DNA from: Fructobacillus papyrifericola | GTDB taxonomy: Bacteria; Bacillota; Bacilli; Lactobacillales; Lactobacillaceae | Assembly: GCF_018437235.1 (NCBI RefSeq) | Contig: NZ_JAAMFJ010000002.1 | Location: 62,001 to 126,000, forward strand | Direction: 5' to 3' | DNA length: 64,000 nt | Shown here: piece by piece, positions 1-64,000 of the stretch | How the letters are laid out: each line of letters opens with the position of its first letter | Position numbering within the stretch: position 1 is the stretch's first letter | Program-made: the position numbers and the translations under genes | The notes under the pieces: generated by a model | Seen by the model: the letters and a program-made list of their open reading frames with translations, nothing else | What the model was told of the DNA's origin: nothing | Databases searched by the model: none

Positions 1-1
1 T

Positions 2-505
2 CGTTTGACCTTCCACGGAAGGCCCGACCCAGACGGAATCCAGGGCTTGGTGAGCGGCCGTAATGGCTGCTTCACCAGACAGTTTCTGGCCAGCCACCGT
101 TTCCGCCTTTAAAATCAGGGGTTCCTTTGAAACCGGATAGACCTGGCCCTTAATCTTTAAATACTTAGCCAAGCGAGCAATGGCTTCGGAAACGTCCCCG
201 GTCATTTCGGTTAGGGCCGCAATCAAGAGGTTTCCCACCGCATGCTTGGCTAAAAAGTCGTCATGGGTTTGGAAACGGTATTGGAAAAGATCCAAGAGTT
301 CTTGGTCGGCTGTGGACATCGCCACCAAAATGTTCCGGATATCCCCAGGTGGAATAATGTTGACATAATCACGGAGCAGACCAGACGAACCACCGTCGTC
401 TGCGACCGTCACAATGGCGGTCAAGTCCACATCGGCTTTGACAAGTGGCTGGATAATGACGGGCAGGCCCGATCCACCACCAATCATCACGATTTTTGCA
501 GGCAT
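2..505 (-). CDS. yvcK: YvcK-family gluconeogenesis factor (partial, runs off left edge)
   Basis: The first 168 codons are visible. They begin with ATG at 505 and lie 31 bp after the radC-like stop. The N-terminus carries a glycine-rich GGGSGLP loop at residues 9-15 and a DDGGSSG segment near residue 40, typical of the CofD/YvcK nucleotide-sugar-binding fold. In Bacillus, YvcK binds UDP-sugars and is needed for normal cell shape and growth on gluconeogenic carbon. It usually sits in a rapZ-yvcK-whiA cluster. Here the preceding gene is radC-like, not rapZ, so the usual upstream neighbour is missing. The C-terminus lies outside the window. Confidence 0.85.
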   Translation of the reverse strand, partial: MPAKIVMIGGGSGLPVIIQPLVKADVDLTAIVTVADDGGSSGLLRDYVNIIPPGDIRNILVAMSTADQELLDLFQYRFQTHDDFLAKHAVGNLLIAALTEMTGDVSEAIARLAKYLKIKGQVYPVSKEPLILKAETVAGQKLSGEAAITAAHQALDSVWVGPSVEGQT

Positions 506-536
506 GTGTTGGCCCCTTTCGTTTGAAACTTCTCCC

Positions 537-1196
537 CTAGTTTACCATTTTTCTGGTTAAAACCGGTTGGGGAAGGCGTTTTTTTGTTGGAAATTCTTCG
601 ACCAAGCCCCCCTCTTCTTCCACCATTGACCAGTAAGCCTCCTTGGTGACAATGAAGGCATCCAGCAGCGGTAGCCCCAGCTGCTCCCCCAGGTCGGACA
701 GCCTTCTTGTAAAGCGCCGGTCTTCAACGGATGGTTGGACCTGGCCAGAGGGATGGTTATGGGCAATAATCATCGCGTAGGCGTTTTTTTGCAGGGCCTT
801 TTGAAAGATTTCACGTGGCGATGCCGAAACTTCGGTTAAAGTTCCAACAAAGACCACCTCCCAACCAATCAAATCCAGCTGGGTATTCAGCGAAGCCAAA
901 AAGACCTGCTCTTGTTTTAACGAACCGATTTCCGCTTGGGCAAAGCGGCCAAAAACCTCCGAGTGCTTTGCTGAAATCAACCGGTTCTGAGCGTGTTGTT
1001 GCATCTGCTGGCCAGCGAAAAGGGCGTGCAGTAAGGCCCTGTTCACGCGCGGATTCTCCGAGATAAAGTCGGCGGCCGTTTCGCTATCCAAAGAAAGAAA
1101 GTCAAAGCCCTTTGGAAAGTAAAGATCAAAGCGGGCACTTTCAACTGCCGCATCTTCACCCAAGGCCTCGTAAAAAGAAAAAACCTGTTTTTTCAT
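537..1196 (-). CDS. radC: RadC-like JAB/MPN domain protein
   Basis: This 219-aa protein has a C-terminal JAB1/MPN (UPF0758) domain with an intact metalloprotease-like signature: H146, H148 and D159 in the AHNHPSG...D pattern. RadC proteins were named for a repair phenotype that was later withdrawn, and their biochemical role is still unknown. The N-terminal half (about 1-95) is divergent from the usual helix-hairpin-helix part. The ATG follows a G-rich ribosome site (1202-1207) that lies in the loop of a 12-bp inverted repeat (see the separate entry). It is 46 bp downstream of the MFS gene and probably co-transcribed with it and with yvcK. Confidence 0.85.
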   Translation of the reverse strand: MKKQVFSFYEALGEDAAVESARFDLYFPKGFDFLSLDSETAADFISENPRVNRALLHALFAGQQMQQHAQNRLISAKHSEVFGRFAQAEIGSLKQEQVFLASLNTQLDLIGWEVVFVGTLTEVSASPREIFQKALQKNAYAMIIAHNHPSGQVQPSVEDRRFTRRLSDLGEQLGLPLLDAFIVTKEAYWSMVEEEGGLVEEFPTKKRLPQPVLTRKMVN

Positions 1197-1231
1197 ATTG
1201 TCCCCCCAACGGGTGACACGAAAAAACAGGT
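1183..1231 (-). promoter_or_regulatory. 12-bp inverted repeat enclosing the radC ribosome site and start
   Basis: Arms at 1220-1231 and 1183-1194 are perfectly complementary (ACCTGTTTTTTC and its reverse complement). On the minus strand the loop contains the G-run ribosome binding site, the ATG overlaps the second arm, and a T-rich stretch follows. It can act as a terminator for the MFS gene and as a structure hiding the radC start. The repeat is seen directly; the function is inferred. Confidence 0.55.
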
Positions 1232-1242
1232 AATTTATCCAT

Positions 1243-2700
1243 TTATTTCTTAACGGTGCTCTTCACTTGATCAACCGTCTTTTGGATACGGGCAACCACC
1301 CGGCCATCGTTGGCACGGGGATTGGTCATCTTCATGACTTTCAAAGACATGAACATAGCAAGGACCACGAGAACCAAGTCCATGATGTAGGTCCACATGA
1401 TACCGAGCGAAGTGCCCTTGGCCATATCGGAGCCGTGGCTGTTTTGGAAGACCGAAACAATCGAAGCGGCCAGGGCAATCCCGACGGCGGCCGAATAGTT
1501 GTTAACGGCCGCAAAGATTGAGTTTCCGGCGTTGTGGTACTGCCGGTCCATATTGGAGATGGCGTTGGTCATGTTGTTTCCGTTCCAGAAGCCAACCCCC
1601 AACTGCATGAGGATGAAGCCAATCGTGGCGGTCAAGACCGTAAAGGGCAGAACCGTCATGAAAAGAACACCAAAGAAAATCAAACCAAGGCCAATGTTGT
1701 TTGGCAAACGAGCTCCAAAACGGTCGTAGAGGTTTCCAGAAATCACCGCCATGAAGGCCAGGCCAAGGGCTCCTGGGAAGAGGGCCAAGCCGGCCACGGA
1801 AGAATTCTGGTGCAAGATGAGCTGCAGCCCCATTGGAATGGCGTAGTTAAAGGTTAAGTTGACCATCTGCAAAATGAAGGCCGAGGAGACGGCCAAACGG
1901 AACATTGGCTTAGCAAACATCTTTGGTGAAAGCAGCGGTTCCTTCTCGTTGCGAGCGTAGAAGTAATAACCCAGAATACCAAAGACAAAGGCAGCCAGTG
2001 CCACCAAGCTTGGCAAGTTCCAAAGGCCATCGGCCGAGAAGCGATCGATGGTGATCAAACCACCAACAAAGAAGGAGGAAAGAAGTAACCAACCAACGAT
2101 GTCGAAGCGGACTTTTTTCGTTTCAACAGTCTGATCAATCGTAAACCAACCCAAAAAAAGTGAGAAGAGCTGGATGGGAATGACCACCCAGAAGACCATG
2201 TGCCAACCAAAGGCATCGGTCAAAAAGCCACCAAAGGCAGGGCCCAAGGCTGGTGAGAAGGAAACAATCAAAGAGGCCAAGCCGACCATCGTTCCCCGTC
2301 GGTTAACGGGCACCTGCTCAAAGATGACGTTGTTCATCAAGGGTAAACCAACCCCAGCACCGACACCTTGCAGCAATCGACCAAAGAGAATCATGGGGAA
2401 TTGGTTAGAAATGGCATCAATCAAAATTCCAACCAGCGAAATGATGCCGGCAGCCAAAAACTGCGAGCGGTTTTTAAAACGGTCCTTCAACCAAGAAGAC
2501 ATGATAATGACCATGGAGGTCAACAAGATCACGCCGGAAGTCAGCCACTGAACCGTGGCGGCATCAACGTGGAGGTTCTTCATCAAAACCGGAAAGGAAA
2601 CGTTTAGCGCCGTTTCCAACATAATATCGGTAAAGGCAATCAACGCAATGGCTAGAATGCTTAAAATCAGCCTTGGGCTGAGGACTTTTTCATCTGACAT
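1243..2700 (-). CDS. DHA2-family MFS drug:H+ antiporter (14 TM)
   Basis: This is a 485-aa integral membrane protein with about fourteen hydrophobic segments, the size and layout of EmrB/QacA-type exporters. TM5 carries the antiporter motif C (SPALGPAFGG near residue 150), and a GRLLQGVGAG segment (about 107) is typical of the DHA2 group. It probably exports amphipathic drugs or other toxic compounds using the proton gradient; the substrate cannot be read from sequence. Its start overlaps the 3' end of folC by 34 bp, so the two are translated from one message. Confidence 0.85.
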   Translation of the reverse strand: MSDEKVLSPRLILSILAIALIAFTDIMLETALNVSFPVLMKNLHVDAATVQWLTSGVILLTSMVIIMSSWLKDRFKNRSQFLAAGIISLVGILIDAISNQFPMILFGRLLQGVGAGVGLPLMNNVIFEQVPVNRRGTMVGLASLIVSFSPALGPAFGGFLTDAFGWHMVFWVVIPIQLFSLFLGWFTIDQTVETKKVRFDIVGWLLLSSFFVGGLITIDRFSADGLWNLPSLVALAAFVFGILGYYFYARNEKEPLLSPKMFAKPMFRLAVSSAFILQMVNLTFNYAIPMGLQLILHQNSSVAGLALFPGALGLAFMAVISGNLYDRFGARLPNNIGLGLIFFGVLFMTVLPFTVLTATIGFILMQLGVGFWNGNNMTNAISNMDRQYHNAGNSIFAAVNNYSAAVGIALAASIVSVFQNSHGSDMAKGTSLGIMWTYIMDLVLVVLAMFMSLKVMKMTNPRANDGRVVARIQKTVDQVKSTVKK

Positions 2701-3890
2701 AACTGCCTCCTAACATCAGCAATAAAGTAGAGCGAACCGGTAAAGATTAGCGGTCGCTTGGTTTTTTTCTTCATTTGAAGCGCTTCTTCGACGCTTTTAA
2801 TTGGCTTTGTTTCTGGAGCAAAGTGATCAAAGGCCATCCCTGGTCGACCAGGTAGTCCTTGGTAATCAAAGGACCAAAGAGACAGCAGTGGATCTTTTGC
2901 TAACTGACTCAGCGCTCGTTCCAAATGCTTATCCGCCAAGGCACCGATAACCAGGTCGGCCCCGTCTGAAAAACGTTCGTGGATGCTTTCTTGCAAGGAC
3001 TGCAAGCCCGCTGGGTTATGGGCCCCATCCAAGTAAACACCAGCTAGAACTTCCTCAAAACGGCCGGGTAGAAAGGCTTTTTGCAGGCCGTCTGCGATGG
3101 TCTGCTCGCTAACCGATGATCGAAAAGTCTTGTAAGCCAAAACGGCCGTCTGGGTATTTTCCCGTTGGAAGCTGCCCTGCAAAGCACTTTTAAAAGTCGG
3201 CTCTTGCCCGCTTGCAATCAGCAGTGGACAAGCCAAAGACCGGCACTCGTCTTTCATGACCGTCAGGGCTTCTTCTGGCAACGCAGGTCCAAGCACAACC
3301 GGTTGGCCAGAAACGAAAATCCCGGCCTTTTGCTTGGCAATCGCTTCGATTGTGTTGCCAAGCAGCTGCTCGTGATCCAAGGCAACCGAGGTCACCACCG
3401 CAACGGCCGTCGTTTCCATGAAATTCGTCGAGTCAAAGCGACCGCCAATGCCGACCTCGACAACGGCCAAGTCCAGCTGACTTTCTGAAAAGTAGCAAAA
3501 CATGATGGCCGTCACGACTTCAAATTCGGTGACGGCAAGCGTCCCCTTTGATTCTTCCTTAACCCGCTCGACCGCTTCTTTTACCCGCTTTGTATAGCGA
3601 GCCAGCCTTTCATCATCAATGTCTTGACCGTTGATTTGAAAGCGGTCGTTGAACGAAACGATGTAGGGCGAGGTAAAGAGGCCAACCCGTAAACCGTCCG
3701 CTTGGCCAATCGACGAAAGCATGGTCGAAACCGATCCCTTCCCGTTGGTCCCGGTGACGTGAATGACCGGCGGCATTCTTTTTTCGGGATTTTCTAAAGC
3801 AGAAAGGAGAGCGGCCATGCGGGCCTGGCTATCTTTTTTCCCGGCCTTTGGCCTTGAATGAATGTAAGCCAGTGCTTCTTCAATCGTCAT
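2667..3890 (-). CDS. folC: Bifunctional folylpolyglutamate synthase / dihydrofolate synthase
   Basis: This 407-aa Mur-ligase-family enzyme adds glutamate to folates (and to dihydropteroate) in the cytoplasm. It has the P-loop GTNGKGS at residues 47-53, preceded by the typical PVIHVTGTNGKG context. The C-terminal ligase domain has a LDGAHNPAG segment. The ATG at 3890 is chosen because a strong AAGGGGGG ribosome site lies just upstream. An open frame extends to 3965, but it crosses the terminator of the upstream helicase gene. A TATAAT lies on this strand at 3921-3916, so folC may have its own promoter. Confidence 0.9.
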   Translation of the reverse strand: MTIEEALAYIHSRPKAGKKDSQARMAALLSALENPEKRMPPVIHVTGTNGKGSVSTMLSSIGQADGLRVGLFTSPYIVSFNDRFQINGQDIDDERLARYTKRVKEAVERVKEESKGTLAVTEFEVVTAIMFCYFSESQLDLAVVEVGIGGRFDSTNFMETTAVAVVTSVALDHEQLLGNTIEAIAKQKAGIFVSGQPVVLGPALPEEALTVMKDECRSLACPLLIASGQEPTFKSALQGSFQRENTQTAVLAYKTFRSSVSEQTIADGLQKAFLPGRFEEVLAGVYLDGAHNPAGLQSLQESIHERFSDGADLVIGALADKHLERALSQLAKDPLLSLWSFDYQGLPGRPGMAFDHFAPETKPIKSVEEALQMKKKTKRPLIFTGSLYFIADVRRQLCQMKKSSAQG

Positions 3891-3923
3891 GGCGCCCCCC
3901 TTCTTTCTTATCTTCATTATAAA

Positions 3924-3953
3924 CAAAAAAACCGCCAGATAACAGACGGTTTT
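3924..3953 (-). terminator. Rho-independent terminator of the DEAD-box helicase gene
   Basis: On the minus strand a CCGTCTG...TGGCGG hairpin is followed by seven T. It lies 27 bp after the helicase stop and just before the folC ribosome site. Confidence 0.8.
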
Positions 3954-3979
3954 CAAACATTTCATTTGTTAAATTCTTT

Positions 3980-5554
3980 TTAACCCTTTTCACGGATTGA
4001 AAAGTCGCGCTTACGGCCTTGGCCGTTTCCGCGGCGTTCGCCACCGTGGTTGTTACCCTTGTAACCACCACCGTTGCCGTTTCCACGACGGTCGCCATCG
4101 CGACGGCCACGGTAACCACCGCCGCCATTTCCACGACGGTCACCATCACGGCGTCCACGATAGCCGCCACCGTTTCCACGACGGTTGCCACCACGGTATC
4201 CGCCGCGTGAACCGCCCTTACCACCCTTACGGCGTGGCAATGGCCGTTCGCGAGACAAAGTAACGGGTGCGTTTTGCTTTTCCAAGCCAGCAGCGGAAGC
4301 CAAGAGACCGGCTGCCAACTGTTCTGGCGTGAATTGGCTGACCAATTGGGCAACCTGTGAAGGCATTTCTTCTGGCTTAACCAAGTTGGTCAACTTCGCA
4401 GCGTCATCAACGGCACCGTTGATACGGCCCAAACGTGCTTCCTGCAAAGTAGCAGGTTGCAATGGCGTCATGCGCTTCTTCGTCAATTCTTCGATGGCAC
4501 GCAAGTAGTCCATTTCGTTTGGTGCAACCAAAGTCACTGAAGTACCTTCGGCACCGGCACGACCCGTACGTCCAATACGGTGAACATATGATTCTGGGTC
4601 CTGTGGAATATCAAAGTTGTAAACGTGGGAAACGTCCTTCACGTCCAAACCACGGGCAGCAACGTCGGTTGCCACCAAGAGGTTGATTTCGTGTGACTTG
4701 AATTGGTCCAAGACACGGGAACGCATCTGTTGCGTCAAATCACCGTGCAAACCAGCGGCTTTGTAGCCACGAGCTTCCAAACCACGTGCCAATTCTTCAA
4801 CACGACGCTTTGTACGGCCAAAGACAATGCCCAAGAATGGTTCTTGGATATCGATGGTACGAGTCAAAGCATCGAACTTTTCTTCGTGACGGCAGCGGAT
4901 GAAGAACTGTTCAACCAAGTCCGTCGTCAACTGCTTGGCTTCGATCTTAACCATTTCGGGGTTGGTCATGAACTTCACACCGATACGACGGATTGATTCC
5001 GGCATCGTTGCTGAGAAGAGCAAGGTCTGACGTGAGTCAGGTACTTGAGCGATGATTGATTCAATATCGTCCAAGAAGCCCATGTTCAACATTTCGTCGG
5101 CTTCATCCAAGACCAAAGTCTGAACATGACCCAACTTAGCCGTCTTACGGTTAATGTGGTCAAGCAAACGACCAGGTGTTCCAACCAAGATTTGTGGGTG
5201 GGACTTCAAGCCTTGAATCTGACGGCGGATGTCGGATCCACCAAAGACAACTTGCACGTTAACGTGCTTGTCTGAGCCCAACTTCTTCAATTCATCAGCC
5301 GTCTGGATGGCCAATTCACGCGTTGGGGAAATGATGACTGCTTGGATGTTTGGGTTGTCCAAGTCAATGTGTTCCAGGATTGGCAAACCAAAGGCGGCCG
5401 TCTTACCGGTTCCCGTTTGGGCCTGACCGATGACGTCCTTACCCGCCAAAGTCAGCGGAATTGTCTTTTCCTGAATAGGGGTTGCATCCACGTAACCGTG
5501 GGCTTCAATGGACTGCAAAATGGCTTGTGACAAGCCGAGTTCGTTAAACTTCAA
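3980..5554 (-). CDS. cshA: DEAD-box ATP-dependent RNA helicase with RGG-rich tail (CshA type)
   Basis: This is a 524-aa helicase with Q motif (PIQ near 26), Walker A AQTGTGKT at 45-52, DEAD at 150-153, SAT at 181-183 and a C-terminal HRIGRTGR motif. The last ~80 residues are a glycine/arginine-rich tail with repeated RRDGDRRGNGG-like units, which probably binds RNA. CshA-type enzymes work in mRNA decay, ribosome assembly and cold growth. I place the start at TTG 5554, because AAAGGAG sits 6 nt upstream and the family N-terminus (KFNELGLS) begins there. An upstream in-frame ATG at 5644 has no ribosome site. Confidence 0.9.
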   Translation of the reverse strand: MKFNELGLSQAILQSIEAHGYVDATPIQEKTIPLTLAGKDVIGQAQTGTGKTAAFGLPILEHIDLDNPNIQAVIISPTRELAIQTADELKKLGSDKHVNVQVVFGGSDIRRQIQGLKSHPQILVGTPGRLLDHINRKTAKLGHVQTLVLDEADEMLNMGFLDDIESIIAQVPDSRQTLLFSATMPESIRRIGVKFMTNPEMVKIEAKQLTTDLVEQFFIRCRHEEKFDALTRTIDIQEPFLGIVFGRTKRRVEELARGLEARGYKAAGLHGDLTQQMRSRVLDQFKSHEINLLVATDVAARGLDVKDVSHVYNFDIPQDPESYVHRIGRTGRAGAEGTSVTLVAPNEMDYLRAIEELTKKRMTPLQPATLQEARLGRINGAVDDAAKLTNLVKPEEMPSQVAQLVSQFTPEQLAAGLLASAAGLEKQNAPVTLSRERPLPRRKGGKGGSRGGYRGGNRRGNGGGYRGRRDGDRRGNGGGGYRGRRDGDRRGNGNGGGYKGNNHGGERRGNGQGRKRDFSIREKG

Positions 5555-5700
5555 AATTTTCTCCTTTAAAAGCACGAAAGCGCGCTTAAGACCTAATTGG
5601 TCTACTTCTATGATAACGCGCTCCCTGCGCGTTTGAAAGGCCAAGCGGTTTATAGTCTAGCTGGACTGACTCGCGGGTTGTATCAGACACCCACCTTACT

Positions 5701-6861
5701 TTATGGGGCTTGTTGCCCAGTTAATTCGGTAAAGAATTGTTGGCCGACTTTTTGGAAGGAATGGTCATTGTCGTACTCGTTTGACAAGAGAATCACGGCG
5801 TTTTTTCCCTTATTTGAAACCACGGCGTTGGATTCGTAACCAGAGAAGATGCCATGGCCCTCATAGACATCGCCATAACCATAGGTACCAGCGGCATAGT
5901 GAGCCGGCAAGTGTTGCGCCAAGAGCGCCTTGCTGTTTTTCACCAATTTGTTGGTAAAGAACAGTCGGTATAGCTGGTAGAGCTGGCCAGTGGTCATGGA
6001 CACGTTTCCGGTTCCAGTTTCCCGCTGGTACTCAACCGGCGTCACATCCCGTTCTTCGGTCGTTCCAAACTGGTAGGACTTAGCAAAATTAGCCGCCTTT
6101 TTAAAGGTCGGGTAAAAGAGGATGCCTAACTTGGCCTTTTTGTTAAAGGCTTGCTCGGACAAAGTCTGATAGGACTTGCCCGTCACCTTCATCAAGATAC
6201 CGGCCAAGAGGCGGTAGTTAATCGGCTGGTAAGTCCAACCGGACCCAGTCCCAATCACACCACCGGAACTCTCAGCGTTTTCAGCCGAAAAGTCGACGTT
6301 GTCGGCATCCGATGTGAAGTCGGTTGGCTGCTTACTCTGCTTCAAGCCGGAAGTCATCGTTAACAAATCCCGAACGGTAATCTGGTCGGCGTTCAAGACA
6401 TTGGGGTAGTAATCCGACAACTTTGTATCGTAGGACAGCTTGCCCGCTTCGACCTGCTGGCCAATCAAAATGGCCGTTAAAATCTTCGCCGTTGAAGCCA
6501 CCGGATAAGTGGTCTTTGGCTGATTGGCCTCATCCTTTTCGGCATTGGCCTTGCCATAACCTTGGTGAAGGACCACCTTGCCGTTCTTAACGACTAAGGC
6601 CGTGCCCGAAAAGTGGCTGTCCTTTAAGGTTTGGTCGAACTTTTTTGCGACTTTGCCAGCGGGTTGAACGCTTTGATCAAAACGTTCCTCCTTTTCTGCA
6701 CTGGTCTTCTGAGCGACCACCTTATCCGGCCGTGAGGCACCAATTACCGTTAAAGTCGTGATTAAGGCGAACAGAACAAAAACGGAGAAAAAGTAAAAGA
6801 CTGGCCGGTGGTACCAGGGTAACTTAGCCTTTGCTGGGAAAATATCCGTGCGCTTAAGCAT
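5701..6861 (-). CDS. Membrane-anchored serine beta-lactamase-like hydrolase (class C / PBP-like)
   Basis: The 386-aa protein has one N-terminal membrane segment (about 20-42), a linker, and an extracellular beta-lactamase/transpeptidase-like domain. The catalytic STAK tetrad is at residues 123-126, and a YQPINYR segment supplies the Y-x-N-like second motif. Proteins of this type include D-Ala-D-Ala carboxypeptidases, esterases and FmtA-like teichoic acid enzymes; the substrate cannot be told. The start overlaps the murF stop by 8 bp, so the pair forms a cell-wall operon. Confidence 0.75.
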   Translation of the reverse strand: MLKRTDIFPAKAKLPWYHRPVFYFFSVFVLFALITTLTVIGASRPDKVVAQKTSAEKEERFDQSVQPAGKVAKKFDQTLKDSHFSGTALVVKNGKVVLHQGYGKANAEKDEANQPKTTYPVASTAKILTAILIGQQVEAGKLSYDTKLSDYYPNVLNADQITVRDLLTMTSGLKQSKQPTDFTSDADNVDFSAENAESSGGVIGTGSGWTYQPINYRLLAGILMKVTGKSYQTLSEQAFNKKAKLGILFYPTFKKAANFAKSYQFGTTEERDVTPVEYQRETGTGNVSMTTGQLYQLYRLFFTNKLVKNSKALLAQHLPAHYAAGTYGYGDVYEGHGIFSGYESNAVVSNKGKNAVILLSNEYDNDHSFQKVGQQFFTELTGQQAP

Positions 6862-8206
6862 GGTTCTTCCACCCTTCCGTCAAGGAAGCAACCACCTTTT
6901 CCAAATGAATGCCGTGGGAGGCCTTCAAGAAGACCAGGTCGTCTTTTTTCAAGCCATCCTTCAAATCAGCACTCAACCGGTCTAACTCATCTGCTTGATA
7001 ACCCTTTACGTTCAGGTCCGGTGCTGCCTTTTTCAAAGCGGGTAGGAGGCTGTCGACCATGATGGGGCCAACCAAGTCAACTTGTTTAGGCTTGGTTGCC
7101 AGAACGGCATCAGCCAAAGCGGCATGCAAAGCCGGTCCCTCTTCGCCCAATTCGAGCATGTCCCCTAAGACGAGGACCAAGTTGGCAGCGCCATCTTGGC
7201 TCAGCGCCCTCAGCACTTCCTTTGTCGCCGTTGGATTGGCGTTGTAAACATCGGAAATCAATTGCGCCCCGTTTTGAGCGGTCAGGCGTTCTGTCCGGTT
7301 CTTCGTGAGATCAAAATGTGCCAAAGCACTTGCCATGGTTTTGAGGTCCAAGCCCAGTGCTTGACCAACCATAATCGCTGCTTCTGTATTCTTAACATTA
7401 TAGCGGCCTAGCATGGGAATTGCAAACCGCTGGCCCTTTTCGGTCCAGACCGTTTCAGCCAAGCTCTCCTCAATATCAGCAGGAACCGGTCCGAAATTCT
7501 TCGTATTGGCTGGCAAGTTCGTCGCCTCTGTCAACAGTGGCTCGTCTGCTGGAATCAAAAAGAGTCCGCCATCCTTCAAGCCCGCCGTGATTTCAAGCTT
7601 GGCCTTGGCGATGTTTGCCCGGGTCTTGAAGAATTCCAAGTGGGCTTCACCAATCATCGTGATGACCGCGATATCCGGCTTTGCTAAAGTCGACAGTGCC
7701 GTCAACTGGCCCGGTCGATCCATGCCCATTTCCAAAACAAGCACATCCGTGTCTTCCGGCATAGATAAGATCGTCACCGGCAAGCCAATTTCATTGTTGA
7801 AGTTGGCTGGTGTCTTAAAAGTCTTGTACTTGGTCGACAGGATGGCCGCCACCATGTCCTTGGTGGTCGTTTTCCCATTGGAGCCAGTGATGGCCACAAC
7901 CTTTGGTCCGACTTCATTCAAGTAGTACTGACTAAGCTGCTGCAAGCCGGCTAAGGAATCTGGCACCACCACGGCCGGCGCATCTTCAGGCAAGACGTGT
8001 CCTTCTTCTGCCAGCACCGCCCGAGCCCCCTTGTCCAGGGCCATCTGGATGAAGTTGTGCCCGTCGTTTTCACCAACTAAGGCAACAAAGAGATCGCCCG
8101 GTTGAACTGTTCGTGAGTCGAAGGAAACCCCTTCGACTGCTGTTTTTTCATCGCCCTGAAGGACGCCATCTGTGGCAATCGCCAACTCTGCTAAGGTGAG
8201 CTTCAT
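6854..8206 (-). CDS. murF: UDP-N-acetylmuramoyl-tripeptide:D-alanyl-D-alanine ligase
   Basis: This 450-aa Mur ligase adds the terminal D-Ala-D-Ala (or D-Ala-D-Lac) to the muropeptide precursor in the cytoplasm. It has an N-terminal uridine-binding domain (DSRTVQPGDLF near 30), the ATP loop GSNGKTT at 108-114, a central domain with NNEIGLP, and a C-terminal DVYNANPTAT segment typical of MurF. Its length matches the family. It is followed by the overlapping beta-lactamase-like gene and preceded by an AAGGAATT ribosome site. Confidence 0.95.
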   Translation of the reverse strand: MKLTLAELAIATDGVLQGDEKTAVEGVSFDSRTVQPGDLFVALVGENDGHNFIQMALDKGARAVLAEEGHVLPEDAPAVVVPDSLAGLQQLSQYYLNEVGPKVVAITGSNGKTTTKDMVAAILSTKYKTFKTPANFNNEIGLPVTILSMPEDTDVLVLEMGMDRPGQLTALSTLAKPDIAVITMIGEAHLEFFKTRANIAKAKLEITAGLKDGGLFLIPADEPLLTEATNLPANTKNFGPVPADIEESLAETVWTEKGQRFAIPMLGRYNVKNTEAAIMVGQALGLDLKTMASALAHFDLTKNRTERLTAQNGAQLISDVYNANPTATKEVLRALSQDGAANLVLVLGDMLELGEEGPALHAALADAVLATKPKQVDLVGPIMVDSLLPALKKAAPDLNVKGYQADELDRLSADLKDGLKKDDLVFLKASHGIHLEKVVASLTEGWKNHA

Positions 8207-8218
8207 AAATAATTCCTT

Positions 8219-9064
8219 TTAACCAATAAATGTTTTACGAATCTGTTGTGCAATTACGTTTGCATGACTTTCCAGGGCAAAGTGTCCAGCATCAAGAGGG
8301 ACTATCCTTGCCTCGGGGACATCTTTCAAAAAGGCTACTGCCCCCTGCCAGATGAAGGATGGATCGTTCTTACCCCAAATCGCTAAGAGTTTCGGCTGTT
8401 GTTTCCGCAAGTATTGCTGGAAGGCAGGGTATTTCGCCACGTTTGTACGGTAATCTAAGATTAAATCATTTTGCTTTTCAGCATAATCCGGAAGAACTTG
8501 GCTGTAGTAGATATCGAGAAGATAACCATCTGGACCGACGGCGCCTTCTTTTTCACCACCAAGATACTGCTTTTCAATCGTGTCCTTCGCATAGGCTGCT
8601 GCAAAAGTCCGGCGCCCCTCATTCGTCGGATTTTCCCAATAAGTCCTTCGGTCTTGCCACTTAGCACCAAGGCCTTCTTCGTAAACATTACCGTTTTGCG
8701 AAATAATCCCAAGAACCTGCTCGGGCTTTTCCATGGCCAAACGGAAACCAACCGGTGCCCCATAATCAAAGACGTAAAGATAGTAGCAATCGATTCCTAG
8801 TTCTTCCAAAAAGGCTGCCATCATTTCAGTCTCATGATCAAAGGTATAGGAAAAGTTTTCCCGACTAGGAGCTTCCGTTTGCCCAAAGCCCACCATATCA
8901 GGTGCAATGCAATAAAAGTCTCTTTCCAAAAGGGGCATTAAATTACGAAAGTAATGTGATGCTGTCGGAAAGCCGTGCAATAAAAGCAAAACTGGCTGAT
9001 TGGGATTGCCCGCCGTTCGAAAAAAAATCGAAAGGCCCGAAACATTTACACGTTGATATTGCAT
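8219..9064 (-). CDS. Alpha/beta hydrolase, epoxide hydrolase / dehalogenase type
   Basis: This 281-aa soluble alpha/beta-fold protein has the oxyanion-side HGFPT motif at residues 30-34. The nucleophile position is Asp (FDYGAPVG, D100), as in epoxide hydrolases and haloalkane dehalogenases, not Ser. A C-terminal GHFAL histidine completes the triad. The natural substrate is unknown. The ATG at 9064 is preferred over an upstream in-frame start because AAAGGAG lies 7 nt before it. It sits 12 bp upstream of murF but looks functionally unrelated. Confidence 0.75.
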   Translation of the reverse strand: MQYQRVNVSGLSIFFRTAGNPNQPVLLLLHGFPTASHYFRNLMPLLERDFYCIAPDMVGFGQTEAPSRENFSYTFDHETEMMAAFLEELGIDCYYLYVFDYGAPVGFRLAMEKPEQVLGIISQNGNVYEEGLGAKWQDRRTYWENPTNEGRRTFAAAYAKDTIEKQYLGGEKEGAVGPDGYLLDIYYSQVLPDYAEKQNDLILDYRTNVAKYPAFQQYLRKQQPKLLAIWGKNDPSFIWQGAVAFLKDVPEARIVPLDAGHFALESHANVIAQQIRKTFIG

Positions 9065-9099
9065 GTGACACTCCTTTTGCAAAGCCCATTCATTCTATT

Positions 9100-10488
9100 T
9101 TAACGCTTTTTAGAAAGAACTGTCACCGTTTCAATGTGGGCCGTTTGAGGAAATTGGTCAACCGGAACGACCGGCTGACTAATCACATAGCCCAATTCCT
9201 TGAAAAGGGCACAGTCGCGGGCGGCGGTCACCGGGTTACAAGAAACGTAAACCACCCGGTCGGGGGCCATCAAGACCGTCTTTTCAATCAGTTCTGGCGT
9301 TAGCCCACGCCGTGGCGGATCCACGAAGACGACATCGGGCTGCACGCCTTCCGCCTGCCATTCGACAAATTGCTCGGGCGCGTCCTTTAAGATGTAGGTC
9401 GCGTTTTTGATGCCGTTTAAGGCTAAGTTCTTCTGGGCGTCTGCAATCGTCCCGGGCACCACTTCGACACCAATCACCCGCTCAACCTGGTCGGCTACGG
9501 ACATGCCGATGGTTCCGATCCCAGCATAAGCATCGACGACCAAGTCCGACTTTTTCAACTGAGCCAAATCGGCCGCCGTCTGGTAGAGCCGTTCGGTCAT
9601 GACCGGATTGACCTGGTAAAAGGAATTAGGGCCAATCAAGAAGCGCTTGCCTAAAAGCGAGTCTTCAATCTGGTCCTTTCCATAGAGGGTCTCATTATCG
9701 GCCGATAGTTGGACGTAGTCCTTCTTGGGTGCCTTGTTCAAAATCAAGGAGGTCAAATCAGGCAAAGCAGCCACAATCGCGTCAACCACTTCTGCTTGTT
9801 TTGGCACAGTCGGCTCGTTTGATACCAAAACCACCATCAACTCTTTTGAATAGTAGCCCCGGCGAACCATGATATAGCGAACGGCCCCCTCTTCGGTATC
9901 AGGATCATAGGCTGAAATGGCCAAGTTCTCCAAAATGTTGCGGACAATCACAATCACCTCATCCAAACGACGGTCGTTAACGAAGTAGTCTTCCATCGGT
10001 ACCAACTGATGGGTTCCCCGCTGGTAAAAGCCCGAAAGCAACTTGCCATTCTGCCATTTAACGGGTACAACCGTCTTGTTTCGGTAGTATGATGGGACTT
10101 CCTCATCCATGGTGACGGGTTCAGCAACATCAACCGTCAAGCCGGCCGCCTCGAAGTTTTCTTGAACCAGGGTCCGCTTCCAATCCCTTTGTGCTGGGTA
10201 GGCCCAGTTAACCAAGGGCGCCGTCCCCGCTTCTAAGAGATAGTCGCGCTTTGCGTCAATGCGCTGCGGATTTGCTTCCAGGATTTCTTTGACCGAACCA
10301 TAGGCCGATAGTTTATCAACCTGGATGATTTTGACATCTACCACTTCGCCCAGCATGGTGTTGGCAATGTAAACCGGGTAGTTTTTTTCCGCATCAGCAA
10401 AAGCCAGACCCATCCCGTTTTGGCGAATCTTATCGATGGTTAGGGTGACCGTTTCATTCAGTTTTACAGGTGGGGTTGTCTTAGCCAT
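9100..10488 (-). CDS. rlmD: TrmA/RlmD-family rRNA (uracil-C5) methyltransferase with TRAM domain
   Basis: The 462-aa protein has an N-terminal TRAM-like RNA-binding domain (about 1-60), then a class I methyltransferase fold with a DAYAGIGTIG SAM-binding motif, VDPPRRG, and the catalytic YVSCNP cysteine motif near the C-terminus. The family methylates uridines in 23S rRNA or tRNA; which site is modified here is not clear from sequence. An open frame reaches 10785, but it overlaps rpmE2 and its terminator, so ATG 10488 after AAGGA is taken as the start. Confidence 0.88.
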   Translation of the reverse strand: MAKTTPPVKLNETVTLTIDKIRQNGMGLAFADAEKNYPVYIANTMLGEVVDVKIIQVDKLSAYGSVKEILEANPQRIDAKRDYLLEAGTAPLVNWAYPAQRDWKRTLVQENFEAAGLTVDVAEPVTMDEEVPSYYRNKTVVPVKWQNGKLLSGFYQRGTHQLVPMEDYFVNDRRLDEVIVIVRNILENLAISAYDPDTEEGAVRYIMVRRGYYSKELMVVLVSNEPTVPKQAEVVDAIVAALPDLTSLILNKAPKKDYVQLSADNETLYGKDQIEDSLLGKRFLIGPNSFYQVNPVMTERLYQTAADLAQLKKSDLVVDAYAGIGTIGMSVADQVERVIGVEVVPGTIADAQKNLALNGIKNATYILKDAPEQFVEWQAEGVQPDVVFVDPPRRGLTPELIEKTVLMAPDRVVYVSCNPVTAARDCALFKELGYVISQPVVPVDQFPQTAHIETVTVLSKKR

Positions 10489-10530
10489 AAGGATTCCTAC
10501 TGTGCGTTTTGTAAAAGACTTTTTCAAAAG

Positions 10531-10560
10531 AAAAAACGTCCACCAAGGTGAACGTTTTTG
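10531..10560 (-). terminator. Terminator of rpmE2
   Basis: The minus-strand hairpin AACGTTCACC...GGTGGACGTT is followed by a T-run. It lies 8 bp after the L31 stop codon. Confidence 0.8.
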
Positions 10561-10567
10561 AACAAAC

Positions 10568-10831
10568 TTATTGGTCGTTGTTCTTGAAACCGAAGTTCGC
10601 AAACTTCTTGTTAAACTTGTCAACGGCACCATCAGCCTGAGTAAACTTCTGCTTACCAGTGTAGAATGGGTGTGAGTCTGACGTAATATCCATACGTACT
10701 GATGGATATTCTTGGCCGTCAAATTCAGCCGTCGTTTCCGTTTCAACAGTAGAAGCTGACAAGAACTTCTTACCAGTTGCGGCATCGATGAAAACTACTG
10801 GACGGTAGTTTGGGTGGATATCTGCTTTCAT
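10568..10831 (-). CDS. rpmE2: 50S ribosomal protein L31 type B
   Basis: The 87-aa protein begins [12 protein letters not shown] and has the [10 protein letters not shown] segment of type B L31. It has no cysteine, so it is the zinc-independent (C-minus) form, the version often induced under zinc limitation in species that also carry a C+ copy. Whether a C+ copy exists here cannot be seen. It has its own promoter and terminator, so it is monocistronic. Confidence 0.95.
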
Positions 10832-10888
10832 GACTAATCTCCTTAGCGCCCTGACTATTCATAGCCAGAGTCAGTTATTAACTGTATA

Positions 10889-10917
10889 AGTGTAGCATGC
10901 CAAAGTCTTTTTGACAA
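10889..10917 (-). promoter_or_regulatory. Sigma-A promoter of rpmE2
   Basis: TTGTCA (10917-10912) and TACACT (10894-10889) are spaced 17 bp on the minus strand, about 60 bp upstream of the L31 start. Confidence 0.6.
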
Positions 10918-10921
10918 GAAC

Positions 10922-12208
10922 TTATGGCATCAAATTAATGAGGTCAACCCCTTCAATTTGAAGGTCAACGCCCAGGCCGCGCAGCTTCTCAGCAATTCGG
11001 TCGTAACCACGCAAAATGTGGGAGGCGTTATCAATCACCGTTTGACCATCGGCCATGATGGCGGCAATCACCAGAGCAGCCCCGGCACGGATTTCCGCGG
11101 CTTCCACCGTGGTTCCGACCAGACGCTTCGAGTGGTTAATCTTGATTTCCCCAGGATTTAGGGAAGACAGTTCCGCCCCCATCCGGCGCAATTCGGCAAT
11201 GTGGCGAATCCGCTGTGGGTAAATCGTTTCAATAATGGTTGATTCCCCCTCTGCCAAGAAGAGCAAAGGCGTAATCGGCTGTTGCAAATCCGTGGCAAAA
11301 CCAGGGTATGGCATGGTTTTGATGGAAACCGGCTTCAAGGCGCGGGACGGTCCGATGTAGATCGAGTCGTCGCCAATCTGCATATCAACGCCCATTTCAA
11401 TCAACTTGGACGTGTATGACTCCAAGTGTTCCGGAATGACGTTTTGAATGGTCACGCCATCGCCGTATGCCGCCGCCATGGACATGTAAGTCCCGGCTTC
11501 GATTCGGTCAGGAATCACCGTGTGGGTGTTTTGTGCCTTCAAGGAGTCCACACCAGTAATCCGGATGGTATCGGTTCCGGCACCACGGATGTTGGCCCCC
11601 ATGTTGTTCAAGAAGGTCGCGATATCGATAATTTCAGGCTCCTTGGCCACGTTTTCGATAATCGTCTGACCTTCGGCACGAACGGCCGCCAAGATGATGT
11701 TAATCGTTGCCCCAACGGAAACCGTGTCGAGAGCGATTCGGGCCCCCTTCAAACCGTTTTCCGTCGCATCGATGTTAATCACATCGTCTTTTTCCGTGAC
11801 TTTGGCACCGAGGGCCTCAAAACCCTTGATGTGTTGGTCAATTGGACGGGAGCCCAAGTTATCACCACCGGGGAAAGTCACCGTGGCACGGCCAAAGCGG
11901 CCGAGCAAGGCCCCCATGAAGTAATAGGAGGCACGCAGGGACTTGATCGCCGTTGCCGGCAATGGCGCTTCCTTAATCGTCGTTGGATCAATGGAGAGGT
12001 CGCCATCATGGAAGTTCGAGTGAACGTTCATGGCGGCCAGAATGTATTGTAAGTTTTTAACGTCCAAAATCTGTGGCACGTTGTCAAAGTTAACCGCTGT
12101 ATCAGCCAAAATAGCTGCTGGAATCAGCGCAACCGTTGAGTTTTTGGCACCACCGATGGTCACTTGACCAGCGACTTTGTGGCCACCGTTAATAATAATT
12201 TTTGCCAT
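10922..12208 (-). CDS. murA: UDP-N-acetylglucosamine 1-carboxyvinyltransferase (MurA/MurZ subtype, Asp active site)
   Basis: This 428-aa enolpyruvyl transferase starts peptidoglycan precursor synthesis by adding enolpyruvate from PEP to UDP-GlcNAc. K22-N23 (GAKNSTVAL) and the RPIDQH loop are conserved and match the MurZ/MurA2 subtype. The catalytic loop reads PGGDNLGSRP, so residue 116, normally the Cys attacked by fosfomycin, is Asp (codon GAT, 11863-11861). In mycobacterial, chlamydial and Borrelia MurA the same Cys-to-Asp change keeps activity and gives fosfomycin insensitivity. The gene is single and lies between pheT and rpmE2. Confidence 0.92.
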   Translation of the reverse strand: MAKIIINGGHKVAGQVTIGGAKNSTVALIPAAILADTAVNFDNVPQILDVKNLQYILAAMNVHSNFHDGDLSIDPTTIKEAPLPATAIKSLRASYYFMGALLGRFGRATVTFPGGDNLGSRPIDQHIKGFEALGAKVTEKDDVINIDATENGLKGARIALDTVSVGATINIILAAVRAEGQTIIENVAKEPEIIDIATFLNNMGANIRGAGTDTIRITGVDSLKAQNTHTVIPDRIEAGTYMSMAAAYGDGVTIQNVIPEHLESYTSKLIEMGVDMQIGDDSIYIGPSRALKPVSIKTMPYPGFATDLQQPITPLLFLAEGESTIIETIYPQRIRHIAELRRMGAELSSLNPGEIKINHSKRLVGTTVEAAEIRAGAALVIAAIMADGQTVIDNASHILRGYDRIAEKLRGLGVDLQIEGVDLINLMP

Positions 12209-12277
12209 GAGGCGAATCCTACTTAGCTATGAGTTTACTTCGATTATACGGGGTTTATTAAAAACTGACAATTGCAA

Positions 12278-14737
12278 TTAACGAATTTCCGCGCCAAATT
12301 CTTTCACTAAGGCTTCTTCAACCTTGGCAAAGTCCTTGGTCACCGCTTCTTCGACCAAGGTGTCGTTTTGATCTTGATAAGTCAGCTGATAGGCCAGGGA
12401 CTTCTTCCCTTCCGGCGTTCCCTGACCGGTGTAAAGGTCAAAGAAGGAAACGGTCTTCAGGTGTTGACCAGCTGTCTTTTCAATCAAGTCCACGACCGCT
12501 TGGTTAGTCAACTTGGCATCAACCAGGATGGCCAAATCACGAGTGATCTGTGGGTAACGCGAAATTGGTTGATAGGCGTTGTCCCGCTTTGCAAAGTCAA
12601 TGATTTCTTCCAAATTCAATTCGAAGGCAAAGATGGCGGGCAGCTTTTGTTTGGCCACAAACTCCGGGTGAACCTGCCCAACGTAACCCAGGTATACCTC
12701 ACCGGCATAAACGTCAGCGGTTTGACCCGGGTGCATGTTTGGGTGTTCCTTGGCAGCCTTGAAGCTGACCTTTTCAATGCCAATGTTCGCCAAGTAGCTT
12801 TCAACCCGGCCCTTCATGGCGTAAAAGTCGACTTCTCGGTTCTTAATCTCGTTTTGCCAAGTCGATTCGGCAAGCGAGCCCACCAAAACAGCGGCCAGGT
12901 GTTCTTGTTCAACGGGCTGAACGGCGGCGTTATCGTTCAAGAAGACACGGCCCTGCTCGTACAAGGCGATGTTCTTAACCGAACGGGCCACGTTGTAGGC
13001 TACGTCGTCAATCAAGCCGGAAAGCAAGTTTTGCCGTGCCGTTGTGCGGTCCGAAGACATTGGGTAATCCAAGGCCAAGACCGGGTGGTCGGCGCCGATG
13101 TTAAAGGCCGTTGCCTTTTCCGGCGTCATCAAGGCGTAGGAAATCGCCTGGTCAAAGCCAAGCGCCTGCAAAATCTTGCGGGATGCCCGAATCTTCTTTT
13201 GCCGGGGCGTCAAATCACCGGCCGTTGACTGGCCATCGATCAAGGCTGTTGGCAAATTGTCGTAGCCGTAAAGGCGGCCGACTTCTTCGACCAGGTCGGC
13301 CGGAATCCGCAGGTCCGTTCGGCGACCAGGAATGATTGCCGTCAGCTGGCCGTCAGCGACTTTTACCTGCAGGGCCAGCTTCTCCAAAATCGTTACAACT
13401 TCTTCTTCCGTCAAAGTCGTCCCAAGAACCTGGTTAAAGCGGGCCACGGGCATGGTAATCGTCACGTCTTCGGCCTTTGCAAAGCCGGCAGTTGCTTGAC
13501 CATCAGCAAGCTGGCCCTTAGCTGATAAGGCAATCCGGTTGGCCGCTGATGACAGGGCCGTCTTGGTGTTCGTCAAATCAATACCACGTTCCAAACGGAA
13601 GGAAGATTCCGAACGAAGTCCGTGACGGCGGGCGGCTTGACGAATCAAGCTGGCATTGTACTGGCCGGCCACAATCAAGACGTTTTCAGTCTTTTCGGTC
13701 ACGGCATAGCTTGGGTCAGCGGCAATCCCGGCCAAGGCCAGAATTTGAGAACCTGCTGACAAAACGATGTCTTGCCCAGCGCGCAAGGCAATGGCTTCTT
13801 CCCCATCCCCTTGACCAAGCACTTCGCCCTCTTCAGCTAAGCGAACCAGCACCGTCTTGTCTGCCAAGCGGTCCAGGTCAAAGGCAGCCAGTGGTTGGCC
13901 ACTGGCCAGGAGTTCTTCGTGCAAAGCGTCCAAGACGTTGTTAACCGGCTTAATGCCAGAGGTCCAAAGTCGGCGCTGTAAGGCCAGGCCACTTTCCTGC
14001 ACCTGCACGCCATTGACAACGGCAAGGGCTAGGCCAGAAGCCAAAGTCTGCTGTGCGATTTCGGCTGTCACCTGTGCATCCGCCGTTTCCTTGGCAACTG
14101 CTGCGCCGGTCACCACTTGTTCGCTCACCTTCTGATCAAGCATGGCCGCCAATTCATAGGCCATTCCCCGCATGGAAAGCAAGTCGGCCCGGTTGGGCGT
14201 CAAGTCCGTGTCAATCATCGGATCCTTCAAGCCAAGGACGACAAGGGCGTCGTCACCGGGCTTAACGTCCGCGCCTTGGTCAAAGACGTAAATGCCCTCT
14301 TCAAAGGGCTGTGGACAAAGGGCGTCGGGTAGTCCGATTTCCTGTAGGGCTGAAAGCATCCCGTAGGAAACTTCGCCACGGAGCTTGGCCTTTCGAATCT
14401 TCACCAATTCACCGGATTCGTGATCAATGATGTGGGCGCCGACCGTTGCCAAAATCACCAACTGACCTTCGGCGACGTTTGGTGCACCGGTCACAATTTG
14501 AATCGTTTCCTGACCGTCAAAGACCTGGGTGATGTGCAGGTGGTCGGAATCCGGGTGATCCTTAACTTCATCAACACGGGCCACAATCAAGCCGTCCTGC
14601 TTGGCTGCTGCCTGACCAACCTCTTCGATTTCAACGGCCGTCAATTCGATTTTTTGGGCCAAGTCCAACACGGCCTGTTCGCTCAGGTCCAAGCCTGGCG
14701 TCAAATAGTCGTTTAACCACTTTAAATTCGTCTTCAT
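12278..14737 (-). CDS. pheT: Phenylalanyl-tRNA synthetase beta subunit
   Basis: The 819-aa beta subunit of the cytoplasmic alpha2beta2 PheRS contains an N-terminal tRNA-binding EMAP-like domain (about 40-150), B3/4 editing and B5 domains, and a C-terminal ferredoxin-fold anticodon-binding domain (YPQITRDLAILVD about 725). The length is normal. It starts 2 bp after the pheS stop and is co-transcribed with it under the Phe T-box. Confidence 0.95.
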   Translation of the reverse strand: MKTNLKWLNDYLTPGLDLSEQAVLDLAQKIELTAVEIEEVGQAAAKQDGLIVARVDEVKDHPDSDHLHITQVFDGQETIQIVTGAPNVAEGQLVILATVGAHIIDHESGELVKIRKAKLRGEVSYGMLSALQEIGLPDALCPQPFEEGIYVFDQGADVKPGDDALVVLGLKDPMIDTDLTPNRADLLSMRGMAYELAAMLDQKVSEQVVTGAAVAKETADAQVTAEIAQQTLASGLALAVVNGVQVQESGLALQRRLWTSGIKPVNNVLDALHEELLASGQPLAAFDLDRLADKTVLVRLAEEGEVLGQGDGEEAIALRAGQDIVLSAGSQILALAGIAADPSYAVTEKTENVLIVAGQYNASLIRQAARRHGLRSESSFRLERGIDLTNTKTALSSAANRIALSAKGQLADGQATAGFAKAEDVTITMPVARFNQVLGTTLTEEEVVTILEKLALQVKVADGQLTAIIPGRRTDLRIPADLVEEVGRLYGYDNLPTALIDGQSTAGDLTPRQKKIRASRKILQALGFDQAISYALMTPEKATAFNIGADHPVLALDYPMSSDRTTARQNLLSGLIDDVAYNVARSVKNIALYEQGRVFLNDNAAVQPVEQEHLAAVLVGSLAESTWQNEIKNREVDFYAMKGRVESYLANIGIEKVSFKAAKEHPNMHPGQTADVYAGEVYLGYVGQVHPEFVAKQKLPAIFAFELNLEEIIDFAKRDNAYQPISRYPQITRDLAILVDAKLTNQAVVDLIEKTAGQHLKTVSFFDLYTGQGTPEGKKSLAYQLTYQDQNDTLVEEAVTKDFAKVEEALVKEFGAEIR

Positions 14738-14739
14738 GA

Positions 14740-15789
14740 TTAGTTTCCTCGCTCGTTAAACTGCTCTAAGAAACGGCTGTCGTTTAAGTAGAACTGGCGG
14801 ATGTCTTCCACCCCGTACTTCAACATGGCAAAGCGGTCCGGACCAAGTCCAAAGGCAAAGGCCGTGTATTCTTCTGGGTCAATACCGTCCATCTTCAAGA
14901 CGTTGGGGTGGGTCATTCCAGCACCCAAGACCTCAATCCACTTGATGTCTTCGGGCTTGGTGTCTGCGGTCACCTCATCCCAGGAAACGTCGACTTCAAC
15001 GGATGGTTCCGTAAATGGGAAGTAGGAAGGCCGCAAACGAATTTGGTGCTTTTCACCAAAGAGCTCCTGCATGATGGAAAGGAGGGTCCCCTTCAAATCG
15101 GCCATGGTGATGTTCTTACCGACAACCAGCCCTTCGACTTGGTGGAACTGGTGGGAGTGGGTCGCATCGTCGGTATCACGACGGTAGACTTTTCCCGGGG
15201 CAATCATCTTCAAGGGTCCCTTTGAAAAGTCGTGCTTCTCCATTACACGCGATTGGACAGGAGACGTCTGCGTACGAAGCAAGATTTCCGGCGTGATGTA
15301 GAAGGTATCCTGCATATCACGGGCCGGGTGGTCCTTTGGCAGGTTTTCCCGCTCAAAATTGTATTCATCGGTTTCGACTTCGGGTGAGTCAGTTGGATCG
15401 TCAATGATTTGGTAACCGAGTCCCAGGAAGTGGGCTTCGATTTCATCCATGATTTGCTGCAAGACGTGGGGGGCGCCCAGTTTTGGTGCTGCCCCTGGCA
15501 AAGTCACGTCGAGTGTTTCAGCTGCGAGCTTTTCTTCCAAGGCCTTGGCTGCTTGGGCGGCCTTCTTTTCTTCAATCTTTTCCTGGATGGCCGTGCGAAC
15601 CTGGTTTCCAACCTGGCCGACTTCCTTCTTTTCGTCAATCGACAAATCCTTCATCGACTTTAATACGCCGGTAATCTTTCCCTTCTTTCCGAGGAAAGTC
15701 ACGCGAACTGCTTCCACATCCACGTCGGGCTTGGCCAATTCGGCCGTTGCTTCTTTCAAGAAGCCCTGTAATTCTTCAACTAATGTCAT
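14740..15789 (-). CDS. pheS: Phenylalanyl-tRNA synthetase alpha subunit
   Basis: The 349-aa class II catalytic subunit has an N-terminal coiled coil (1-90), motif 2 ([22 protein letters not shown]), and motif 3 with [11 protein letters not shown] near the end. Two close ATGs occur (15795 and 15789). The second has the better spacing from the GAGGG ribosome site, so I use it. A longer frame to 15843 runs into the T-box terminator and is not used. Confidence 0.93.
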
Positions 15790-15804
15790 CTTCATCCCTC
15801 TTTT

Positions 15805-16042
15805 ATCCAAATAAAAAAGCCCCCTGTCATCTTTCGATGCCAAGGGACGTCACGAATGCCGCGGTACCACCCAAGTTCTAGCTAGGCTAGCGCTTTTCGC
15901 CGGTATCGGCGGCAACCGTTGACGATTAAATCAAGTTTCTTCGGACTGAAATTCAAAGGGCTGGTTAACGGGCTCTCACTTCCCCCGCTCGCTGATTAAC
16001 CAGGAAACCTTCTACTAGGTCCTGCATTTCTCCTTTAGTATA
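15805..16042 (-). promoter_or_regulatory. Phe-specific T-box riboswitch of pheST
   Basis: The minus-strand leader carries the canonical T-box sequence GGGTGGTACCGCGG (15872-15859), which pairs with the NCCA end of uncharged tRNA. A TTC triplet at 15950-15948, in a GAA-rich internal loop context, fits a Phe specifier. The leader ends in a GC-rich terminator hairpin with a T-run (15848-15813). A -10 like TATACT lies at 16042-16037. Uncharged tRNA-Phe would therefore raise pheST expression. Confidence 0.9.
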
Positions 16043-16137
16043 GCAAATTTCACAGGAAGAAACTAGGGAGTGAGCTAGTGCTTTTTCTAAACGTCTCCCT
16101 TACTCAGTCACTTTTTTAGAATATTTGTAACAAATAT

Positions 16138-16166
16138 TTAACAAAGGACATAAAGTAGGTTAGAAT
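16138..16166 (+). promoter_or_regulatory. Promoter for the 60-aa membrane protein
   Basis: TTAACA (16138-16143), 17-bp spacer and TAGAAT (16161-16166), about 30 bp upstream of the ATG. Confidence 0.6.
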
Positions 16167-16199
16167 AGACTTAGTTAAACGAGACGGAGGTAAAAGGAC

Positions 16200-16382
16200 A
16201 TGAAGAATACATTGATTCCAACACTCATTGGAACAGTCGTCTACTTCTTGGTCATCCACTTCTGGTTGTATTCCGGCGACCTGCGGATGGACCTCTTTTC
16301 CGCCGCCCTCTTCTTCCTGATTTTGACGGGCATTAACGCTTACATGCAGCATCGATCAAGGAAGCAAAAAGAAAATAAATAA
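16200..16382 (+). CDS. Small two-TM membrane protein, unknown
   Basis: The 60-aa ORF has a good GGAGG ribosome site, its own promoter and a terminator, so it is very likely real. It contains two hydrophobic helices (about 5-24 and 33-50) separated by a short loop, and a basic C-terminal tail (RSRKQKEN). No family is recognised. It stands alone on the plus strand between two minus-strand units. Confidence 0.7.
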   Translation: MKNTLIPTLIGTVVYFLVIHFWLYSGDLRMDLFSAALFFLILTGINAYMQHRSRKQKENK

Positions 16383-16383
16383 T

Positions 16384-16414
16384 AAAAAGCACACCTTCAC
16401 AGGCGTGCTTTTTT
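16384..16414. terminator. Bidirectional terminator
   Basis: The AAAAAGCACACC...GGCGTGCTTTTTT hairpin has A/T runs on both sides. It serves the 60-aa gene and the convergent CPBP gene. Confidence 0.75.
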
Positions 16415-17198
16415 AAGGCTTCAATTCAACAACTTTCTGCTCGACTAAGTTTTTATCCAACAAATAAAGAACAATCAGTGAAAGAATCAATGCACCGGAA
16501 TAAATCACGAGCACTTCCAGAAAATGGTCCGTGTTAGTCCCCTTGATAATATTCAATGAAAAGTCAAAGACAAAGTGAATCACGGCCGTTACCCAAATCT
16601 TATTGCTAACAATTCGAATAGCACACAACAGCATACCCATGCAAAAGGCATAGAAGACCTGTTCCAGAGTAGCAAGGGTGTTGGTGCCATCCAGGTTCAT
16701 CAGATAAAGCAAGCCAAAGACGATGCTCGTCACAAGAGCAATGACCGTCATTCTAGATTGCTGAACATCATGACGATTCAAGATCCGCTGCATGAGATTA
16801 AACAAATAGCCCCGAGCAAAGTATTCTTCAAAGAAGCCGGCCCCGACCGCAACCAAAACACAACTTAAAATCACGTTTAACGATGCTTTTGGCATTCCCA
16901 TCAAACTAGCAATATTGCCATTGAGTAAATAAATCATCAAAAGATAGGCGAATAGAACTCCCGTCATTCCCCTTTGCCCTTTTGTCAAAGTCAAACGCTT
17001 TGCAAAAAGCTTTTCACGATTGGTTTCCTTACGAACGAGCCGAACGACAAAAAATAGGAAGGCCAACATTAGCGCGCCTAAAAAGATTGTGCCAGCTAAG
17101 GGGACGACTTGGGGTTCGGCCGGTTCAACGGCAGATCCGAAGAACATTAAAATAAAAATCAGAATACCGTGATGCACCTTGATGTCTTGCTTTGCCAT
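16413..17198 (-). CDS. CPBP-family intramembrane protein (CAAX protease-like)
   Basis: The 261-aa protein has about seven to eight membrane segments and the Abi/CPBP domain. Motif 1 is intact (EEYFAR, E124-E125-R129), and the later motif histidine is present (H208 in AVIHFVFD). The motif-2 histidine of the FxxxH pattern is replaced by Tyr (FGLLY, Y165), which may reduce or abolish proteolysis. In lactic acid bacteria such proteins often give self-immunity to bacteriocins; no bacteriocin gene is next to it here. Confidence 0.75.
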   Translation of the reverse strand: MAKQDIKVHHGILIFILMFFGSAVEPAEPQVVPLAGTIFLGALMLAFLFFVVRLVRKETNREKLFAKRLTLTKGQRGMTGVLFAYLLMIYLLNGNIASLMGMPKASLNVILSCVLVAVGAGFFEEYFARGYLFNLMQRILNRHDVQQSRMTVIALVTSIVFGLLYLMNLDGTNTLATLEQVFYAFCMGMLLCAIRIVSNKIWVTAVIHFVFDFSLNIIKGTNTDHFLEVLVIYSGALILSLIVLYLLDKNLVEQKVVELKP

Positions 17199-17269
17199 GT
17201 CATTCTCCGTTTTTAGAAATTTTTACTCATCTAGCTTAGCATGTTTATACCTTCCTTATCTGTATGCTT

Positions 17270-17303
17270 AAAAAAAGCACGCCATCACGGGCGTGCTTTT
17301 TTT
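17270..17303 (-). terminator. Terminator of the D-2-hydroxyacid dehydrogenase gene
   Basis: The AAAAAAAGCACGCC...GGGCGTGCTTTTTTT hairpin is strong, symmetric and could act both ways. It starts just after the dehydrogenase stop. Confidence 0.8.
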
Positions 17304-17304
17304 C

Positions 17305-18240
17305 TTATTCATTTACTTGATTCTTTGTTCCCTTGCCTGCCAAGACATCCAGGATGTTTTCAGCTGCTGTCTTCGCAATGGCCTTCTTGGCCTCACGAGA
17401 ACCACCAGCCACGTGTGGCAAAACGTAGGTGTTTTCAAGCGAAAGCAGTTCGTTTGAAGGCGAAATTGGCTCCTTTTCAACAACGTCCAAGCCGGCGCCA
17501 GCGATTTCACCAGCCTTCAAGGCAATAATCAAAGCCGCTTCGTCCACAACCGGTCCACGACCGACGTTGACCAAAACGGCCGTCTGCTTCATCTTCTTAA
17601 AGGCGGCCTCGTTGACCAATTTCGTGGTCTTTTCCGTTGCTGGCAGGGTCGAAACGACAAAGTCGGCCTTCTCAAAGATTTCATCCAGGGAAGCCATGCG
17701 GCCGTTTGGCACGTCCTTATCGTGGCGGGCGTAGGCCAAAACTTCAACACCAAAGCCGGTCAACAATTCGGCAACCGTTCGACCAATGTGCCCAAAGCCA
17801 AGAATCCCCACAACTTTGTTGCACACTTGCATGCCTGGGTGGGTAGAAGCATAGGCCTTTGCTTTTTCATCCGTAATGCCCCGCTTGTCCGTATCGTACA
17901 AGCGACCAGCCATCAACATCAAGGCGACCGCCGTTTCAGCAACGGCCGTGGCGTTTGCACCAGGCGTGTTGGCCACAACAATGCCACGCTCCTTGGCAGC
18001 AGCCAAATCAACGTTATCATAGCCTACACCGTGACGGGCAATGACCTTTAAGTTTGGGAAACGGTCCATGACCGCACCGTCAATCTTAAACATCATGAGC
18101 AGGATGCCGACCACGTCTGGATCCGGCGCAAAGTCCTGGTCGGACGTCTGCGCGTTGGCCACGACTTCATAACCAGCCGCTTGCAATTCCTTGATAGCGG
18201 AATCATTCACACCATTAAACACTAAAATTTTCTTTGCCAT
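17305..18240 (-). CDS. D-2-hydroxyacid dehydrogenase (phosphoglycerate dehydrogenase-like)
   Basis: The 311-aa NAD-dependent enzyme has a Rossmann loop GFGHIG at 148-153, the conserved catalytic Arg/Glu region, and a His in LPHVAGGSREA near the C-terminus. It lacks an ACT domain, so it is the short SerA-like class; no other serine-pathway gene is nearby. Substrates could be 3-phosphoglycerate or another 2-hydroxyacid such as D-hydroxyisocaproate. The start at 18240 is chosen for its GGGAG ribosome site. Confidence 0.82.
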   Translation of the reverse strand: MAKKILVFNGVNDSAIKELQAAGYEVVANAQTSDQDFAPDPDVVGILLMMFKIDGAVMDRFPNLKVIARHGVGYDNVDLAAAKERGIVVANTPGANATAVAETAVALMLMAGRLYDTDKRGITDEKAKAYASTHPGMQVCNKVVGILGFGHIGRTVAELLTGFGVEVLAYARHDKDVPNGRMASLDEIFEKADFVVSTLPATEKTTKLVNEAAFKKMKQTAVLVNVGRGPVVDEAALIIALKAGEIAGAGLDVVEKEPISPSNELLSLENTYVLPHVAGGSREAKKAIAKTAAENILDVLAGKGTKNQVNE

Positions 18241-18276
18241 GAGAACTCCCTTCCCCACTGTTGTAACGCAATTAGC

Positions 18277-20064
18277 TTATTTTTTCAAAAGCTTTTCTAA
18301 TTCGGTCAACCGTTCTTCAAAGACCGCAAAGGCGGCGTCCAAGTATGCCCCCTTTTCCATGTCAACACCGGCTTGACGCATGACATCGAGCGGGTTAGCC
18401 GATGAACCGGCCTTTAAGTAATCCTTGTAGGATTCCGCCTGGTTGTGAGTCAAAATGCCTTGTGCAAGGGACGTTGCCGCTGCCTCACCCGTGGCGTACT
18501 GGTAGACATAGAAATTGTAGTAGAAGTGCGGAATCCGCGTCCATTCGTAGGCAATTTCTGGGTCGGCCACCAGATCCGGTCCGTAAAACTTCTGGTTCAA
18601 CTGGCCGTAAAAGTCCGCCATGGCCTCGGCCGTCAATGGCTGACCGGCCGCGTCTTGTTCGTGAATCCAGGCTTCGAATTCAGCAAACTGGGTCTGGCGG
18701 AAGACCGTCCCCTTAAAGCCGTCCAAGTACTGGTTCAAGATGAAGGCCTTCACCTTTTCATCGTCCGTTTGCTTCAAGAGGTAATCCGTTAGCAGGCCTT
18801 CGTTGGTCGTCGAAGCAATTTCAGCTAAGAAGATTGGGTAGTCGCCATAGTGGTAGGGCTGGTTGTGACGGGTCATGTAAGAGTGAACCGTGTGGCCCAT
18901 TTCGTGCACCAGCGTATAAACGTTATCCAACGTGTCCTGCCAGTTCAGCAAAATGTAGGGATTGGTATCGTAGGCCCCACCAGAATAGGCACCGGACCGC
19001 TTCCCCTTGTTTTCGACCACGTCAATCCAGCGTTCGGAAAAGGCCTTTTTGACGACGGCCAAGTAATCCTCACCGAGTGGCGCCAGGGCCGCCAAAGCAA
19101 TTTCTTTGGCTTTTTCGTAGGTCACGGGAAAGTCGACGTCGTCAACTAAGGAGACGTAAAGATCGTAGTTGTGCAATTCCTTTTGACCAAGCACTTGCTT
19201 GCGCAAGGCCACGTATCGGTGCAAGAGGTCCAGGTGGGCGTCGACTTTTTCAGCCAAAGTCTTATAAACCGTCACCGGAATCTGGTTACTCGTCACCGCG
19301 GCTTCCTGAGCGGACTGGTAGTGGCGGACCCTGGCTAAGAAATTGTGCTTTTTGACCGTTGCCGAAAGCGTGGAAGCAAAGGTGTTTTGCAGGGCCATGT
19401 AGGCGTCGTATAGGGACTGGAAGGCCTCTTGTCGTTGGGCTGGGTTCTTCGAGCGCAGCATGATGGCGTACAGCCCGTTCGTCAGCTCCTTGATTTCGCC
19501 CTTTTCATCCATGACGTCGCCAAAGTCAATGTCGGCGTTATCCAATACTGAAAAAGTCTGTTCGGAAGCGGACATAATCGTTGACGCGCCAGCCAACAAA
19601 GCTTCCTGATCGGCAGGCAGGGTGTGGGCCTTTTCGCTCAAGAGAACGTCAAAGAAGTGTTGGTAGGGCGCTAACTTTGGACTTGCCAAGTAATCTTTCA
19701 AGAGCCCCTCATCCATGGCCAAAACTTCGGGCTGGAGGAAGGCCGTGGCCGAAGATACCTGGGCCAGCAAGTCCTGTACCTGGGCGTTCATCCCCGCATA
19801 GGTCGAATTGGCCGTATCCTGGTCAAACTTTTGGTGGGCGTATACGTAGAGCTTTTCAAAGGCCCGTTCGATCCGCAGGTCCTCTTCTAAGCCGGCTAGC
19901 AGCTTTTCGGCCGAATCGGCCAAGTGGCCCTGGTATTCCGCCAGCTTAGGCAATTCGGCCTGTAGTTGTGAAAAGGCCTTTTGGTAGTCTTCATCCGTTT
20001 TAAAGACCGTCGTCAGGTCCCAAGTCAACTCTTCTGGTAGTTCTTCGCGTGTAATTTGTCCCAT
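18277..20064 (-). CDS. pepF: Oligoendopeptidase F (M3 family)
   Basis: This 595-aa cytoplasmic zinc metallopeptidase cleaves oligopeptides of about 7-17 residues. The zinc motif HEMGH (about 380-390, in LVHEMGHTVHS) and a downstream Glu (EIASTTNEGL) give the M3 ligand set. Length and the N-terminal EELTWDLTTVF segment are normal for PepF. The ATG follows a G-rich ribosome site. It lies downstream of coiA, the same order seen in streptococci and many lactobacilli. Confidence 0.95.
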   Translation of the reverse strand: MGQITREELPEELTWDLTTVFKTDEDYQKAFSQLQAELPKLAEYQGHLADSAEKLLAGLEEDLRIERAFEKLYVYAHQKFDQDTANSTYAGMNAQVQDLLAQVSSATAFLQPEVLAMDEGLLKDYLASPKLAPYQHFFDVLLSEKAHTLPADQEALLAGASTIMSASEQTFSVLDNADIDFGDVMDEKGEIKELTNGLYAIMLRSKNPAQRQEAFQSLYDAYMALQNTFASTLSATVKKHNFLARVRHYQSAQEAAVTSNQIPVTVYKTLAEKVDAHLDLLHRYVALRKQVLGQKELHNYDLYVSLVDDVDFPVTYEKAKEIALAALAPLGEDYLAVVKKAFSERWIDVVENKGKRSGAYSGGAYDTNPYILLNWQDTLDNVYTLVHEMGHTVHSYMTRHNQPYHYGDYPIFLAEIASTTNEGLLTDYLLKQTDDEKVKAFILNQYLDGFKGTVFRQTQFAEFEAWIHEQDAAGQPLTAEAMADFYGQLNQKFYGPDLVADPEIAYEWTRIPHFYYNFYVYQYATGEAAATSLAQGILTHNQAESYKDYLKAGSSANPLDVMRQAGVDMEKGAYLDAAFAVFEERLTELEKLLKK

Positions 20065-20109
20065 GGAAACGCCCCCTTGTGCTTTTCTCTAGTTTAACAT
20101 AGCACTTAG

Positions 20110-21150
20110 CTAATCCTTAAACGAAAGGGGGCTTTTTATGAAGACTTTCTCACGGTTAAAGGCCAGGCAATTGGCATGCTGCAACTCCTCTAAAAATTCC
20201 TCCAAAACCGCCTTTTGACCGTCATAGCCAGGGTAGAAGTAGCGTTCCATTCGCTGTCCTAGCTGCTCCTTGGTCAGTCCCTGCTGCCCGGCCCTTTCCA
20301 AGAGCAAATAGACCGTTAAGCGGTACTGCCAGTTGGCGACTTTTAATCCAAAGGCCGTGCCCGAAAGCAAGTTAGCAGGCAGCTGATCAACCCGCTGGCC
20401 CCGCTCGTACAAGTAGCCCACGACTCTAGCATCGATTTGTTCTCGGGCCAGTTGCAAGGACAGCTTGGTTCGTTGCCGATCCACGTCTAAGGGGGCCAGT
20501 CGAACTCCACCGTCCTCTCTGTCCCGTTGAAAAACGGCCGACCAATCAGCAAGGCCCGTCTTTTCCAAAAATAGCGGGTCTTTCAAAGTCACTTTCTCGG
20601 ACCGGCGCTTCTTAAAATCGGCCCGCGCAAAACGACTTTCTCGAACAAAGCCGCCTTCCGGTAAGTAGTACCAAAGTCGCTCCGCCACCCAAAAACGACA
20701 AATGGTTGCAACCGACAGGTGCTTCTTGTAGTAATTTGGTCCAAGCAACCACCAAACACGAATGCCAAGCCTTGCATAACCGGCGTTGCGACTGGCCAAA
20801 TCAGCCTTTGAGAGCGGAGAACACTGGTACTCAATGGCGACTTGGTTGCCCGGGCGGCCGACCAAGAGATCCGGTCGCTGATCGATGCTTTGCAGAACCG
20901 GCTCCACTTGCACCGGGACTTTACCAAGAAAGTAGCGATACAGGGCTAATTTACCAGCCAAATGTTCCGGCGACTCCCCCTCTGAAAAGCCCTGACAGTC
21001 CTTATTGGAAACATGGGCGAAGTGGGCAATCTTCTCTTCCCCCTGTTTCAATCGAACCGGCCCCCGACAGCTTGGACAGAGATAAATTTCGTTTTTCTTG
21101 GCCTTTTCAGCCAAGCAATAATCGTTTCGAATCGTCACAGCAATTAGCAT
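20110..21150 (-). CDS. coiA: Competence protein CoiA (nuclease domain)
   Basis: The 346-aa protein is CoiA-like: an N-terminal zinc-ribbon (C25-x2-C28, with FAHVSNKDC at 44-52), then a PD-(D/E)xK-type nuclease core (RPDLL, D94; AIEYQ, E107) and a long C-terminal part. CoiA is a late competence protein that promotes recombination of incoming DNA. The ATG at 21150 directly follows a terminator-like hairpin whose 3' arm contains the ribosome site (AGGGGTG). I see no clear ComX cin-box upstream. Confidence 0.88.
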   Translation of the reverse strand: MLIAVTIRNDYCLAEKAKKNEIYLCPSCRGPVRLKQGEEKIAHFAHVSNKDCQGFSEGESPEHLAGKLALYRYFLGKVPVQVEPVLQSIDQRPDLLVGRPGNQVAIEYQCSPLSKADLASRNAGYARLGIRVWWLLGPNYYKKHLSVATICRFWVAERLWYYLPEGGFVRESRFARADFKKRRSEKVTLKDPLFLEKTGLADWSAVFQRDREDGGVRLAPLDVDRQRTKLSLQLAREQIDARVVGYLYERGQRVDQLPANLLSGTAFGLKVANWQYRLTVYLLLERAGQQGLTKEQLGQRMERYFYPGYDGQKAVLEEFLEELQHANCLAFNREKVFIKSPLSFKD

Positions 21151-21153
21151 AAT

Positions 21154-21206
21154 AAAAACACCCCTATCTTACCGTCACTAAATGACACGATAGGAGTGCT
21201 TTATTT
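21154..21206 (-). terminator. Terminator-like hairpin overlapping the coiA ribosome site
   Basis: The minus-strand stem CACTCCTATCGTGTCA / TGACGGTAAGATAGGGGTG is followed by TTTTT and then the coiA ATG. The AGGGGTG in the 3' arm is the only ribosome site for coiA. It may be an attenuator or translational lock. Confidence 0.65.
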
Positions 21207-21272
21207 TCACTCAGGAATTTCATTATTACAAACAAATGTTTCTTAGATGTCGTTTAATAAAGCGTTCTAAAT

Positions 21273-21317
21273 AAAAAACATCTCACTCGACCAATAACGG
21301 GAGTGAGATGTTTCAAA
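21273..21317 (-). terminator. Terminator of the glutamine-type ABC transporter operon
   Basis: The minus-strand hairpin AACATCTCACTC...GAGTGAGATGTT is followed by a T-run, 16 bp after the permease stop. Confidence 0.75.
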
Positions 21318-21332
21318 TACTTTTATTTAGAA

Positions 21333-22784
21333 TTAAGCGATTTTCTTCTTCAACCAGTTGGAGAACCAAGTCAAGAGCGTAATCACGATTAAGTAGATGA
21401 CGGCAATGATCGCCCAGACACGGAATCCTTGCGAGTTACGGGCAACAATCAGAGTACCCGTCTGCGTCAATTCAAGCAAGCCGATGGCTGAAAGAATGGA
21501 CGTATCCTTCAAAGTAATGATGAACTGGTTAACAAAGGATGGTACCGTGATCTTCAAGCCCTGTGGGACGATGACTTTCCAGATGGCCTGACGATGGGTC
21601 AAACCAAGCGAGCGGGCCGCTTCCATTTGACCGACGTCAACGGATTCGAAGCCACCGCGAACAAAGGCCCCAGTATAGGCTCCTTCGTTTAGGATCAAAG
21701 TCAGAATTCCAGCGGTAAAGGCCGGAATTTTCACCCCGATCACACCGGGCAAGCCGATGTAGATGAAGAAGGCCAAAACCATCAATGGCAATCCACGGAA
21801 GATGTAGATGATTGTGGTGGACAACCCGCGCCAGAACTTGGATTCGGAAATCCCCATGATACCAAGCAAGAGTCCCCAAAGGGATGCCAAAACGATTCCA
21901 AAGACCGTCAGCTTAGCCGTTTCCAGCAGGCCCTTCCAAAAGGCGTTTTGGTTGGACTTGAGGATTCCCAAGGTGGTCTTGTTATCCGAAGCTGAACCTA
22001 CAAAAGTCGACTGGCTGGAATTCAGGTACTTGTTGATGATTTTATCGTAAGTCCCGTCCTTCTTCATCGCTGCCAAAGTCGTGTTGAACTGTTCGAGCAA
22101 CTGGGCGTTTTGCCCCTTCTTTACGAAGAAGCCAACGCCACCGGCGTTGCCCAAGTCCTTTGGGTTACGGACTTGCAACTTCACGCCGTTTTTAATGGCG
22201 TACTGGATAACGGGGTAGTCTTCAAAAGTCGCGGCCGTGTTGCCGTTGACCACGTCGTTGTACATGGTGTCGGTATCGTTAAAGTACTTGACCTTAAAGC
22301 CGTACTTGTCCTTCAAAGAAGCCCCGTATGCTGCCGCAGCCGTTCCAGTCTTCAAGGCAACCGTCTTGCCCTTCAAATCGGACAGGGACTTGATCTTTGA
22401 GTTTGGTTTGGTAATCCAGGCCACACCAGATTGGTAGTAAGGCGTCGAAACGTCATACACCTGCTTACGGGAATCGTTAATCATCATCCCAGCGATAATG
22501 CCGTCGGCCTGACCGTTGGCCACCATTTGAGCAGCGGCGTTAAAGGACATTGGCTTCAGCGTATACGTAAAGTTATTCCGCTTGGCCACTTCCTTCAGAA
22601 TATCCATGTCAATGCCAACGTAATTATTATTCTTATCCTGAAAGTCAAAGGGTGCGTAAGTGGCATCAGTTGAAATAATATAGTTGGGTTTTGAGTCTGC
22701 GCTGGCCGTCGTTCCCACTACAAAAGCAGCGAAGAACAAGGCAACCAAAGCAGTCAAAAGCGGCTTAAACCGTTTTATGACCAT
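21333..22784 (-). CDS. glnP: Amino-acid ABC transporter, fused substrate-binding/permease protein (copy 2)
   Basis: The 483-aa protein has a signal peptide (about 1-30, TTASADSKPN), an extracellular SBP domain of family 3 ([15 protein letters not shown], about 37-260) and a C-terminal HisM/GlnP-type permease domain with the EAA loop ([24 protein letters not shown]). Such fusions (Lactococcus GlnP) import Gln/Glu or other polar amino acids with a separate ATPase. The start at 22784 fits the GAGAGGAAG site and the signal peptide; a longer frame to 22952 crosses into glnQ. It is highly similar to the copy at 23562-25016. Confidence 0.9.
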   Translation of the reverse strand: MVIKRFKPLLTALVALFFAAFVVGTTASADSKPNYIISTDATYAPFDFQDKNNNYVGIDMDILKEVAKRNNFTYTLKPMSFNAAAQMVANGQADGIIAGMMINDSRKQVYDVSTPYYQSGVAWITKPNSKIKSLSDLKGKTVALKTGTAAAAYGASLKDKYGFKVKYFNDTDTMYNDVVNGNTAATFEDYPVIQYAIKNGVKLQVRNPKDLGNAGGVGFFVKKGQNAQLLEQFNTTLAAMKKDGTYDKIINKYLNSSQSTFVGSASDNKTTLGILKSNQNAFWKGLLETAKLTVFGIVLASLWGLLLGIMGISESKFWRGLSTTIIYIFRGLPLMVLAFFIYIGLPGVIGVKIPAFTAGILTLILNEGAYTGAFVRGGFESVDVGQMEAARSLGLTHRQAIWKVIVPQGLKITVPSFVNQFIITLKDTSILSAIGLLELTQTGTLIVARNSQGFRVWAIIAVIYLIVITLLTWFSNWLKKKIA

Positions 22785-22815
22785 GGTATTCTTCCTCTCG
22801 TTTATCAAGAAGAAC

Positions 22816-23565
22816 TTAGGCCTGCATGACCTTCGATAAGAAGGTTTGCAAACGTTCGTTCTTCGGTGCGGTAAAGATTTGTTCTGGCGTACCGGATTCT
22901 TGGATCTTTCCAGATTCAAAGAAGACAACCCGATCGGCCACTTGCTTAGCAAAGCCCATTTCGTGGGTCACGATGATCATCGTCATCCCCATCTTGGCCA
23001 AGTGCTTCATGACGTCCAAGACGTCGCCAACCACTTCGGGATCCAAAGCGGAAGTTGGCTCATCAAAGAGCATGATGTCAGGATCCATTGCCAAAGCACG
23101 GGCGATGGCAATTCGTTGCTTTTGACCACCAGAAAGTGATGAAACCGGTGCGTTGGCCTTATCAGGCAAACCAACCGTTTCCAACAATTCCTTGGCCTTT
23201 TTCTCGGCTTCTTCCTTGGTCAACTTGCCCAGTTGGACAGGGGCCAGGGTGATGTTGTCAATGACCGAGTAATTATTGAAGAGATTGAAATTCTGGAAAA
23301 CCATTCCGATGTTTTCGCGGACCTTATTAATATTGGTCTTTGGATCCGAAATGTCGTAGCCATCAACTTCGATAACACCAGAATTAGGCTTCTCAAGCTG
23401 ATTTAACATTCGCAAGAACGTCGACTTACCGGAACCGGAAGGGCCAATCATCACGACCACTTCGTTATCCATGACGTCCAGGGAAATATCGCGTAAGACA
23501 TGGTTGTCACCATATGACTTGTTGACTTTGTCAACGTGTACTTTCACTTGTTTCTCTTCACTCAT
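22816..23565 (-). CDS. glnQ: Amino-acid ABC transporter ATP-binding protein
   Basis: This 249-aa ATPase has Walker [10 protein letters not shown] at 41-49, the signature LSGGQKQR about 144, Walker [13 protein letters not shown] and the H-loop VTHEMGF. It is the single ATPase between two SBP-permease fusion genes. It overlaps the upstream permease gene by 4 bp (ATGA) and is followed 31 bp later by the second fusion gene. It presumably powers both. Confidence 0.93.
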
Positions 23566-25016
23566 GCGTTTGTCCTTTTTTCAACCCAGTTACTGAGCAA
23601 AGTCAGCAACGTAATTACTACTAAGTATATCATAGCCACGATTGCCCAGACACGGAAACCTTGCGAGTTTCGCGTCACAATCAGCGTTCCAGTCTGTGTC
23701 AATTCGAGAATCCCAATCGCGGAAAGCAGCGACGTATCCTTCAGGGTAATGATGAACTGGTTAATGAAGGATGGCACCATTAACTTCAGCCCCTGGGGAA
23801 TAATCACCCGGCGCATGGCCTGGCCATGGGAAAGGCCCAACGAACGGGCCGCTTCCATCTGGCCGTCGTCAACGGAGTTAAAGCCCCCGCGAACAAAGGC
23901 ACCGGTATAGGCCCCTTCGTTCAAGACCAAAGTCAAGATCCCGGCCGTCCAGGCTGAAATCTTAGTCCCGGTTACGGCTGGAATTCCAATGTACAAGAAG
24001 AAGGCCAAGACCAGCATGGGCATTCCACGGAAGATGTAGATAATCGTCGTGGAAAGGCCGCGGAGCAAGCCGTTCTTAGAAACGCCCAGGATTCCGAGGA
24101 AAAGGCCCCAAAGGGAGGCCAAGACAATGCCGACCACCGTCAGGTAAAGCGTTTGCTTCAAACCGGACCAAAAGGCCGTGTGGTTGCTCTTCAAGATGCC
24201 CCACATACTGCTGTTATCCTTGGCCGAACCGGTAAAGGTCGACGCCTTGGCCGACAGGTACTTGTTGACAATCTTGTCATAAGTGCCGTTCTTCTTAATG
24301 ATGGCCAGGCCCTTGTTAAAGTCGGCCAGCAGCGCTTGGTTTTCACCCTTCTTCACGGAAAAGCCCAAGTCTCCGGCCGCAAAGGGCTCCTTGGCGTTTT
24401 GGACTTTTAAAGCCGTGCCGTTCTTAATGGTATACTGCAACACGGGCAGGTCGGCGAAAGTGGCGACCGAATTGCCGTTAATAACATCACGGTAAACCGT
24501 GTCCGAATCGGAGAAGTAGGTAATCTTAAAGCCGTACTGATCCTTGATTGATTCGGCGTATTCAGCCCCGGCTGTTCCAGTCTTCAAGGCCACGGTCTTG
24601 CCCTTCAAATCGGACAGGGACTTAATCTTTGAATCCTTGGCTGTTGCCCAGGCTATTCCCGTCTTATAATAGGGATCGGAAAAGTCGTAAACGGCCTTTC
24701 GTTCGTTTGTGATCGTCGTTCCGGCAATCACACCGTCGGCCTGCGAAGAAGCGACCGACTGCATGGCGGCGTTAAAGGCCATCGGTTTAACCGTAACGGT
24801 AAAGCCGGCGGCTTTGGCAATCGCCTTCAACAGATCCTGATCAATTCCAATGTATTGATTGTTTTTGTCTTGAAAGTCAAAGGGCGCATAGGTTGCGTCC
24901 GACGTAATCGTGTAGTGGGCCTCGTCGGCGCTGACCGTTTTGTTTCGACCATTAAAGCCGAACAACGTTACAATCGCTGACAAAGCCACAAAAGCTGTTA
25001 ACAATTTCTTTTTCAT
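23562..25016 (-). CDS. glnP: Amino-acid ABC transporter, fused substrate-binding/permease protein (copy 1)
   Basis: The 484-aa protein has the same build as the copy at 21333-22784: signal peptide (1-30), family-3 SBP domain ([16 protein letters not shown]), then a GlnP-like permease with the EAA loop [24 protein letters not shown]. The two differ most in the binding domain, so they probably differ in specificity. It is the first gene of the P-Q-P operon. Confidence 0.9.
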
Positions 25017-25157
25017 GAGTAACCCCTCTTGCTCGATACCTTTAGTCTAGCAGTCGGCTACTCAAGCAAGCTGAATCACGTCAGCTATTCTAACACGATT
25101 TTATAAATCGGTCTAGTCCGTTAACGGCAGTAAAAAGGAAGAATCCAAGAGAAAAAC

Positions 25158-26150
25158 ATGCACTATTTAACCCAAACAATCGAACCCTGGATGCCGGCCG
25201 GCGCCCTAAAAGCCAAGGCAGATGTTGCCAACATTGCTCAAGGGGCTGGTTGGCAGCGCCTGCCCATCGAACGCTACAATGACGTCCGCTTTCCCGCAGC
25301 CCTTCGGCAGGAAAAAATTAATTACTTTTTGACCGGAATTGGTCTAGGCGACGTCCTGGTCCACCAGTTCCCCACTTACATGTCCAAAGACTTTGAAAAG
25401 GAATTCCAAGCAGCCGTCCAAAGTCGCGGGGCCAAGTACGTCTTGTTTATCCACGACTTCGAACCCCTCCGTTTGCAGCGTGACGACACCTGGGAGTGGG
25501 CGCTGGCGGAGCAAGCCGACCTAATTGTCGTCCACTCGGATGCGATGGCGGCTGCTTTACAGAAAGAAGGTGTTCAAACACCGACGATCACCCTGGGCCT
25601 CTTTGATTATCTGGGGCCTGCACCTACTTCGCTGCCGACTTTTTCAACGGTGCTAAACTACGCCGGCACCTGGCAAAAGGCCCCCTGGCTAAAAAGCTAC
25701 CAGGGACCAGCGCTCAAGCTCTTTGGTTCCCGGCCCAAACGCTGGCAGGAGGTTACACTTCCTGCCAGTGTCGACTGGGTCGGTGCCTTTTCACCAGAAG
25801 ACATCCCCCTAGCCTTCCAATCCGGCTTCGGCCTACTCTGGGACTCGGACTACGAGGAGAAACTTTTTCAGTCCTACACAAAGGTCAACGCCCCGCACAA
25901 GGCTTCCCTCTATCTAAAGGCCGGGCTGCCCCTGATTGTTTGGTCAAAATCCTACTTGGCCGACCTGGTCAGGACAGAAGAAATCGGCTTGACCATCGAC
26001 AACTTAGCCGACCTCAATGAAAAATTAGCGACTTTAACCAAAAGCGAGTACGAAACTTATCAGAAAAATCTACTGGTCCTAAAAGACCGTGTCGAAAGCG
26101 GCTTTTATACCAGAACCGCACTGGACAAGGTCGTCCGCTTCTTTGACTAG
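25158..26150 (+). CDS. Gtf3-like glycosyltransferase (beta-1,6-galactofuranosyl/glucosyltransferase family)
   Basis: The 330-aa protein resembles Gtf3-type sugar transferases of the GT-B fold. Features are an early Y-N-D-V-R segment, FIHDFEPLR (about 97), VVHSDAM, NYAGTWQKAPWL and GLLWDSD, and a C-terminal YLKAGLPLIVWS segment. Family members extend O-glycans on adhesins or add galactofuranose to cell-surface polysaccharide. No adhesin, SecA2 or polysaccharide gene is adjacent. Its ORF is isolated on the plus strand, followed by the TPP riboswitch unit. Confidence 0.7.
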   Translation: MHYLTQTIEPWMPAGALKAKADVANIAQGAGWQRLPIERYNDVRFPAALRQEKINYFLTGIGLGDVLVHQFPTYMSKDFEKEFQAAVQSRGAKYVLFIHDFEPLRLQRDDTWEWALAEQADLIVVHSDAMAAALQKEGVQTPTITLGLFDYLGPAPTSLPTFSTVLNYAGTWQKAPWLKSYQGPALKLFGSRPKRWQEVTLPASVDWVGAFSPEDIPLAFQSGFGLLWDSDYEEKLFQSYTKVNAPHKASLYLKAGLPLIVWSKSYLADLVRTEEIGLTIDNLADLNEKLATLTKSEYETYQKNLLVLKDRVESGFYTRTALDKVVRFFD

Positions 26151-26180
26151 CCAAGACCGCTCTTTCTTGGTAAACTACTT

Positions 26181-26307
26181 GCTGGGGAGTCCGTCAGACG
26201 GGCTGAGAGGGTAATGTGATTACCGACCCATGAACCTGATACGGATCATGCCGTCGTAGGAAATTTTCCACGCTTTAATGGACGTCTTTTCAGGCGTCCT
26301 TTTTTTG
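26181..26307 (+). promoter_or_regulatory. TPP riboswitch (THI box) with terminator platform
   Basis: The conserved elements are present in order: GGGGAGTCC, the GGCTGAGAGGG core (about 26200-26211), ACCCATGAACCTGAT and CGTCGTAGGAAA (about 26252-26263). A GGACG...CGTCC hairpin with seven T (26280-26307) follows as the expression platform. TPP binding should terminate transcription of thiW. Confidence 0.93.
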
Positions 26308-26396
26308 TGGAAAAGTCTGAGGAAAGGAGGCTTTTTTCGGCATGGCACTGTCAGTTTCCACTGTCAAAACCATTGTAAGACCAAAGGAGTCGCCAA

Positions 26397-26900
26397 ATGA
26401 AACAGTCCCCTTCCCTTAAAAAGATGCTAGTCACCGCACTCTTAGCCGCGTTGGCCTATGTCTTAAACACCGCCGTGGTCTTTCCGGCCATGGCCCCCTT
26501 CCAACACTTCGTCAACGTGCTGGCTGTCTATCTGCTCGGCCCTTGGTACGGCATGGCGGCCGCTTTCATTTGCGGTTCCTTGCGCATGCTTTCAGGGCGA
26601 ACGATCATGGCCGTCACCGGTGGCATTGTCGGCCCAGTCCTCGCCGGCTTTTTGTACAAGAAGACCAAGAACGTCTGCCTCCTTGCCCTAGGAGAAATGG
26701 TCGGTTCCGGCATTTTGGGTGCTCTTTTGTCCTACCCCTTCATGGTCACCTTTTACGGCATGAAGGCCGGCAACTGGGCCCAGTTGATTCCCTTCTTCCT
26801 CCCATCAGCAGCCGTCGGTAGTCTGCTTGGCCTGCTAACCATTCTGTTGACCAAAAAGACTGGTCTAATCGACAAGCTAAAAGCCAAAATTAATGCTTAA
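26397..26900 (+). CDS. thiW: ECF transporter S component for thiazole precursor
   Basis: The 167-aa protein with about five to six hydrophobic segments matches ThiW, the substrate-binding S component of energy-coupling-factor transporters for the thiazole moiety of thiamine. FPAMAPFQHFVNV and GPWYGMAAAFICGSLRM near the N-terminus are typical. It sits alone behind a TPP riboswitch, which supports the thiamine role. It would share the ECF AAT module encoded elsewhere. The ATG follows GGAG (26388). Confidence 0.9.
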   Translation: MKQSPSLKKMLVTALLAALAYVLNTAVVFPAMAPFQHFVNVLAVYLLGPWYGMAAAFICGSLRMLSGRTIMAVTGGIVGPVLAGFLYKKTKNVCLLALGEMVGSGILGALLSYPFMVTFYGMKAGNWAQLIPFFLPSAAVGSLLGLLTILLTKKTGLIDKLKAKINA

Positions 26901-26938
26901 AGAAAAAAGCCCAGACATTGCTGTCTGGGGCTTTTTTA
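26900..26938. terminator. Bidirectional terminator after thiW
   Basis: The AAAAAAGCCCAGACA...TGTCTGGGGCTTTTTT hairpin also ends the convergent gene at 26939-27562. Confidence 0.8.
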
Positions 26939-27562
26939 TCACCGTGGAATCGACGTTTGATTGGTTGGCAAGAAGACAAACTTCCTTGCCGAATACCCTA
27001 AATCAAAGAGGCCGGTCACGTAATCAATCTCATCGCGATGTTCCTGGTAGGCGGTCATCAAATCGCTTTGGCTGATGGTTTGGGTGGCCTTCCAATAGGA
27101 ATTCTGTGCGCTATAATCTGCAAGGTCGACCGCTGTCGAGTCAATCACCGAAGTTGTAAAAGTCCCGTCATGATTATCCGTGTACATGACACAATGTTCC
27201 GGCATACCGCCTGCCCCTTCACCATCATCGACAATCACAATTTTGTCTGGGTCACCCATGTAAATCGTATAGTGGGTTTTATAGCCCGTACCGTAATCAG
27301 TGGGTAGCTCCTTGTAAATCAGCAGAGCCAGCTGCGTCTTTTGTGGCAAGGCGGAAAAAGCGCTGTTTTCCTGATTTTTTGCTTTGTCAGTCGATTGGCT
27401 GGACGAATTTTTCGCCGCCCTCTTTTGACTGGTCGACTGCACCTTGACATCTTGATGCTTTGAATCCCTTGCCGGCTGATTCTTACCTAAAAAGAAGGCC
27501 CCGGCCAAGACTGCTGCAATCACAAGAGCGACACCGGCCATCACAAAACCCTTATTTCTCAT
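26939..27562 (-). CDS. Membrane-anchored extracellular protein, unknown
   Basis: The 207-aa protein has an N-terminal uncleaved signal or anchor helix (about 7-28), a Ser/Lys/Gln-rich linker (about 35-65), and a C-terminal folded domain (about 75-205). The ATG at 27562 is chosen because GAGGAG lies 6 nt upstream; the open frame further upstream crosses a terminator. I do not recognise the domain. The architecture (anchor, linker, small domain) resembles the protein at 33257-33667. Confidence 0.65.
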   Translation of the reverse strand: MRNKGFVMAGVALVIAAVLAGAFFLGKNQPARDSKHQDVKVQSTSQKRAAKNSSSQSTDKAKNQENSAFSALPQKTQLALLIYKELPTDYGTGYKTHYTIYMGDPDKIVIVDDGEGAGGMPEHCVMYTDNHDGTFTTSVIDSTAVDLADYSAQNSYWKATQTISQSDLMTAYQEHRDEIDYVTGLFDLGYSARKFVFLPTNQTSIPR

Positions 27563-27640
27563 CCAAAACTCCTCTTCACTCATTTCTCTATCGTTGACGA
27601 TACACTTTTCAGCTAAAAATGTCATCGCTAACCCGCCCAA

Positions 27641-27686
27641 TTCACTAAAAAAGTCCTGCAGGAAAGTTCCTGCAGGACTTTTGCCT
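27641..27686 (-). terminator. 46-bp repeat unit A (terminator of the XRE gene)
   Basis: The perfect GTCCTGCAGGAA / TTCCTGCAGGAC hairpin has flanking A and T runs and lies 10 bp after the XRE stop. The same 46 bp occur again at 28453-28498. Confidence 0.8.
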
Positions 27687-27696
27687 TTTAATTCAA

Positions 27697-28305
27697 TTAC
27701 TGTAGTACACCATGAACGGCCGAAAGGATACCGAACAAAAAACCACCAATTGGAAAGACAATCCACCAATAACGAGCGGCAAAGTCCCAACCGTTTTGAA
27801 CGGGCCGACGATCAATGACACGCTTGTAGCCAATTGACTTCGGATACTTTTTATCGAGATGTCGCGCCCAGAAAACCTTTAGAAAATAAATCGAAGCAGC
27901 CATAACCAAGAAAAGCATGCCCGTCCATAAGATACCGGGCAACGATTGCTTGCTGTCGGGTAGTTGCCCAATCGGGTAGCCAAGTAATGATAGCAGCAAA
28001 AAGTCCACCGCCATTACCAAAAACAGCATCGCATTCTTCTCGGCTCGCCGCTGCCGAACCTGTTCTTCCTGCTCTTGTGAATATTCCATAACCTCAATCT
28101 CCCTTTGTTCTTCCTCAATATGGTCGAACAAATCACTCAGTGGAAGAGAAAAGGCCTTGGCCACTGAACTGAGCGTTGTTAAGGAAACATCCTGGCCAGC
28201 CTCCATTCGCTGAATGGTCCGCACGGTCAAATAAGCTTTCTCGGCTAGCTCTTCTTGCGTCCAGCCCTTTTCTTTTCGTAGTTGAGCAACTCTTGTTTTA
28301 TCCAT
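27697..28305 (-). CDS. XRE-family regulator with C-terminal membrane domain
   Basis: The 202-aa protein combines an N-terminal helix-turn-helix (1-65, KGWTQEELAEKAYLTVRTIQRME) with a charged linker (67-90) and a C-terminal region of three or four hydrophobic helices. This is the layout of membrane-bound HTH regulators common in Lactobacillales. Its target is unknown; the anchored extracellular protein just downstream and the DUF805 gene upstream are candidates. Confidence 0.78.
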   Translation of the reverse strand: MDKTRVAQLRKEKGWTQEELAEKAYLTVRTIQRMEAGQDVSLTTLSSVAKAFSLPLSDLFDHIEEEQREIEVMEYSQEQEEQVRQRRAEKNAMLFLVMAVDFLLLSLLGYPIGQLPDSKQSLPGILWTGMLFLVMAASIYFLKVFWARHLDKKYPKSIGYKRVIDRRPVQNGWDFAARYWWIVFPIGGFLFGILSAVHGVLQ

Positions 28306-28452
28306 GCTTTAAACCTACCCTTTTCAAGCAAAACAAGCCACGACAGCCGACCGACAATCACCCGACAGCCTCTTCTTTCATTATAAAACAAAGATTCTGT
28401 CCAAACGAATAACCGAAAGTTTCTTTTGTTTTCCAATTCCCTGTTCGCTCAG

Positions 28453-28498
28453 TTCACTAAAAAAGTCCTGCAGGAAAGTTCCTGCAGGACTTTTGCCT
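28453..28498 (-). terminator. 46-bp repeat unit B (terminator of the DUF805 gene)
   Basis: This is identical over 46 bp to 27641-27686, with the hairpin GTCCTGCAGGAA / TTCCTGCAGGAC. It overlaps the last bases of the DUF805 gene. Confidence 0.8.
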
Positions 28499-28976
28499 AT
28501 TCTTCAATTGATTGAGGGGGCTGCTTCGAAAACTTATCCGTCTTCATGGCAAAGAGCACAATGAGAACGATCGTCAGGATAATGTTCACAACAGAAGCCG
28601 GATCAGAAATGGCGCTGACAGACGATTCGGCCATGAAGTTAGTAATGACTTCCAAGACAACCAGGCTGTACCACCAGGGTGACAGGCCCGTGTCAACCAA
28701 GCGGCGGTATGCCAAGGAAAGGGTTGGCAAAATGGTGGCCAAGAGGTAAATCAAAAGCGCCAAAACCGAAAGGCCCATGACAATGAAGACACCGGCCGAT
28801 ACTTTCTTCACATCTTGACTGCTAAAGAAGGCAACCAAGAAGGGACCGAAGCCAACCACCATCAAGATAACGTAGACCAGTGCGTTGACGAGCGTTGCCC
28901 ACCAAAAGTCCGAACGCGAGGAACGGCCCTTAAAGTTGACGTAGTTTTTCCAAAATTTTCCGTAAGCTGTAAACAT
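28497..28976 (-). CDS. DUF805 membrane protein
   Basis: The 159-aa protein has four hydrophobic segments and the DUF805 N-terminal pattern (W-K-N-Y-x-N-F-x-G-R-S-x-R-x-x-F-W, about 9-26). DUF805 proteins are small inner-membrane proteins of unknown function, often near phage- or stress-related genes. It is monocistronic with its own terminator. Confidence 0.85.
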   Translation of the reverse strand: MFTAYGKFWKNYVNFKGRSSRSDFWWATLVNALVYVILMVVGFGPFLVAFFSSQDVKKVSAGVFIVMGLSVLALLIYLLATILPTLSLAYRRLVDTGLSPWWYSLVVLEVITNFMAESSVSAISDPASVVNIILTIVLIVLFAMKTDKFSKQPPQSIEE

Positions 28977-29048
28977 TGATTCTCCCTATAAAGTTCTATT
29001 CGATAGCAATAGTTTAGCATGGGAAACGGTTGGCTGACTAGTCAGGCA

Positions 29049-29080
29049 GCAAAAAAGGACCGGACAATTTGTCCGGCCCA
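29049..29080 (-). terminator. Terminator of the 29096-29533 gene
   Basis: The minus-strand GGGCCGGACAAATTGTCCGGTCC hairpin is followed by TTTTTT. Confidence 0.8.
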
Positions 29081-29095
29081 ATCCACTGTTTAGGT

Positions 29096-29533
29096 TTAGG
29101 CACCAAAAATCTTTGACACCTGTGCTTGAATTTTCGTCAAATACGTTTCCTGGTCCTTTTCGGACTGTGCAAAGGCGGCTTCGTCGATTGACTGGTCCTT
29201 TTCGTTCAAGGCATCCGCCATCATCTTAGTTGCTTCGGCGTAATCGGCGTATGCCTTGGCCAAAGTCTTGTGCACACCCATGAAGCGAACCGGCACTTGA
29301 ACGGCTGCCAAAGTCTTGGCGTTTGCTTGGTAGGCAGAAACGGCATCGTCGAATTCGGCCTTGATTTCACCGAATTCAGCCTTGGCCATGTCTTTTACTT
29401 TGCCGGCTTCCTTTGCTTCGTCCAACTTAACGAAGAAGGGCGATACGTGATCAGCCGTTTCCTGCGTGTTAGTCAACACGTCTTGCAAAGTCGTCACGTA
29501 GTACTGCATTTGTTTTGGGTTAAATTTTGCCAA
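29096..29533 (-). CDS. All-helical small protein, unknown
   Basis: The 145-aa protein is rich in Ala, Lys and Glu and predicted mostly helical. It has no signal peptide or cysteine. The start is TTG (29533), 8 nt after AGGA, and it begins 4 bp after the P-type ATPase stop, so the two are co-transcribed under the Mn riboswitch. It could help metal homeostasis, but no metal-binding motif stands out. No family recognised. Confidence 0.65.
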   Translation of the reverse strand: MAKFNPKQMQYYVTTLQDVLTNTQETADHVSPFFVKLDEAKEAGKVKDMAKAEFGEIKAEFDDAVSAYQANAKTLAAVQVPVRFMGVHKTLAKAYADYAEATKMMADALNEKDQSIDEAAFAQSEKDQETYLTKIQAQVSKIFGA

Positions 29534-29537
29534 TGTC

Positions 29538-32216
29538 TTATCCTCGATTAAAAAATGTTCGTTGCACCCATTTTACCAGCTCGACGATAACAATGATAGC
29601 AAGAGAAGCGGCAATCACGATCAACCATTGGTAAGGATCCAAGTTCGTCACGTGGAAGATTGGATTCAGTGGCTTGATCACCACAACGGCCATCATGGCC
29701 AACAAGGAGAAGAGCAGGGCCCCGTTGAAGAAGTGGTTTTTAAAGGCCGACCCGTTCAACTGGGACTGGTAAACCGACTTGACGTTGATGGCGTTAAACA
29801 TTTGCATCAACCCCAGGGTCATGAAGGCCATCGTCAAGGCATCCCCGTGAACCAGAGCCGTTCCCGAATGGTCCGGGAAGGCCAGGGCAAAGGCGTAAAC
29901 CGACAAAACTAACGCAGCCTGCAGCATTCCCTGCCAAACAATGGCCGGACCGACACCACCGGAAAGGAAGTTGGCCGTCTTTCCGCGGGGGCTTTGCTGC
30001 ATGATGTTTTTCTGGGCCGGTTCAAGACCTAAGGCAATGGCTGGCATGGTATCGGTCACCAAGTTAATCCACAAGATCATAACCGGCGCCAACACTTCCC
30101 AACCGAGCAAGGTCATCGTGAAGATGGCAATCACTTCGGCCAGGTTAGAGGCCAGCAAGTATTGCAAGGCCTTTTGAATGTTGGCAAAGACCTTTCTTCC
30201 TTCCTTGACGGCCGTCACAATCGTCGAGAAGTTATCATCGGCCAGCACCATGTCGGCGGCCTCCTTTGATACTTCCGTTCCGGTGATTCCCATGGCAACC
30301 CCGATGTCGGCCGCCTTTAAGGCTGGCGCATCGTTGACACCGTCACCGGTCATGGCCACGACCTTGCCCTTTTGCTGCCAGGCCTGGACAATTCGGACCT
30401 TGTGGGCTGGAGCGACACGGGCGTAGACTTTGACGTCTTCGACCCGCTGTTCGAACTGTTCGTCGGACAGTTCATCCAAGCCAGCGCCGGTCAAAACCGT
30501 CTTTGCACGGTCATCTTCTTCATCTAAGATACCCAAGCGACCGGCAATCGCTGCTGCCGTTTGTGGGTGGTCACCGGTAATCATCATTGGCCGAATCCCG
30601 GCCGCCTTGGCCTGGGCTACCGAATCCTTGACTTCCGGACGTTCCGGATCGATCATGGCAACAAAACCAATCAAAGTCAGACCCGTTTCCATTTCTTCGG
30701 ACTTGGCTTCTTCGGGTAAAGTCTCCAGCGACTTTTCCGCAAAGGCCAGAACTCGGAGGGCCTGGTCAGCCAAGCGTCCGTTCAACTCCTGGAAATGAGC
30801 CAAATCGTCATTGGTAAAGGGCCGAACCTGGCCATCTTCTAAGACCTGGGTCACACGAGCCAAAACGGCATCCGGCGCACCCTTGACCGTCACCTGGTAG
30901 GCATCTTCGGCTCCATAGATCGTCGTCATCAGCTTCCGTTCGGAATCAAAGGGAATCTCTTGCAAGCGTTCTTGCCCACGCAGTTCTGCCAAGCGGTCCG
31001 GCCGGTACTTTTCGTTAAAGTCGATCAGGGCCGTCTCGGTTGGATCGCCGACCAAGCCTTCGGCCGTCAGCTGGCTGTCGTTGTTTAAGGTCATGATGTC
31101 GCCAAGGATGCCGGCAGCCTTTGATAACTCTTCCTTATCAAAGGGGTTTTCCGCATCTAAGTCGACAATCTGGCCGTTCAAGACGACTTTTTCAACCGTC
31201 ATTTTGTTTTGCGTCAACGTTCCCGTCTTATCGGAACCGATGATGTCAGTCGAACCAAGGGTTTCAACGGCTGGTAGCTTGCGCACCAGAGCCGCCTTCT
31301 TGGCCATCCGGGCCGTACCCAAGGCCAGGGTGATTGTCACGATGGCCGGCAATCCTTCTGGGATGGCCGCCACGGCCAAGGAGATGGCCGTCAAAATTAA
31401 GTCAATGATTGGCATGTTTTGCGTGAAGTAGCCAATCACAAAGGTCAAGGCCGCAATGGCCAAAATAAGGTAGGTTAAGACCTTTGACAGAGACTTCAAG
31501 TTTTCCTGCAGTGGTGTCTTGGTTTCGTCTTGACCCTGCAAAGCACCGGCGATTTGACCGACTTCGGTGGCCATTCCGGTGGCCACTACGATACCAAGAG
31601 CGCGTCCATAGACAACGTGGGCGTTCATGAAGGCCAGGTTATCCTGGTCACCCAAGGGCAGTTTGTCGGCCGTCAACGTCTTGTCCGTCTTTTCAACCGG
31701 AACGGATTCCCCTGTCAAAGCCGCTTCCTCAACCCTTAGGTTGGCCACGTCGACCAAGCGCAGGTCAGCCGGCACGACATCCCCGGCTTCCAAAGAAACC
31801 AAGTCACCCTTGACCAATTCGGTGGCTGGCACCTGTTCAGGCTTCCCGTCGCGAATGACGGTCGCCTTTGGCGTGGCCATTTTCTTTAAGGCGTCGATGG
31901 CGTTTTCCGACTTGGACTCCTGAAAAACACCAAAGATGGCGTTAATGACCACGATGGCTAGGATAAAGAGGGCGTCGGTCTGCTCTCCTGTTAGAGCGGC
32001 AATCAAGGCGGCGGCTAACAAAATCCCAATCATCAGGTCCTTAAACTGGTCGATGAATTTGGACAGCAAGGACTGCTTCTTTTTTGCAGTCAGGGCGTTT
32101 GGCCCATCGGCTTCAAGGCGGTCGGCCGCCTGCTGCTTGCTCAACCCCGTCTTCAGATTGCTCTGAAGTTCTTCAACTAATTCTTGTTGATCCACTTGGT
32201 AAAACGGCTTTTTCAA
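29538..32216 (-). CDS. P2-type cation-transporting ATPase, probable Mn2+ exporter
   Basis: The 892-aa P-type ATPase has TGES (168-171), PEGLP in M4 (286-290), the phosphorylated Asp in DKTGT (D329), MTGDGVNDAPALK and C-terminal helices M5-M10. The sequence class is that of Ca2+/Mn2+ pumps (PMR1/PacL/YoaB type). A yybP-ykoY Mn2+ riboswitch lies directly upstream. In Streptococcus and Lactococcus, ATPases under this riboswitch protect against manganese excess, so Mn2+ export is more likely than Ca2+ export. Confidence 0.88.
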   Translation of the reverse strand: MKKPFYQVDQQELVEELQSNLKTGLSKQQAADRLEADGPNALTAKKKQSLLSKFIDQFKDLMIGILLAAALIAALTGEQTDALFILAIVVINAIFGVFQESKSENAIDALKKMATPKATVIRDGKPEQVPATELVKGDLVSLEAGDVVPADLRLVDVANLRVEEAALTGESVPVEKTDKTLTADKLPLGDQDNLAFMNAHVVYGRALGIVVATGMATEVGQIAGALQGQDETKTPLQENLKSLSKVLTYLILAIAALTFVIGYFTQNMPIIDLILTAISLAVAAIPEGLPAIVTITLALGTARMAKKAALVRKLPAVETLGSTDIIGSDKTGTLTQNKMTVEKVVLNGQIVDLDAENPFDKEELSKAAGILGDIMTLNNDSQLTAEGLVGDPTETALIDFNEKYRPDRLAELRGQERLQEIPFDSERKLMTTIYGAEDAYQVTVKGAPDAVLARVTQVLEDGQVRPFTNDDLAHFQELNGRLADQALRVLAFAEKSLETLPEEAKSEEMETGLTLIGFVAMIDPERPEVKDSVAQAKAAGIRPMMITGDHPQTAAAIAGRLGILDEEDDRAKTVLTGAGLDELSDEQFEQRVEDVKVYARVAPAHKVRIVQAWQQKGKVVAMTGDGVNDAPALKAADIGVAMGITGTEVSKEAADMVLADDNFSTIVTAVKEGRKVFANIQKALQYLLASNLAEVIAIFTMTLLGWEVLAPVMILWINLVTDTMPAIALGLEPAQKNIMQQSPRGKTANFLSGGVGPAIVWQGMLQAALVLSVYAFALAFPDHSGTALVHGDALTMAFMTLGLMQMFNAINVKSVYQSQLNGSAFKNHFFNGALLFSLLAMMAVVVIKPLNPIFHVTNLDPYQWLIVIAASLAIIVIVELVKWVQRTFFNRG

Positions 32217-32245
32217 CTTTTTCTCCTTTGATTTTCTTCCTGATA

Positions 32246-32405
32246 AAGAAAAAGAGACCTATGGAAGTAGGAAAAATCCTACTCTCATAAGTCTCGCTGT
32301 TTAATGCTGAGCCGGCGCCTTGGCGCGATAAAAGGTGTGACCACCTCGGTTTGACGGTACTCAGCAACGACTAGGTCGCCAGTTACTCCCTCAGGAATGA
32401 GTTGT
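32246..32405 (-). promoter_or_regulatory. yybP-ykoY manganese riboswitch with terminator
   Basis: On the minus strand the conserved pieces appear: GGGAGTAACTGGCGACC, CCGTCAAACCGAGGTGGTCAC, GGCTCAGCATT and GCGAGACTT. They form the two coaxial helices of the yybP-ykoY fold. The distal part is a long terminator, GAGACTTATGAGAGTAGG / CCTACTTCCATAGGTCTC plus T-run (32295-32246). Mn2+ binding is known to prevent termination in this family, so the ATPase is induced by manganese. Confidence 0.88.
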
Positions 32406-32412
32406 TACTATT

Positions 32413-32440
32413 ATTATATCAGCTGCTTTCAAAAAGGCAA
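32413..32440 (-). promoter_or_regulatory. Promoter of the Mn-riboswitch ATPase operon
   Basis: TTGCCT (32440-32435), 16-bp spacer and TATAAT (32418-32413), just upstream of the riboswitch. Confidence 0.6.
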
Positions 32441-32544
32441 CGCCCCACTTCTAATTATTCAAAAAAATCATATTATTTAAAAGTCGGTTGACCACCCCGT
32501 CAGCTTATTGTACTATTAAGAAGTACACACAAGGAGGAAGCATC

Positions 32545-33198
32545 ATGAATGTTTTTGTTATTGGCGCCACCGGAATGGCAGGTTCGGCCGTTGTAAAGGA
32601 AGCTCGTAAACAGGGACTTGAGGTCATTGCCAACGGGCGCAACCTCGATAAATTAATGGCACTAAAGGGCGCTGATCAAGGCATTATCCTGCTTCAAAAG
32701 GACGCCTTTCAATTGACCGAAAAGGACTTTAAACAGGTTGACAGCATCATCGATGCCTTTGCCATCGCACCCGACCAAGCCTACCGGCAGGTTGACTTGG
32801 CCGCCAAGCTAGTCGCCCTCCTGCGCAATCAAGAGACCCGGATTGGCTTTATCCTCGGTGCCGGCAGCCTCTATGCTGACGATTCAAAGACCAGCCTGGT
32901 CTACGATGCCATCAAGGCCGATGACAGCAGCAAGCCCTGGCGGGCCACACCGGAAAACCAGCTCTACGAACTGGACTTCTTAAAGAACGTTCAAAACGTG
33001 AACTGGTTTGGCGTCTCCCCTGCCATCAGCTTCCTCCCTGGTGAAAAGTCTGATAAGATTCTCTACGGAACAGACGTCGTGCTCACAAACGAAGCCGGCA
33101 AGTCCGAAACAACGGCCGGCACAATGGCCGTTGCCGTAGTGGACGAACTTCTGAAGCCAGCACACCAACAAAGCCGTTTCACGGTTGCCAATGGCTGA
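32545..33198 (+). CDS. NAD(P)-binding Rossmann-fold protein (YwnB/NmrA-like SDR)
   Basis: The 217-aa atypical short-chain dehydrogenase has the nucleotide loop GATGMAG at 7-13. The AAGGAGG ribosome site fixes the ATG at 32545, not the more upstream start of the open frame. Family members are NAD(P)H-dependent reductases or redox sensors with varied substrates. It is monocistronic, ended by a hairpin at 33219. Confidence 0.8.
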   Translation: MNVFVIGATGMAGSAVVKEARKQGLEVIANGRNLDKLMALKGADQGIILLQKDAFQLTEKDFKQVDSIIDAFAIAPDQAYRQVDLAAKLVALLRNQETRIGFILGAGSLYADDSKTSLVYDAIKADDSSKPWRATPENQLYELDFLKNVQNVNWFGVSPAISFLPGEKSDKILYGTDVVLTNEAGKSETTAGTMAVAVVDELLKPAHQQSRFTVANG

Positions 33199-33218
33199 CT
33201 TCTTTGAAAAGATTAATT

Positions 33219-33252
33219 AAAAAGTTCCGAGATTTTTACTCGGGACTTTTTT
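33219..33252. terminator. Bidirectional terminator
   Basis: The AAAAAGTTCCGAG...CTCGGGACTTTTTT hairpin lies between the convergent SDR gene and the 33257-33667 gene. Confidence 0.8.
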
Positions 33253-33256
33253 CATT

Positions 33257-33667
33257 TCAACGTTCGACCGTGTAATCTTTAGCCGGCATGTAACCGAGAA
33301 CGGAATATTTTCCACCATCTAGGGTCCCGAACTCTTCATGGATGTGCACTTGCTGGCCATCAATCCGATAGGTGATTTTATCGTAGCCCTTGGCTCCAGC
33401 ACCACCACCGACCAATGTTGTATCGGCCGATTGGCTCAAAATTTTCTGGCTATCACTCGGCCATTCGCCCCCGACTTTTTCAATTAAGGATTCGGCTTCC
33501 GACAAAGTGAGGACATTACTCTTCGATTGACTACTTTTTACAGTAGTTGTCCCCTGCTTTTCTTGCCGACTACCGCCATCTTGTTGCTGAACAAGGACAG
33601 CAGCGGTCCCGATGCCGACAACAATCACCAAGGCAAGAACCCAGCGAACATAAATCTTTTTCATCAT
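33257..33667 (-). CDS. Membrane-anchored small extracellular protein, unknown
   Basis: The 136-aa protein has an N-terminal hydrophobic anchor (about 8-27), a polar Gln/Ser/Lys linker (28-50) and a C-terminal domain. That domain resembles short YusW- or DUF-type extracellular domains (LTLSEAESLIEKVGG, YKITYRIDGQQVHIHEEFG). No lipobox Cys is seen. Function unknown. Confidence 0.65.
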   Translation of the reverse strand: MMKKIYVRWVLALVIVVGIGTAAVLVQQQDGGSRQEKQGTTTVKSSQSKSNVLTLSEAESLIEKVGGEWPSDSQKILSQSADTTLVGGGAGAKGYDKITYRIDGQQVHIHEEFGTLDGGKYSVLGYMPAKDYTVER

Positions 33668-33744
33668 TTTGTATACTTCCCTTTTCTTCCAAACCCTATT
33701 TTACCCCATCCCCAGCCTTTTTTAATCTTAATTTCATTTTTCTG

Positions 33745-33773
33745 TTGACATAAATGAAATGGGACTGTATGAT
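33745..33773 (+). promoter_or_regulatory. Promoter of the Met T-box operon
   Basis: TTGACA (33745-33750), 17-bp spacer and TATGAT (33768-33773), a near-consensus sigma-A promoter. Confidence 0.75.
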
Positions 33774-33779
33774 TATCAA

Positions 33780-34091
33780 CAAGATATCAAATACATAAAC
33801 AAGTTGATCAGGAAAGTACCTGCTAAGCAAAGCGTAGAGAGCAACCGGTTGGTGAAAGGTTGCGTGCGTGCGGCGGCGAAAATGACCTGTGATTGGCAAC
33901 TGTCACTCGGTTTACCGATAGCAGTTGACGGATTGGCCTACGTTACCCAGGCACACCATTCGGCTAGGATCATTCTCCGGGGCCCGATGGTTAGTGAGTC
34001 GTATTGGGGTAACCCAATACAATAACCTCAGAATGGTAACGCGAAAGTCGCTTCTGTTTTTTCCACGTGGGAAACAGGGGCGACTTTTTTT
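33780..34091 (+). promoter_or_regulatory. Met-specific T-box riboswitch
   Basis: The leader has T-box stem I features (AAGTTGATCAGGAAAG, GAGAGCAACCGGTTGGTGAAAGG). An ATG triplet at 33882-33884 sits in a GAAAATGACC context that fits a Met specifier, and the antiterminator T-box AGAATGGTAACGCG is at 34030-34043. It ends in a long terminator stem (34044-34091) with seven T. The downstream genes encode a methionine transporter, which supports a Met specificity. Confidence 0.88.
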
Positions 34092-34121
34092 GTTATCAAA
34101 AACATTTTAGGAGAGAAACAC

Positions 34122-34961
34122 ATGTCAAAGAAAAAGTGGATCATTTCAGGAATCGCCGTCGTCGCTGTCGCATCAGCCGCCTTCTTCAGCTTTGGGTCAC
34201 ACGGCTCATCGGAAGATAAGACCATCACGGTTGGCCGCATGGCTTCCACAAAAGACGATGACGCCATCTGGGATGCCGTTAAGAAGCAAGCCAAGGACGA
34301 ATACGGTATCAACGTGAAATACAAGATCTTCACGGACTACTCACAGCCAAACAAGGCCTTGACGAGTGGTGACATCGACGTCAACGCCTTCCAGCACTAC
34401 GCCTTCTTGGACGCTTACAACAAGAAGAACAACACGGACATCAAGGCCATTGGTAAGACGGTGATCTCACCAATCCACCTTTACTCAAACACTTACAAGT
34501 CCGTTTCTGACTTTAAGGACGGCGACACGATTGTCGTACCAAACGACCCATCAAACGAAAGTCGTGCTTTGAAGGTTCTGAAGTACGCCGGTTTGATCGA
34601 CTTGAAGGATGGCCAAGACCTGGTAACGGTAAAGGACATCACGAAGAACCCTAAGAACTTGACGATTAAGGAATTGTCAGCCGACCAAACGGCCCGCGCC
34701 ATCAACGACGTTCAGGGTGCCGTGGTTAACGGAACTTACGCCTCAACGGCACACTTGACGGACAAGCAGTCAATCTTCACGGAACCATTTAACAAGGATT
34801 CTGAAAAGTGGGTCAACATCATTGCGGCCAACAAGAAGGACGCCAACAAGAAGCTTTACAAGGAATTTGTGAAGGCTTACCAGTCTGACGCTGTGAAGAA
34901 GGCCATCAAGAAGTCAAACGGTGACCGTTCAATCCCAGCCTGGGACCGTTCATTTAGCTAA
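34122..34961 (+). CDS. metQ: Methionine ABC transporter substrate-binding protein (copy 1)
   Basis: The 279-aa NlpA/MetQ-family binding protein has the family segments [38 protein letters not shown], and PNDPSNESRAL in its substrate cleft. The N-terminus is one hydrophobic segment (about 6-25) with no lipobox Cys, so the protein is anchored by an uncleaved helix or released, unlike classic lipoprotein MetQ. Codon use is strongly biased, suggesting high expression. A 9-bp stem-loop follows at 34978-34996. Confidence 0.88.
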   Translation: MSKKKWIISGIAVVAVASAAFFSFGSHGSSEDKTITVGRMASTKDDDAIWDAVKKQAKDEYGINVKYKIFTDYSQPNKALTSGDIDVNAFQHYAFLDAYNKKNNTDIKAIGKTVISPIHLYSNTYKSVSDFKDGDTIVVPNDPSNESRALKVLKYAGLIDLKDGQDLVTVKDITKNPKNLTIKELSADQTARAINDVQGAVVNGTYASTAHLTDKQSIFTEPFNKDSEKWVNIIAANKKDANKKLYKEFVKAYQSDAVKKAIKKSNGDRSIPAWDRSFS

Positions 34962-34977
34962 AAGGAAATGAACAATC

Positions 34978-34996
34978 ACGTGGGAGGCTCCCACGT
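34978..34996 (+). repeat. Intercistronic stem-loop between metQ and the peptidase gene
   Basis: ACGTGGGAG and CTCCCACGT form a perfect inverted repeat with no T-run. It probably protects the metQ 3' end or sets its stoichiometry, not transcription stop. Confidence 0.55.
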
Positions 34997-35029
34997 ACAT
35001 ATTAGATAAGAAAGAAAGGACCCCAAAAC

Positions 35030-36361
35030 ATGACAAAAGCCCGAGAAACCTACCTTGATTTACTAAAAGAACTCGTCGCCATCCCCTCGGTATCCGCTAA
35101 GCGCGAATACTTACCAGAAGCAGCCAACCGCATTGCCAAGGCCTTAACCGACCTCGGTGGTCAGACAACGGTCGATGACAGCTACTTTGCCCCATTGGTG
35201 ATTAGCCACTTTAAGAGTCAAAAGCCGGATGCCAAGACCTTAATCATCTACAACCACTACGACGTGCAACCGGCCGAACCCTTCGACCTCTGGAATTCCG
35301 ATCCCTGGACTTTGACCGAAAAAGACGGCCACTTATACGGACGTGGTGTTGATGACGATAAGGGAAACCTGACGGCCCGCTTGACGGCCCTGGCCGAATA
35401 CTTAGACGAACACGACCAGCAATTGCCAGTCAACATCATCTTCGTTGTTGAAGGCTCCGAAGAAACCGCTTCTCAGCACTTAGACGATTACTTCAAGAAG
35501 CACCCGGAAATCAAGGGTGACCTGATCATCTGGGAGTCCGGTTCAAAGGACGGTGACGGCCGACCAATCATTGGCGGTGGAAACAAGGGAATCGTGACCT
35601 TTAATTTGAAGGCCAAGACCGGTGGCATCGATCTTCACTCTTCCTTGGCCGCCGTTGTCAATTCAGCCCCCTGGCGCCTTAGCCAAGCACTGGCGACCTT
35701 CTTTGACCAAGACGGCCGCATTCGAGTGCCCCACTTCTACGATCAGGTTAAAAAGCCCAACCAACGGGAAAAGGACTTGATTGCCGCACTGCCTGACAGT
35801 AGAGAAGACTTTATCAAGAAGAACCAAATTGAAGCGCCACTCTTGACCGACAAGCGCGGTGATGACTGGAAACAGGCCCTCTACTTCGAACCAACGCTGA
35901 ACATCGAAGGGATCACTTCCGGTTACCAGGGTGCAGGTGTTAAAACCGTCTTACCGGCTGAAGCCACTGCCAAAGTCGAGGCCCGCCTCGTCCCTGGCAT
36001 GGATCCAGACGACACCTTAAAGGCCATTGAAAAGCACCTGATTGCCCAGGGCTTTGACGACATCGAAGTCGAAAAGACCCTTGGTCAAGGCGGCTACCGT
36101 TCCGACATGACGAATCCGGAAATCGAACGGGTGATTCGCTTGAGCAAGGAAGCCTATGGAAAGGAACCGGTAGTCATTCCAACCTCTGCCGGAACCGGCC
36201 CAATGAACTACGCCTACGAGGCCACCAAGACACCGATTGTCGGCTTTGGAATTGGTTATCCCGGCACTTTGGACCACGCACCTAATGAAAATATTCGCTT
36301 AAAGGACTATGATGAGAACGTGGCCTTTGTAAAAGCCATTCTCGAAAGTTATCAAAAATAA
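35030..36361 (+). CDS. M20-family metallopeptidase (dipeptidase-like)
   Basis: The 443-aa enzyme has the two-zinc M20 ligands: NHYDVQP (H, about 83), GRGVDDDKGN (bridging Asp), EGSEE (catalytic Glu), a WESGSKD Asp, and a C-terminal LDHAPNE His. It probably hydrolyses dipeptides or N-acyl amino acids. It lies between two metQ genes in a Met T-box operon, so release of methionine from peptides or a Met derivative is plausible. The ATG follows GAAAGGA. Confidence 0.85.
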   Translation: MTKARETYLDLLKELVAIPSVSAKREYLPEAANRIAKALTDLGGQTTVDDSYFAPLVISHFKSQKPDAKTLIIYNHYDVQPAEPFDLWNSDPWTLTEKDGHLYGRGVDDDKGNLTARLTALAEYLDEHDQQLPVNIIFVVEGSEETASQHLDDYFKKHPEIKGDLIIWESGSKDGDGRPIIGGGNKGIVTFNLKAKTGGIDLHSSLAAVVNSAPWRLSQALATFFDQDGRIRVPHFYDQVKKPNQREKDLIAALPDSREDFIKKNQIEAPLLTDKRGDDWKQALYFEPTLNIEGITSGYQGAGVKTVLPAEATAKVEARLVPGMDPDDTLKAIEKHLIAQGFDDIEVEKTLGQGGYRSDMTNPEIERVIRLSKEAYGKEPVVIPTSAGTGPMNYAYEATKTPIVGFGIGYPGTLDHAPNENIRLKDYDENVAFVKAILESYQK

Positions 36362-36382
36362 GGAAACAATAACGAAAGTATC

Positions 36383-37222
36383 ATGTCCAACAAAAGCAAA
36401 CTCATTAACAGCGTCCTCCTAGTCATCATCCTGATCCTGGGTTACTTCTCCTTTGTGAAGCCTAACCAGCAGGAAAGTAAAACGGTTACCATGGGCATCA
36501 TGGCCGCTAATAAGCAAGACGATGCCGTCTGGGCCCAGGTCTCTAAAACCGCCAAGGAAAAGTACGGCATTACGCTGAAATTCAAGCGCTTCACCGATTA
36601 CTCCCAGCCCAACAAGGCTTTGGATAACGGCGATGTCGACTTGAACGCCTTTCAGCACTACGCCTTCTTGGATGCATATAATAGTAAAAACAAGACGAAT
36701 TTGACCGCCATTGGCCAGACTTTTATCGCACCTATCCACCTCTACTCGCAGTCCTATAAGAACGTTTCGGACTTTCAAGACGGTGACACCATCGTGGTGC
36801 CAAACGATGCTTCCAATGAAAGCCGGGCCCTCTACGTTTTGAAAAACGCCGGATTGATTGAACTCTCCTCCGATTCCAACCTCAAAACGACCAAGGATAT
36901 CACGAAGAATCCAAAGAACCTGAAGATTAAGGAAATCTCGGCCGACCAAACGGCCCGGACTCTGGGCGATGCCAAGGGTGTCGTTGTCAACGGCAACTAC
37001 GCCACGGCCGCCGGCCTTTCGCTAAAGGACAGCATCTTTACCGAACCACTGAACAAGGATGCTAAGCTCTGGATCAACGTGATTGCTGCCCGTTCTTCCG
37101 ACAAGCAAAACAAGCTTTACAAAGAAGTGGTCAAGTCCTTCCAAACAAAGGAAGTCAAGCAGGTTATTCAAAAGCAGTACGGCGATGCCGAACAACCCGC
37201 CTGGGATAAGAACTTTAACTAA
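36383..37222 (+). CDS. metQ: Methionine ABC transporter substrate-binding protein (copy 2)
   Basis: The 279-aa paralogue of the 34122 protein keeps the cleft segments ([37 protein letters not shown]) but differs elsewhere, and its codons are less biased. It has an N-terminal hydrophobic anchor (about 8-22), again without a Cys. Its ribosome site is weak and distant. Probable role: a second specificity (for example D-Met or Met-peptide) for the same MetNI pump. Confidence 0.85.
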
Positions 37223-37245
37223 ACAGAAACGAAAGGAAGGCCTCT

Positions 37246-38325
37246 ATGACAGCCCCCATTATTTCACTACAAAACATCGACGTGACCTTTACTCCAAAGG
37301 GCAAGACCATCCACGCCGTAAAAGACGTGTCCATTGACGTCCAAAAGGGTGACATCTACGGAATCGTCGGCTACTCCGGTGCCGGTAAGTCGACTTTGGT
37401 CCGCACGGTTAACCTCTTGCAAGAACCAACAGCCGGTTCTGTTATCATCAACGGCGAGACCTTCTTCTCAAAGGTCGATGGTCAAGCAAAGACCCAGATT
37501 AAGGGAAACGAATTAAAGGAAAAGCGCCGCAAGATCGGCATGATTTTCCAGCACTTCAACCTCCTAAACGAACGAACGGTTGAAGAAAACGTGCTCTTTG
37601 CCCTTGAAAACAGCAAGGATAAGGAAGCAGACAAGAAGAAAAAAGTCGAAGGTCTCTTGGACCTGGTCGACCTCTCCGACCGTGCCAAGCAGTACCCTTC
37701 ACAACTTTCCGGTGGTCAAAAGCAGCGTGTGGCCATTGCCCGTGCCCTAGCAAACGATCCCGAAATCTTGATTTCAGATGAAGCAACGTCTGCTCTTGAT
37801 CCAAAGACGACCCGTCAAATCTTGGCCCTGCTCAAAAAGCTGAACCAGGAATACAACCTGACGGTTTTGTTAATCACTCACGAAATGGAAGCGGTCAAGT
37901 CGATTGCTAACAAAGTCGCTGTAATGCAAAACGGCCGCGTCTTGGAAAAGGGTTCAACTTTGGACATCTTTACCAAGCCACAGGCTGAACTAACCAAGGA
38001 ATTCATTGCCACAGCTACTAACCAGGACCAGGCAATCGAAGCCATCAGTCAAAGCGAAGCGGTTGAAGACCTGACGAACGGTCAAATTTTTGCCCAACTG
38101 ACTTATTCTGGTAACGCAACAAACGAGCCACTGATTACCAGTCTTTACCAAAACTTTGGCATCGTTGCCAACATTCTCTACGGAAACGTCGAAGTCCTCC
38201 AGGACACCGAAGTCGGCTCCCTCCTTGTTATCCTGTCTGGTGACACGACCAACATGGATGCGGCCCTCGACTTCTTAGCTGCCCAATCCGTTTCCGTTAA
38301 CATCTTGAAGGGAGAACAAGCATGA
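37246..38325 (+). CDS. metN: Methionine ABC transporter ATP-binding protein
   Basis: The 359-aa ATPase has Walker [10 protein letters not shown] at 42-50, LSGGQKQR signature, Walker [14 protein letters not shown], and the H-loop THEME. A C-terminal NIL (ACT-like) domain (about 265-350) binds methionine and mediates transinhibition in characterised MetN. The ribosome site AAAGGAAGG lies before the ATG. It overlaps metI by 4 bp. Confidence 0.93.
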
Positions 38326-39017
38326 GTACATGGTTTTCACAAACATTTCCAAACGTCGTCTACCAAGGCTGGGGCGGTGACACTGGCTGGGGAACGGCCA
38401 TCTTCCAAACGCTCTTCATGACTTTTTGGTCAGCCGTCTTTGGTGGTCTGCTCGGCTTGATTTTCGGAATTGGCTTGGTTGTGACTGGCCCACGCGGGAT
38501 CACGCCAAACAAGACCATCTTCTGGATATTAGATAAGATCGTTTCCATCTTCCGTGCCGTGCCATTCATTATTTTGCTGGCCTTCATCGCGCCCTTCACC
38601 AAGGCCCTGGTTGGAACCCAAATTGGTATCAACGCCGCTTTGGTTCCCCTCTCCCTCGGTGTCTTCCCCTTCTATGCCCGCCAGATTCAGGTGGCGCTTT
38701 CAGAAGTCGATGGTGGAATCGTTGAGGCCGCACAGGCCGTTGGCGCTTCCTTTATCCAAATCGTCTTTGGCGTGTACATCAAGGAAGGCCGCTCTGAAAT
38801 CATTCGCGTTTCAACGGTGACCCTGATTTCTCTGATTGGTTTGACTGCCATGGCCGGTGCCATCGGTGCCGGTGGCCTTGGTAACATGGCCGTTGCTTAC
38901 GGATACAACCGCTTTGCTAATGACACGACTTTGGTCGCAACCGTCTTGGTTCTGATCATGGTCTTGATCGTGCAAGTGACTGGCGACTGGTTGGCCAAGA
39001 AGTACAACCACAAATAA
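38322..39017 (+). CDS. metI: Methionine ABC transporter permease
   Basis: The 231-aa permease has about five membrane segments and the EAA loop ([22 protein letters not shown]). [14 protein letters not shown] is typical of MetI. It is the last gene of the Met operon, with a strong terminator at 39025-39053. Confidence 0.93.
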
Positions 39018-39024
39018 GTTCTTT

Positions 39025-39053
39025 AAAAAGTCCCGCTTGAAGCGGGACTTTTT
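39025..39053 (+). terminator. Terminator of the met operon
   Basis: AAAAAGTCCCGCT / AGCGGGACTTTTT hairpin, 8 bp after metI. Confidence 0.85.
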
Positions 39054-39132
39054 CTTTGCGGTAATGGCGGAAGTTTTTATACTTATAGCGGCAATTTGTA
39101 GTAAAATATTCTTTCGTCGGAGGTCTGATAAC

Positions 39133-39798
39133 GTGACAGTAAATCCATTTCCATCCCATGAACGCGTCCTTTTTGCCAGCCTATTAACCATGACGGCCGG
39201 CTCCATTGACGCCTATTCCTACCACATGCACGGCCAGGTTTTCGCTGGACTGCAGACCGGTAACATCATTCTGCTTGGCATCAACGTTAGCCAGTTTCAT
39301 TGGGGCAGCGCCGGTCAGTATATCTTTTCCTTGATGGCCTTTGCCATCGGGACTTTGATCGTTAAGTTCATGCAGCACTACCGGGTGCTAAAAAATCTCG
39401 AACACGATAAGGAACGGGAATACATCCTGCTCTACATGACCGTTCTCCTCTCCCTGTCGGCCGTGATTGGTCGCTCGGTCCCCAACATGCTGGCCACAGC
39501 TATTCTATCGATTGCTGCCGCTGCAGCCCTCCAGGAGTTCCGAATTCTAAAAGGCAGCGCCTTCATGCCCCTTTTGATGACCGGTAACTTACGGACCCTC
39601 TGTGCCGCAACTTACGAAGGCCTAATCCGTAAGGATAAAGCCATGGCTGAACGAGCCCGAGACTTGGCGACGGTCATTGCCGCCTTCTTCCTGGGTGCTT
39701 TGGTCATCAGTTTGCTGATTCCGGTTGTTAAAGACTACGCCATTCTCTTCTCGGCCATGCTCACCCTTGCCATGAGCCGTATCGTTCACTGGGAATAA
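39133..39798 (+). CDS. YoaK/DUF1275 membrane protein
   Basis: The 221-aa protein has six hydrophobic segments and the DUF1275 patterns (TAGSIDAYSY, GLQTGNIILLG, LMTGNLRTL). Function unknown in bacteria; YoaK-like proteins are predicted transporters. The GTG at 39133 follows GGAGG with a 9-nt space; the open frame upstream contains the metI terminator and is not used. Confidence 0.8.
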   Translation: MTVNPFPSHERVLFASLLTMTAGSIDAYSYHMHGQVFAGLQTGNIILLGINVSQFHWGSAGQYIFSLMAFAIGTLIVKFMQHYRVLKNLEHDKEREYILLYMTVLLSLSAVIGRSVPNMLATAILSIAAAAALQEFRILKGSAFMPLLMTGNLRTLCAATYEGLIRKDKAMAERARDLATVIAAFFLGALVISLLIPVVKDYAILFSAMLTLAMSRIVHWE

Positions 39799-39807
39799 TA
39801 AATAAAA

Positions 39808-39843
39808 TAAAAAGCCTCCGGCATTGGTGCCGGGGGCTTTTTT
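39808..39843 (+). terminator. Terminator of the YoaK-like gene
   Basis: AAAAAGCCTCCGGCA...TGCCGGGGGCTTTTTT hairpin; it also faces the convergent HerA-like gene. Confidence 0.8.
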
Positions 39844-39861
39844 CATCAAGGGGCTCTCATT

Positions 39862-41046
39862 TTACATCATCTTTGGCTTTTCAATTCGCAGAAAGCGCTT
39901 TTTATTGCCGACCTGGAGTAAGGCCTGGCCAACCGGAAGGTCGAACACCTTGCCCGCCTCCTTCTTGGAAAGGCCCATGTTCAGCAGTTCATCAACTGAT
40001 TGATAGCGGTGAATGAACTGGTTGGCACATTGGCCACGCATGACTTTTGGCAAATCCTCTTGGGACTGAGTGGCAATGACCACGTTTAAGTGGTGTTTTC
40101 GACCCTCGCGAAGCAGCTGAAAGAGGCCGTTCTCGTTAATCGGGCCCGTTTGGTCAATGTAGCGGTGGGCTTCGTCTAAGAAGAGGACCACTGGCTGTTT
40201 GACAGCACTTGCCAACCGGTTTTGGAGGGTGCGCTGCATGAGATGGGACAAGACCCGTTTTTGGACCTTTGGATGGTCTTGCAAGGCCGCTAAATCAATT
40301 ACCAAAGAGCGGTTAGAACCGGCTTTTTCTTCAAAGGTCTTCAAGATAAAAGTCAATTCATATTGCGTTTTACCATTCTCCAAGGGATGAAAATGGAAAA
40401 TTTTATTCAGTTCTTCATCATCAAGTTGCCCCTGCAAGTCCTGAATGGCCGCCCAGTTTTTCTGAATGGCCGGATGATCGAGCTCTTGACCCAGCAGCTG
40501 ATAATCAGCTCGTTCGTCTGGAAAGGGCCGGACAAACTCCTGCTGCAATTGCTTGGCCAGGAGGGTCATGTCGTAGTCTTGGTTTAAAACCGTCAAGCCC
40601 TCCAAATCTCGTTCGTGTTCAGCAGCCGAGCGATTGACTTTGCTGTACAAGCCACCCGGCCCAGCTTTCAAAGTCGCCTGAATCCGCAGCGAGTAAATTG
40701 CCGCCTGCAGCTTCAACACCAGCTCAGTCGACCAATTTAAGCCCAGCAAAGAGACGATTTCTTCGGCCGATTGCGAGCGCAAGTCGATGTAGCCATTTTG
40801 ACCAAGCCGGTAAGTCACTACGTTTTCCAGATCCCGGCCATATTCCCCCGTTGGGTCGAAGACAATGTTGGTCACGTTTACCTGCTGCAACTGGCTGATA
40901 ATCTGCTTGGCCGAAGTTGACTTGCCAGATCCAGTTTGCCCGGTAATCAGGAGGTGCTTGCCTAAGAGACTTTGGTAGGGCAAAGAGAAGGGGCGGTTCA
41001 AAAAGCCCTTACCAAGGTAGATTTCTGCTTGATTCGCTTTGCTCAT
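39862..41046 (-). CDS. HerA/FtsK-superfamily ATPase (DUF87-like), stand-alone
   Basis: The 394-aa P-loop ATPase has Walker A GQTGSGKST (36-44), Walker B VVLFLDEAHRY, and a C-terminal LREGRKHHLNVVIATQSQEDLP that matches HerA-type sensor segments. HerA-like ATPases pump DNA for end processing with NurA, or act in defence or conjugation. No nuclease partner gene is adjacent. The start at 41046 is chosen for GGAGAGGGCA before the ATG. Confidence 0.75.
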   Translation of the reverse strand: MSKANQAEIYLGKGFLNRPFSLPYQSLLGKHLLITGQTGSGKSTSAKQIISQLQQVNVTNIVFDPTGEYGRDLENVVTYRLGQNGYIDLRSQSAEEIVSLLGLNWSTELVLKLQAAIYSLRIQATLKAGPGGLYSKVNRSAAEHERDLEGLTVLNQDYDMTLLAKQLQQEFVRPFPDERADYQLLGQELDHPAIQKNWAAIQDLQGQLDDEELNKIFHFHPLENGKTQYELTFILKTFEEKAGSNRSLVIDLAALQDHPKVQKRVLSHLMQRTLQNRLASAVKQPVVLFLDEAHRYIDQTGPINENGLFQLLREGRKHHLNVVIATQSQEDLPKVMRGQCANQFIHRYQSVDELLNMGLSKKEAGKVFDLPVGQALLQVGNKKRFLRIEKPKMM

Positions 41047-41085
41047 TGCCCTCTCCAATCGCTTATTTCTTGCCATCATTATAGC

Positions 41086-41114
41086 AAAAAAGTCCCTCGC
41101 GGAAGCGGAGGACC
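41086..41114 (-). terminator. Terminator of the GntR gene
   Basis: The minus-strand GTCCTCCGC...GCGAGGGAC hairpin is followed by TTTTTT, 6 bp after the stop. Confidence 0.75.
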
Positions 41115-41119
41115 CAAAA

Positions 41120-41818
41120 CTAGCGTGTTAATTTGAATTCGAAACGGTCACCCACGTAGTAGGAGCGAACATATTCGAAGGGGTTATCCTGCTGGTCATA
41201 GGAGACCTGGCGAACCGATAAGATCGGGTCACCACGCTTAATTTCAAGCAAGGCCGCCTGCCGTTCAGTGGCCAAGGAAGCGGTAATCGTCTGTTCGGCT
41301 CGACCGGGCTGAATGCCGGCATCGATCAAGGTCTTGTAAAGCGAATCCGTCAATTCGGAGCGGGTAAAGTTATTGACCAACTTCACTGGCAAAGTCGTCT
41401 GCTCCAGCAAGATTGGTTCGGCATCCCCCAAACGCAAGCGTTCCATGACCAAGACTTCGTCTTCCGCCTTAAGCTTCAAGTGGTCCATTTCGGAAACGGA
41501 GGGCGTCGTGACTTTGTATGAAACGGTCACTGACTGAGCGGTCCTGCCGGACTTTTTCATTAGTTCGGTAAAAGAGGTCATGCCAAGGGCCCGTTCGGAA
41601 ACCTTCTTTTCGGCAACGAAAGTCCCGGAACCAACCCGCCGTTCCAAAATCCCCTCGTCGACCAAAGTCTGGATGGCCTGACGCAGAGTCATTCGCGACA
41701 CATTGAAGGCTGCAGCCAATTCACGTTCAGCCGGTAGTCGTTTATTCGTCTTCCACTCTCCAGCTGCAATTCGTTGGCGGATTTCATTATGAATTTCAAT
41801 ATAGCGTGGTATAGCCAT
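41120..41818 (-). CDS. GntR-family regulator, HutC/YvoA (NagR-like) subfamily
   Basis: The 232-aa repressor has an N-terminal winged HTH (1-70; LPAERELAAAFNVSRMTLRQAI) and a C-terminal UTRA ligand domain (85-230). YvoA/NagR proteins sense glucosamine-6-P or GlcNAc-6-P and bind TGGTCTAGACCA-type operators. A close half-match lies in its own promoter (41892-41909), so autoregulation and an amino-sugar regulon elsewhere are likely. Confidence 0.82.
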   Translation of the reverse strand: MAIPRYIEIHNEIRQRIAAGEWKTNKRLPAERELAAAFNVSRMTLRQAIQTLVDEGILERRVGSGTFVAEKKVSERALGMTSFTELMKKSGRTAQSVTVSYKVTTPSVSEMDHLKLKAEDEVLVMERLRLGDAEPILLEQTTLPVKLVNNFTRSELTDSLYKTLIDAGIQPGRAEQTITASLATERQAALLEIKRGDPILSVRQVSYDQQDNPFEYVRSYYVGDRFEFKLTR

Positions 41819-41886
41819 GCTTAAAACCTCCTCTAGTGGATAAGTTCGGTTTATCTCGGGATTGTCCCCAGTGATTTTCTTTTTTC

Positions 41887-41915
41887 ATTATAATTGGTCT
41901 AGTCATAGAATTCAA
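41887..41915 (-). promoter_or_regulatory. gntR promoter with NagR/YvoA-like operator
   Basis: TTGAAT (41915-41910), 17-bp spacer and TATAAT (41892-41887) on the minus strand. The spacer contains, on the plus strand, ATTGGTCTAGTCAT, which matches the left half of the TGGTCTAGACCA operator. Confidence 0.6.
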
Positions 41916-42058
41916 ATCACATTTGCGTGTCAGGCTGATGTCAGCGGCCTTTTGGTCGGATTGACGATTTACTAGCCAAAAATTCTAAAAAATCCAGACT
42001 TTTTTCTAGGGAAAGACTTGCAATTTCATGAAAAATTAGCTAATATATATCAAGTAAT

Positions 42059-42130
42059 TGCCCCTTGGCCAAGCGGTAAGGCGACGGCTTCTGGTGCCGT
42101 TATGCGCTGGTTCGAATCCAGCAGGGGCAA
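42059..42130 (+). tRNA. tRNA-Gln (anticodon CTG)
   Basis: The 72-nt cloverleaf has acceptor TGCCCCT/AGGGGCA, D-arm with CAAGCGGTAAGG, anticodon stem ACGGC/GCCGT with loop TTCTGGT, and T-arm CTGGTTCGAATCCAG. The anticodon CTG reads CAG. No CCA is encoded. A terminator follows at once. No phage att signature is seen here. Confidence 0.93.
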
Positions 42131-42135
42131 TTAAT

Positions 42136-42169
42136 AAAGGAGTGAAACCACCTTGGTTTCACTCCTTTT
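42136..42169 (+). terminator. Terminator after tRNA-Gln
   Basis: AAAGGAGTGAAACC / GGTTTCACTCCTTTT hairpin, 5 bp after the tRNA. Confidence 0.85.
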
Positions 42170-42227
42170 CTTTTATCTTTGCCTTAATGAAGTGTGGTAA
42201 GCTATTAAAAAAAAGAAAGAGGTTTCC

Positions 42228-42752
42228 ATGAATATCCGGCCACTTGAAAAAAAGGACCTACCCCATATTTACCGACAGAAGAACTCCCGTTCCGTCATGG
42301 CGCTCTGGTTCGAAGAACCCTACAACTCCTTTGACGAACTTTCCCTGCTGTATGACCGGCACGTGCTCGACCAGACCGAGCGGCGCTTTGTCATTGAAAA
42401 GGGTGGCGAATTTGCCGGTGTGGTCGAATTAATGGAAATCAACACGATTCACCGACACGCCGAAATCCAAATCATCATCGACTCCAAGTACCAGGGTCAT
42501 GGGTTGGCGCAGGCCGGGATGCGGGCAGGTATCGAATACGGTTTTAACGTCTTGAACTTAAACAAAATCTACCTCTATGTCGACGTCGAAAACGCAGCGG
42601 CCGTCCATATCTATAAGAAGATTGGATTCCAAGAAGAAGGCCGGCTCATGCAGCACTTCTTTGCCGAAGGCCAGTACCACGACTCCTACATGATGGGCCT
42701 TTTCGCCAGTGACTTTCGTGGCAAAGTCGCAGTACCAGTTAAGGCGGATTAA
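42228..42752 (+). CDS. GNAT N-acetyltransferase (SpeG/PaiA-like)
   Basis: The 174-aa GNAT-fold enzyme has an acetyl-CoA loop segment (IDSKYQGHGLAQAGMRAG, about 85) and a YLYVDVENAAAVHIYKKIGF segment typical of the SpeG diamine acetyltransferase group. The substrate is unknown but polyamines or protein N-termini are possible. The start has AAGAGG upstream. The TetR gene follows 30 bp later, but there is no sign that they are functionally linked. Confidence 0.82.
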   Translation: MNIRPLEKKDLPHIYRQKNSRSVMALWFEEPYNSFDELSLLYDRHVLDQTERRFVIEKGGEFAGVVELMEINTIHRHAEIQIIIDSKYQGHGLAQAGMRAGIEYGFNVLNLNKIYLYVDVENAAAVHIYKKIGFQEEGRLMQHFFAEGQYHDSYMMGLFASDFRGKVAVPVKAD

Positions 42753-42782
42753 CGTCAATTTACACACCAAAGAGAAAGAACC

Positions 42783-43364
42783 ATGGTTAAAAAAACGGAT
42801 CAACGCTTTTCAAAGGCCGATACTGCCATAAGAGAAGCCTTCCTAGCGCTGCTTCAGGCCAATAACTTCGATAAGATTTCGGTCAAAATGATCATCGATC
42901 AAGCGGGTATCAACCGCTCGACTTTTTACGCCCACTACTTAGACAAGTTCGATTTAATGGAAAAAGTCCAAGAGTCCCTCTTAAACGAGCTGATTAAGGA
43001 CCTGCCTGAAATCAACTGGACGTCACAAACTCCCTTAGAATCCCAATTCAAGCAGCGTTCCATCAACATCGTCAACAATATCACCCAGCATCGCGAACTG
43101 GTGAGTCTCATGTTATCAAAAAACGCCGGACACTCTTTTGAAAGCCACCTGCAAAACCGGAGTCGCCAAGTCTTTGAAGACGTCATCACGGATGAGCAAC
43201 TGATTATCCCAAGGGAGTATGCCTCGGTGCTCTTAACCGCATCGGTCACCTCCGCTCTGACGACTTGGGTCAAAAACGGCTTCGAAGAGAGTCCAGAGGA
43301 CTTTGCTGACATCATCAGTCGCGTCATGCCAAGCATCGTTCTCCAGCTTATCAAACCGGCGTAA
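42783..43364 (+). CDS. TetR-family regulator
   Basis: The 193-aa protein has an N-terminal TetR HTH (about 10-55; ISVKMIIDQAGINRSTFYAHYLDK) and a C-terminal domain like that of DhaS/TetR_C_8 regulators. It is directly upstream of a membrane-transport gene (43473) that it probably represses. A CCAACAAATGTTGG palindrome at 43399-43412 is a candidate operator. Confidence 0.83.
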   Translation: MVKKTDQRFSKADTAIREAFLALLQANNFDKISVKMIIDQAGINRSTFYAHYLDKFDLMEKVQESLLNELIKDLPEINWTSQTPLESQFKQRSINIVNNITQHRELVSLMLSKNAGHSFESHLQNRSRQVFEDVITDEQLIIPREYASVLLTASVTSALTTWVKNGFEESPEDFADIISRVMPSIVLQLIKPA

Positions 43365-43398
43365 AAGTCGCAGTATATTCAACTTATCCAACTCTTAA

Positions 43399-43441
43399 CC
43401 AACAAATGTTGGTTTTTTTATTTTGCTTCCTTTTCTATAAT
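43399..43441 (+). promoter_or_regulatory. CCAACA-AA-TGTTGG palindrome and -10 before the 43473 gene
   Basis: The 14-bp perfect palindrome (43399-43412) is followed by T-run and TATAAT (43436-43441). It can be the TetR operator, a weak terminator, or both. Confidence 0.5.
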
Positions 43442-43472
43442 TAAAACAGCTCATAAAAGAGAGGAAAACAAA

Positions 43473-44528
43473 ATGAAAGTATCATCACCTAAGTTCATCT
43501 TGACCTTAGCTGTTGGCTTGGCGGTTATTCTTGGCATCATGATGACCGCCTTTTCACTGCCAGCCGTTAACTCAGGTGTGAACAACGTACCCGTTGGTGT
43601 TGTCACGACTGACAAGACCGTTTACAACAAGTTTGCCACGCCTTTGGAAAAAAAGGGCTTTGACGTTAAGCAGTACAAGTCTGTTTCGTCAATGAAGGAC
43701 GCCGTTAACGACCGCAAGGTTTATGGTGCCTTTGAAATCTCAAACACTGGCGACATGACTTTATACAAGGCAACCGCTGCTTCAACAGCTGTGTCACAAG
43801 CTTTGGAAACAATGGGTAACGCCGTTGTTGCTCAGCAAAAGACGGCTGCCAAGGCACAAATTGCCCAAATGCAAGCACAGGCAACCGATGCCACGATGTT
43901 GAAGGCTCTGGACGCAAAGGTCCAAGCCATCGATGCCAAGACCTTGACGGTTAAGGAATTGAAGGCCTTCCCTAAGGCCGATCCTAAGGGAACGGGACTT
44001 GCTGCCGGTGCCTTGCCAATCGCCCTTGGTGGATGGATCGGTGCCGTTGCCATCGCCAACACGGTGAAGGGTAAGAAGCAAAAGTTCTGGGCTGCCATCG
44101 CCTTCGCCTTTGTTGGTGGACTTGGCCTCGTTGGGGTTATCCAGTTCGTTGTGGGAACCTTCAACGGTAACTACTTCTTGACGTCACTCGGTGCCATGCT
44201 CGGAATCGCCGCAACCGGCTTCTTCGTTCTTGGCTTGCTCGAAGTCATGGGAAACGCCGGTCTTGGAATCGCAGCCGTTCTCTTGATTCTTCTTGGAAAC
44301 CCACTTTCTGGTCTGTCTTCAGCACCGGAAATGTTGCCAAAGGGCTGGGGCTTCTTCGGACAACTCCTCCCACCTGGTGCAACTGGTTCGCTCTTGCGTA
44401 ACCTGACCTTCTTTGATGGCCACGCCATTGGTTTGTCTGCTGGTGTTTTGGCAGCCTACGTCATCGTTGGTTTGGTTCTTTTCTTCCTTGGTCACAAGTC
44501 AGAAATCCAAAACGCTGAAAAAGCCTAA
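43473..44528 (+). CDS. ABC-2/YhgE-Pip-type membrane protein
   Basis: The 351-aa protein has one N-terminal TM (about 8-29), an extracellular region of ~150 residues (VPVGVVTTDKTVYNKF...), and a C-terminal half with about five to six TM helices. This is the layout of YhgE/Pip or DUF3533 membrane proteins, and phage-infection protein (Pip) belongs to this group. Preceded by a TetR regulator, it is probably an exported-drug or lipid transporter subunit. Its codon use is highly biased, like an expressed protein. Confidence 0.65.
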   Translation: MKVSSPKFILTLAVGLAVILGIMMTAFSLPAVNSGVNNVPVGVVTTDKTVYNKFATPLEKKGFDVKQYKSVSSMKDAVNDRKVYGAFEISNTGDMTLYKATAASTAVSQALETMGNAVVAQQKTAAKAQIAQMQAQATDATMLKALDAKVQAIDAKTLTVKELKAFPKADPKGTGLAAGALPIALGGWIGAVAIANTVKGKKQKFWAAIAFAFVGGLGLVGVIQFVVGTFNGNYFLTSLGAMLGIAATGFFVLGLLEVMGNAGLGIAAVLLILLGNPLSGLSSAPEMLPKGWGFFGQLLPPGATGSLLRNLTFFDGHAIGLSAGVLAAYVIVGLVLFFLGHKSEIQNAEKA

Positions 44529-44537
44529 ATTGATAAC

Positions 44538-44565
44538 AAAAGCATCCGCTTGCGGGTGCTTTTTT
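44538..44565 (+). terminator. Terminator of the 43473 gene
   Basis: AAAAGCATCCGC / GCGGGTGCTTTTTT hairpin, about 10 bp after the stop. Confidence 0.8.
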
Positions 44566-44703
44566 ATTACATTGGGATAACAATTTGATTAAATTAGAAT
44601 AAATCCTCTTACATTCAATTAGAAAGTTTGGTAATTTATGAACATAAACTTTTAAAAATATGTGCAAACCTGAATCACACTAAAAGCTGTGGGGAGAGAA
44701 AAA

Positions 44704-45054
44704 ATGAAACTCAAAGTTAATATTCTTGCAGGGATTTATTCTATTTTTGCTGCTGTCATGTTCTGCATTTCTTGGTTTGTGGTTATTGCAGAAGCTGTCA
44801 ATTCAAATGGTCAAAGCTCAAATTCAATCACTTTCTTTTATGCCGTTGCCTGGATTGGTGTTGTATTAAATGCCTACGCCCTATATGCTTCTAAGAAAGC
44901 TGGTATCTCACTAGTTGGAGCCGTTCTTGGTTTGGTCGGTACCCTTCTATTTGGATTCACAGCAGGTTTGGCATTTCCTGCCATCGTTGTCTTAATCATT
45001 GCCGCTGTTTTCCAATTTTTGCAACGACCTGCAAAGAAACAGGTACAAAACTAA
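44704..45054 (+). CDS. Four-TM small membrane protein
   Basis: The 116-aa protein has four hydrophobic helices (about 6-28, 42-58, 62-85, 90-108). It resembles DUF4064-type Gram-positive membrane proteins. ATG 44704 follows GGGGAGAG. Its stop codon overlaps the start of the next gene (TAATG), so the two are translationally coupled; it may help export or anchor the Ltp-like protein. Confidence 0.7.
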   Translation: MKLKVNILAGIYSIFAAVMFCISWFVVIAEAVNSNGQSSNSITFFYAVAWIGVVLNAYALYASKKAGISLVGAVLGLVGTLLFGFTAGLAFPAIVVLIIAAVFQFLQRPAKKQVQN

Positions 45055-45530
45055 TGCAAAGTAAAACAAAAAAGCCATTTTACAAACGCGTTTGGTTTAT
45101 TCTACTTGTCGTTCTTGTTGCGTTTGTTGGGATTGCCAACATGGGGGACAGCTCTGAAAAAGCAGATTCTAAAACAAGCAGTTCGCAGAAAACGAGCTCT
45201 TCAACTCAGAAAAACAGTTCTGTTCCAAAGGAGTACACAAGCGCACTAAAGTCTGCTCAGAACTATAACAAGATTATGCATATGTCAAAAGCTGGTTTAT
45301 ACGAACAGCTCACGGCTGATGCAGGCGATAAATTTTCGCCAGAAGCAGCACAATACGCTGTTGACAATTTAAAAGCTGATTATAATGAAAATGCTTTAAA
45401 GTCCGCCGAAACTTACCAAAAAACAATGAACATGTCTCCAGAAAGCATCCGGGAACAACTAACTGCCGATGCCGGTGACAAATTCACTCAGGATCAAGCT
45501 AATTATGCCATCGATCATTTGAGCAAATAA
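45054..45530 (+). CDS. Ltp-like surface protein with two HTH-like repeats
   Basis: The 158-aa protein has an N-terminal TM (about 12-30), a Ser/Thr/Lys-rich spacer (33-58), and two tandem ~48-residue repeats (ALKSAQNYNKIMHMSKAGLY... and ALKSAETYQKTMNMSPESIR...), each with a LTADAGDKF end. Such repeats define the Ltp family; the phage TP-J34 Ltp lipoprotein blocks phage DNA injection. Here there is no Cys lipobox, so anchoring is by the helix. A role in superinfection exclusion is possible but not shown. Confidence 0.75.
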   Translation: MQSKTKKPFYKRVWFILLVVLVAFVGIANMGDSSEKADSKTSSSQKTSSSTQKNSSVPKEYTSALKSAQNYNKIMHMSKAGLYEQLTADAGDKFSPEAAQYAVDNLKADYNENALKSAETYQKTMNMSPESIREQLTADAGDKFTQDQANYAIDHLSK

Positions 45531-45534
45531 ACCC

Positions 45535-45579
45535 AAAAGCCAAGCAGAACCTCCTTTCGTGTTTTGCTTGGCTTTTTTT
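45535..45579 (+). terminator. Terminator of the Ltp-like gene
   Basis: AAAAGCCAAGCA...TGCTTGGCTTTTTTT hairpin. Confidence 0.8.
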
Positions 45580-45652
45580 CGATTCCTCTGTATACTAGTA
45601 TAGTAACATTCCCGTAACATTATCCCTTGTTAAAGAAGAAAGTTGGTCACCC

Positions 45653-45894
45653 ATGGTAGAAAAAACAATGAATAAACACGTCTTCGTCTGGGTTGGTGCC
45701 TTCCTCTTTGGTCTCTTCGGTGTCGACCGCTTCATGCGTGGCCAAATCGGTATCGGGATCTTGAAACTGGTGATTGAAGCCGGGACCTTTGGCTTTGGGC
45801 TCTGATTGACTTTTTAATTGCCGTCAAGAAGGCCTACAGTGATTTTTCTGGAACAAATCAAATTACCTTTATCAATGGACATTACGCAAAATGA
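45653..45894 (+). pseudogene. TM2-domain protein, frameshifted copy
   Basis: The 5' part encodes a TM2-like helix pair (FVWVGAFLFGLFGVDRFMRGQIGIG). After GGC TTT GGG CTC it hits TGA (about 45805). One missing T would restore GFWALIDFLIAVKK and an intact protein ending ITFINGHYAK. The next gene (45891) is an intact paralogue that starts in the last codons. A sequencing error cannot be ruled out. Confidence 0.75.
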
Positions 45895-46169
45895 TTAATG
45901 CAAACTACGGTGGCGAACACCCCTCAGTAAAAGAAAACGTGATCAACAAGCAGCTCTTCGTTTGGGTCGGGGCCTTCCTGCTTGGCGGCCTAGCCGTCGA
46001 CCGCTTCATGCGTGGCCAGGTCGGCGTTGGCATTGCCAAACTGCTGCTCAATTGGTTGACCCTTGGCATCTGGCACTTAGTCGACTTTATCATCGCGGTC
46101 ATCAAGGCCTACGGTGTCTATCAAGACACGCAAAACCTCACCTTTATCAACGGCTACTACAGTCGTTAA
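45891..46169 (+). CDS. TM2-domain protein
   Basis: The 92-aa TM2-domain protein has two hydrophobic helices joined by a short turn (GAFLLGGLAVDRFMRGQVGVGIAKLL and IWHLVDFIIAVIKAYG). TM2 proteins are small membrane proteins of unknown role. It is a tandem paralogue of the frameshifted copy before it; the start overlaps that copy's stop (ATGA). Confidence 0.82.
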   Translation: MINANYGGEHPSVKENVINKQLFVWVGAFLLGGLAVDRFMRGQVGVGIAKLLLNWLTLGIWHLVDFIIAVIKAYGVYQDTQNLTFINGYYSR

Positions 46170-46179
46170 TGGAAAAAGA

Positions 46180-46210
46180 AAAGCCTTCATCTTAAGATGA
46201 GGGCTTTTTG
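46180..46210. terminator. Terminator between TM2 and the UV-glycosylase gene
   Basis: AAAAGCCTTCATCTTAAGATGAGGGCTTTTT hairpin, placed to end both convergent units. Confidence 0.75.
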
Positions 46211-46212
46211 GT

Positions 46213-46689
46213 TTAGCGTATGTTATCCAATTCTGGGTAAGTGTGCAAGAGTGAGTCAACCATCCCCTGCCAAACAGCGGCATCAATCTGCTGGGTATCC
46301 GCCTTCTCCTGCATCATATAGAGGTTTTGCAGTAGGTAGCGCTTGTCATGGAAGCCTTCGTATAGTTCCTGGCCGTTTTCTAGTCGGATCGTTCCCTTTT
46401 GGTCTTTTTGATAAACAATCGGTTGCTCCCAGTCGTAATCAATATCATTAATCAGCTTCTGGTGGGACTTCTCCGACGTCTTATACCCCCGGTGCTGCAT
46501 TTCTTCCTTCACCAGCTGAGTATATGCCTTCAAGTGTTCCAGTGAAAAGTCGTTCAACCGATTCACGGTCGCGTGGTTCACGGCGCCGTGCTTGGCAATG
46601 GCACCGGTAATGGCCAGGCACTCCCGCCACTGGCCGAGCAGGTGCTGCCGAGACAGGCTTTGAATGAGTCGATAATGCCACAAACGCAT
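46213..46689 (-). CDS. Pyrimidine-dimer DNA glycosylase (T4 endonuclease V-like)
   Basis: The 158-aa protein starts MRLWHYRLIQSLSRQHLLGQWRE and continues HATVN...EHLKAYTQLVKEEMQHRGY, the TIGR02328/Pyr_excise pattern of T4 endoV relatives. Such enzymes cut the glycosyl bond of UV photodimers and nick the AP site. In the family the catalytic amine is the N-terminal residue, and Thr2 in T4 endoV is Arg here. ATG 46689 is chosen over GTG 46698 because of the AAGGAG spacing. Confidence 0.75.
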   Translation of the reverse strand: MRLWHYRLIQSLSRQHLLGQWRECLAITGAIAKHGAVNHATVNRLNDFSLEHLKAYTQLVKEEMQHRGYKTSEKSHQKLINDIDYDWEQPIVYQKDQKGTIRLENGQELYEGFHDKRYLLQNLYMMQEKADTQQIDAAVWQGMVDSLLHTYPELDNIR

Positions 46690-46752
46690 GAATTTCACTC
46701 CTTTTTGTTTTCGTTGCCTTTTATTATACGGACTTTTCTTCTTGATAACAGC

Positions 46753-46785
46753 AAAAAAGTCAGTGCTTAAAGCACTGACTTTTTA
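46753..46785 (-). terminator. Terminator of the 46801 gene
   Basis: AAAAAAGTCAGTGCTTAAAGCACTGACTTTTTA hairpin, just after the exported-protein stop on the minus strand. Confidence 0.8.
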
Positions 46786-46800
46786 ATCGAATCCTTTAAA

Positions 46801-47490
46801 TTAATCAAACCAGTATGTGGAAACGTAGGTTCCAGAAGCATCATCACAAGTCTGAATACCAATGGCGTGTTGATCAGCAAGGTCTTGCACCGTTTCCAGC
46901 GAATCCAGGCGCTTCATGCCGTGGTGGATCTCTGACACGTGGTAGGTCCGGCCGTTGACAACCGCTTCGCTACCGTAGCTCAATTGACGAACGGCACTAC
47001 CCGCCTTCGAGGCCGCTTCGGCCAAGTAGTAGTTTGGAATGGCTGACCACTGGAAGATGTATGGCGTCCACCGTGGCGTGTTGCCACCACTTGTGTTTGA
47101 AAAAGTTGTGACGTCAAAGTGTTGGCCAGCGAAGTTGAAGCCGTCCGTGCGGTTAGCAGTGGTGCTTGCACTTGCTGTTGCCGTTGCAGTGCTTACTTGA
47201 TCCGTCGTCGTTGTTTGACTAGCATTCTGGTCATCTTGACTCTGACTTTGGCCTTGCGCATTGTTCTGCGCATCGCTTGGCTGGCTGGCTTCAATCGCTT
47301 GGTTGGCTTGTTCAGCCGTTTGTTCAACTTTGGCCGCTGACGTCGTCTTTTTTGTCTTTAAGACTTTTGAACGGTTGGGCTTTTCCTGTGCCCCTTGAAT
47401 TTGCTGGTGGCCAAATCCGGATCCAGCAGCAATGATAACGGTCGTTAGCGCTGTCACCAAAAGTGCGCGGCGCTTCATTAAATTCCTCAT
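46801..47490 (-). CDS. Secreted protein with low-complexity linker and compact C-terminal domain
   Basis: The 229-aa protein has a signal peptide (about 1-34, ALTTVIIAAGSGFG), a Gln/Ser/Thr/Ala-rich linker (35-115), and a C-terminal domain (about 117-229) with an IQTC cysteine segment and H-rich SEIHHGM. The last part distantly recalls the sortase TLxTC region, but catalytic Arg and His positions are not clear. Both an ATG at 47490 and one at 47478 have fair ribosome sites. Function unknown. Confidence 0.6.
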   Translation of the reverse strand: MRNLMKRRALLVTALTTVIIAAGSGFGHQQIQGAQEKPNRSKVLKTKKTTSAAKVEQTAEQANQAIEASQPSDAQNNAQGQSQSQDDQNASQTTTTDQVSTATATASASTTANRTDGFNFAGQHFDVTTFSNTSGGNTPRWTPYIFQWSAIPNYYLAEAASKAGSAVRQLSYGSEAVVNGRTYHVSEIHHGMKRLDSLETVQDLADQHAIGIQTCDDASGTYVSTYWFD

Positions 47491-47824
47491 GATTTTCTCC
47501 CTAGCTGAGTTAACTTAACCAGATTAACAGGATGAAGATTGCGAAAGAATATCAAGAGATTGCCGAATGATTAGCCTTATTTAACAAGAAGATTTCTTAC
47601 AATAATGCGTCATTTACGAAAGTCGACCGAAGCCGTTCTAAAGGCTTTTTAAAAATGTGAAAAAAGTAAAATGTCAGAACTGTTGCTGATTTATCATATC
47701 CGGGTCAAATTCGGGTATTGCGAATGGGATAAAGCGCTTTAGAATAGGACTGCCGCGACTTTGATTCTTTCTAAAAAATAGACAGCGGTACCTGGAACAG
47801 TTAAAAATTATCCAATTTTTAATA

Positions 47825-47838
47825 CGAACAGATGTTCG
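47825..47838 (+). promoter_or_regulatory. LexA (SOS) box upstream of the Abi gene
   Basis: CGAACAGATGTTCG matches the Gram-positive LexA consensus CGAAC-N4-GTTCG exactly. It is extended as a 22-bp near-perfect palindrome (AATACGAAC-AGAT-GTTCGTATT, 47821-47842). A TAAAAT -10 like site lies at 47849-47854, so LexA would cover the promoter. Confidence 0.75.
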
Positions 47839-47959
47839 TATTATGTGGTAAAATAGGTCTATCAACCGTGATGCATGATTTTTTTCTAAGGAAGTTTCAG
47901 CAGTTATACACGTTTTGGACAAACACTGGGCCCGCTTTCTTTCATTAGGAGGTACTGCT

Positions 47960-48922
47960 ATGCCAAACCATGCCAACTTTTTGGGTTGGGAAGAACAATT
48001 ACATGAGCTGCAAAAGACTTACAACTTGCAGATTGAATCAAAGGAAAGTGCCCTTGCGACTTTAAAGAAGTATGCCTTTCACAGTCTCGTTCAGGGTTAT
48101 TTGCCTTCGTTAAAGGACCCAAAACAACCAACACGCTTCATGCCGGGGATTAGCATCGAAACACTGGGTGTGATTCAGATGCTTGAAAACCGCCTTTCTT
48201 CCGAATTACTACAAGCCATTATCTCGATTGAAAAGAACATGAAAGCCCTTTTCCAACAAGCCATTAGCAAGGAACTTGGTACAAAGGAAAGTGACTACCT
48301 CAGGCCCGACCCCTATCTTTCCTGGAAAACCCAGCGGCAACAAACACTGGCCCTATTCTTAGAAAAAACCAAGAAGAGTCAACAGGTGTCAAGCGATCTA
48401 CACCGACACCGACAGACCGGTAATGTACCACCCTGGGTCTTGGTTAACGAAATTAGCTTTGGTCAGTTTATGCACTGGTACATGATGAGTCCCCTGCCCG
48501 TTAAACGGTTAGTTGTTGCGGACTTTACCATGCCTTTTACTGAAGAAAGACAGCGGCTGGACTGCTTTAAAGAGGCCCTTGGTTTTCTGGTATCATTTCG
48601 TAACGGCCTGGCCCATGGGACGCTAATCGGCCAAATTAGAAGCAAGGCCAGTCTGCATTATGAGCAGATTCAGCCCTTTTACGAAGAAAGCGTCATCAAC
48701 CTTGAAGAATTCACTGAAGGACATGGGAAACGGGACTTTTTCGGCCTTCTCCTTGTCATTGGTATCTTTCTTAAGCAAAGCGAACGGCAGATTTTTAAGG
48801 ACCAGTTACTAAACCTACTGGCTATCCTCGACACCCTCATTCCACTCAACCAAATGGCCATGCGGCAAATATTGGGCAATGCTCCGCTGAACTTGCTGGA
48901 AAGGGTGGAAAAGATTCTTTGA
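47960..48922 (+). CDS. Abi_2/AbiF-type HEPN-domain abortive infection protein
   Basis: The 320-aa protein matches the Abi_2 (AbiD/AbiF) family: early KYAFHSLVQGY segment, central PPWVLVNEISFGQ signature (about 157-169), and a HEPN RNase motif R-N-G-L-A-H (R214, H219). Such proteins act as phage-triggered RNases that stop growth. It starts at ATG 47960 after GGAGG and has a LexA box about 120 bp upstream. It is close to the prophage border, suggesting a prophage-linked defence gene. Confidence 0.85.
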   Translation: MPNHANFLGWEEQLHELQKTYNLQIESKESALATLKKYAFHSLVQGYLPSLKDPKQPTRFMPGISIETLGVIQMLENRLSSELLQAIISIEKNMKALFQQAISKELGTKESDYLRPDPYLSWKTQRQQTLALFLEKTKKSQQVSSDLHRHRQTGNVPPWVLVNEISFGQFMHWYMMSPLPVKRLVVADFTMPFTEERQRLDCFKEALGFLVSFRNGLAHGTLIGQIRSKASLHYEQIQPFYEESVINLEEFTEGHGKRDFFGLLLVIGIFLKQSERQIFKDQLLNLLAILDTLIPLNQMAMRQILGNAPLNLLERVEKIL

Positions 48923-48924
48923 TG

Positions 48925-48962
48925 AAAAAAGTCCCGTGTAATTGAAATTACACAGGACTTTT
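48925..48962 (+). terminator. Terminator of the Abi gene
   Basis: AAAAAAGTCCCGTGTAATT / AATTACACAGGACTTTTG hairpin, 3 bp after the stop. Confidence 0.8.
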
Positions 48963-49127
48963 GAATTGCTTTAAAGCACGATGCCGACTAACGGAAATTA
49001 AAATGCTTATATAATAGCATTTTTAAGTATATGTGTCTGAAAAATGTCTAATTTAATTCCGCCAAATTTTTATCTCAATCACAGAAGTAGGGAATTTTAT
49101 TTTGGAAGTCGCTACGGTAACGACGTT
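48963..49127. other. Probable chromosome-prophage junction, no gene
   Basis: This ~165 bp AT-rich stretch lies between the Abi terminator and the first degenerate prophage-side gene. I see no coding potential, promoter or tRNA here. It is the likeliest place for the attachment site, but the matching att copy lies outside the window, so no core can be named. Confidence 0.4.
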
Positions 49128-49399
49128 TTAATTGTACACGTTCACGTTCAAATTGTAATCACGTTGTAAAACATCAACAGCTTTTAGCACTTCATCTTGT
49201 TGGCTAGCTGTATATGATTTAATTTCTCAAGATATTGTGGATTTTCCTACTTTGTTCCATTCAAAAAAACATTGATGTCATGTTTAAACTCTGGCATTAC
49301 GACACGGATCGCATAAATAGTGTTTGGTTGCTTCTTCCAAAGTGGTTCTACTGCTTTAAAAATCTCTCGAGCTATTTGTTTACTATCCTTCTTTGCCAA
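49128..49399 (-). pseudogene. Degenerate small prophage-end gene
   Basis: From TTG 49399 a frame encodes 50 residues (AKKDSKQIAREIFKAVEP...NVFLNGTK) and stops at 49247. A second frame then continues plausibly (VGKSTIS, stop, EIKSYTASQQDEVLKAVDVLQ...NVNVYN) to 49128. A frameshift plus a nonsense codon would explain both pieces as one broken gene of about 100 residues. Function unknown. Confidence 0.5.
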
Positions 49400-49565
49400 T
49401 CTCTTTACTTCTTTCTTCGATTAAATTAATTAATTCCTTTAAATCATCAGCGGTTGCTAACTTGCGAATGAACGATCGTGACGTTGAACGGTATGAAAGA
49501 TAGCGATTATGTTTCTTATTTTTATCACGCCATTTTTTATTCTTTTCATTTTGTGTTAGTGCCAT
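49383..49565 (-). CDS. Small prophage-type protein, unknown
   Basis: The 60-aa basic and helical protein (KNKKWRDKNKKHNRYLSYRS...) starts at ATG 49565 after a GGGGG ribosome site. Small K/R/N-rich proteins of this kind occur on LAB phages and plasmids. No domain recognised. It is the third gene in a tiny minus-strand operon (49850-49383). Confidence 0.55.
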   Translation of the reverse strand: MALTQNEKNKKWRDKNKKHNRYLSYRSTSRSFIRKLATADDLKELINLIEERSKEIGKEG

Positions 49566-49574
49566 GATGTCCCC

Positions 49575-49709
49575 CTATTTAATTAACCACCAAACAACTA
49601 TCCCAATGGCAATTAATACAATTGTGGAAGCCACCATTTCTTTAGGCGTTGCTTTTTTAATTTCAATAGTGGTATGTGCGCCAGCCTTACTTGTATATTC
49701 TTTTTTCAT
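49575..49709 (-). CDS. 44-aa single-TM peptide
   Basis: MKKEYTSKAGAHTTIEIKK... has a polar N-terminus and one hydrophobic helix (about 25-42) ending WWLIK. It starts at ATG 49709 with a weak ribosome site. It lies between the 29-aa and 60-aa ORFs. It resembles small membrane peptides of phages and type I toxins only in general layout. Confidence 0.5.
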   Translation of the reverse strand: MKKEYTSKAGAHTTIEIKKATPKEMVASTIVLIAIGIVVWWLIK

Positions 49710-49760
49710 ATCTATGGTAAGATGAGTGTACACGAAAGAGACCGAGTGGTCTCGGCTGTT

Positions 49761-49850
49761 TTACCAGCTTTTCGTGAATGTTAGAGTTACGATTACAAGT
49801 CTGATTTTGATGGTTAGCTTGTTTCGTGGCTCTTTTTTATTTTCGCTCAT
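49761..49850 (-). CDS. 29-aa basic peptide with strong expression signals
   Basis: ATG 49850 is preceded by AGGAGG and a near-consensus promoter. The peptide MSENKKEPRNKLTIKIRLVI plus nine residues is very basic and ends KSW. A GAGACC/GGTCTC hairpin lies downstream (about 49725-49745). It may be a leader peptide for the two genes that follow, or a small phage protein. Confidence 0.45.
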   Translation of the reverse strand: MSENKKEPRNKLTIKIRLVIVTLTFTKSW

Positions 49851-49876
49851 CTCTTTCCTCCTTTCTATACTTATTA

Positions 49877-49905
49877 TAATACTCCATATATTACTGTTTG
49901 TCAAC
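49877..49905 (-). promoter_or_regulatory. Promoter of the small-peptide operon
   Basis: On the minus strand TTGACA, a 17-bp spacer and TATTAT occur about 30-55 bp upstream of ATG 49850. This is one of the best promoters at the prophage end. Confidence 0.6.
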
Positions 49906-49962
49906 GTTTTTACTTACTATTTTTGCACAAAAAAAGACCTGCAATTAAGCAGGTCACAAATT

Positions 49963-50520
49963 CTAACGAATCCATTTCATTGATTTTATTTCTGTTAATC
50001 TACGTTCTGTAAATATATTAGGAGTTTTTCGAACATGAAGAGTAGCAGGAACATAATATCCCTTATTATTTGGAGAAAATCCTATTAACACCATTCTTTT
50101 CTTTCGTTCGTCTAGATAATCATAAATAAGAAATTCAACATTTCCAAGACGAGGAGGACGAATATCTTTAGTTATAACCATTAACTGTGACGAATTTTTT
50201 TGGAAGACTTCATTTAAAAAACTATGATACTTCATTCTATCCTTAATTTTTTCTCCAAAAGATAAATCTTTTTTAATATCATCTAGCGTTAAATCACCAG
50301 ATTTTATTAATTCGATAATATGACTAGCCGACCTGCGTTTTGATAAATACTGAAGTCCTAGAAGATGCGGAATATCTAAAATATCAAAGTTAATCACTAT
50401 ATTTTGAAGCGGTTTAAAATTAGTTGTAATTTCTACTGTGTGTCCGTGATAATCACGATCATAGTTATCGACAATTTCTTTTAATGTATTCAATTCTAAG
50501 TAATCAAAGGATCTATACAC
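49963..50520 (-). CDS. PBECR4-like (BECR-fold) nuclease, candidate toxin
   Basis: The 185-aa protein starts at GTG 50520 after GGAG. It shows the order of conserved segments I associate with the PBECR4 domain: IPHLLGLQYL (50-59), IIELIKSGDLTLDDIKK (68-84), KIKDRMKYHSFLNEVF (91-106) and YYVPATLHVRKTPNIF (155-170). PBECR domains are BECR-fold RNases found in polymorphic toxins and phages. It is separated from an upstream terminator by about 13 nt and so depends on read-through from the RNA gene at 50533-50709. This is the toxin of a proposed RNA-antitoxin module. Confidence 0.65.
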   Translation of the reverse strand: MYRSFDYLELNTLKEIVDNYDRDYHGHTVEITTNFKPLQNIVINFDILDIPHLLGLQYLSKRRSASHIIELIKSGDLTLDDIKKDLSFGEKIKDRMKYHSFLNEVFQKNSSQLMVITKDIRPPRLGNVEFLIYDYLDERKKRMVLIGFSPNNKGYYVPATLHVRKTPNIFTERRLTEIKSMKWIR

Positions 50521-50532
50521 TTATTAGTCTCC

Positions 50533-50709
50533 AAAAAAAAATGCCCGGGAATTTAATACCCGAGCACCAATATGTACGCTGGCGTACCGTCAGGCGTCAC
50601 GGTAGGGACATACGATGATGTACAAGGCCCAATCATCAGGCTTCCATTTTCGCCAGCCTAAAAATGGTGGGTTCAAACAAGACGGAATACGGAATTAAGT
50701 CCTGTTCGT
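50533..50709 (-). ncRNA. Structured ncRNA upstream of the PBECR4-like gene (candidate RNA antitoxin)
   Basis: Transcription would begin near 50709 and end at the T-run 50533-50541, giving ~175 nt. Read 5' to 3' it contains: ACAGGAC...GTCTTGT arms; CCATTTT/AAAATGG stem whose loop AGGCT can pair with AGCCT just after the stem (H-type pseudoknot); GATGAT/ATCATC stem; TACCGT/ACGGTA stem; GTACG/CGTAC stem; and a CTCGGG/CCCGGG terminator. GCTGGCG in the first loop is also complementary to CGCCAGC in the later stem. No ORF with a ribosome site is seen. Could be a known LAB motif (e.g. Lacto-int-like) instead. Confidence 0.6.
50541..50567 (-). terminator. Terminator of the ncRNA, before the toxin-like gene
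   Basis: GCTCGGGTATTAAATTCCCGGGC hairpin followed by A and nine T on the minus strand. Its T-run touches the GGAG ribosome site of the PBECR4-like gene. Confidence 0.8.
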
Positions 50710-50715
50710 GCCTCA

Positions 50716-50744
50716 ATTATATATTCCTCATAAGAAGTTGTAAA
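50716..50744 (-). promoter_or_regulatory. Strong promoter for the structured ncRNA
   Basis: TTTACA (50744-50739), exact 17-bp spacer, TATAAT (50721-50716) on the minus strand. Confidence 0.75.
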
Positions 50745-50780
50745 GATATTTTTTAGATCATTAAGCTTGATATTTTATAT

Positions 50781-50905
50781 ACGCCCCGAAGGGCATGGGT
50801 TAATTACGATAATCAAAAAAGACCCACCAAAGGGTGAGCCTGTAATTAGCAGCTCGCATTAACGAGCACGCCTTAATTCTAACATATATGTACGCCCCGA
50901 AGGGC
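50781..50905. repeat. Direct repeat ACGCCCCGAAGGGC, two copies
   Basis: The 14-bp sequence occurs at 50781-50794 and 50892-50905, each preceded by a TATAT-rich stretch. The second is followed on the plus strand by seven T and could be a plus-strand terminator. Confidence 0.6.
50808..50860 (-). terminator. Terminator(s) of the late lysis operon
   Basis: The minus strand shows GCTCG/CGAGC (about 50852-50867) and then GGCTCACCC...GGTGGGTC followed by TTTTTT (50840-50812). This ends the endolysin transcript, so the ncRNA is a separate unit. Confidence 0.65.
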
Positions 50906-50910
50906 TTTTT

Positions 50911-51804
50911 TTATTCGTGATTCCAGAACTTGTCAGCATCGAACCAGATGATACCGTTGCCGTCCAAGAAATCAATTCCGACTGCGTTGGCGTTATCAGA
51001 GTATTTATCAATAATACCACGTTGATATTCCTTCTTAAACGCTACACGTCCACCATCATTGAATGACCGTCCTTGTGGGTCGTCCAAATCTTCCAACAAC
51101 TTAGTCGGGATACCATTATCAGGCCATGAAAATGGGTCGGCTGTCAATTCCTCTGACCGTACCTGGTAGATTCCATATTGCAACTGGCAGGTATTGTTGA
51201 TAAATGAACCCTGCAATACGAATCGATTTCCTCCTGCTTGGAACCTTTGAATAGCTGTTTGTCCATTTGACTGTGGTGTCGAAGTGGCCGCTTGAGTCGG
51301 CACATATCCACCACCATTGTTAATGGCATTAGCTCGATCAGCAATTTCTTGCAGCTTATCCTTCAACTGACCTGGGCATGCAGTAGACGTAAATTGCGAG
51401 TGTGGGAATAGGTTCTTATATGGCACAACTTGGCCGAAACCATACCGCTTAGCAATGTCAGCCACCAACTTAGCACTGGCTTCAATTGTTGCCTGTGCAA
51501 TGTCATAGTTAGGCGCCAGATTAACATTAGCATGCTCAATGCCAATACTCGTTAGATTAGTACCCCAATCGCCCGCATGCCATGCTGTGTTATCTTCATC
51601 AACATAGGCACGAATCTGTCCATCTTGTCCAATTCCATAGTGAGCCGAGGCTTGTCGATTGTTCCAAATGCCAGGTACTGAATCATAGTCAATCGTGGCC
51701 ATGTGGTGAACCACAATTTTATTAACGGAATTTCCTTGCCGCCCCTGTGTGAAATTAGGGAATGACTGGAATCCATAAGGTGTTGCTAATCCTGATACTG
51801 TCAT
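50911..51804 (-). CDS. Phage endolysin: N-acetylmuramoyl-L-alanine amidase
   Basis: The 297-aa protein has an N-terminal Amidase_2 (PGRP-like) domain (about 20-165) with zinc/catalytic residues H33-H34 in VVHHMA, an H in LFPHSQF (about 135) and a C in TACPG. The C-terminal ~120 residues (about 180-297) form a cell-wall-binding domain that I do not recognise. It cuts the MurNAc-L-Ala bond during lysis. Confidence 0.88.
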   Translation of the reverse strand: MTVSGLATPYGFQSFPNFTQGRQGNSVNKIVVHHMATIDYDSVPGIWNNRQASAHYGIGQDGQIRAYVDEDNTAWHAGDWGTNLTSIGIEHANVNLAPNYDIAQATIEASAKLVADIAKRYGFGQVVPYKNLFPHSQFTSTACPGQLKDKLQEIADRANAINNGGGYVPTQAATSTPQSNGQTAIQRFQAGGNRFVLQGSFINNTCQLQYGIYQVRSEELTADPFSWPDNGIPTKLLEDLDDPQGRSFNDGGRVAFKKEYQRGIIDKYSDNANAVGIDFLDGNGIIWFDADKFWNHE

Positions 51805-51816
51805 GTGTATTCCTCC

Positions 51817-52131
51817 TTATTTAGTTGTAGTGGCATTCAACTGTGCCACTGCTTGTTCAATTACTGCTGATAGCTGTTCCTGTGAAAACTTACCTGCTAA
51901 CTTATTTGCCACGAGTCGTTGCGAAACAAAATCAATCGCTTGCTGCTTCTTCTGTGTGCCAGCTAGATCGCTCTTCTCAATCAAAGCAACGGCTTGGTCT
52001 GCCCAAGTGAGCAATAGTTGAACGTTTCCGTTCTTCGTCTTCGTTCGCAACCAGCGAATCAAGGCGTGCTCTGCCGGTGCAGCAATGGCCAAGAGAGTCA
52101 CTGACAACACCAATGTATCAGTTAAATTCAT
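51817..52131 (-). CDS. Phage holin, LL-H family
   Basis: The 104-aa protein has a short N-terminal hydrophobic helix (about 5-22) and a long amphipathic and charged C-terminus (WADQAVALIEKSDLAGTQKKQQAIDFV). This matches the LLH holin family (Lactobacillus phage LL-H type). It lies 12 bp before the endolysin. Confidence 0.85.
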   Translation of the reverse strand: MNLTDTLVLSVTLLAIAAPAEHALIRWLRTKTKNGNVQLLLTWADQAVALIEKSDLAGTQKKQQAIDFVSQRLVANKLAGKFSQEQLSAVIEQAVAQLNATTTK

Positions 52132-52157
52132 TTTTATTCCTCCAATAAAAAAGACGA

Positions 52158-52451
52158 CTAATTAGCCGTCATCAATTCATCAATTTTGTTAGTCAAACTA
52201 CGGACTTCGATTCGCAACTCTCGATTTTCGTTCGTTAAGTTTTCGTTGTCTGTCCGTAACTTTTTGATTTCCGTGTTAAGATCGCTAACCTGTAACGAAA
52301 GGTCTTTCACTAAGTCACTTTGAGCTTTAAACATCAGGCTCAACGTGTCATCATGTTTTTGTGTTGTGTCCTCACGTTTCCCTCGCCAAGCAAAAAAGGC
52401 GGTGGCAATTGTCCCAATCACAGCAAAAAAAGCACCTAGATTTTCAAACAT
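52158..52451 (-). CDS. Small TM + coiled-coil phage protein
   Basis: The 97-aa protein from ATG 52451 has an N-terminal TM (about 4-22) and a long coiled coil (about 35-97; heptads LSLQVSDLNTEIKKLRTDN...). Hemolysin XhlA-like or spanin-like roles are possible. GGAGG lies 5 nt before the ATG. Confidence 0.65.
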   Translation of the reverse strand: MFENLGAFFAVIGTIATAFFAWRGKREDTTQKHDDTLSLMFKAQSDLVKDLSLQVSDLNTEIKKLRTDNENLTNENRELRIEVRSLTNKIDELMTAN

Positions 52452-52845
52452 GCTCACCTCCCTTCAACTTATAACGTGGTTCGTCCCATGCACTAAGAAA
52501 CACGTTTAGTGTGATAATTCCAAAGATAAATGGAACAATCGTGACATTGTTTGTCACATAATCGTTAATAGCATAGCTAAACGTCAGGGCTGTCCACATA
52601 CCACCAGATAAAGCAATCAATACTAACCGAATGCGATACCAATAGAAGTCCCAAAGAGAGTTAACTAGTAGCACTACTCCAACTGTGATGTACAGCATTC
52701 CAAAAGGTGCATCATCTAGTAACCCTAGTGCGGGTGGCAACCGAATATCAAGTTGCTGGTAGTGCAACATAACCACAAGACCAACAACAATTTCCTCAAC
52801 CGCAATGGTTACCCACTGACGATTTTTCCAAAAATGTCGCTTCAT
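52444..52845 (-). CDS. Four-TM phage membrane protein
   Basis: The 133-aa protein has four hydrophobic helices and a charged C-terminus. It lies between XkdX and the coiled-coil protein in the lysis region; it may be a second holin or a membrane modulator. Start ATG 52845 with AAGGAGG. Confidence 0.6.
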   Translation of the reverse strand: MKRHFWKNRQWVTIAVEEIVVGLVVMLHYQQLDIRLPPALGLLDDAPFGMLYITVGVVLLVNSLWDFYWYRIRLVLIALSGGMWTALTFSYAINDYVTNNVTIVPFIFGIITLNVFLSAWDEPRYKLKGGEHV

Positions 52846-52854
52846 TTAACCTCC

Positions 52855-52986
52855 TTAAAACGAATACAAAGTACCAGTGATTTGCTGGTATTGGTCCGCT
52901 GTGATAACCTCTCCGATTACCCAATTCTTAAGACTATCGTTGCTTTCTAGTCCCATCTCATACCAATTTTTTAAAACGTCAAACAT
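52855..52986 (-). CDS. XkdX-family phage protein
   Basis: The 43-aa protein (MFDVLKNWYEMGLES...ITADQYQQITG) fits the XkdX family, a small tail/baseplate-linked protein of many Gram-positive phages. ATG 52986 overlaps the stop of the preceding gene (TGATG). It is too short for routine ORF calls. Confidence 0.75.
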   Translation of the reverse strand: MFDVLKNWYEMGLESNDSLKNWVIGEVITADQYQQITGTLYSF

Positions 52987-53300
52987 CACTTAGCCTCCCT
53001 TTCAAGAGCCGATACTCGTTGTGACAATGCAATATTTTGTTTCAAAAGCTGATTAGCAATCGTGTTTAATTGCTGTTGCTGTGGGTCTAACTGTTGCTTT
53101 GCATTTGCCTTTTGTTCTGCCAAATAATCACCAATCGACTGACCTGTCCATGAGTTAGTGGATGGATTCCACTTAGGAAGTCCATAGAATCCAGTTGGTT
53201 CAATATCTGTTGTATTCTCCGGCTGTTCTTCAGCAAGAATAGCTCCCGGAATAAACTCGAACGTCTGTGGATCGTATTTGAAGTACCATTTCTTTTCCAT
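52986..53300 (-). CDS. Phage baseplate/fibre accessory protein
   Basis: The ~104-aa protein (MEKKWYFKYDPQTFEF...) has a C-terminal coiled coil (NAKQQLDPQQQQLNTIANQ...). Its position between the receptor-binding proteins and XkdX suggests a fibre-assembly or small tail-tip role. ATG 53300 is chosen because of GGAGG spacing. Confidence 0.6.
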   Translation of the reverse strand: MEKKWYFKYDPQTFEFIPGAILAEEQPENTTDIEPTGFYGLPKWNPSTNSWTGQSIGDYLAEQKANAKQQLDPQQQQLNTIANQLLKQNIALSQRVSALEREAK

Positions 53301-53312
53301 CGTCATTCCTCC

Positions 53313-53753
53313 TTATTCTGGCCACGAATCATTAGTTGGATAATTAATTGCATGCTGTACATCGCCACCAAAATTGTTAGAACCACGGCGATACATTGTG
53401 CCGTCTGGATTAAATCCAACCTTAGCGTAACCGTTATTATCACTCAAATCAGTGATGAATGGCGTAACAGGCCTAAATCCAAACGGAATAGGATTGACAC
53501 CATCAGCATTCCAATCGTTCCCTGGCAGTGTTCCTTCGAAATACAAGACTACTTCGTTTAAAATACGAGTAGCCGTTACTTGCATATTCCCCATCATGAA
53601 CCTTGACCTAACAACCTTTTGAGCCCCTAAACTAACATTACCGTTAACAGTCAATTCATTAACCGTCACATCACGCTTAGGGTCTGATAATTCGTTGAAG
53701 TTGCCATTAATTGCATCTGGGGCGTTATCCATGCCCTTAAAAATCTTCTCCAT
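53313..53753 (-). CDS. Phage tail fibre / receptor-binding-type protein
   Basis: The 146-aa protein has a short N-terminal part and a beta-rich domain (VNGNVSLGAQKVVRSRF, PFGFRPVTPFITDLS, GTMYRRGSN). Small proteins with such beta-strand repeats at this site often bind host glycans. Confidence 0.6.
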   Translation of the reverse strand: MEKIFKGMDNAPDAINGNFNELSDPKRDVTVNELTVNGNVSLGAQKVVRSRFMMGNMQVTATRILNEVVLYFEGTLPGNDWNADGVNPIPFGFRPVTPFITDLSDNNGYAKVGFNPDGTMYRRGSNNFGGDVQHAINYPTNDSWPE

Positions 53754-53763
53754 GATTTCTCCT

Positions 53764-54498
53764 TTATTCTAATTTGAACTTCAAAGACTTAATGCCTTCT
53801 ACTAGATACCAGCTACTGCCGTGTTGTTCGATTGTTCCGTCCATCTTGTAATCAAGAGGAAGAACAACCTTGACAGTATTAACGTCTGAATAGACAACAT
53901 TGCTGGCAACCGATACTGGATTAGTTCCACCAAATAGGCCTTGCGGTTCTGTTCCGAAACCATTAGGCGCTGTTCCGATTGCCCATTCATAGCTGAATAC
54001 AGACACTGTTGGCATTCGATTTAAATTGTGCTTAATTGTCACTTCAAACCCTTGCGGAACGTACTTGGCCAGCAAAGTTTCAATGTTTTCAAATCGCTTA
54101 TCCAAGACATCAAACTGGCCGTATGTCTGGCTGTTGCGAGCATCAATTACCTCACTATCTTTGGTGGCGCCACTTAACACCCCAGTAAATCGACCCTCCA
54201 AGTCAGTCTGCCTTTTTTCAACCTGTGACTGACGACTGGAGTTGTTATCGATTAATTCTTTGTTGCTGTTCCATTTGGTACTTAACCACTCAACAAAAAG
54301 AGCCAATGCCTCTCGGACATCGACTCCCCACTGCTTTTCACGCAGCCATTTCGCTAGTGTCTGACTATTCTTATCAACTACACCATTCTTAATGTCATTT
54401 GTGAACTCGTTTTCACTTGGAATATGAGTTGAGTCACGGTACTGATCACCATTACCAGCTTGTGGAGTAATATCCACAAAGCCATTATCATTTGCCAT
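53764..54498 (-). CDS. Phage baseplate protein (BppU-like)
   Basis: The 244-aa protein has an N-terminal section, a coiled coil (about 85-110) and a C-terminal beta domain. It resembles baseplate upper or fibre proteins of lactococcal/LAB siphophages. Function in host recognition is inferred from position. Confidence 0.55.
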   Translation of the reverse strand: MANDNGFVDITPQAGNGDQYRDSTHIPSENEFTNDIKNGVVDKNSQTLAKWLREKQWGVDVREALALFVEWLSTKWNSNKELIDNNSSRQSQVEKRQTDLEGRFTGVLSGATKDSEVIDARNSQTYGQFDVLDKRFENIETLLAKYVPQGFEVTIKHNLNRMPTVSVFSYEWAIGTAPNGFGTEPQGLFGGTNPVSVASNVVYSDVNTVKVVLPLDYKMDGTIEQHGSSWYLVEGIKSLKFKLE

Positions 54499-54501
54499 TT
54501 A

Positions 54502-56418
54502 CTACTCCTTTCTTAAATACTGATTTTTGAATCTATCAGAGTAATTTTTACTCATATCAACGTTTCCATTAATACCGCTAACTGAACCGGAACTGGTGTA
54601 TTGCCACAAGTCATAAGCATGGTCTGGTGGCGTAGAACGATAGGCTGGAATCATAATGGCCCCAGCACGGCCAACGTTCAAATTGAATGAATTATACAGT
54701 TGATTTGCAATGTACAGGACAATCTTACTGTCTGGTACACCTAAACTGTTCAATTTATTCATATAGGCCTCAACAATGCCTCGCATGTCATTACCTGTGG
54801 TTTCTTCCACATCAATCATGTAAAAGCGAGGTTGCTTACCATTGCCTGCTTGCTGTGTCCTCGTATAGAGCGCCTGTGCCTCGTTTTCAGCACTAGCTGT
54901 ATCACTAGCAGTCATGTATGAATAAACGGCGTAATTAGCGCCTATATTGCCTAATTCTGATAGGTTTCGTTGATACTTCAAGTCTTCACGATTAGCACCA
55001 TACTGGACTCTTACAATGGCCAATGCTAGTCCAGCACTATTGACCTTATTCCAGTCAATATCACCCTGGAACTCGGATACATCAATAATTACACCACCAT
55101 AGTATTGTGACTGTTGACCTTCTAATTCCTTCAGTCTTGCTTGCAAATCAGCAATCTCTTTATCCTGCTCAGGAATACGATTAGTCACGTCTAACAGTTC
55201 TTTGATTCGATTTTTTAAATCATTAGCCGTCTGTTGGGCGTTCTGCCTTTGCTGCTCGGCATACTGCATGGCCGCCTGATAATCTAGTTGATATTGTGAC
55301 AATGTCCGGTTCTTCGTACCGATAGTCAATGACATCTTGTGTGGTTGTGTGATATCCATCTTCTTAGCGACTACCTGCAAGTCTTCTACCAATCCTAAGA
55401 ATTGGTCGTGGATTGGGTAAAAGTTACCCATTTCAAACGACTTATACGTTGGGTCTAACAATGAAATGTCAACTACATCGACTGACCATGTTAGCAAGCC
55501 AACTCGTTGATTTTTCAGGTACTCTTGCCCTTTACTCATCAAAATACTAGGCACCTTCACGTTGTTCCACTCCACTGCTTTTTGAATAATCCCAAAGCGG
55601 TTAATCAAGGCCGTGTCATCTAAGTAACGAATACCATTATTGACGGTCTCAATCGTGGTCTTTGGTTGTGCAGCAGCCGTATCATCACTGGACTGTTCTG
55701 TCTGTCCTTGTTCAATCGACGACCCAATCGGCACTAATCGAGTGATAATGTCTCGGACATCGTAATCACGCTTGGCACTCTTGAGGTTCTTACCCAGCTT
55801 GATTGGTGTATCGATATGTTCGCCAACACTGGCTAAATACTCCAACACCAGTTGTCCATTTCCGTCACGATACCAAATTAAAAAGCCGCCTAAGCGACTG
55901 ACCAACTTGTCTTTGATGGTGTCAAAGGTGTCTTGAGCATCATCCGTGTAACGATAGACATTGTCCGTACTATTAACGACGGTCACTCGCCCCAATTCAA
56001 AACGCTTGTGCGGTTCAACTTGCCGATTGTGTTCATCCACAATCATCTGCAGAAAGTCTCGAATACTCGTGTTTTGAACCTTGCGATACACTTGCGTGCT
56101 ATCGTGCAAATAGGCTAAGCAGTCCTCACACTGTAACATTTGGGTATGGCTACCACTAAAGGCCCCATCAATCTTAACCACACGGCCGTCAAAGACGACC
56201 TTACCTGTGTTAGTGTCAATCACCCTAACAAGGTTCGCAATGGCTTCTGACTGACGATAGAGGCTGTTTTGCATTGTAATTGTAAAGGAGGCTGTTGATA
56301 CACCATTGAATTGCATATCCAACTCACCAGAAATCGCCTTATTGCCATAATTACGCGGCTCATGCAGCACCTCGCCGACCTGATCACTGGCATTCTTGTA
56401 AACAATTACTCGATACAT
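54502..56418 (-). CDS. Tail-associated protein (Tal-like) with GH25 lysozyme domain
   Basis: The 638-aa protein is a two-part enzyme: an N-terminal prophage tail/endopeptidase-like region (about 1-380), a coiled-coil segment (about 385-435; ELLDVTNRIPEQDKEIADLQ), and a C-terminal GH25 muramidase (DVSEFQGDIDW and FYMIDVEE, with Asp and Glu catalytic). Such Tal proteins drill through cell wall at infection. It starts where Dit ends (56418). Confidence 0.85.
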   Translation of the reverse strand: MYRVIVYKNASDQVGEVLHEPRNYGNKAISGELDMQFNGVSTASFTITMQNSLYRQSEAIANLVRVIDTNTGKVVFDGRVVKIDGAFSGSHTQMLQCEDCLAYLHDSTQVYRKVQNTSIRDFLQMIVDEHNRQVEPHKRFELGRVTVVNSTDNVYRYTDDAQDTFDTIKDKLVSRLGGFLIWYRDGNGQLVLEYLASVGEHIDTPIKLGKNLKSAKRDYDVRDIITRLVPIGSSIEQGQTEQSSDDTAAAQPKTTIETVNNGIRYLDDTALINRFGIIQKAVEWNNVKVPSILMSKGQEYLKNQRVGLLTWSVDVVDISLLDPTYKSFEMGNFYPIHDQFLGLVEDLQVVAKKMDITQPHKMSLTIGTKNRTLSQYQLDYQAAMQYAEQQRQNAQQTANDLKNRIKELLDVTNRIPEQDKEIADLQARLKELEGQQSQYYGGVIIDVSEFQGDIDWNKVNSAGLALAIVRVQYGANREDLKYQRNLSELGNIGANYAVYSYMTASDTASAENEAQALYTRTQQAGNGKQPRFYMIDVEETTGNDMRGIVEAYMNKLNSLGVPDSKIVLYIANQLYNSFNLNVGRAGAIMIPAYRSTPPDHAYDLWQYTSSGSVSGINGNVDMSKNYSDRFKNQYLRKE

Positions 56419-57137
56419 TAGAGCAACACCTCACTTTGGATGACAAATCTAACTGTCGCATTTCCCTTGATGATCACATGATTATTACCACGTTCCAACG
56501 AGAACAGGTAGTCTTTGGCTTTATCAGGAGCAAATTGATAAGACTGGCCGTTTTTAATGACTTCAATGGCATCACTTGTCACGACTGTTGGACTGAGACT
56601 ATTCTCACCAATATTCATCAAATCAAGTTCACACTTACCCTCAATCTGGTATGAGAACGGTTGAATGAAGTCGTTATCAAAATCAAATGTGTCCCAGTCA
56701 TCATAGTTGTCGATGCTGCTATTATTCTTAATAGCGAATGGGTACAGGTCAAATTCAATGCTTAAGACTAACTTATTATTAGCTTGGTCATCATCAATTT
56801 TTACGCTCTTGGCCTTGCCAACCCAGTAATACCCTTTATCGTGACTATCGTACAAACGCTGGTCAAACGGTGTCATAATCAACCGCTTTACTTTGTTTTC
56901 GACTAGCTTACGTTCAAAATAAGACACGTTTGGCATTGTAAATTGATAAGTGATAGACCGCTGATCATAAAAGCGCTCACCAGTGATATTGGAGAAATCA
57001 AGAATACCATTGGCATAACTCAAGTTCTCGGTAACAGTCTTCTCAGAAGGGGTGGGAGCTTCCCGCTCGACCAAATAAAACCCTTCTTCTTTAGAGTCAA
57101 ACTGACCAAATTGTATTTTTTCGACAATCTCTATCAT
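56418..57137 (-). CDS. Distal tail protein (Dit)
   Basis: The 239-aa protein has the classic Dit N-terminus (SISYQFTMPNVSYFERKLVENKVKR region) and sits between the tape measure and Tal genes. It forms the hub ring at the tail tip. It overlaps the next gene by one base. Confidence 0.85.
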   Translation of the reverse strand: MIEIVEKIQFGQFDSKEEGFYLVEREAPTPSEKTVTENLSYANGILDFSNITGERFYDQRSITYQFTMPNVSYFERKLVENKVKRLIMTPFDQRLYDSHDKGYYWVGKAKSVKIDDDQANNKLVLSIEFDLYPFAIKNNSSIDNYDDWDTFDFDNDFIQPFSYQIEGKCELDLMNIGENSLSPTVVTSDAIEVIKNGQSYQFAPDKAKDYLFSLERGNNHVIIKGNATVRFVIQSEVLL

Positions 57138-59884
57138 AGCTGGTTACGCCTCCTATCAGTCATGATGTCACCCAACGCTCCATCATATCCATTAGCCGTA
57201 GCTCCAATCATTTGGTTACCATTAATCGTGATGATTTGACCCTCACGAATGGCCTTAACTACCTCTCGCAACAGTCCATTGGTTGAATTATTAGCAGTCA
57301 CTTCAATCTGGCTAACATTACGGCTTGTCTGCGTTGCATTAGCGTTTAGCTGTCCGCTGAAGTTGCTCTCCAAGTCATCAGCCATACCTGACAAATTAGA
57401 TTTAACAGTCTTATATCCATTCATAATACCGTTATTCAACCCGTCCATGATAGCGTTACCAGCAGGAGTCAAAAGCACCTTATCGTATGAATAGGGTCCC
57501 TTCAATTTAGGAATAGCTTTGGTGATATCCTCAAAGATTTTCTTACCAGTATTCCAGGCACTCTTTACACCATCAATCAAACCATCAATAATTGCTTTAC
57601 CACTATGAAACAATGACGAAGGCTTAATGCCATTAGCAATTTCATTAACAAATCCAGAACCTAATCCACCGCCTCGAGAGTATCCACTCTTGAATCCATC
57701 AATCACGTTATCAACTAATGTCGTTCCTGATGCCAATAATCGACCAGCAGCATATCCAATTTCAAACGCTAATCGTTCTACAAATGAAATTGCTGTATCA
57801 GTTAATTTATGAAGATTATCAGTAATACCATGCAATACCTTATCCAGAAGATCTAATCCTGAATCAACTAACCGTAATGCATTATCTGCAAGAGAATTCA
57901 TCAATGTAATCACTAAATTAGTAGCAGCATCAATAACTCTTCCTAAATTATTTGAAATGGCGTTAATCATATTAACAATCATGTCAGTGAATGCTTCTAC
58001 GATTAATGGTGCATTTGCACCAATCGTGTTAAATACTTGAATTAACATGTCAATGAACTTTTGGACAATAATAGGTACATTGTCTTCAATTGTTGCGATG
58101 AAAGTGAGAATCATTAATGCAAATCCTTCACCGATTGATTGTAGAAGTATCTTAGCGTTCTCACCAGCTTGGTTAGCATTATTTAATATTTCAATTAATC
58201 TTGAAATGGCATCAATAACCATTGTTATTCCAGCTGAAGCAATAAAGATAGCACCACCTATCGACACAAATAGTAACGATAGCGCGGCCAACCCAACTGA
58301 AGAGGCATCTAATACTGGACCAAACACACCAAGAGTAGCAATTATTCCAGCTATTGCCAGTCCAAATACACCGACAACTAACGCACCAGAACTTCCTGTT
58401 TTAGCAAGTCCTGTTAAGGCGAACGCCAGTACTGCCAAACCAGCAGTGATAATACCAATTCCCAGGGAAGCTTTTAGCAATGAATTGGACATTTTTGAAG
58501 TTCCTTTAGACGCTTTTTCAGCTCCCTGACCAAAGCTTTTAAACTTGTCCCCCAGGCTTGGTGCTTTTGTTATTCCTTCTAGCGCTTTTTTAAATTTGAT
58601 AAAACCCGCAATTAAGACAACTAACACGCCAGCTCCGGCTATGTTTTGCAGTACCGTCTTAAAGGTTTCCATTTTATCCTTATTCTTAGAAACTTCTTCA
58701 GCAAACTCTTTGATTTTTTTAGCGGTTTTATCAACCCAATCATGGAATGGCTGAACATTGTTATAAGCCGAAACGAAAGCAGTTCCTAACAAGAAAACAA
58801 ACGCAATTACTGGATGATTGGCTATTGCCATTAATGTTGATGAAACAGCATTAGTTGCTTTATTAAACGCCCAAACACCAGCAGAGGCACTCAAAAATCC
58901 GCTACCCATCGTCACAACTACGGGGCCAATATCCCGAATAATGGGACCCAGAGTATTGAATATGTCAACAATATAAGGAATTGAAGTTGAAATGATTTTA
59001 TTTATAGTTTTAAAACTATCATCAATAACAACACGAGCCTTCAAGAACAACTCGGCAATACCACCTTTTACACCGGCTTGTTTTACACCATTGTCCAAGG
59101 CAGTTATCATGTCAGCCAATCCACGCACAATAGACGTTTTCATGATTGTAAATGATGTTCCAATTCCACCAGTTGCCAATCTTGCTGTGTTTGCAAATCC
59201 ATCAACTCCACCATCCAACTGAATGAAACGATCATTCAACTCTTTCATTGTAATTTCGCCACTTTGCAGCTTATTATACAAATCATTCTTGGCTGATTCG
59301 CCAGTTAGGCCGAATGACTTAGCGACTTCTTGCAATGCATACGGCATTGTTTCAACCAATGTTCGCCATGATTGCATGTCAACCTTACCGGCAGCCAACA
59401 TTTGGCTATATTGCTGAACGCCACGGCTAGCGTCCGCTGCGCTAGCACCAGAAGCCAAGAATGCATCATTCAATGCGTTTGCAGTTTGAGCTCCGCCCTT
59501 TGCTGAACCGGTTAAAATAGCAAAACTCTGAGCACTCTTCGTAATGTCTTGCAGTGACGTTGGCAGACCATCAATACCTTTTTTCAAGAGCTGAATCGAC
59601 TCTTGAGTGTCTTGGGTAGAATAGCCCATTTGTTTCATCACTTTGGGATACGCATTCAACGTATCGAACCGTCCAACAGCACTAGATACGCTATCTTTAA
59701 CAACATCTAATCCCTTGCTAATAACCGTAAAAGCGCCAGCTCCCTTAGCAATGTCCATTAAGCTTGCAGTGAGCTTCTTGGGCTGTTCTGATGTTTCTTG
59801 TAGGCCACGCTTCACCTTATCTAATGGACCCGAAAACATATCTTTCAAGCTAAATGTAGCGTTGATTGAATAGCTATCTGCCAT
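57134..59884 (-). CDS. Phage tape measure protein
   Basis: The 916-aa protein has an N-terminal region with TMP repeat-like helices (ALNDAFLASGASAADASRGVQQYSQ about 130-165), a central hydrophobic segment (about 320-450) and a C-terminal helical tail. It sets tail length and helps DNA passage. By position it is the TMP; length gives an expected tail of roughly 130-140 nm. Confidence 0.92.
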   Translation of the reverse strand: MADSYSINATFSLKDMFSGPLDKVKRGLQETSEQPKKLTASLMDIAKGAGAFTVISKGLDVVKDSVSSAVGRFDTLNAYPKVMKQMGYSTQDTQESIQLLKKGIDGLPTSLQDITKSAQSFAILTGSAKGGAQTANALNDAFLASGASAADASRGVQQYSQMLAAGKVDMQSWRTLVETMPYALQEVAKSFGLTGESAKNDLYNKLQSGEITMKELNDRFIQLDGGVDGFANTARLATGGIGTSFTIMKTSIVRGLADMITALDNGVKQAGVKGGIAELFLKARVVIDDSFKTINKIISTSIPYIVDIFNTLGPIIRDIGPVVVTMGSGFLSASAGVWAFNKATNAVSSTLMAIANHPVIAFVFLLGTAFVSAYNNVQPFHDWVDKTAKKIKEFAEEVSKNKDKMETFKTVLQNIAGAGVLVVLIAGFIKFKKALEGITKAPSLGDKFKSFGQGAEKASKGTSKMSNSLLKASLGIGIITAGLAVLAFALTGLAKTGSSGALVVGVFGLAIAGIIATLGVFGPVLDASSVGLAALSLLFVSIGGAIFIASAGITMVIDAISRLIEILNNANQAGENAKILLQSIGEGFALMILTFIATIEDNVPIIVQKFIDMLIQVFNTIGANAPLIVEAFTDMIVNMINAISNNLGRVIDAATNLVITLMNSLADNALRLVDSGLDLLDKVLHGITDNLHKLTDTAISFVERLAFEIGYAAGRLLASGTTLVDNVIDGFKSGYSRGGGLGSGFVNEIANGIKPSSLFHSGKAIIDGLIDGVKSAWNTGKKIFEDITKAIPKLKGPYSYDKVLLTPAGNAIMDGLNNGIMNGYKTVKSNLSGMADDLESNFSGQLNANATQTSRNVSQIEVTANNSTNGLLREVVKAIREGQIITINGNQMIGATANGYDGALGDIMTDRRRNQL

Positions 59885-60216
59885 TAATTACCTCCTTTCT
59901 TTAATTCTTGTAGCGCTTCTTCACGGGCCCTTTTAGCACGATCAGACAGCTCTTTTAGATGACTAACCTTAGCTTCATCCTCGGCGATTTCACCCGTTAT
60001 TTTCTTACGTATTTTGGTGTAATTAACAATATCTGATGGCTTCTTAACAACATAGTTACCTTTCTCATCGGCACCCTGAACCATACGGCTTTCAAAAGCA
60101 AAGTTTGTCATCAACTCTTGCTGATCAATTGAACGCAAATCATGGGCTTGTTCCCTTAAATGAAGTTCATCCATGGTCATCATCTCAACTTGTTCCATGG
60201 TGGCGTTTGGCCACAC
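59884..60216 (-). CDS. Tail assembly chaperone, T part
   Basis: The 110-aa frame (GTG 60216) follows the G-like chaperone. The same frame stays open upstream into the G gene (LIRRGFYVWPNATMEQV), which suggests that the natural product is a G-T fusion by -1 frameshift near the A-rich GAGAAAAGC (about 60272-60280). It may not be made alone. Confidence 0.65.
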   Translation of the reverse strand: MWPNATMEQVEMMTMDELHLREQAHDLRSIDQQELMTNFAFESRMVQGADEKGNYVVKKPSDIVNYTKIRKKITGEIAEDEAKVSHLKELSDRAKRAREEALQELKKGGN

Positions 60217-60233
60217 ATAGAAGCCCCTACGAA

Positions 60234-60641
60234 TTAAGCTGGAGTATTTAACTCGGTTGTCTGGCTTTTCTCCGCCATTACCTCTTCCATCTTCTTGTCC
60301 ATGTTGTCGAACGTGTCCTTGATTGGCTTGATAATCTTGGATACCGTTGTCTTCGTAAGAGGACTTACTACTAATAAATTTTCAACTGCTTCAAATGCTT
60401 GTTCCAAGTCATCAGCGTTTTCGACATCAGATTGAACTGTTGCCTCATCCTTACCAGACATGGCAGACAATGCCTTAACCAAAGCGTATGGGTCGCCACC
60501 AACAATCCCCATAACAATGTTTCCCATTGATTCGATATTGTTTTCAAAATCATTCTTTACAATTCCAAACGCTGACAAGAACTTGAACGTAACTTTCAAG
60601 TCGTATTGGTTGCCGTTAATAGTAATAGTTGCTTGTGACAT
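60234..60641 (-). CDS. Tail assembly chaperone, G part
   Basis: The 135-aa protein starts MSQATITINGNQYDLKVTFK and is of the type found upstream of tape-measure genes. Its stop is at 60234. Loading of TMP is its usual role. A -1 frameshift gives the longer GT protein. Confidence 0.8.
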   Translation of the reverse strand: MSQATITINGNQYDLKVTFKFLSAFGIVKNDFENNIESMGNIVMGIVGGDPYALVKALSAMSGKDEATVQSDVENADDLEQAFEAVENLLVVSPLTKTTVSKIIKPIKDTFDNMDKKMEEVMAEKSQTTELNTPA

Positions 60642-60707
60642 AATAATTTCCTTTCATAGCAGCCGCCCCATAAGGTACTGTGCATTTATTGGCGACATTT
60701 AGTTAAT

Positions 60708-61274
60708 TTACTTAGATGGTGTAGTAGCTGATGAACTAGATGAAGAACCATAGTCAGGCGCTTCATCAATTGGAGCAACTTCTGTGGCGTTTTTAACCGT
60801 GTCACGGAAGAAGTTCTTAACTGTAGCCACATCAACGGCTGATACCGTAGCGAGACCCTTGACCAATTCACCAGAAATGGTCAAAGTAGTCTTGATTGTG
60901 GTATTGCTGTCAACTTCTGCTGGAACTTCCCAATCAGACAAGTACCCGACGCCATATTGCGCCACATACTTGCCATTTTGTGGATCTTGAGAAAAGTCAA
61001 TTTCCCATACTTCAACTTCCAGGCCCTTCTTTTGGGCATAAGCCAAAACTTGATTTGTCAAATCATCCGAAGCAATGGCCTCAATGTCGATAGTCGTTTC
61101 CAACGTTCCAGCAGAAACGATGTTGCCATCCTTAGTTGGCGTTGAATCATTTTTGCGACTATTCTTAATTGAATGAGTCGTTTGCAAGGCCAATCGTGTT
61201 GCATTCGCCTTATCCTTGTCCTGGAACAAGCGGAACATCAAGACCTTGTCTTTACCCTTAAGTGGTGTATTCAT
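60708..61274 (-). CDS. Phage major tail protein
   Basis: The 188-aa protein has the tail-tube pattern (KVLMFRLFQDKDK N-terminus, beta-rich core, SGELVKGL) and ends with a Ser-rich tail (SSSSSSATTPSK). It forms the tail tube of siphoviruses. Positioned before the chaperones. Confidence 0.88.
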   Translation of the reverse strand: MNTPLKGKDKVLMFRLFQDKDKANATRLALQTTHSIKNSRKNDSTPTKDGNIVSAGTLETTIDIEAIASDDLTNQVLAYAQKKGLEVEVWEIDFSQDPQNGKYVAQYGVGYLSDWEVPAEVDSNTTIKTTLTISGELVKGLATVSAVDVATVKNFFRDTVKNATEVAPIDEAPDYGSSSSSSATTPSK

Positions 61275-61289
61275 TCTTGTATCTCCTTC

Positions 61290-61670
61290 TTATAAATACT
61301 GAATATCAAGTTCCAAAACCCCGTGCCACAACGGAATGTCCGTTGATTGATCAGCAATCATTTGCTGACTGGTGTTGGTCACTTGATATTTGAAGTTATC
61401 TGTATGTTGATAATTGATAACTTTGGCTTGTAAATCATCCAAGATATCTAGCACTTCAGAACGGTGATTGAACTCCGCATACACATCGATTTGAATATGT
61501 GTTGTCCCTAACGTCCGCCCTTTAGTTGGAATATCTGCATTTTGCTGATTACCGACAAAAACAAAAGGATATGACTGGCTTTCGTCTGGTAAATAGTCGA
61601 AAGTGTCATACCCTTGTTTTTTAGACAGTTCTATTACTGTCTGAAATATTTCGTTGTACGGGTTGCTCAT
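61290..61670 (-). CDS. Phage tail completion / terminator protein
   Basis: The 126-aa protein (NEIFQTVIELSKKQGY...VFVGNQQ...) matches the tail-completion (DUF806/gpU-like) family. It overlaps the next gene by 4 bp. It closes the tail end facing the head. Confidence 0.75.
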   Translation of the reverse strand: MSNPYNEIFQTVIELSKKQGYDTFDYLPDESQSYPFVFVGNQQNADIPTKGRTLGTTHIQIDVYAEFNHRSEVLDILDDLQAKVINYQHTDNFKYQVTNTSQQMIADQSTDIPLWHGVLELDIQYL

Positions 61671-62050
61671 TTTGCCAACCTCTTTAGCTTTGAAATAAAG
61701 CTACTTCTTTCTTTGATGAACGGCGTGCCAAGATACTTACGGGCCGTTTGATAACGTGTTCCATATTCCTGATAAGCTGCGTAATCAGTATTGAATGAAA
61801 CCATGCCAGTGTAGTCAGTAATTGTTACTTTTTGGCTGCGCTTTAATGTTCCACCTACATATCCTTTTGGCTTCTTTGACTTAACAGAGTAGCGCTGGCC
61901 ATATCCAACAGGAACAAGTTCCAAACTCTTTCTTGCAACATTGACTGTTGACTCTTTGACAGCTTCTTTGGCTTCTTTCATCTTGCCAACTTCATCAATT
62001 CGCTTAATCAAATCATCAAAACCATCAAATTTTACTTCAAAGTCTGCCAC
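61667..62050 (-). CDS. HK97 gp10-like head-tail protein
   Basis: The 127-aa protein has the HK97-gp10 pattern (KFDGFDDLIKRIDEVGKM at start; VPVGYG...GGTLKRS). It is a tail-joining protein. Confidence 0.85.
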   Translation of the reverse strand: MADFEVKFDGFDDLIKRIDEVGKMKEAKEAVKESTVNVARKSLELVPVGYGQRYSVKSKKPKGYVGGTLKRSQKVTITDYTGMVSFNTDYAAYQEYGTRYQTARKYLGTPFIKERSSFISKLKRLAK

Positions 62051-62309
62051 GATATTCTACCCCGTAAATAGTTGAAGCACGATCAGTATAGGTACTGTTC
62101 TCAATCTTAAAATTATCGCCATCAATTACCATGTACCCTGAACGCACATTCACCTTGTTTTGGAATCGAACCGCAATCCGTCCCTGTTTGAATGAGCCAA
62201 ACACTAGATTCTGAGCTTTAACGCCCATACTCGTGACATTTACTGGGTACACTTCTGTCTGCTTGACTAACTTGTCATCAATGAACTGTAATCGCTTGTT
62301 ATACCGCAT
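62037..62309 (-). CDS. Head-closure (stopper) protein
   Basis: The 90-aa protein from ATG 62309 (MRYNKRLQFIDDKLV...) fits the head-tail stopper family. It starts 4 bp after the preceding stop; the longer open frame to 62522 is out of place because it overlaps the connector. Confidence 0.75.
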   Translation of the reverse strand: MRYNKRLQFIDDKLVKQTEVYPVNVTSMGVKAQNLVFGSFKQGRIAVRFQNKVNVRSGYMVIDGDNFKIENSTYTDRASTIYGVEYRGRL

Positions 62310-62313
62310 ATAA

Positions 62314-62643
62314 TCACCACATGATAATCTTTCCACGATTTTGCTCAGACATATAGCGAGAGATTGTTGAGGAATACTCATCAAAGTCACTGCTAGGATA
62401 GCTGATTGACTCTCCCTCTTGTGAATACGAAGAATAGCCCTCATTACCCAACCGATTAAATCGAGCCAAAACAACATGCTGAATAATCGGTTCGAGCTTC
62501 TTAGGGACTGAATCTTCATCAACTAACATGGCCAATTGTTCGCGAGTCATCGATTCCAATGTAGCAATTACATCATCTTGTAAATTGTCCTTAATGCCCG
62601 CCAATGTCTTGACTGTATCAAGGACACTTGGCTTATCAGTCAT
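62314..62643 (-). CDS. Head-tail connector (adaptor) protein, gp6-like
   Basis: The 109-aa protein (ESMTREQLAMLVDEDSVPKKL...FNRLGNEGYSSYSQEGESISY) is of the phage gp6/adaptor class that fits beneath the portal. Small helical protein between capsid and stopper. Confidence 0.82.
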   Translation of the reverse strand: MTDKPSVLDTVKTLAGIKDNLQDDVIATLESMTREQLAMLVDEDSVPKKLEPIIQHVVLARFNRLGNEGYSSYSQEGESISYPSSDFDEYSSTISRYMSEQNRGKIIMW

Positions 62644-62654
62644 TTAAGGCCTCC

Positions 62655-63638
62655 TTACTTTGATTCAGTAGCTGGCTTTGCCTTAGTGTTAGCCTTTGCG
62701 TTCTTGTCATTAGAGTCTGTTCCTTCTCCAGGAACGGCACCAAGAACATCATCACCAGCGGTTACGTTCAGAGTTGCAAACGCATCCTGACGTACTGGCA
62801 ATACGGCAACGTCCATTGTCACCTTCATGGCAACCATGTCTTGTTCGTACAAATTGATTGGAGTACCATCAGCGTTCGTCAATGTTGATAATTGAGCTGA
62901 CTTGTCCAGTTCAACTTCCAAATTACCTGGCAATCCGTAGTACAAGTAGTCGAAGTTACCAAATACCAAGTCGCCCTTGTTCAATACGCCTTGTTGCGTG
63001 TCAACAACAGGCATTCCGTCCAATGTCTTTGCTGCTGAATCATACAACTTGTCTGGATACAAACCAGCATCCTTTTGAATAGATGTACGCAAGGCTGGGT
63101 TATTCGTCAAAGTTGACAGGAAGGCGTTACCTTGCAATCCCTTGTCATATAGCTTGTTTTCCAAAGCCAAAATGTTGTCATAGTTGATATCGCCAGTCAA
63201 TACTGCGCCATTCGTCTTAGCAGCGTTAGCCAAAGAATCAGCGTAAGGGGTGTTAATTCCCTTGATAACAGCCAAGTCAATTGCCTTGTCCATTTGTTCA
63301 ACGATCAATGGTGTTACTTCTGAGAAGAAGTTAGAGTACGAATAGTTCAAGAATTCCTTAGACACAGGAATAATGACGGCCAACTTCTTTGCTTCCAACT
63401 TTGCTTGCAAAAAAGTAGGCTTTGACGTAGCAATACGCTGTGTTTCGCCAGTCCAGTAAGCGCCACCTACACCAGTCATGAATGAGAACTTCTTAGTCTT
63501 TTGGCCTTGCATTTCAACATTCTTAGCGACTTGCAAGATAGCTGATTGACCCATGATCCGGTCAATAATAGTTGTGGCCACGTCTGATGGAACAGATTGA
63601 GTGGTCATCACGTTGTTCGGGTTAAATTGTTGTACCAT
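62655..63638 (-). CDS. Phage major capsid protein (HK97 fold)
   Basis: The 327-aa protein has a central HK97-like core (TIIDRIMGQSAILQVAKNVEM; YWTGETQRI; KKLAVIIPVSKEFLNYS). A C-terminal extension (DSNDKNAKANTKAKPA) is low complexity. It builds the icosahedral head. Confidence 0.92.
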   Translation of the reverse strand: MVQQFNPNNVMTTQSVPSDVATTIIDRIMGQSAILQVAKNVEMQGQKTKKFSFMTGVGGAYWTGETQRIATSKPTFLQAKLEAKKLAVIIPVSKEFLNYSYSNFFSEVTPLIVEQMDKAIDLAVIKGINTPYADSLANAAKTNGAVLTGDINYDNILALENKLYDKGLQGNAFLSTLTNNPALRTSIQKDAGLYPDKLYDSAAKTLDGMPVVDTQQGVLNKGDLVFGNFDYLYYGLPGNLEVELDKSAQLSTLTNADGTPINLYEQDMVAMKVTMDVAVLPVRQDAFATLNVTAGDDVLGAVPGEGTDSNDKNAKANTKAKPATESK

Positions 63639-63651
63639 GTTTTATTCTCCT

Positions 63652-63999
63652 TTATTTAATTACACGGTTTTTTTGTGCCAATTCAGCAATTGAAACAGCA
63701 CCACTTAGTTTGGTAGATGAAGCACTTGGAGTCTTTTGCTTAGAAAGCTCATCAACTCGCTTGTTAACAGAATCAGCAATCAACTTCTTGAGATAGTTGA
63801 TGTTATTGTTCGTTGTCTCCACATCATCGCTTAGAATCAACGACACCAATTCGTCTTCATTAGGTAGGCCAGCTTCAGCCAATGTAGACTTGGCTTGAAT
63901 TGAATATTCGAGTCGCTTCAATTCCTGCTCACGCTTTGACAATTCCTTATCTCGGTCAGCTTGTTCTGCCTTAATTCGATCAGCTTCTGTCATGCGGGC
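63652..63999 (-). CDS. Phage scaffold protein (partial)
   Basis: The visible 115 residues are very charged and helical (coiled coil: EADRIKAEQADRDKELSKREQELKRLE), typical of DUF4355 scaffolds. The frame stays open past the visible ATG to the window edge, so the N-terminus is missing. It lies upstream of the capsid gene as expected. Confidence 0.82.
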   Translation of the reverse strand, partial: ARMTEADRIKAEQADRDKELSKREQELKRLEYSIQAKSTLAEAGLPNEDELVSLILSDDVETTNNNINYLKKLIADSVNKRVDELSKQKTPSASSTKLSGAVSIAELAQKNRVIK

Positions 64000-64000
64000 T

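Follow-up and report, generated by a model that had tools for sequence, protein, structure and literature searches.

AbiF proteins are held to be the ancestors of the Cas13 RNases, and the available portion of the report on AbiF-RCd22 from the C. difficile phage phi027 describes a protein, AbiFCd, that inhibits growth and loses this effect upon mutation of R202/H207 (PMC12373285). The same portion describes a terminator-ended RNA of ~100-132 nt that lies 5′ of the gene, shares a promoter with it and neutralises its product; the words SOS and LexA have no occurrence in the main text of that paper (PMC12373285). Toxins placed under the DNA-damage response are represented in E. coli by tisB, symE and dinQ, characterised in the part of the source available as LexA-controlled, damage-induced type I toxins with antisense RNA antitoxins (PMC4147584). 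The E. coli AbpAB system provides a DNA-damage-triggered abortive defence, whose activation by mitomycin C is given in the accessible part of its description as independent of RecA and LexA (PMC10732053). Here we describe an abiF gene of Fructobacillus that, judging from comparative sequence analysis, probably encodes a LexA-repressed, SOS-induced RNase, belongs to the regulon of the host and has exchanged an attenuator-type RNA antitoxin for LexA.

Results

The abiF gene and its predicted promoter

The gene lies in the window (the whole 64,000-nt stretch of DNA analysed) among the following features.

46801-47490, divergent: secreted-protein gene, start ~335 bp from the LexA box
47718-47745, + strand: second promoter-like element TTGCGA-N16-TAGAAT, 85 nt 5′ of the box
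47825-47838, no strand assigned: predicted LexA operator CGAACAGATGTTCG, core of the longer imperfect palindrome AATACGAACAGATGTTCGTATT
47846-47854, + strand: extended −10 element TGGTAAAAT, TGnTAAA in 6/6 orthologues, 6-7 nt 3′ of the box
47861-47959, + strand: 5′ leader of abiF, its first base predicted from the −10 element; unconserved, with no strong terminator-like hairpin
47947-47952, + strand: ribosome-binding site AGGAGG
47960-48922, + strand: abiF, coding for a 320-aa Abi_2/AbiF HEPN RNase-like protein (the coordinates include the stop codon)
48599-48616, + strand: HEPN motif R214-N-G-L-A-H219 (RNGLAH)
48926-48964, + strand: terminator-like hairpin 3′ of abiF, read by eye
48981-48995, no strand assigned: attL core ATGCCGACTAACGGA, 15 bp, 58 bp past the end of abiF

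The sequence-only reading had named the product an Abi_2/AbiF HEPN protein with the catalytic pair R214/H219, an identification borne out by matches to Pfam Abi_2 (E 5e-19), PADLOC AbiD (2.3e-26) and PHROG 2158 (1.8e-40), by the RNGLAH motif and by the fold. An AlphaFold2 model of mean pLDDT 92.9 matched PDB entry 8vz6 (PbAbiF:ncRNA) in Foldseek with E 6.5e-6; the two structures aligned with Z 20.7 over 288 residues at 15% identity, and the next best match, Cas13d, reached Z 9.8. The Abi_2 domain, the HEPN RNxxxH motif and the AbiF fold together place the protein in the Abi_2/AbiF (AbiD/F) family.

The SOS box that the same reading had claimed upstream of the gene is present at 47825-47838, its last base 121 bp and its centre ~128 bp 5′ of the ATG at 47960. 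Its description as an exact match to the Gram-positive SOS box holds with one qualification: the box CGAACAGATGTTCG is a perfect CGAACN4GTTCG palindrome but has one mismatch to CGAACRNRYGTTYC, the B. subtilis LexA box form. In its own genome it is letter-identical to the box of a umuC-like gene, and it covers the −35 place of the abiF promoter. The TAGAA part of the second promoter-like element was kept in 6/6 orthologues and its −35 part was poor in F. papyriferae; a putative RNA running from this element (47718-47745) to the LexA box is possible.

The box is tied to abiF orthologues

Full-length abiF orthologues were found in 5 of the 12 other Fructobacillus genomes (F. parabroussonetiae, F. 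papyriferae, F. durionis, F. fructosus and Fructobacillus sp. CRL 2054), with 47-64% identity to the window protein; the gene is thus present in 6/13 genomes, including its own, and absent from 7/13. A perfect box was located 71-135 nt 5′ of the matched start in all six orthologues, where the ten half-site bases and TGnTAAA are invariant and only one of the four central bases is constant. Invariant columns across the six species amounted to 79% of the box, 1% of the leader and 7% of the stretch 5′ of the box. The synonymous sites of abiF in this group are near saturation (pS 0.69-0.88), and therefore the conservation of the box is most simply explained by selection. At the protein level, R214, N215, A218 and H219 are invariant among the six AbiFs, and dN/dS was 0.08-0.18 in the 4/15 pairs where it could be estimated.

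The box was not found at AbiF genes outside this group. G002, the only genome checked that has the divergent neighbour and no abiF orthologue, has no box there. Among 24 other AbiFs of the family Lactobacillaceae, taken from the best-scoring part of the matches (55/397 genomes matched), none had, up to 320 nt from the matched start, a box with ≤2 mismatches; for L031 this stretch falls inside the reading frame. Likewise, no box with ≤1 mismatch was detected at 30 sampled Bacilli AbiF loci, for which frame and start were set by rule (visibly wrongly for at least L159 and L161) and which include one locus, L150, with only 226 nt upstream. With LexA encoded in these genomes and a predicted operator lying over the promoter and conserved in orthologues, as in a LexA regulon, LexA control of abiF is well supported by comparison.

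LexA boxes across Fructobacillus genomes

LexA (TIGR00498, over the family cut-off) is encoded in 13/13 Fructobacillus genomes. The pattern CGAACN4GTTCG occurred at 8 sites in the genome that carries the window (1.297 Mb), where the reversed control pattern has 2, and at 63 sites against 28 over all 13 genomes; in four of the 13 it was no commoner than the control, and many individual sites may be chance hits. Because the count of the pattern alone is only about double that of the control, the LexA claim is carried by the placement and conservation of the boxes. Among the 62 perfect sites examined out of 63 (one, G006:C42, stands outside the classification), 45 precede recA (13 sites, in 13/13 genomes), umuC-like polymerase genes (15 sites, 12/13 genomes), abiF (6 sites), an ORF of 107 aa (6 sites) or an HTH ORF (5 sites). 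The other 17 comprise 5 before infC, 3 before xseA and 9 elsewhere. A one-mismatch box accompanies lexA in 7/7 loci looked at (of 13). The genes next to boxes in the own genome were assigned by Pfam (RecA, IMS polymerase, HTH_3, IF-3, exonuclease VII, guanylate kinase), and those in other genomes by protein similarity.

The fraction of complementary pairs among the first five flank pairs of the box was 0.77 at abiF (6 sites) and 0.60 at the HTH ORF (5), compared to 0.49 at umuC (15 sites), 0.40 at the 107-aa ORF (6) and 0.23 at recA (13). The greater symmetry at abiF than at recA and umuC fits an operator preference and an RNA hairpin alike.

Several box-bearing genes deserve mention in their own right. 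The 107-aa ORF (L006, 1548-1868, + strand; own contig C2 near 2640) matches no Pfam family and is a candidate novel SOS effector; in 6/13 Fructobacillus genomes it is preceded by a perfect LexA box and runs divergently to guanylate kinase. An HTH_3 regulator (L008, 1089-1403, − strand; own contig C3 near 54623) stands under a perfect box in 5/13 genomes. Palindromes of the CGAACTTCGGTTCG type occur 5′ of infC in five genomes (L098, L111, L113, L122, L003) and more probably belong to a leader hairpin than act as LexA boxes.

The leader and the missing terminator

The ~120-nt leader had been singled out for inspection with ncRNA antitoxins in mind, and the idea that it hides one found no support: the leader is almost without invariant columns, folds in an ordinary way and contains no strong terminator-like hairpin. 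Its folding was no stronger than that of mononucleotide shuffles in 6/6 species, and in one of the six it is as short as ~40 nt. Upstream folding without the box gave z of +1.00 to −1.72 versus mononucleotide shuffles, and inclusion of the box brought CRL 2054 to z −4.5 and F. fructosus to z −4.6 through the LexA palindrome. RNAalifold recovered the same palindrome 5′ of the leader, its flanks pairing and having both partners altered at 3 pairs, and neither it nor folding revealed a common structure beyond the palindrome in that upstream region of the six species.

The 23 AbiFs of the family outside the LexA-box group that entered the terminator test (L031 was left out) all have a terminator-like hairpin of ≤−14.9 kcal/mol within 300 nt upstream. 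These hairpins, of −14.9 to −29.6 kcal/mol and followed by T-runs, include those of L015 and L016, and for L023 the best one lies 255 nt upstream, with a nearer hairpin of −20.0. We refer to such loci (L015-L038) as RNA-type, a label given by hairpins and layout only. Between box and ATG of the LexA-box group, by comparison, no hairpin exceeded −5.6 kcal/mol in strength in 6/6 members and none reached −10, although the comparison is asymmetric in that over the whole 300 nt upstream 2/6 members also reach −14.9. One of these is F. papyriferae, whose −15.8 hairpin lies 5′ of the box, and the other F. fructosus, whose −15.1 hairpin is the LexA palindrome itself; the palindrome stretch in the own genome, F. 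durionis and CRL 2054 gave −10.7 to −11.0. A terminator-ended ncRNA between promoter and gene, the layout of AbiF-ncRNA loci, was thus indicated by the hairpins in 0/6 members. The RNA layout is less plain in the Bacilli sample, where only 18/30 AbiFs reach −14 kcal/mol.

An Rfam search of window positions 46700-49600 returned no match to RF03085 or another abiF RNA, and none was found at 18 related loci. The model also missed 13/13 RNA-type loci, so its silence on the LexA-box group says little. Searched over 13 genomes with 150 candidates each, RF03085 yielded sub-threshold matches only, as it did in 6/14 control genomes; the best match in the own genome (L047) reads by eye as coding sequence and was rejected. 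The upstream alignment of RNA-type loci, at 35% mean identity, was too poor for a covariance model.

A single clade beside RNA-type AbiFs

In a midpoint-rooted maximum-likelihood tree of 27 proteins, the six LexA-box AbiFs were monophyletic (97/95) and joined the RNA-type L015 at 100/100, beside other RNA-type AbiFs; L016, L026 and L031 were left out of the tree and of the residue comparison. One LexA clade placed beside RNA-type AbiFs fits a single regulatory swap, the evidence for which consists of six genomes, one clade and a single event. As the tree was rooted at the midpoint only, we infer the direction of the change, from RNA-type to LexA control, from the prevalence of the RNA type.

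Two residues of the YYxLxNGY stretch separate the groups: Y41 is kept in 19/21 and N45 in 20/21 RNA-type AbiFs, compared to 1/6 each in the LexA clade. Both are present in L015 and in the fragment L016, which are close relatives of the LexA clade in the same genus and have the RNA-type upstream hairpin. The AbiF match of L016 (G011:C25) breaks off after ~92 residues near a contig end. R20 was rejected as a mark of the swap, being already lost in the RNA-type L015. The mean protein net charge was −1.0 in the LexA clade versus +4.7 in RNA-type AbiFs, with overlapping ranges.

abiF is host DNA next to a phage integration site

The gene had also been placed beside a prophage border, and the attL core 58 bp past its end agrees with this; the prophage, however, is a neighbour of abiF and not its carrier. 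The attR copy of ATGCCGACTAACGGA lies in the tRNA-Thr 3′ end, beyond the window at 86730-86744 in continued window coordinates, and a prophage of ~37.8 kb (48981 to 86744 in the same numbering) separates abiF from that tRNA. At its left end the prophage carries a PBECR4 nuclease-like gene (49966-50520), with endolysin and holin genes further in, and a protein encoded inside it at C2:143283 shows weak similarity to LexA (55 bits, under the cut-off). In three of the species this side of abiF could be seen free of a prophage (L039, L040 and L041), and there the gene is followed by a tRNA-Thr/tRNA-Leu pair. Because abiF lies outside attL-attR, and so is not prophage cargo (a moron), and because it has the same neighbours on its other side in six species, it is syntenic host DNA adjoining a site of phage integration. 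The common gene order is Pyr_excise, secreted protein and abiF, with the secreted-protein gene in two pieces in F. fructosus. No abiF relative was found in viral contigs, and the matches in phage (32) and plasmid (3) records were distant AbiFs only, all below 60% identity; arrival with an earlier element is speculation.

The Pyr_excise (PF03013) pyrimidine-dimer glycosylase-like gene (46213-46698, − strand), two genes from abiF, is found at the corresponding position in G002 as well as in the six species, which places a gene for DNA repair close to a predicted SOS gene. The 5′ region of the secreted-protein gene (47491-47640) has 61% of its positions the same in at least 5/6 species, a conserved stretch longer than a plain promoter.

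Discussion

The proposed model is as follows. LexA at 47825-47838 would cover the −35 region of the extended −10 promoter and keep abiF off. DNA damage, including that from phage or prophage induction, would activate RecA and lead to LexA cleavage. AbiF would then be produced and would act as an HEPN RNase dimer to slow or stop growth until LexA returns. It would serve both as an SOS checkpoint and in abortive defence, and in the LexA clade LexA repression would have replaced the attenuator-type RNA antitoxin of other AbiFs. Comparison supports the predicted operator, the promoter geometry, the regulon, the clade, the synteny, the catalytic motif, the fold and the missing RNA or terminator in its usual place; beyond these, we infer LexA binding, induction, the dimer, RNase activity, growth arrest and the benefit in defence. 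We lean, if only slightly, towards the further claim that this AbiF lineage has no RNA antitoxin and is governed by LexA only, following a single swap to SOS repression.

That claim would fail under dual control of the kind described for tisB and IstR-1, in which the LexA promoter would be combined with a diverged, constitutive antitoxin RNA running from TAGAAT (47740) to the box. The TAGAA element is found in 6/6 orthologues, mostly with a −35-like part, the 961 bp inspected in the orthologue-less G002 contain no TTAGAA, the −15.8 hairpin of F. papyriferae overlaps the element, and SOS toxins with RNA antitoxins have a precedent in the available part of PMC4147584. Yet only 7% of columns between TAGAAT and the box are invariant, folding without the box stays within z +1.00 to −1.72, the one shared structure is the LexA palindrome, and Y41 and N45, present in 19 and 20, respectively, of the 21 RNA-type AbiFs compared, survive in 1/6 each of the clade, all of which makes such an RNA rather unlikely. 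We also regard it as quite unlikely that LexA-controlled AbiF serves mainly to limit the escape of resident prophages, the shared damage trigger allowing it to spoil the burst. A prophage of 37.8 kb does occupy the tRNA-Thr beside abiF in the own genome and encodes the weak LexA-like protein at C2:143283 (55 bits, under the cut-off), related phage genes adjoin abiF in F. fructosus, and ~160-270 bp resembling the prophage right end lie between abiF and the tRNA in F. parabroussonetiae and F. papyriferae. CRL 2054, however, has kept abiF and its box with no such phage sequence between gene and tRNA, and prophage limitation would fall under the main model as a special case, with no difference in regulation.

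Finally, a reading of the box as a palindrome arisen by chance, or as a site acting on the divergent gene for the secreted protein (46801-47490), is very improbable: the two genes do share the intergenic region, and the pattern outnumbers its control only about twofold, but the box is conserved in 6/6 orthologues at a near-fixed spacing to a rightward extended −10 element and ~335 bp from the divergent start, and G002 has the divergent gene with neither orthologue nor box. We retain LexA repression of an AbiF RNase as the preferred model.

The RNA of AbiF may act purely as an inhibitor, or may in addition serve as guide or cofactor. If the reading of a lineage governed by LexA only is true, AbiF activity needs an ncRNA neither as guide nor as cofactor, and DNA damage is the trigger of a Cas13-related RNase. 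A natural AbiF clade lacking the usual RNA and placed under an SOS operator would allow the guide or cofactor role to be tested against an RNA-bearing relative of the same genus, and the arrangement suggests that abortive-defence toxins can enter the core DNA-damage response.

SOS control of a toxin is already known and not new, because LexA-driven toxins with RNA antitoxins have been described in E. coli (PMC4147584, in the part available). An AbiF whose RNA has given way to SOS control did not turn up in the literature searched, nor was AbiF or Abi_2 under LexA control among the matches listed, judged mostly by title. The combination of AbiF and LexA returned Drosophila matches only, HEPN with LexA and the SOS response returned nothing on AbiF by title or abstract start, and the matches listed for Abi_2 and LexA concerned mostly plant ABI2; the one bacterial paper with both terms names the genes separately in its available part. 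Fructobacillus with the SOS response returned infant gut metaproteomics only.

The locus can thus be set against the described systems, as far as the available parts of their reports go. It resembles AbiF-RCd22 in having an Abi_2/AbiF HEPN protein with RNxxxH (PMC12373285). The two differ in that AbiF-RCd22 has a prophage gene whose product is neutralised by RNA, whereas the Fructobacillus abiF is a host gene with a predicted LexA operator and its own promoter, and the LexA clade, unlike AbiF-RCd22 with its terminator (PMC12373285), has no strong hairpin from promoter to gene. PbAbiF:ncRNA (8vz6) has the same fold at 15% identity, but for its RNA we found no equivalent at the Fructobacillus locus. 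AbpAB shares the damage-triggered abortive defence, proposed here, and is activated by mitomycin C without need of RecA or LexA (PMC10732053). The tisB, symE and dinQ genes are alike in placing a toxin gene under LexA, predicted in our case, but here the toxin would be an Abi_2 HEPN protein, and no antitoxin was found.
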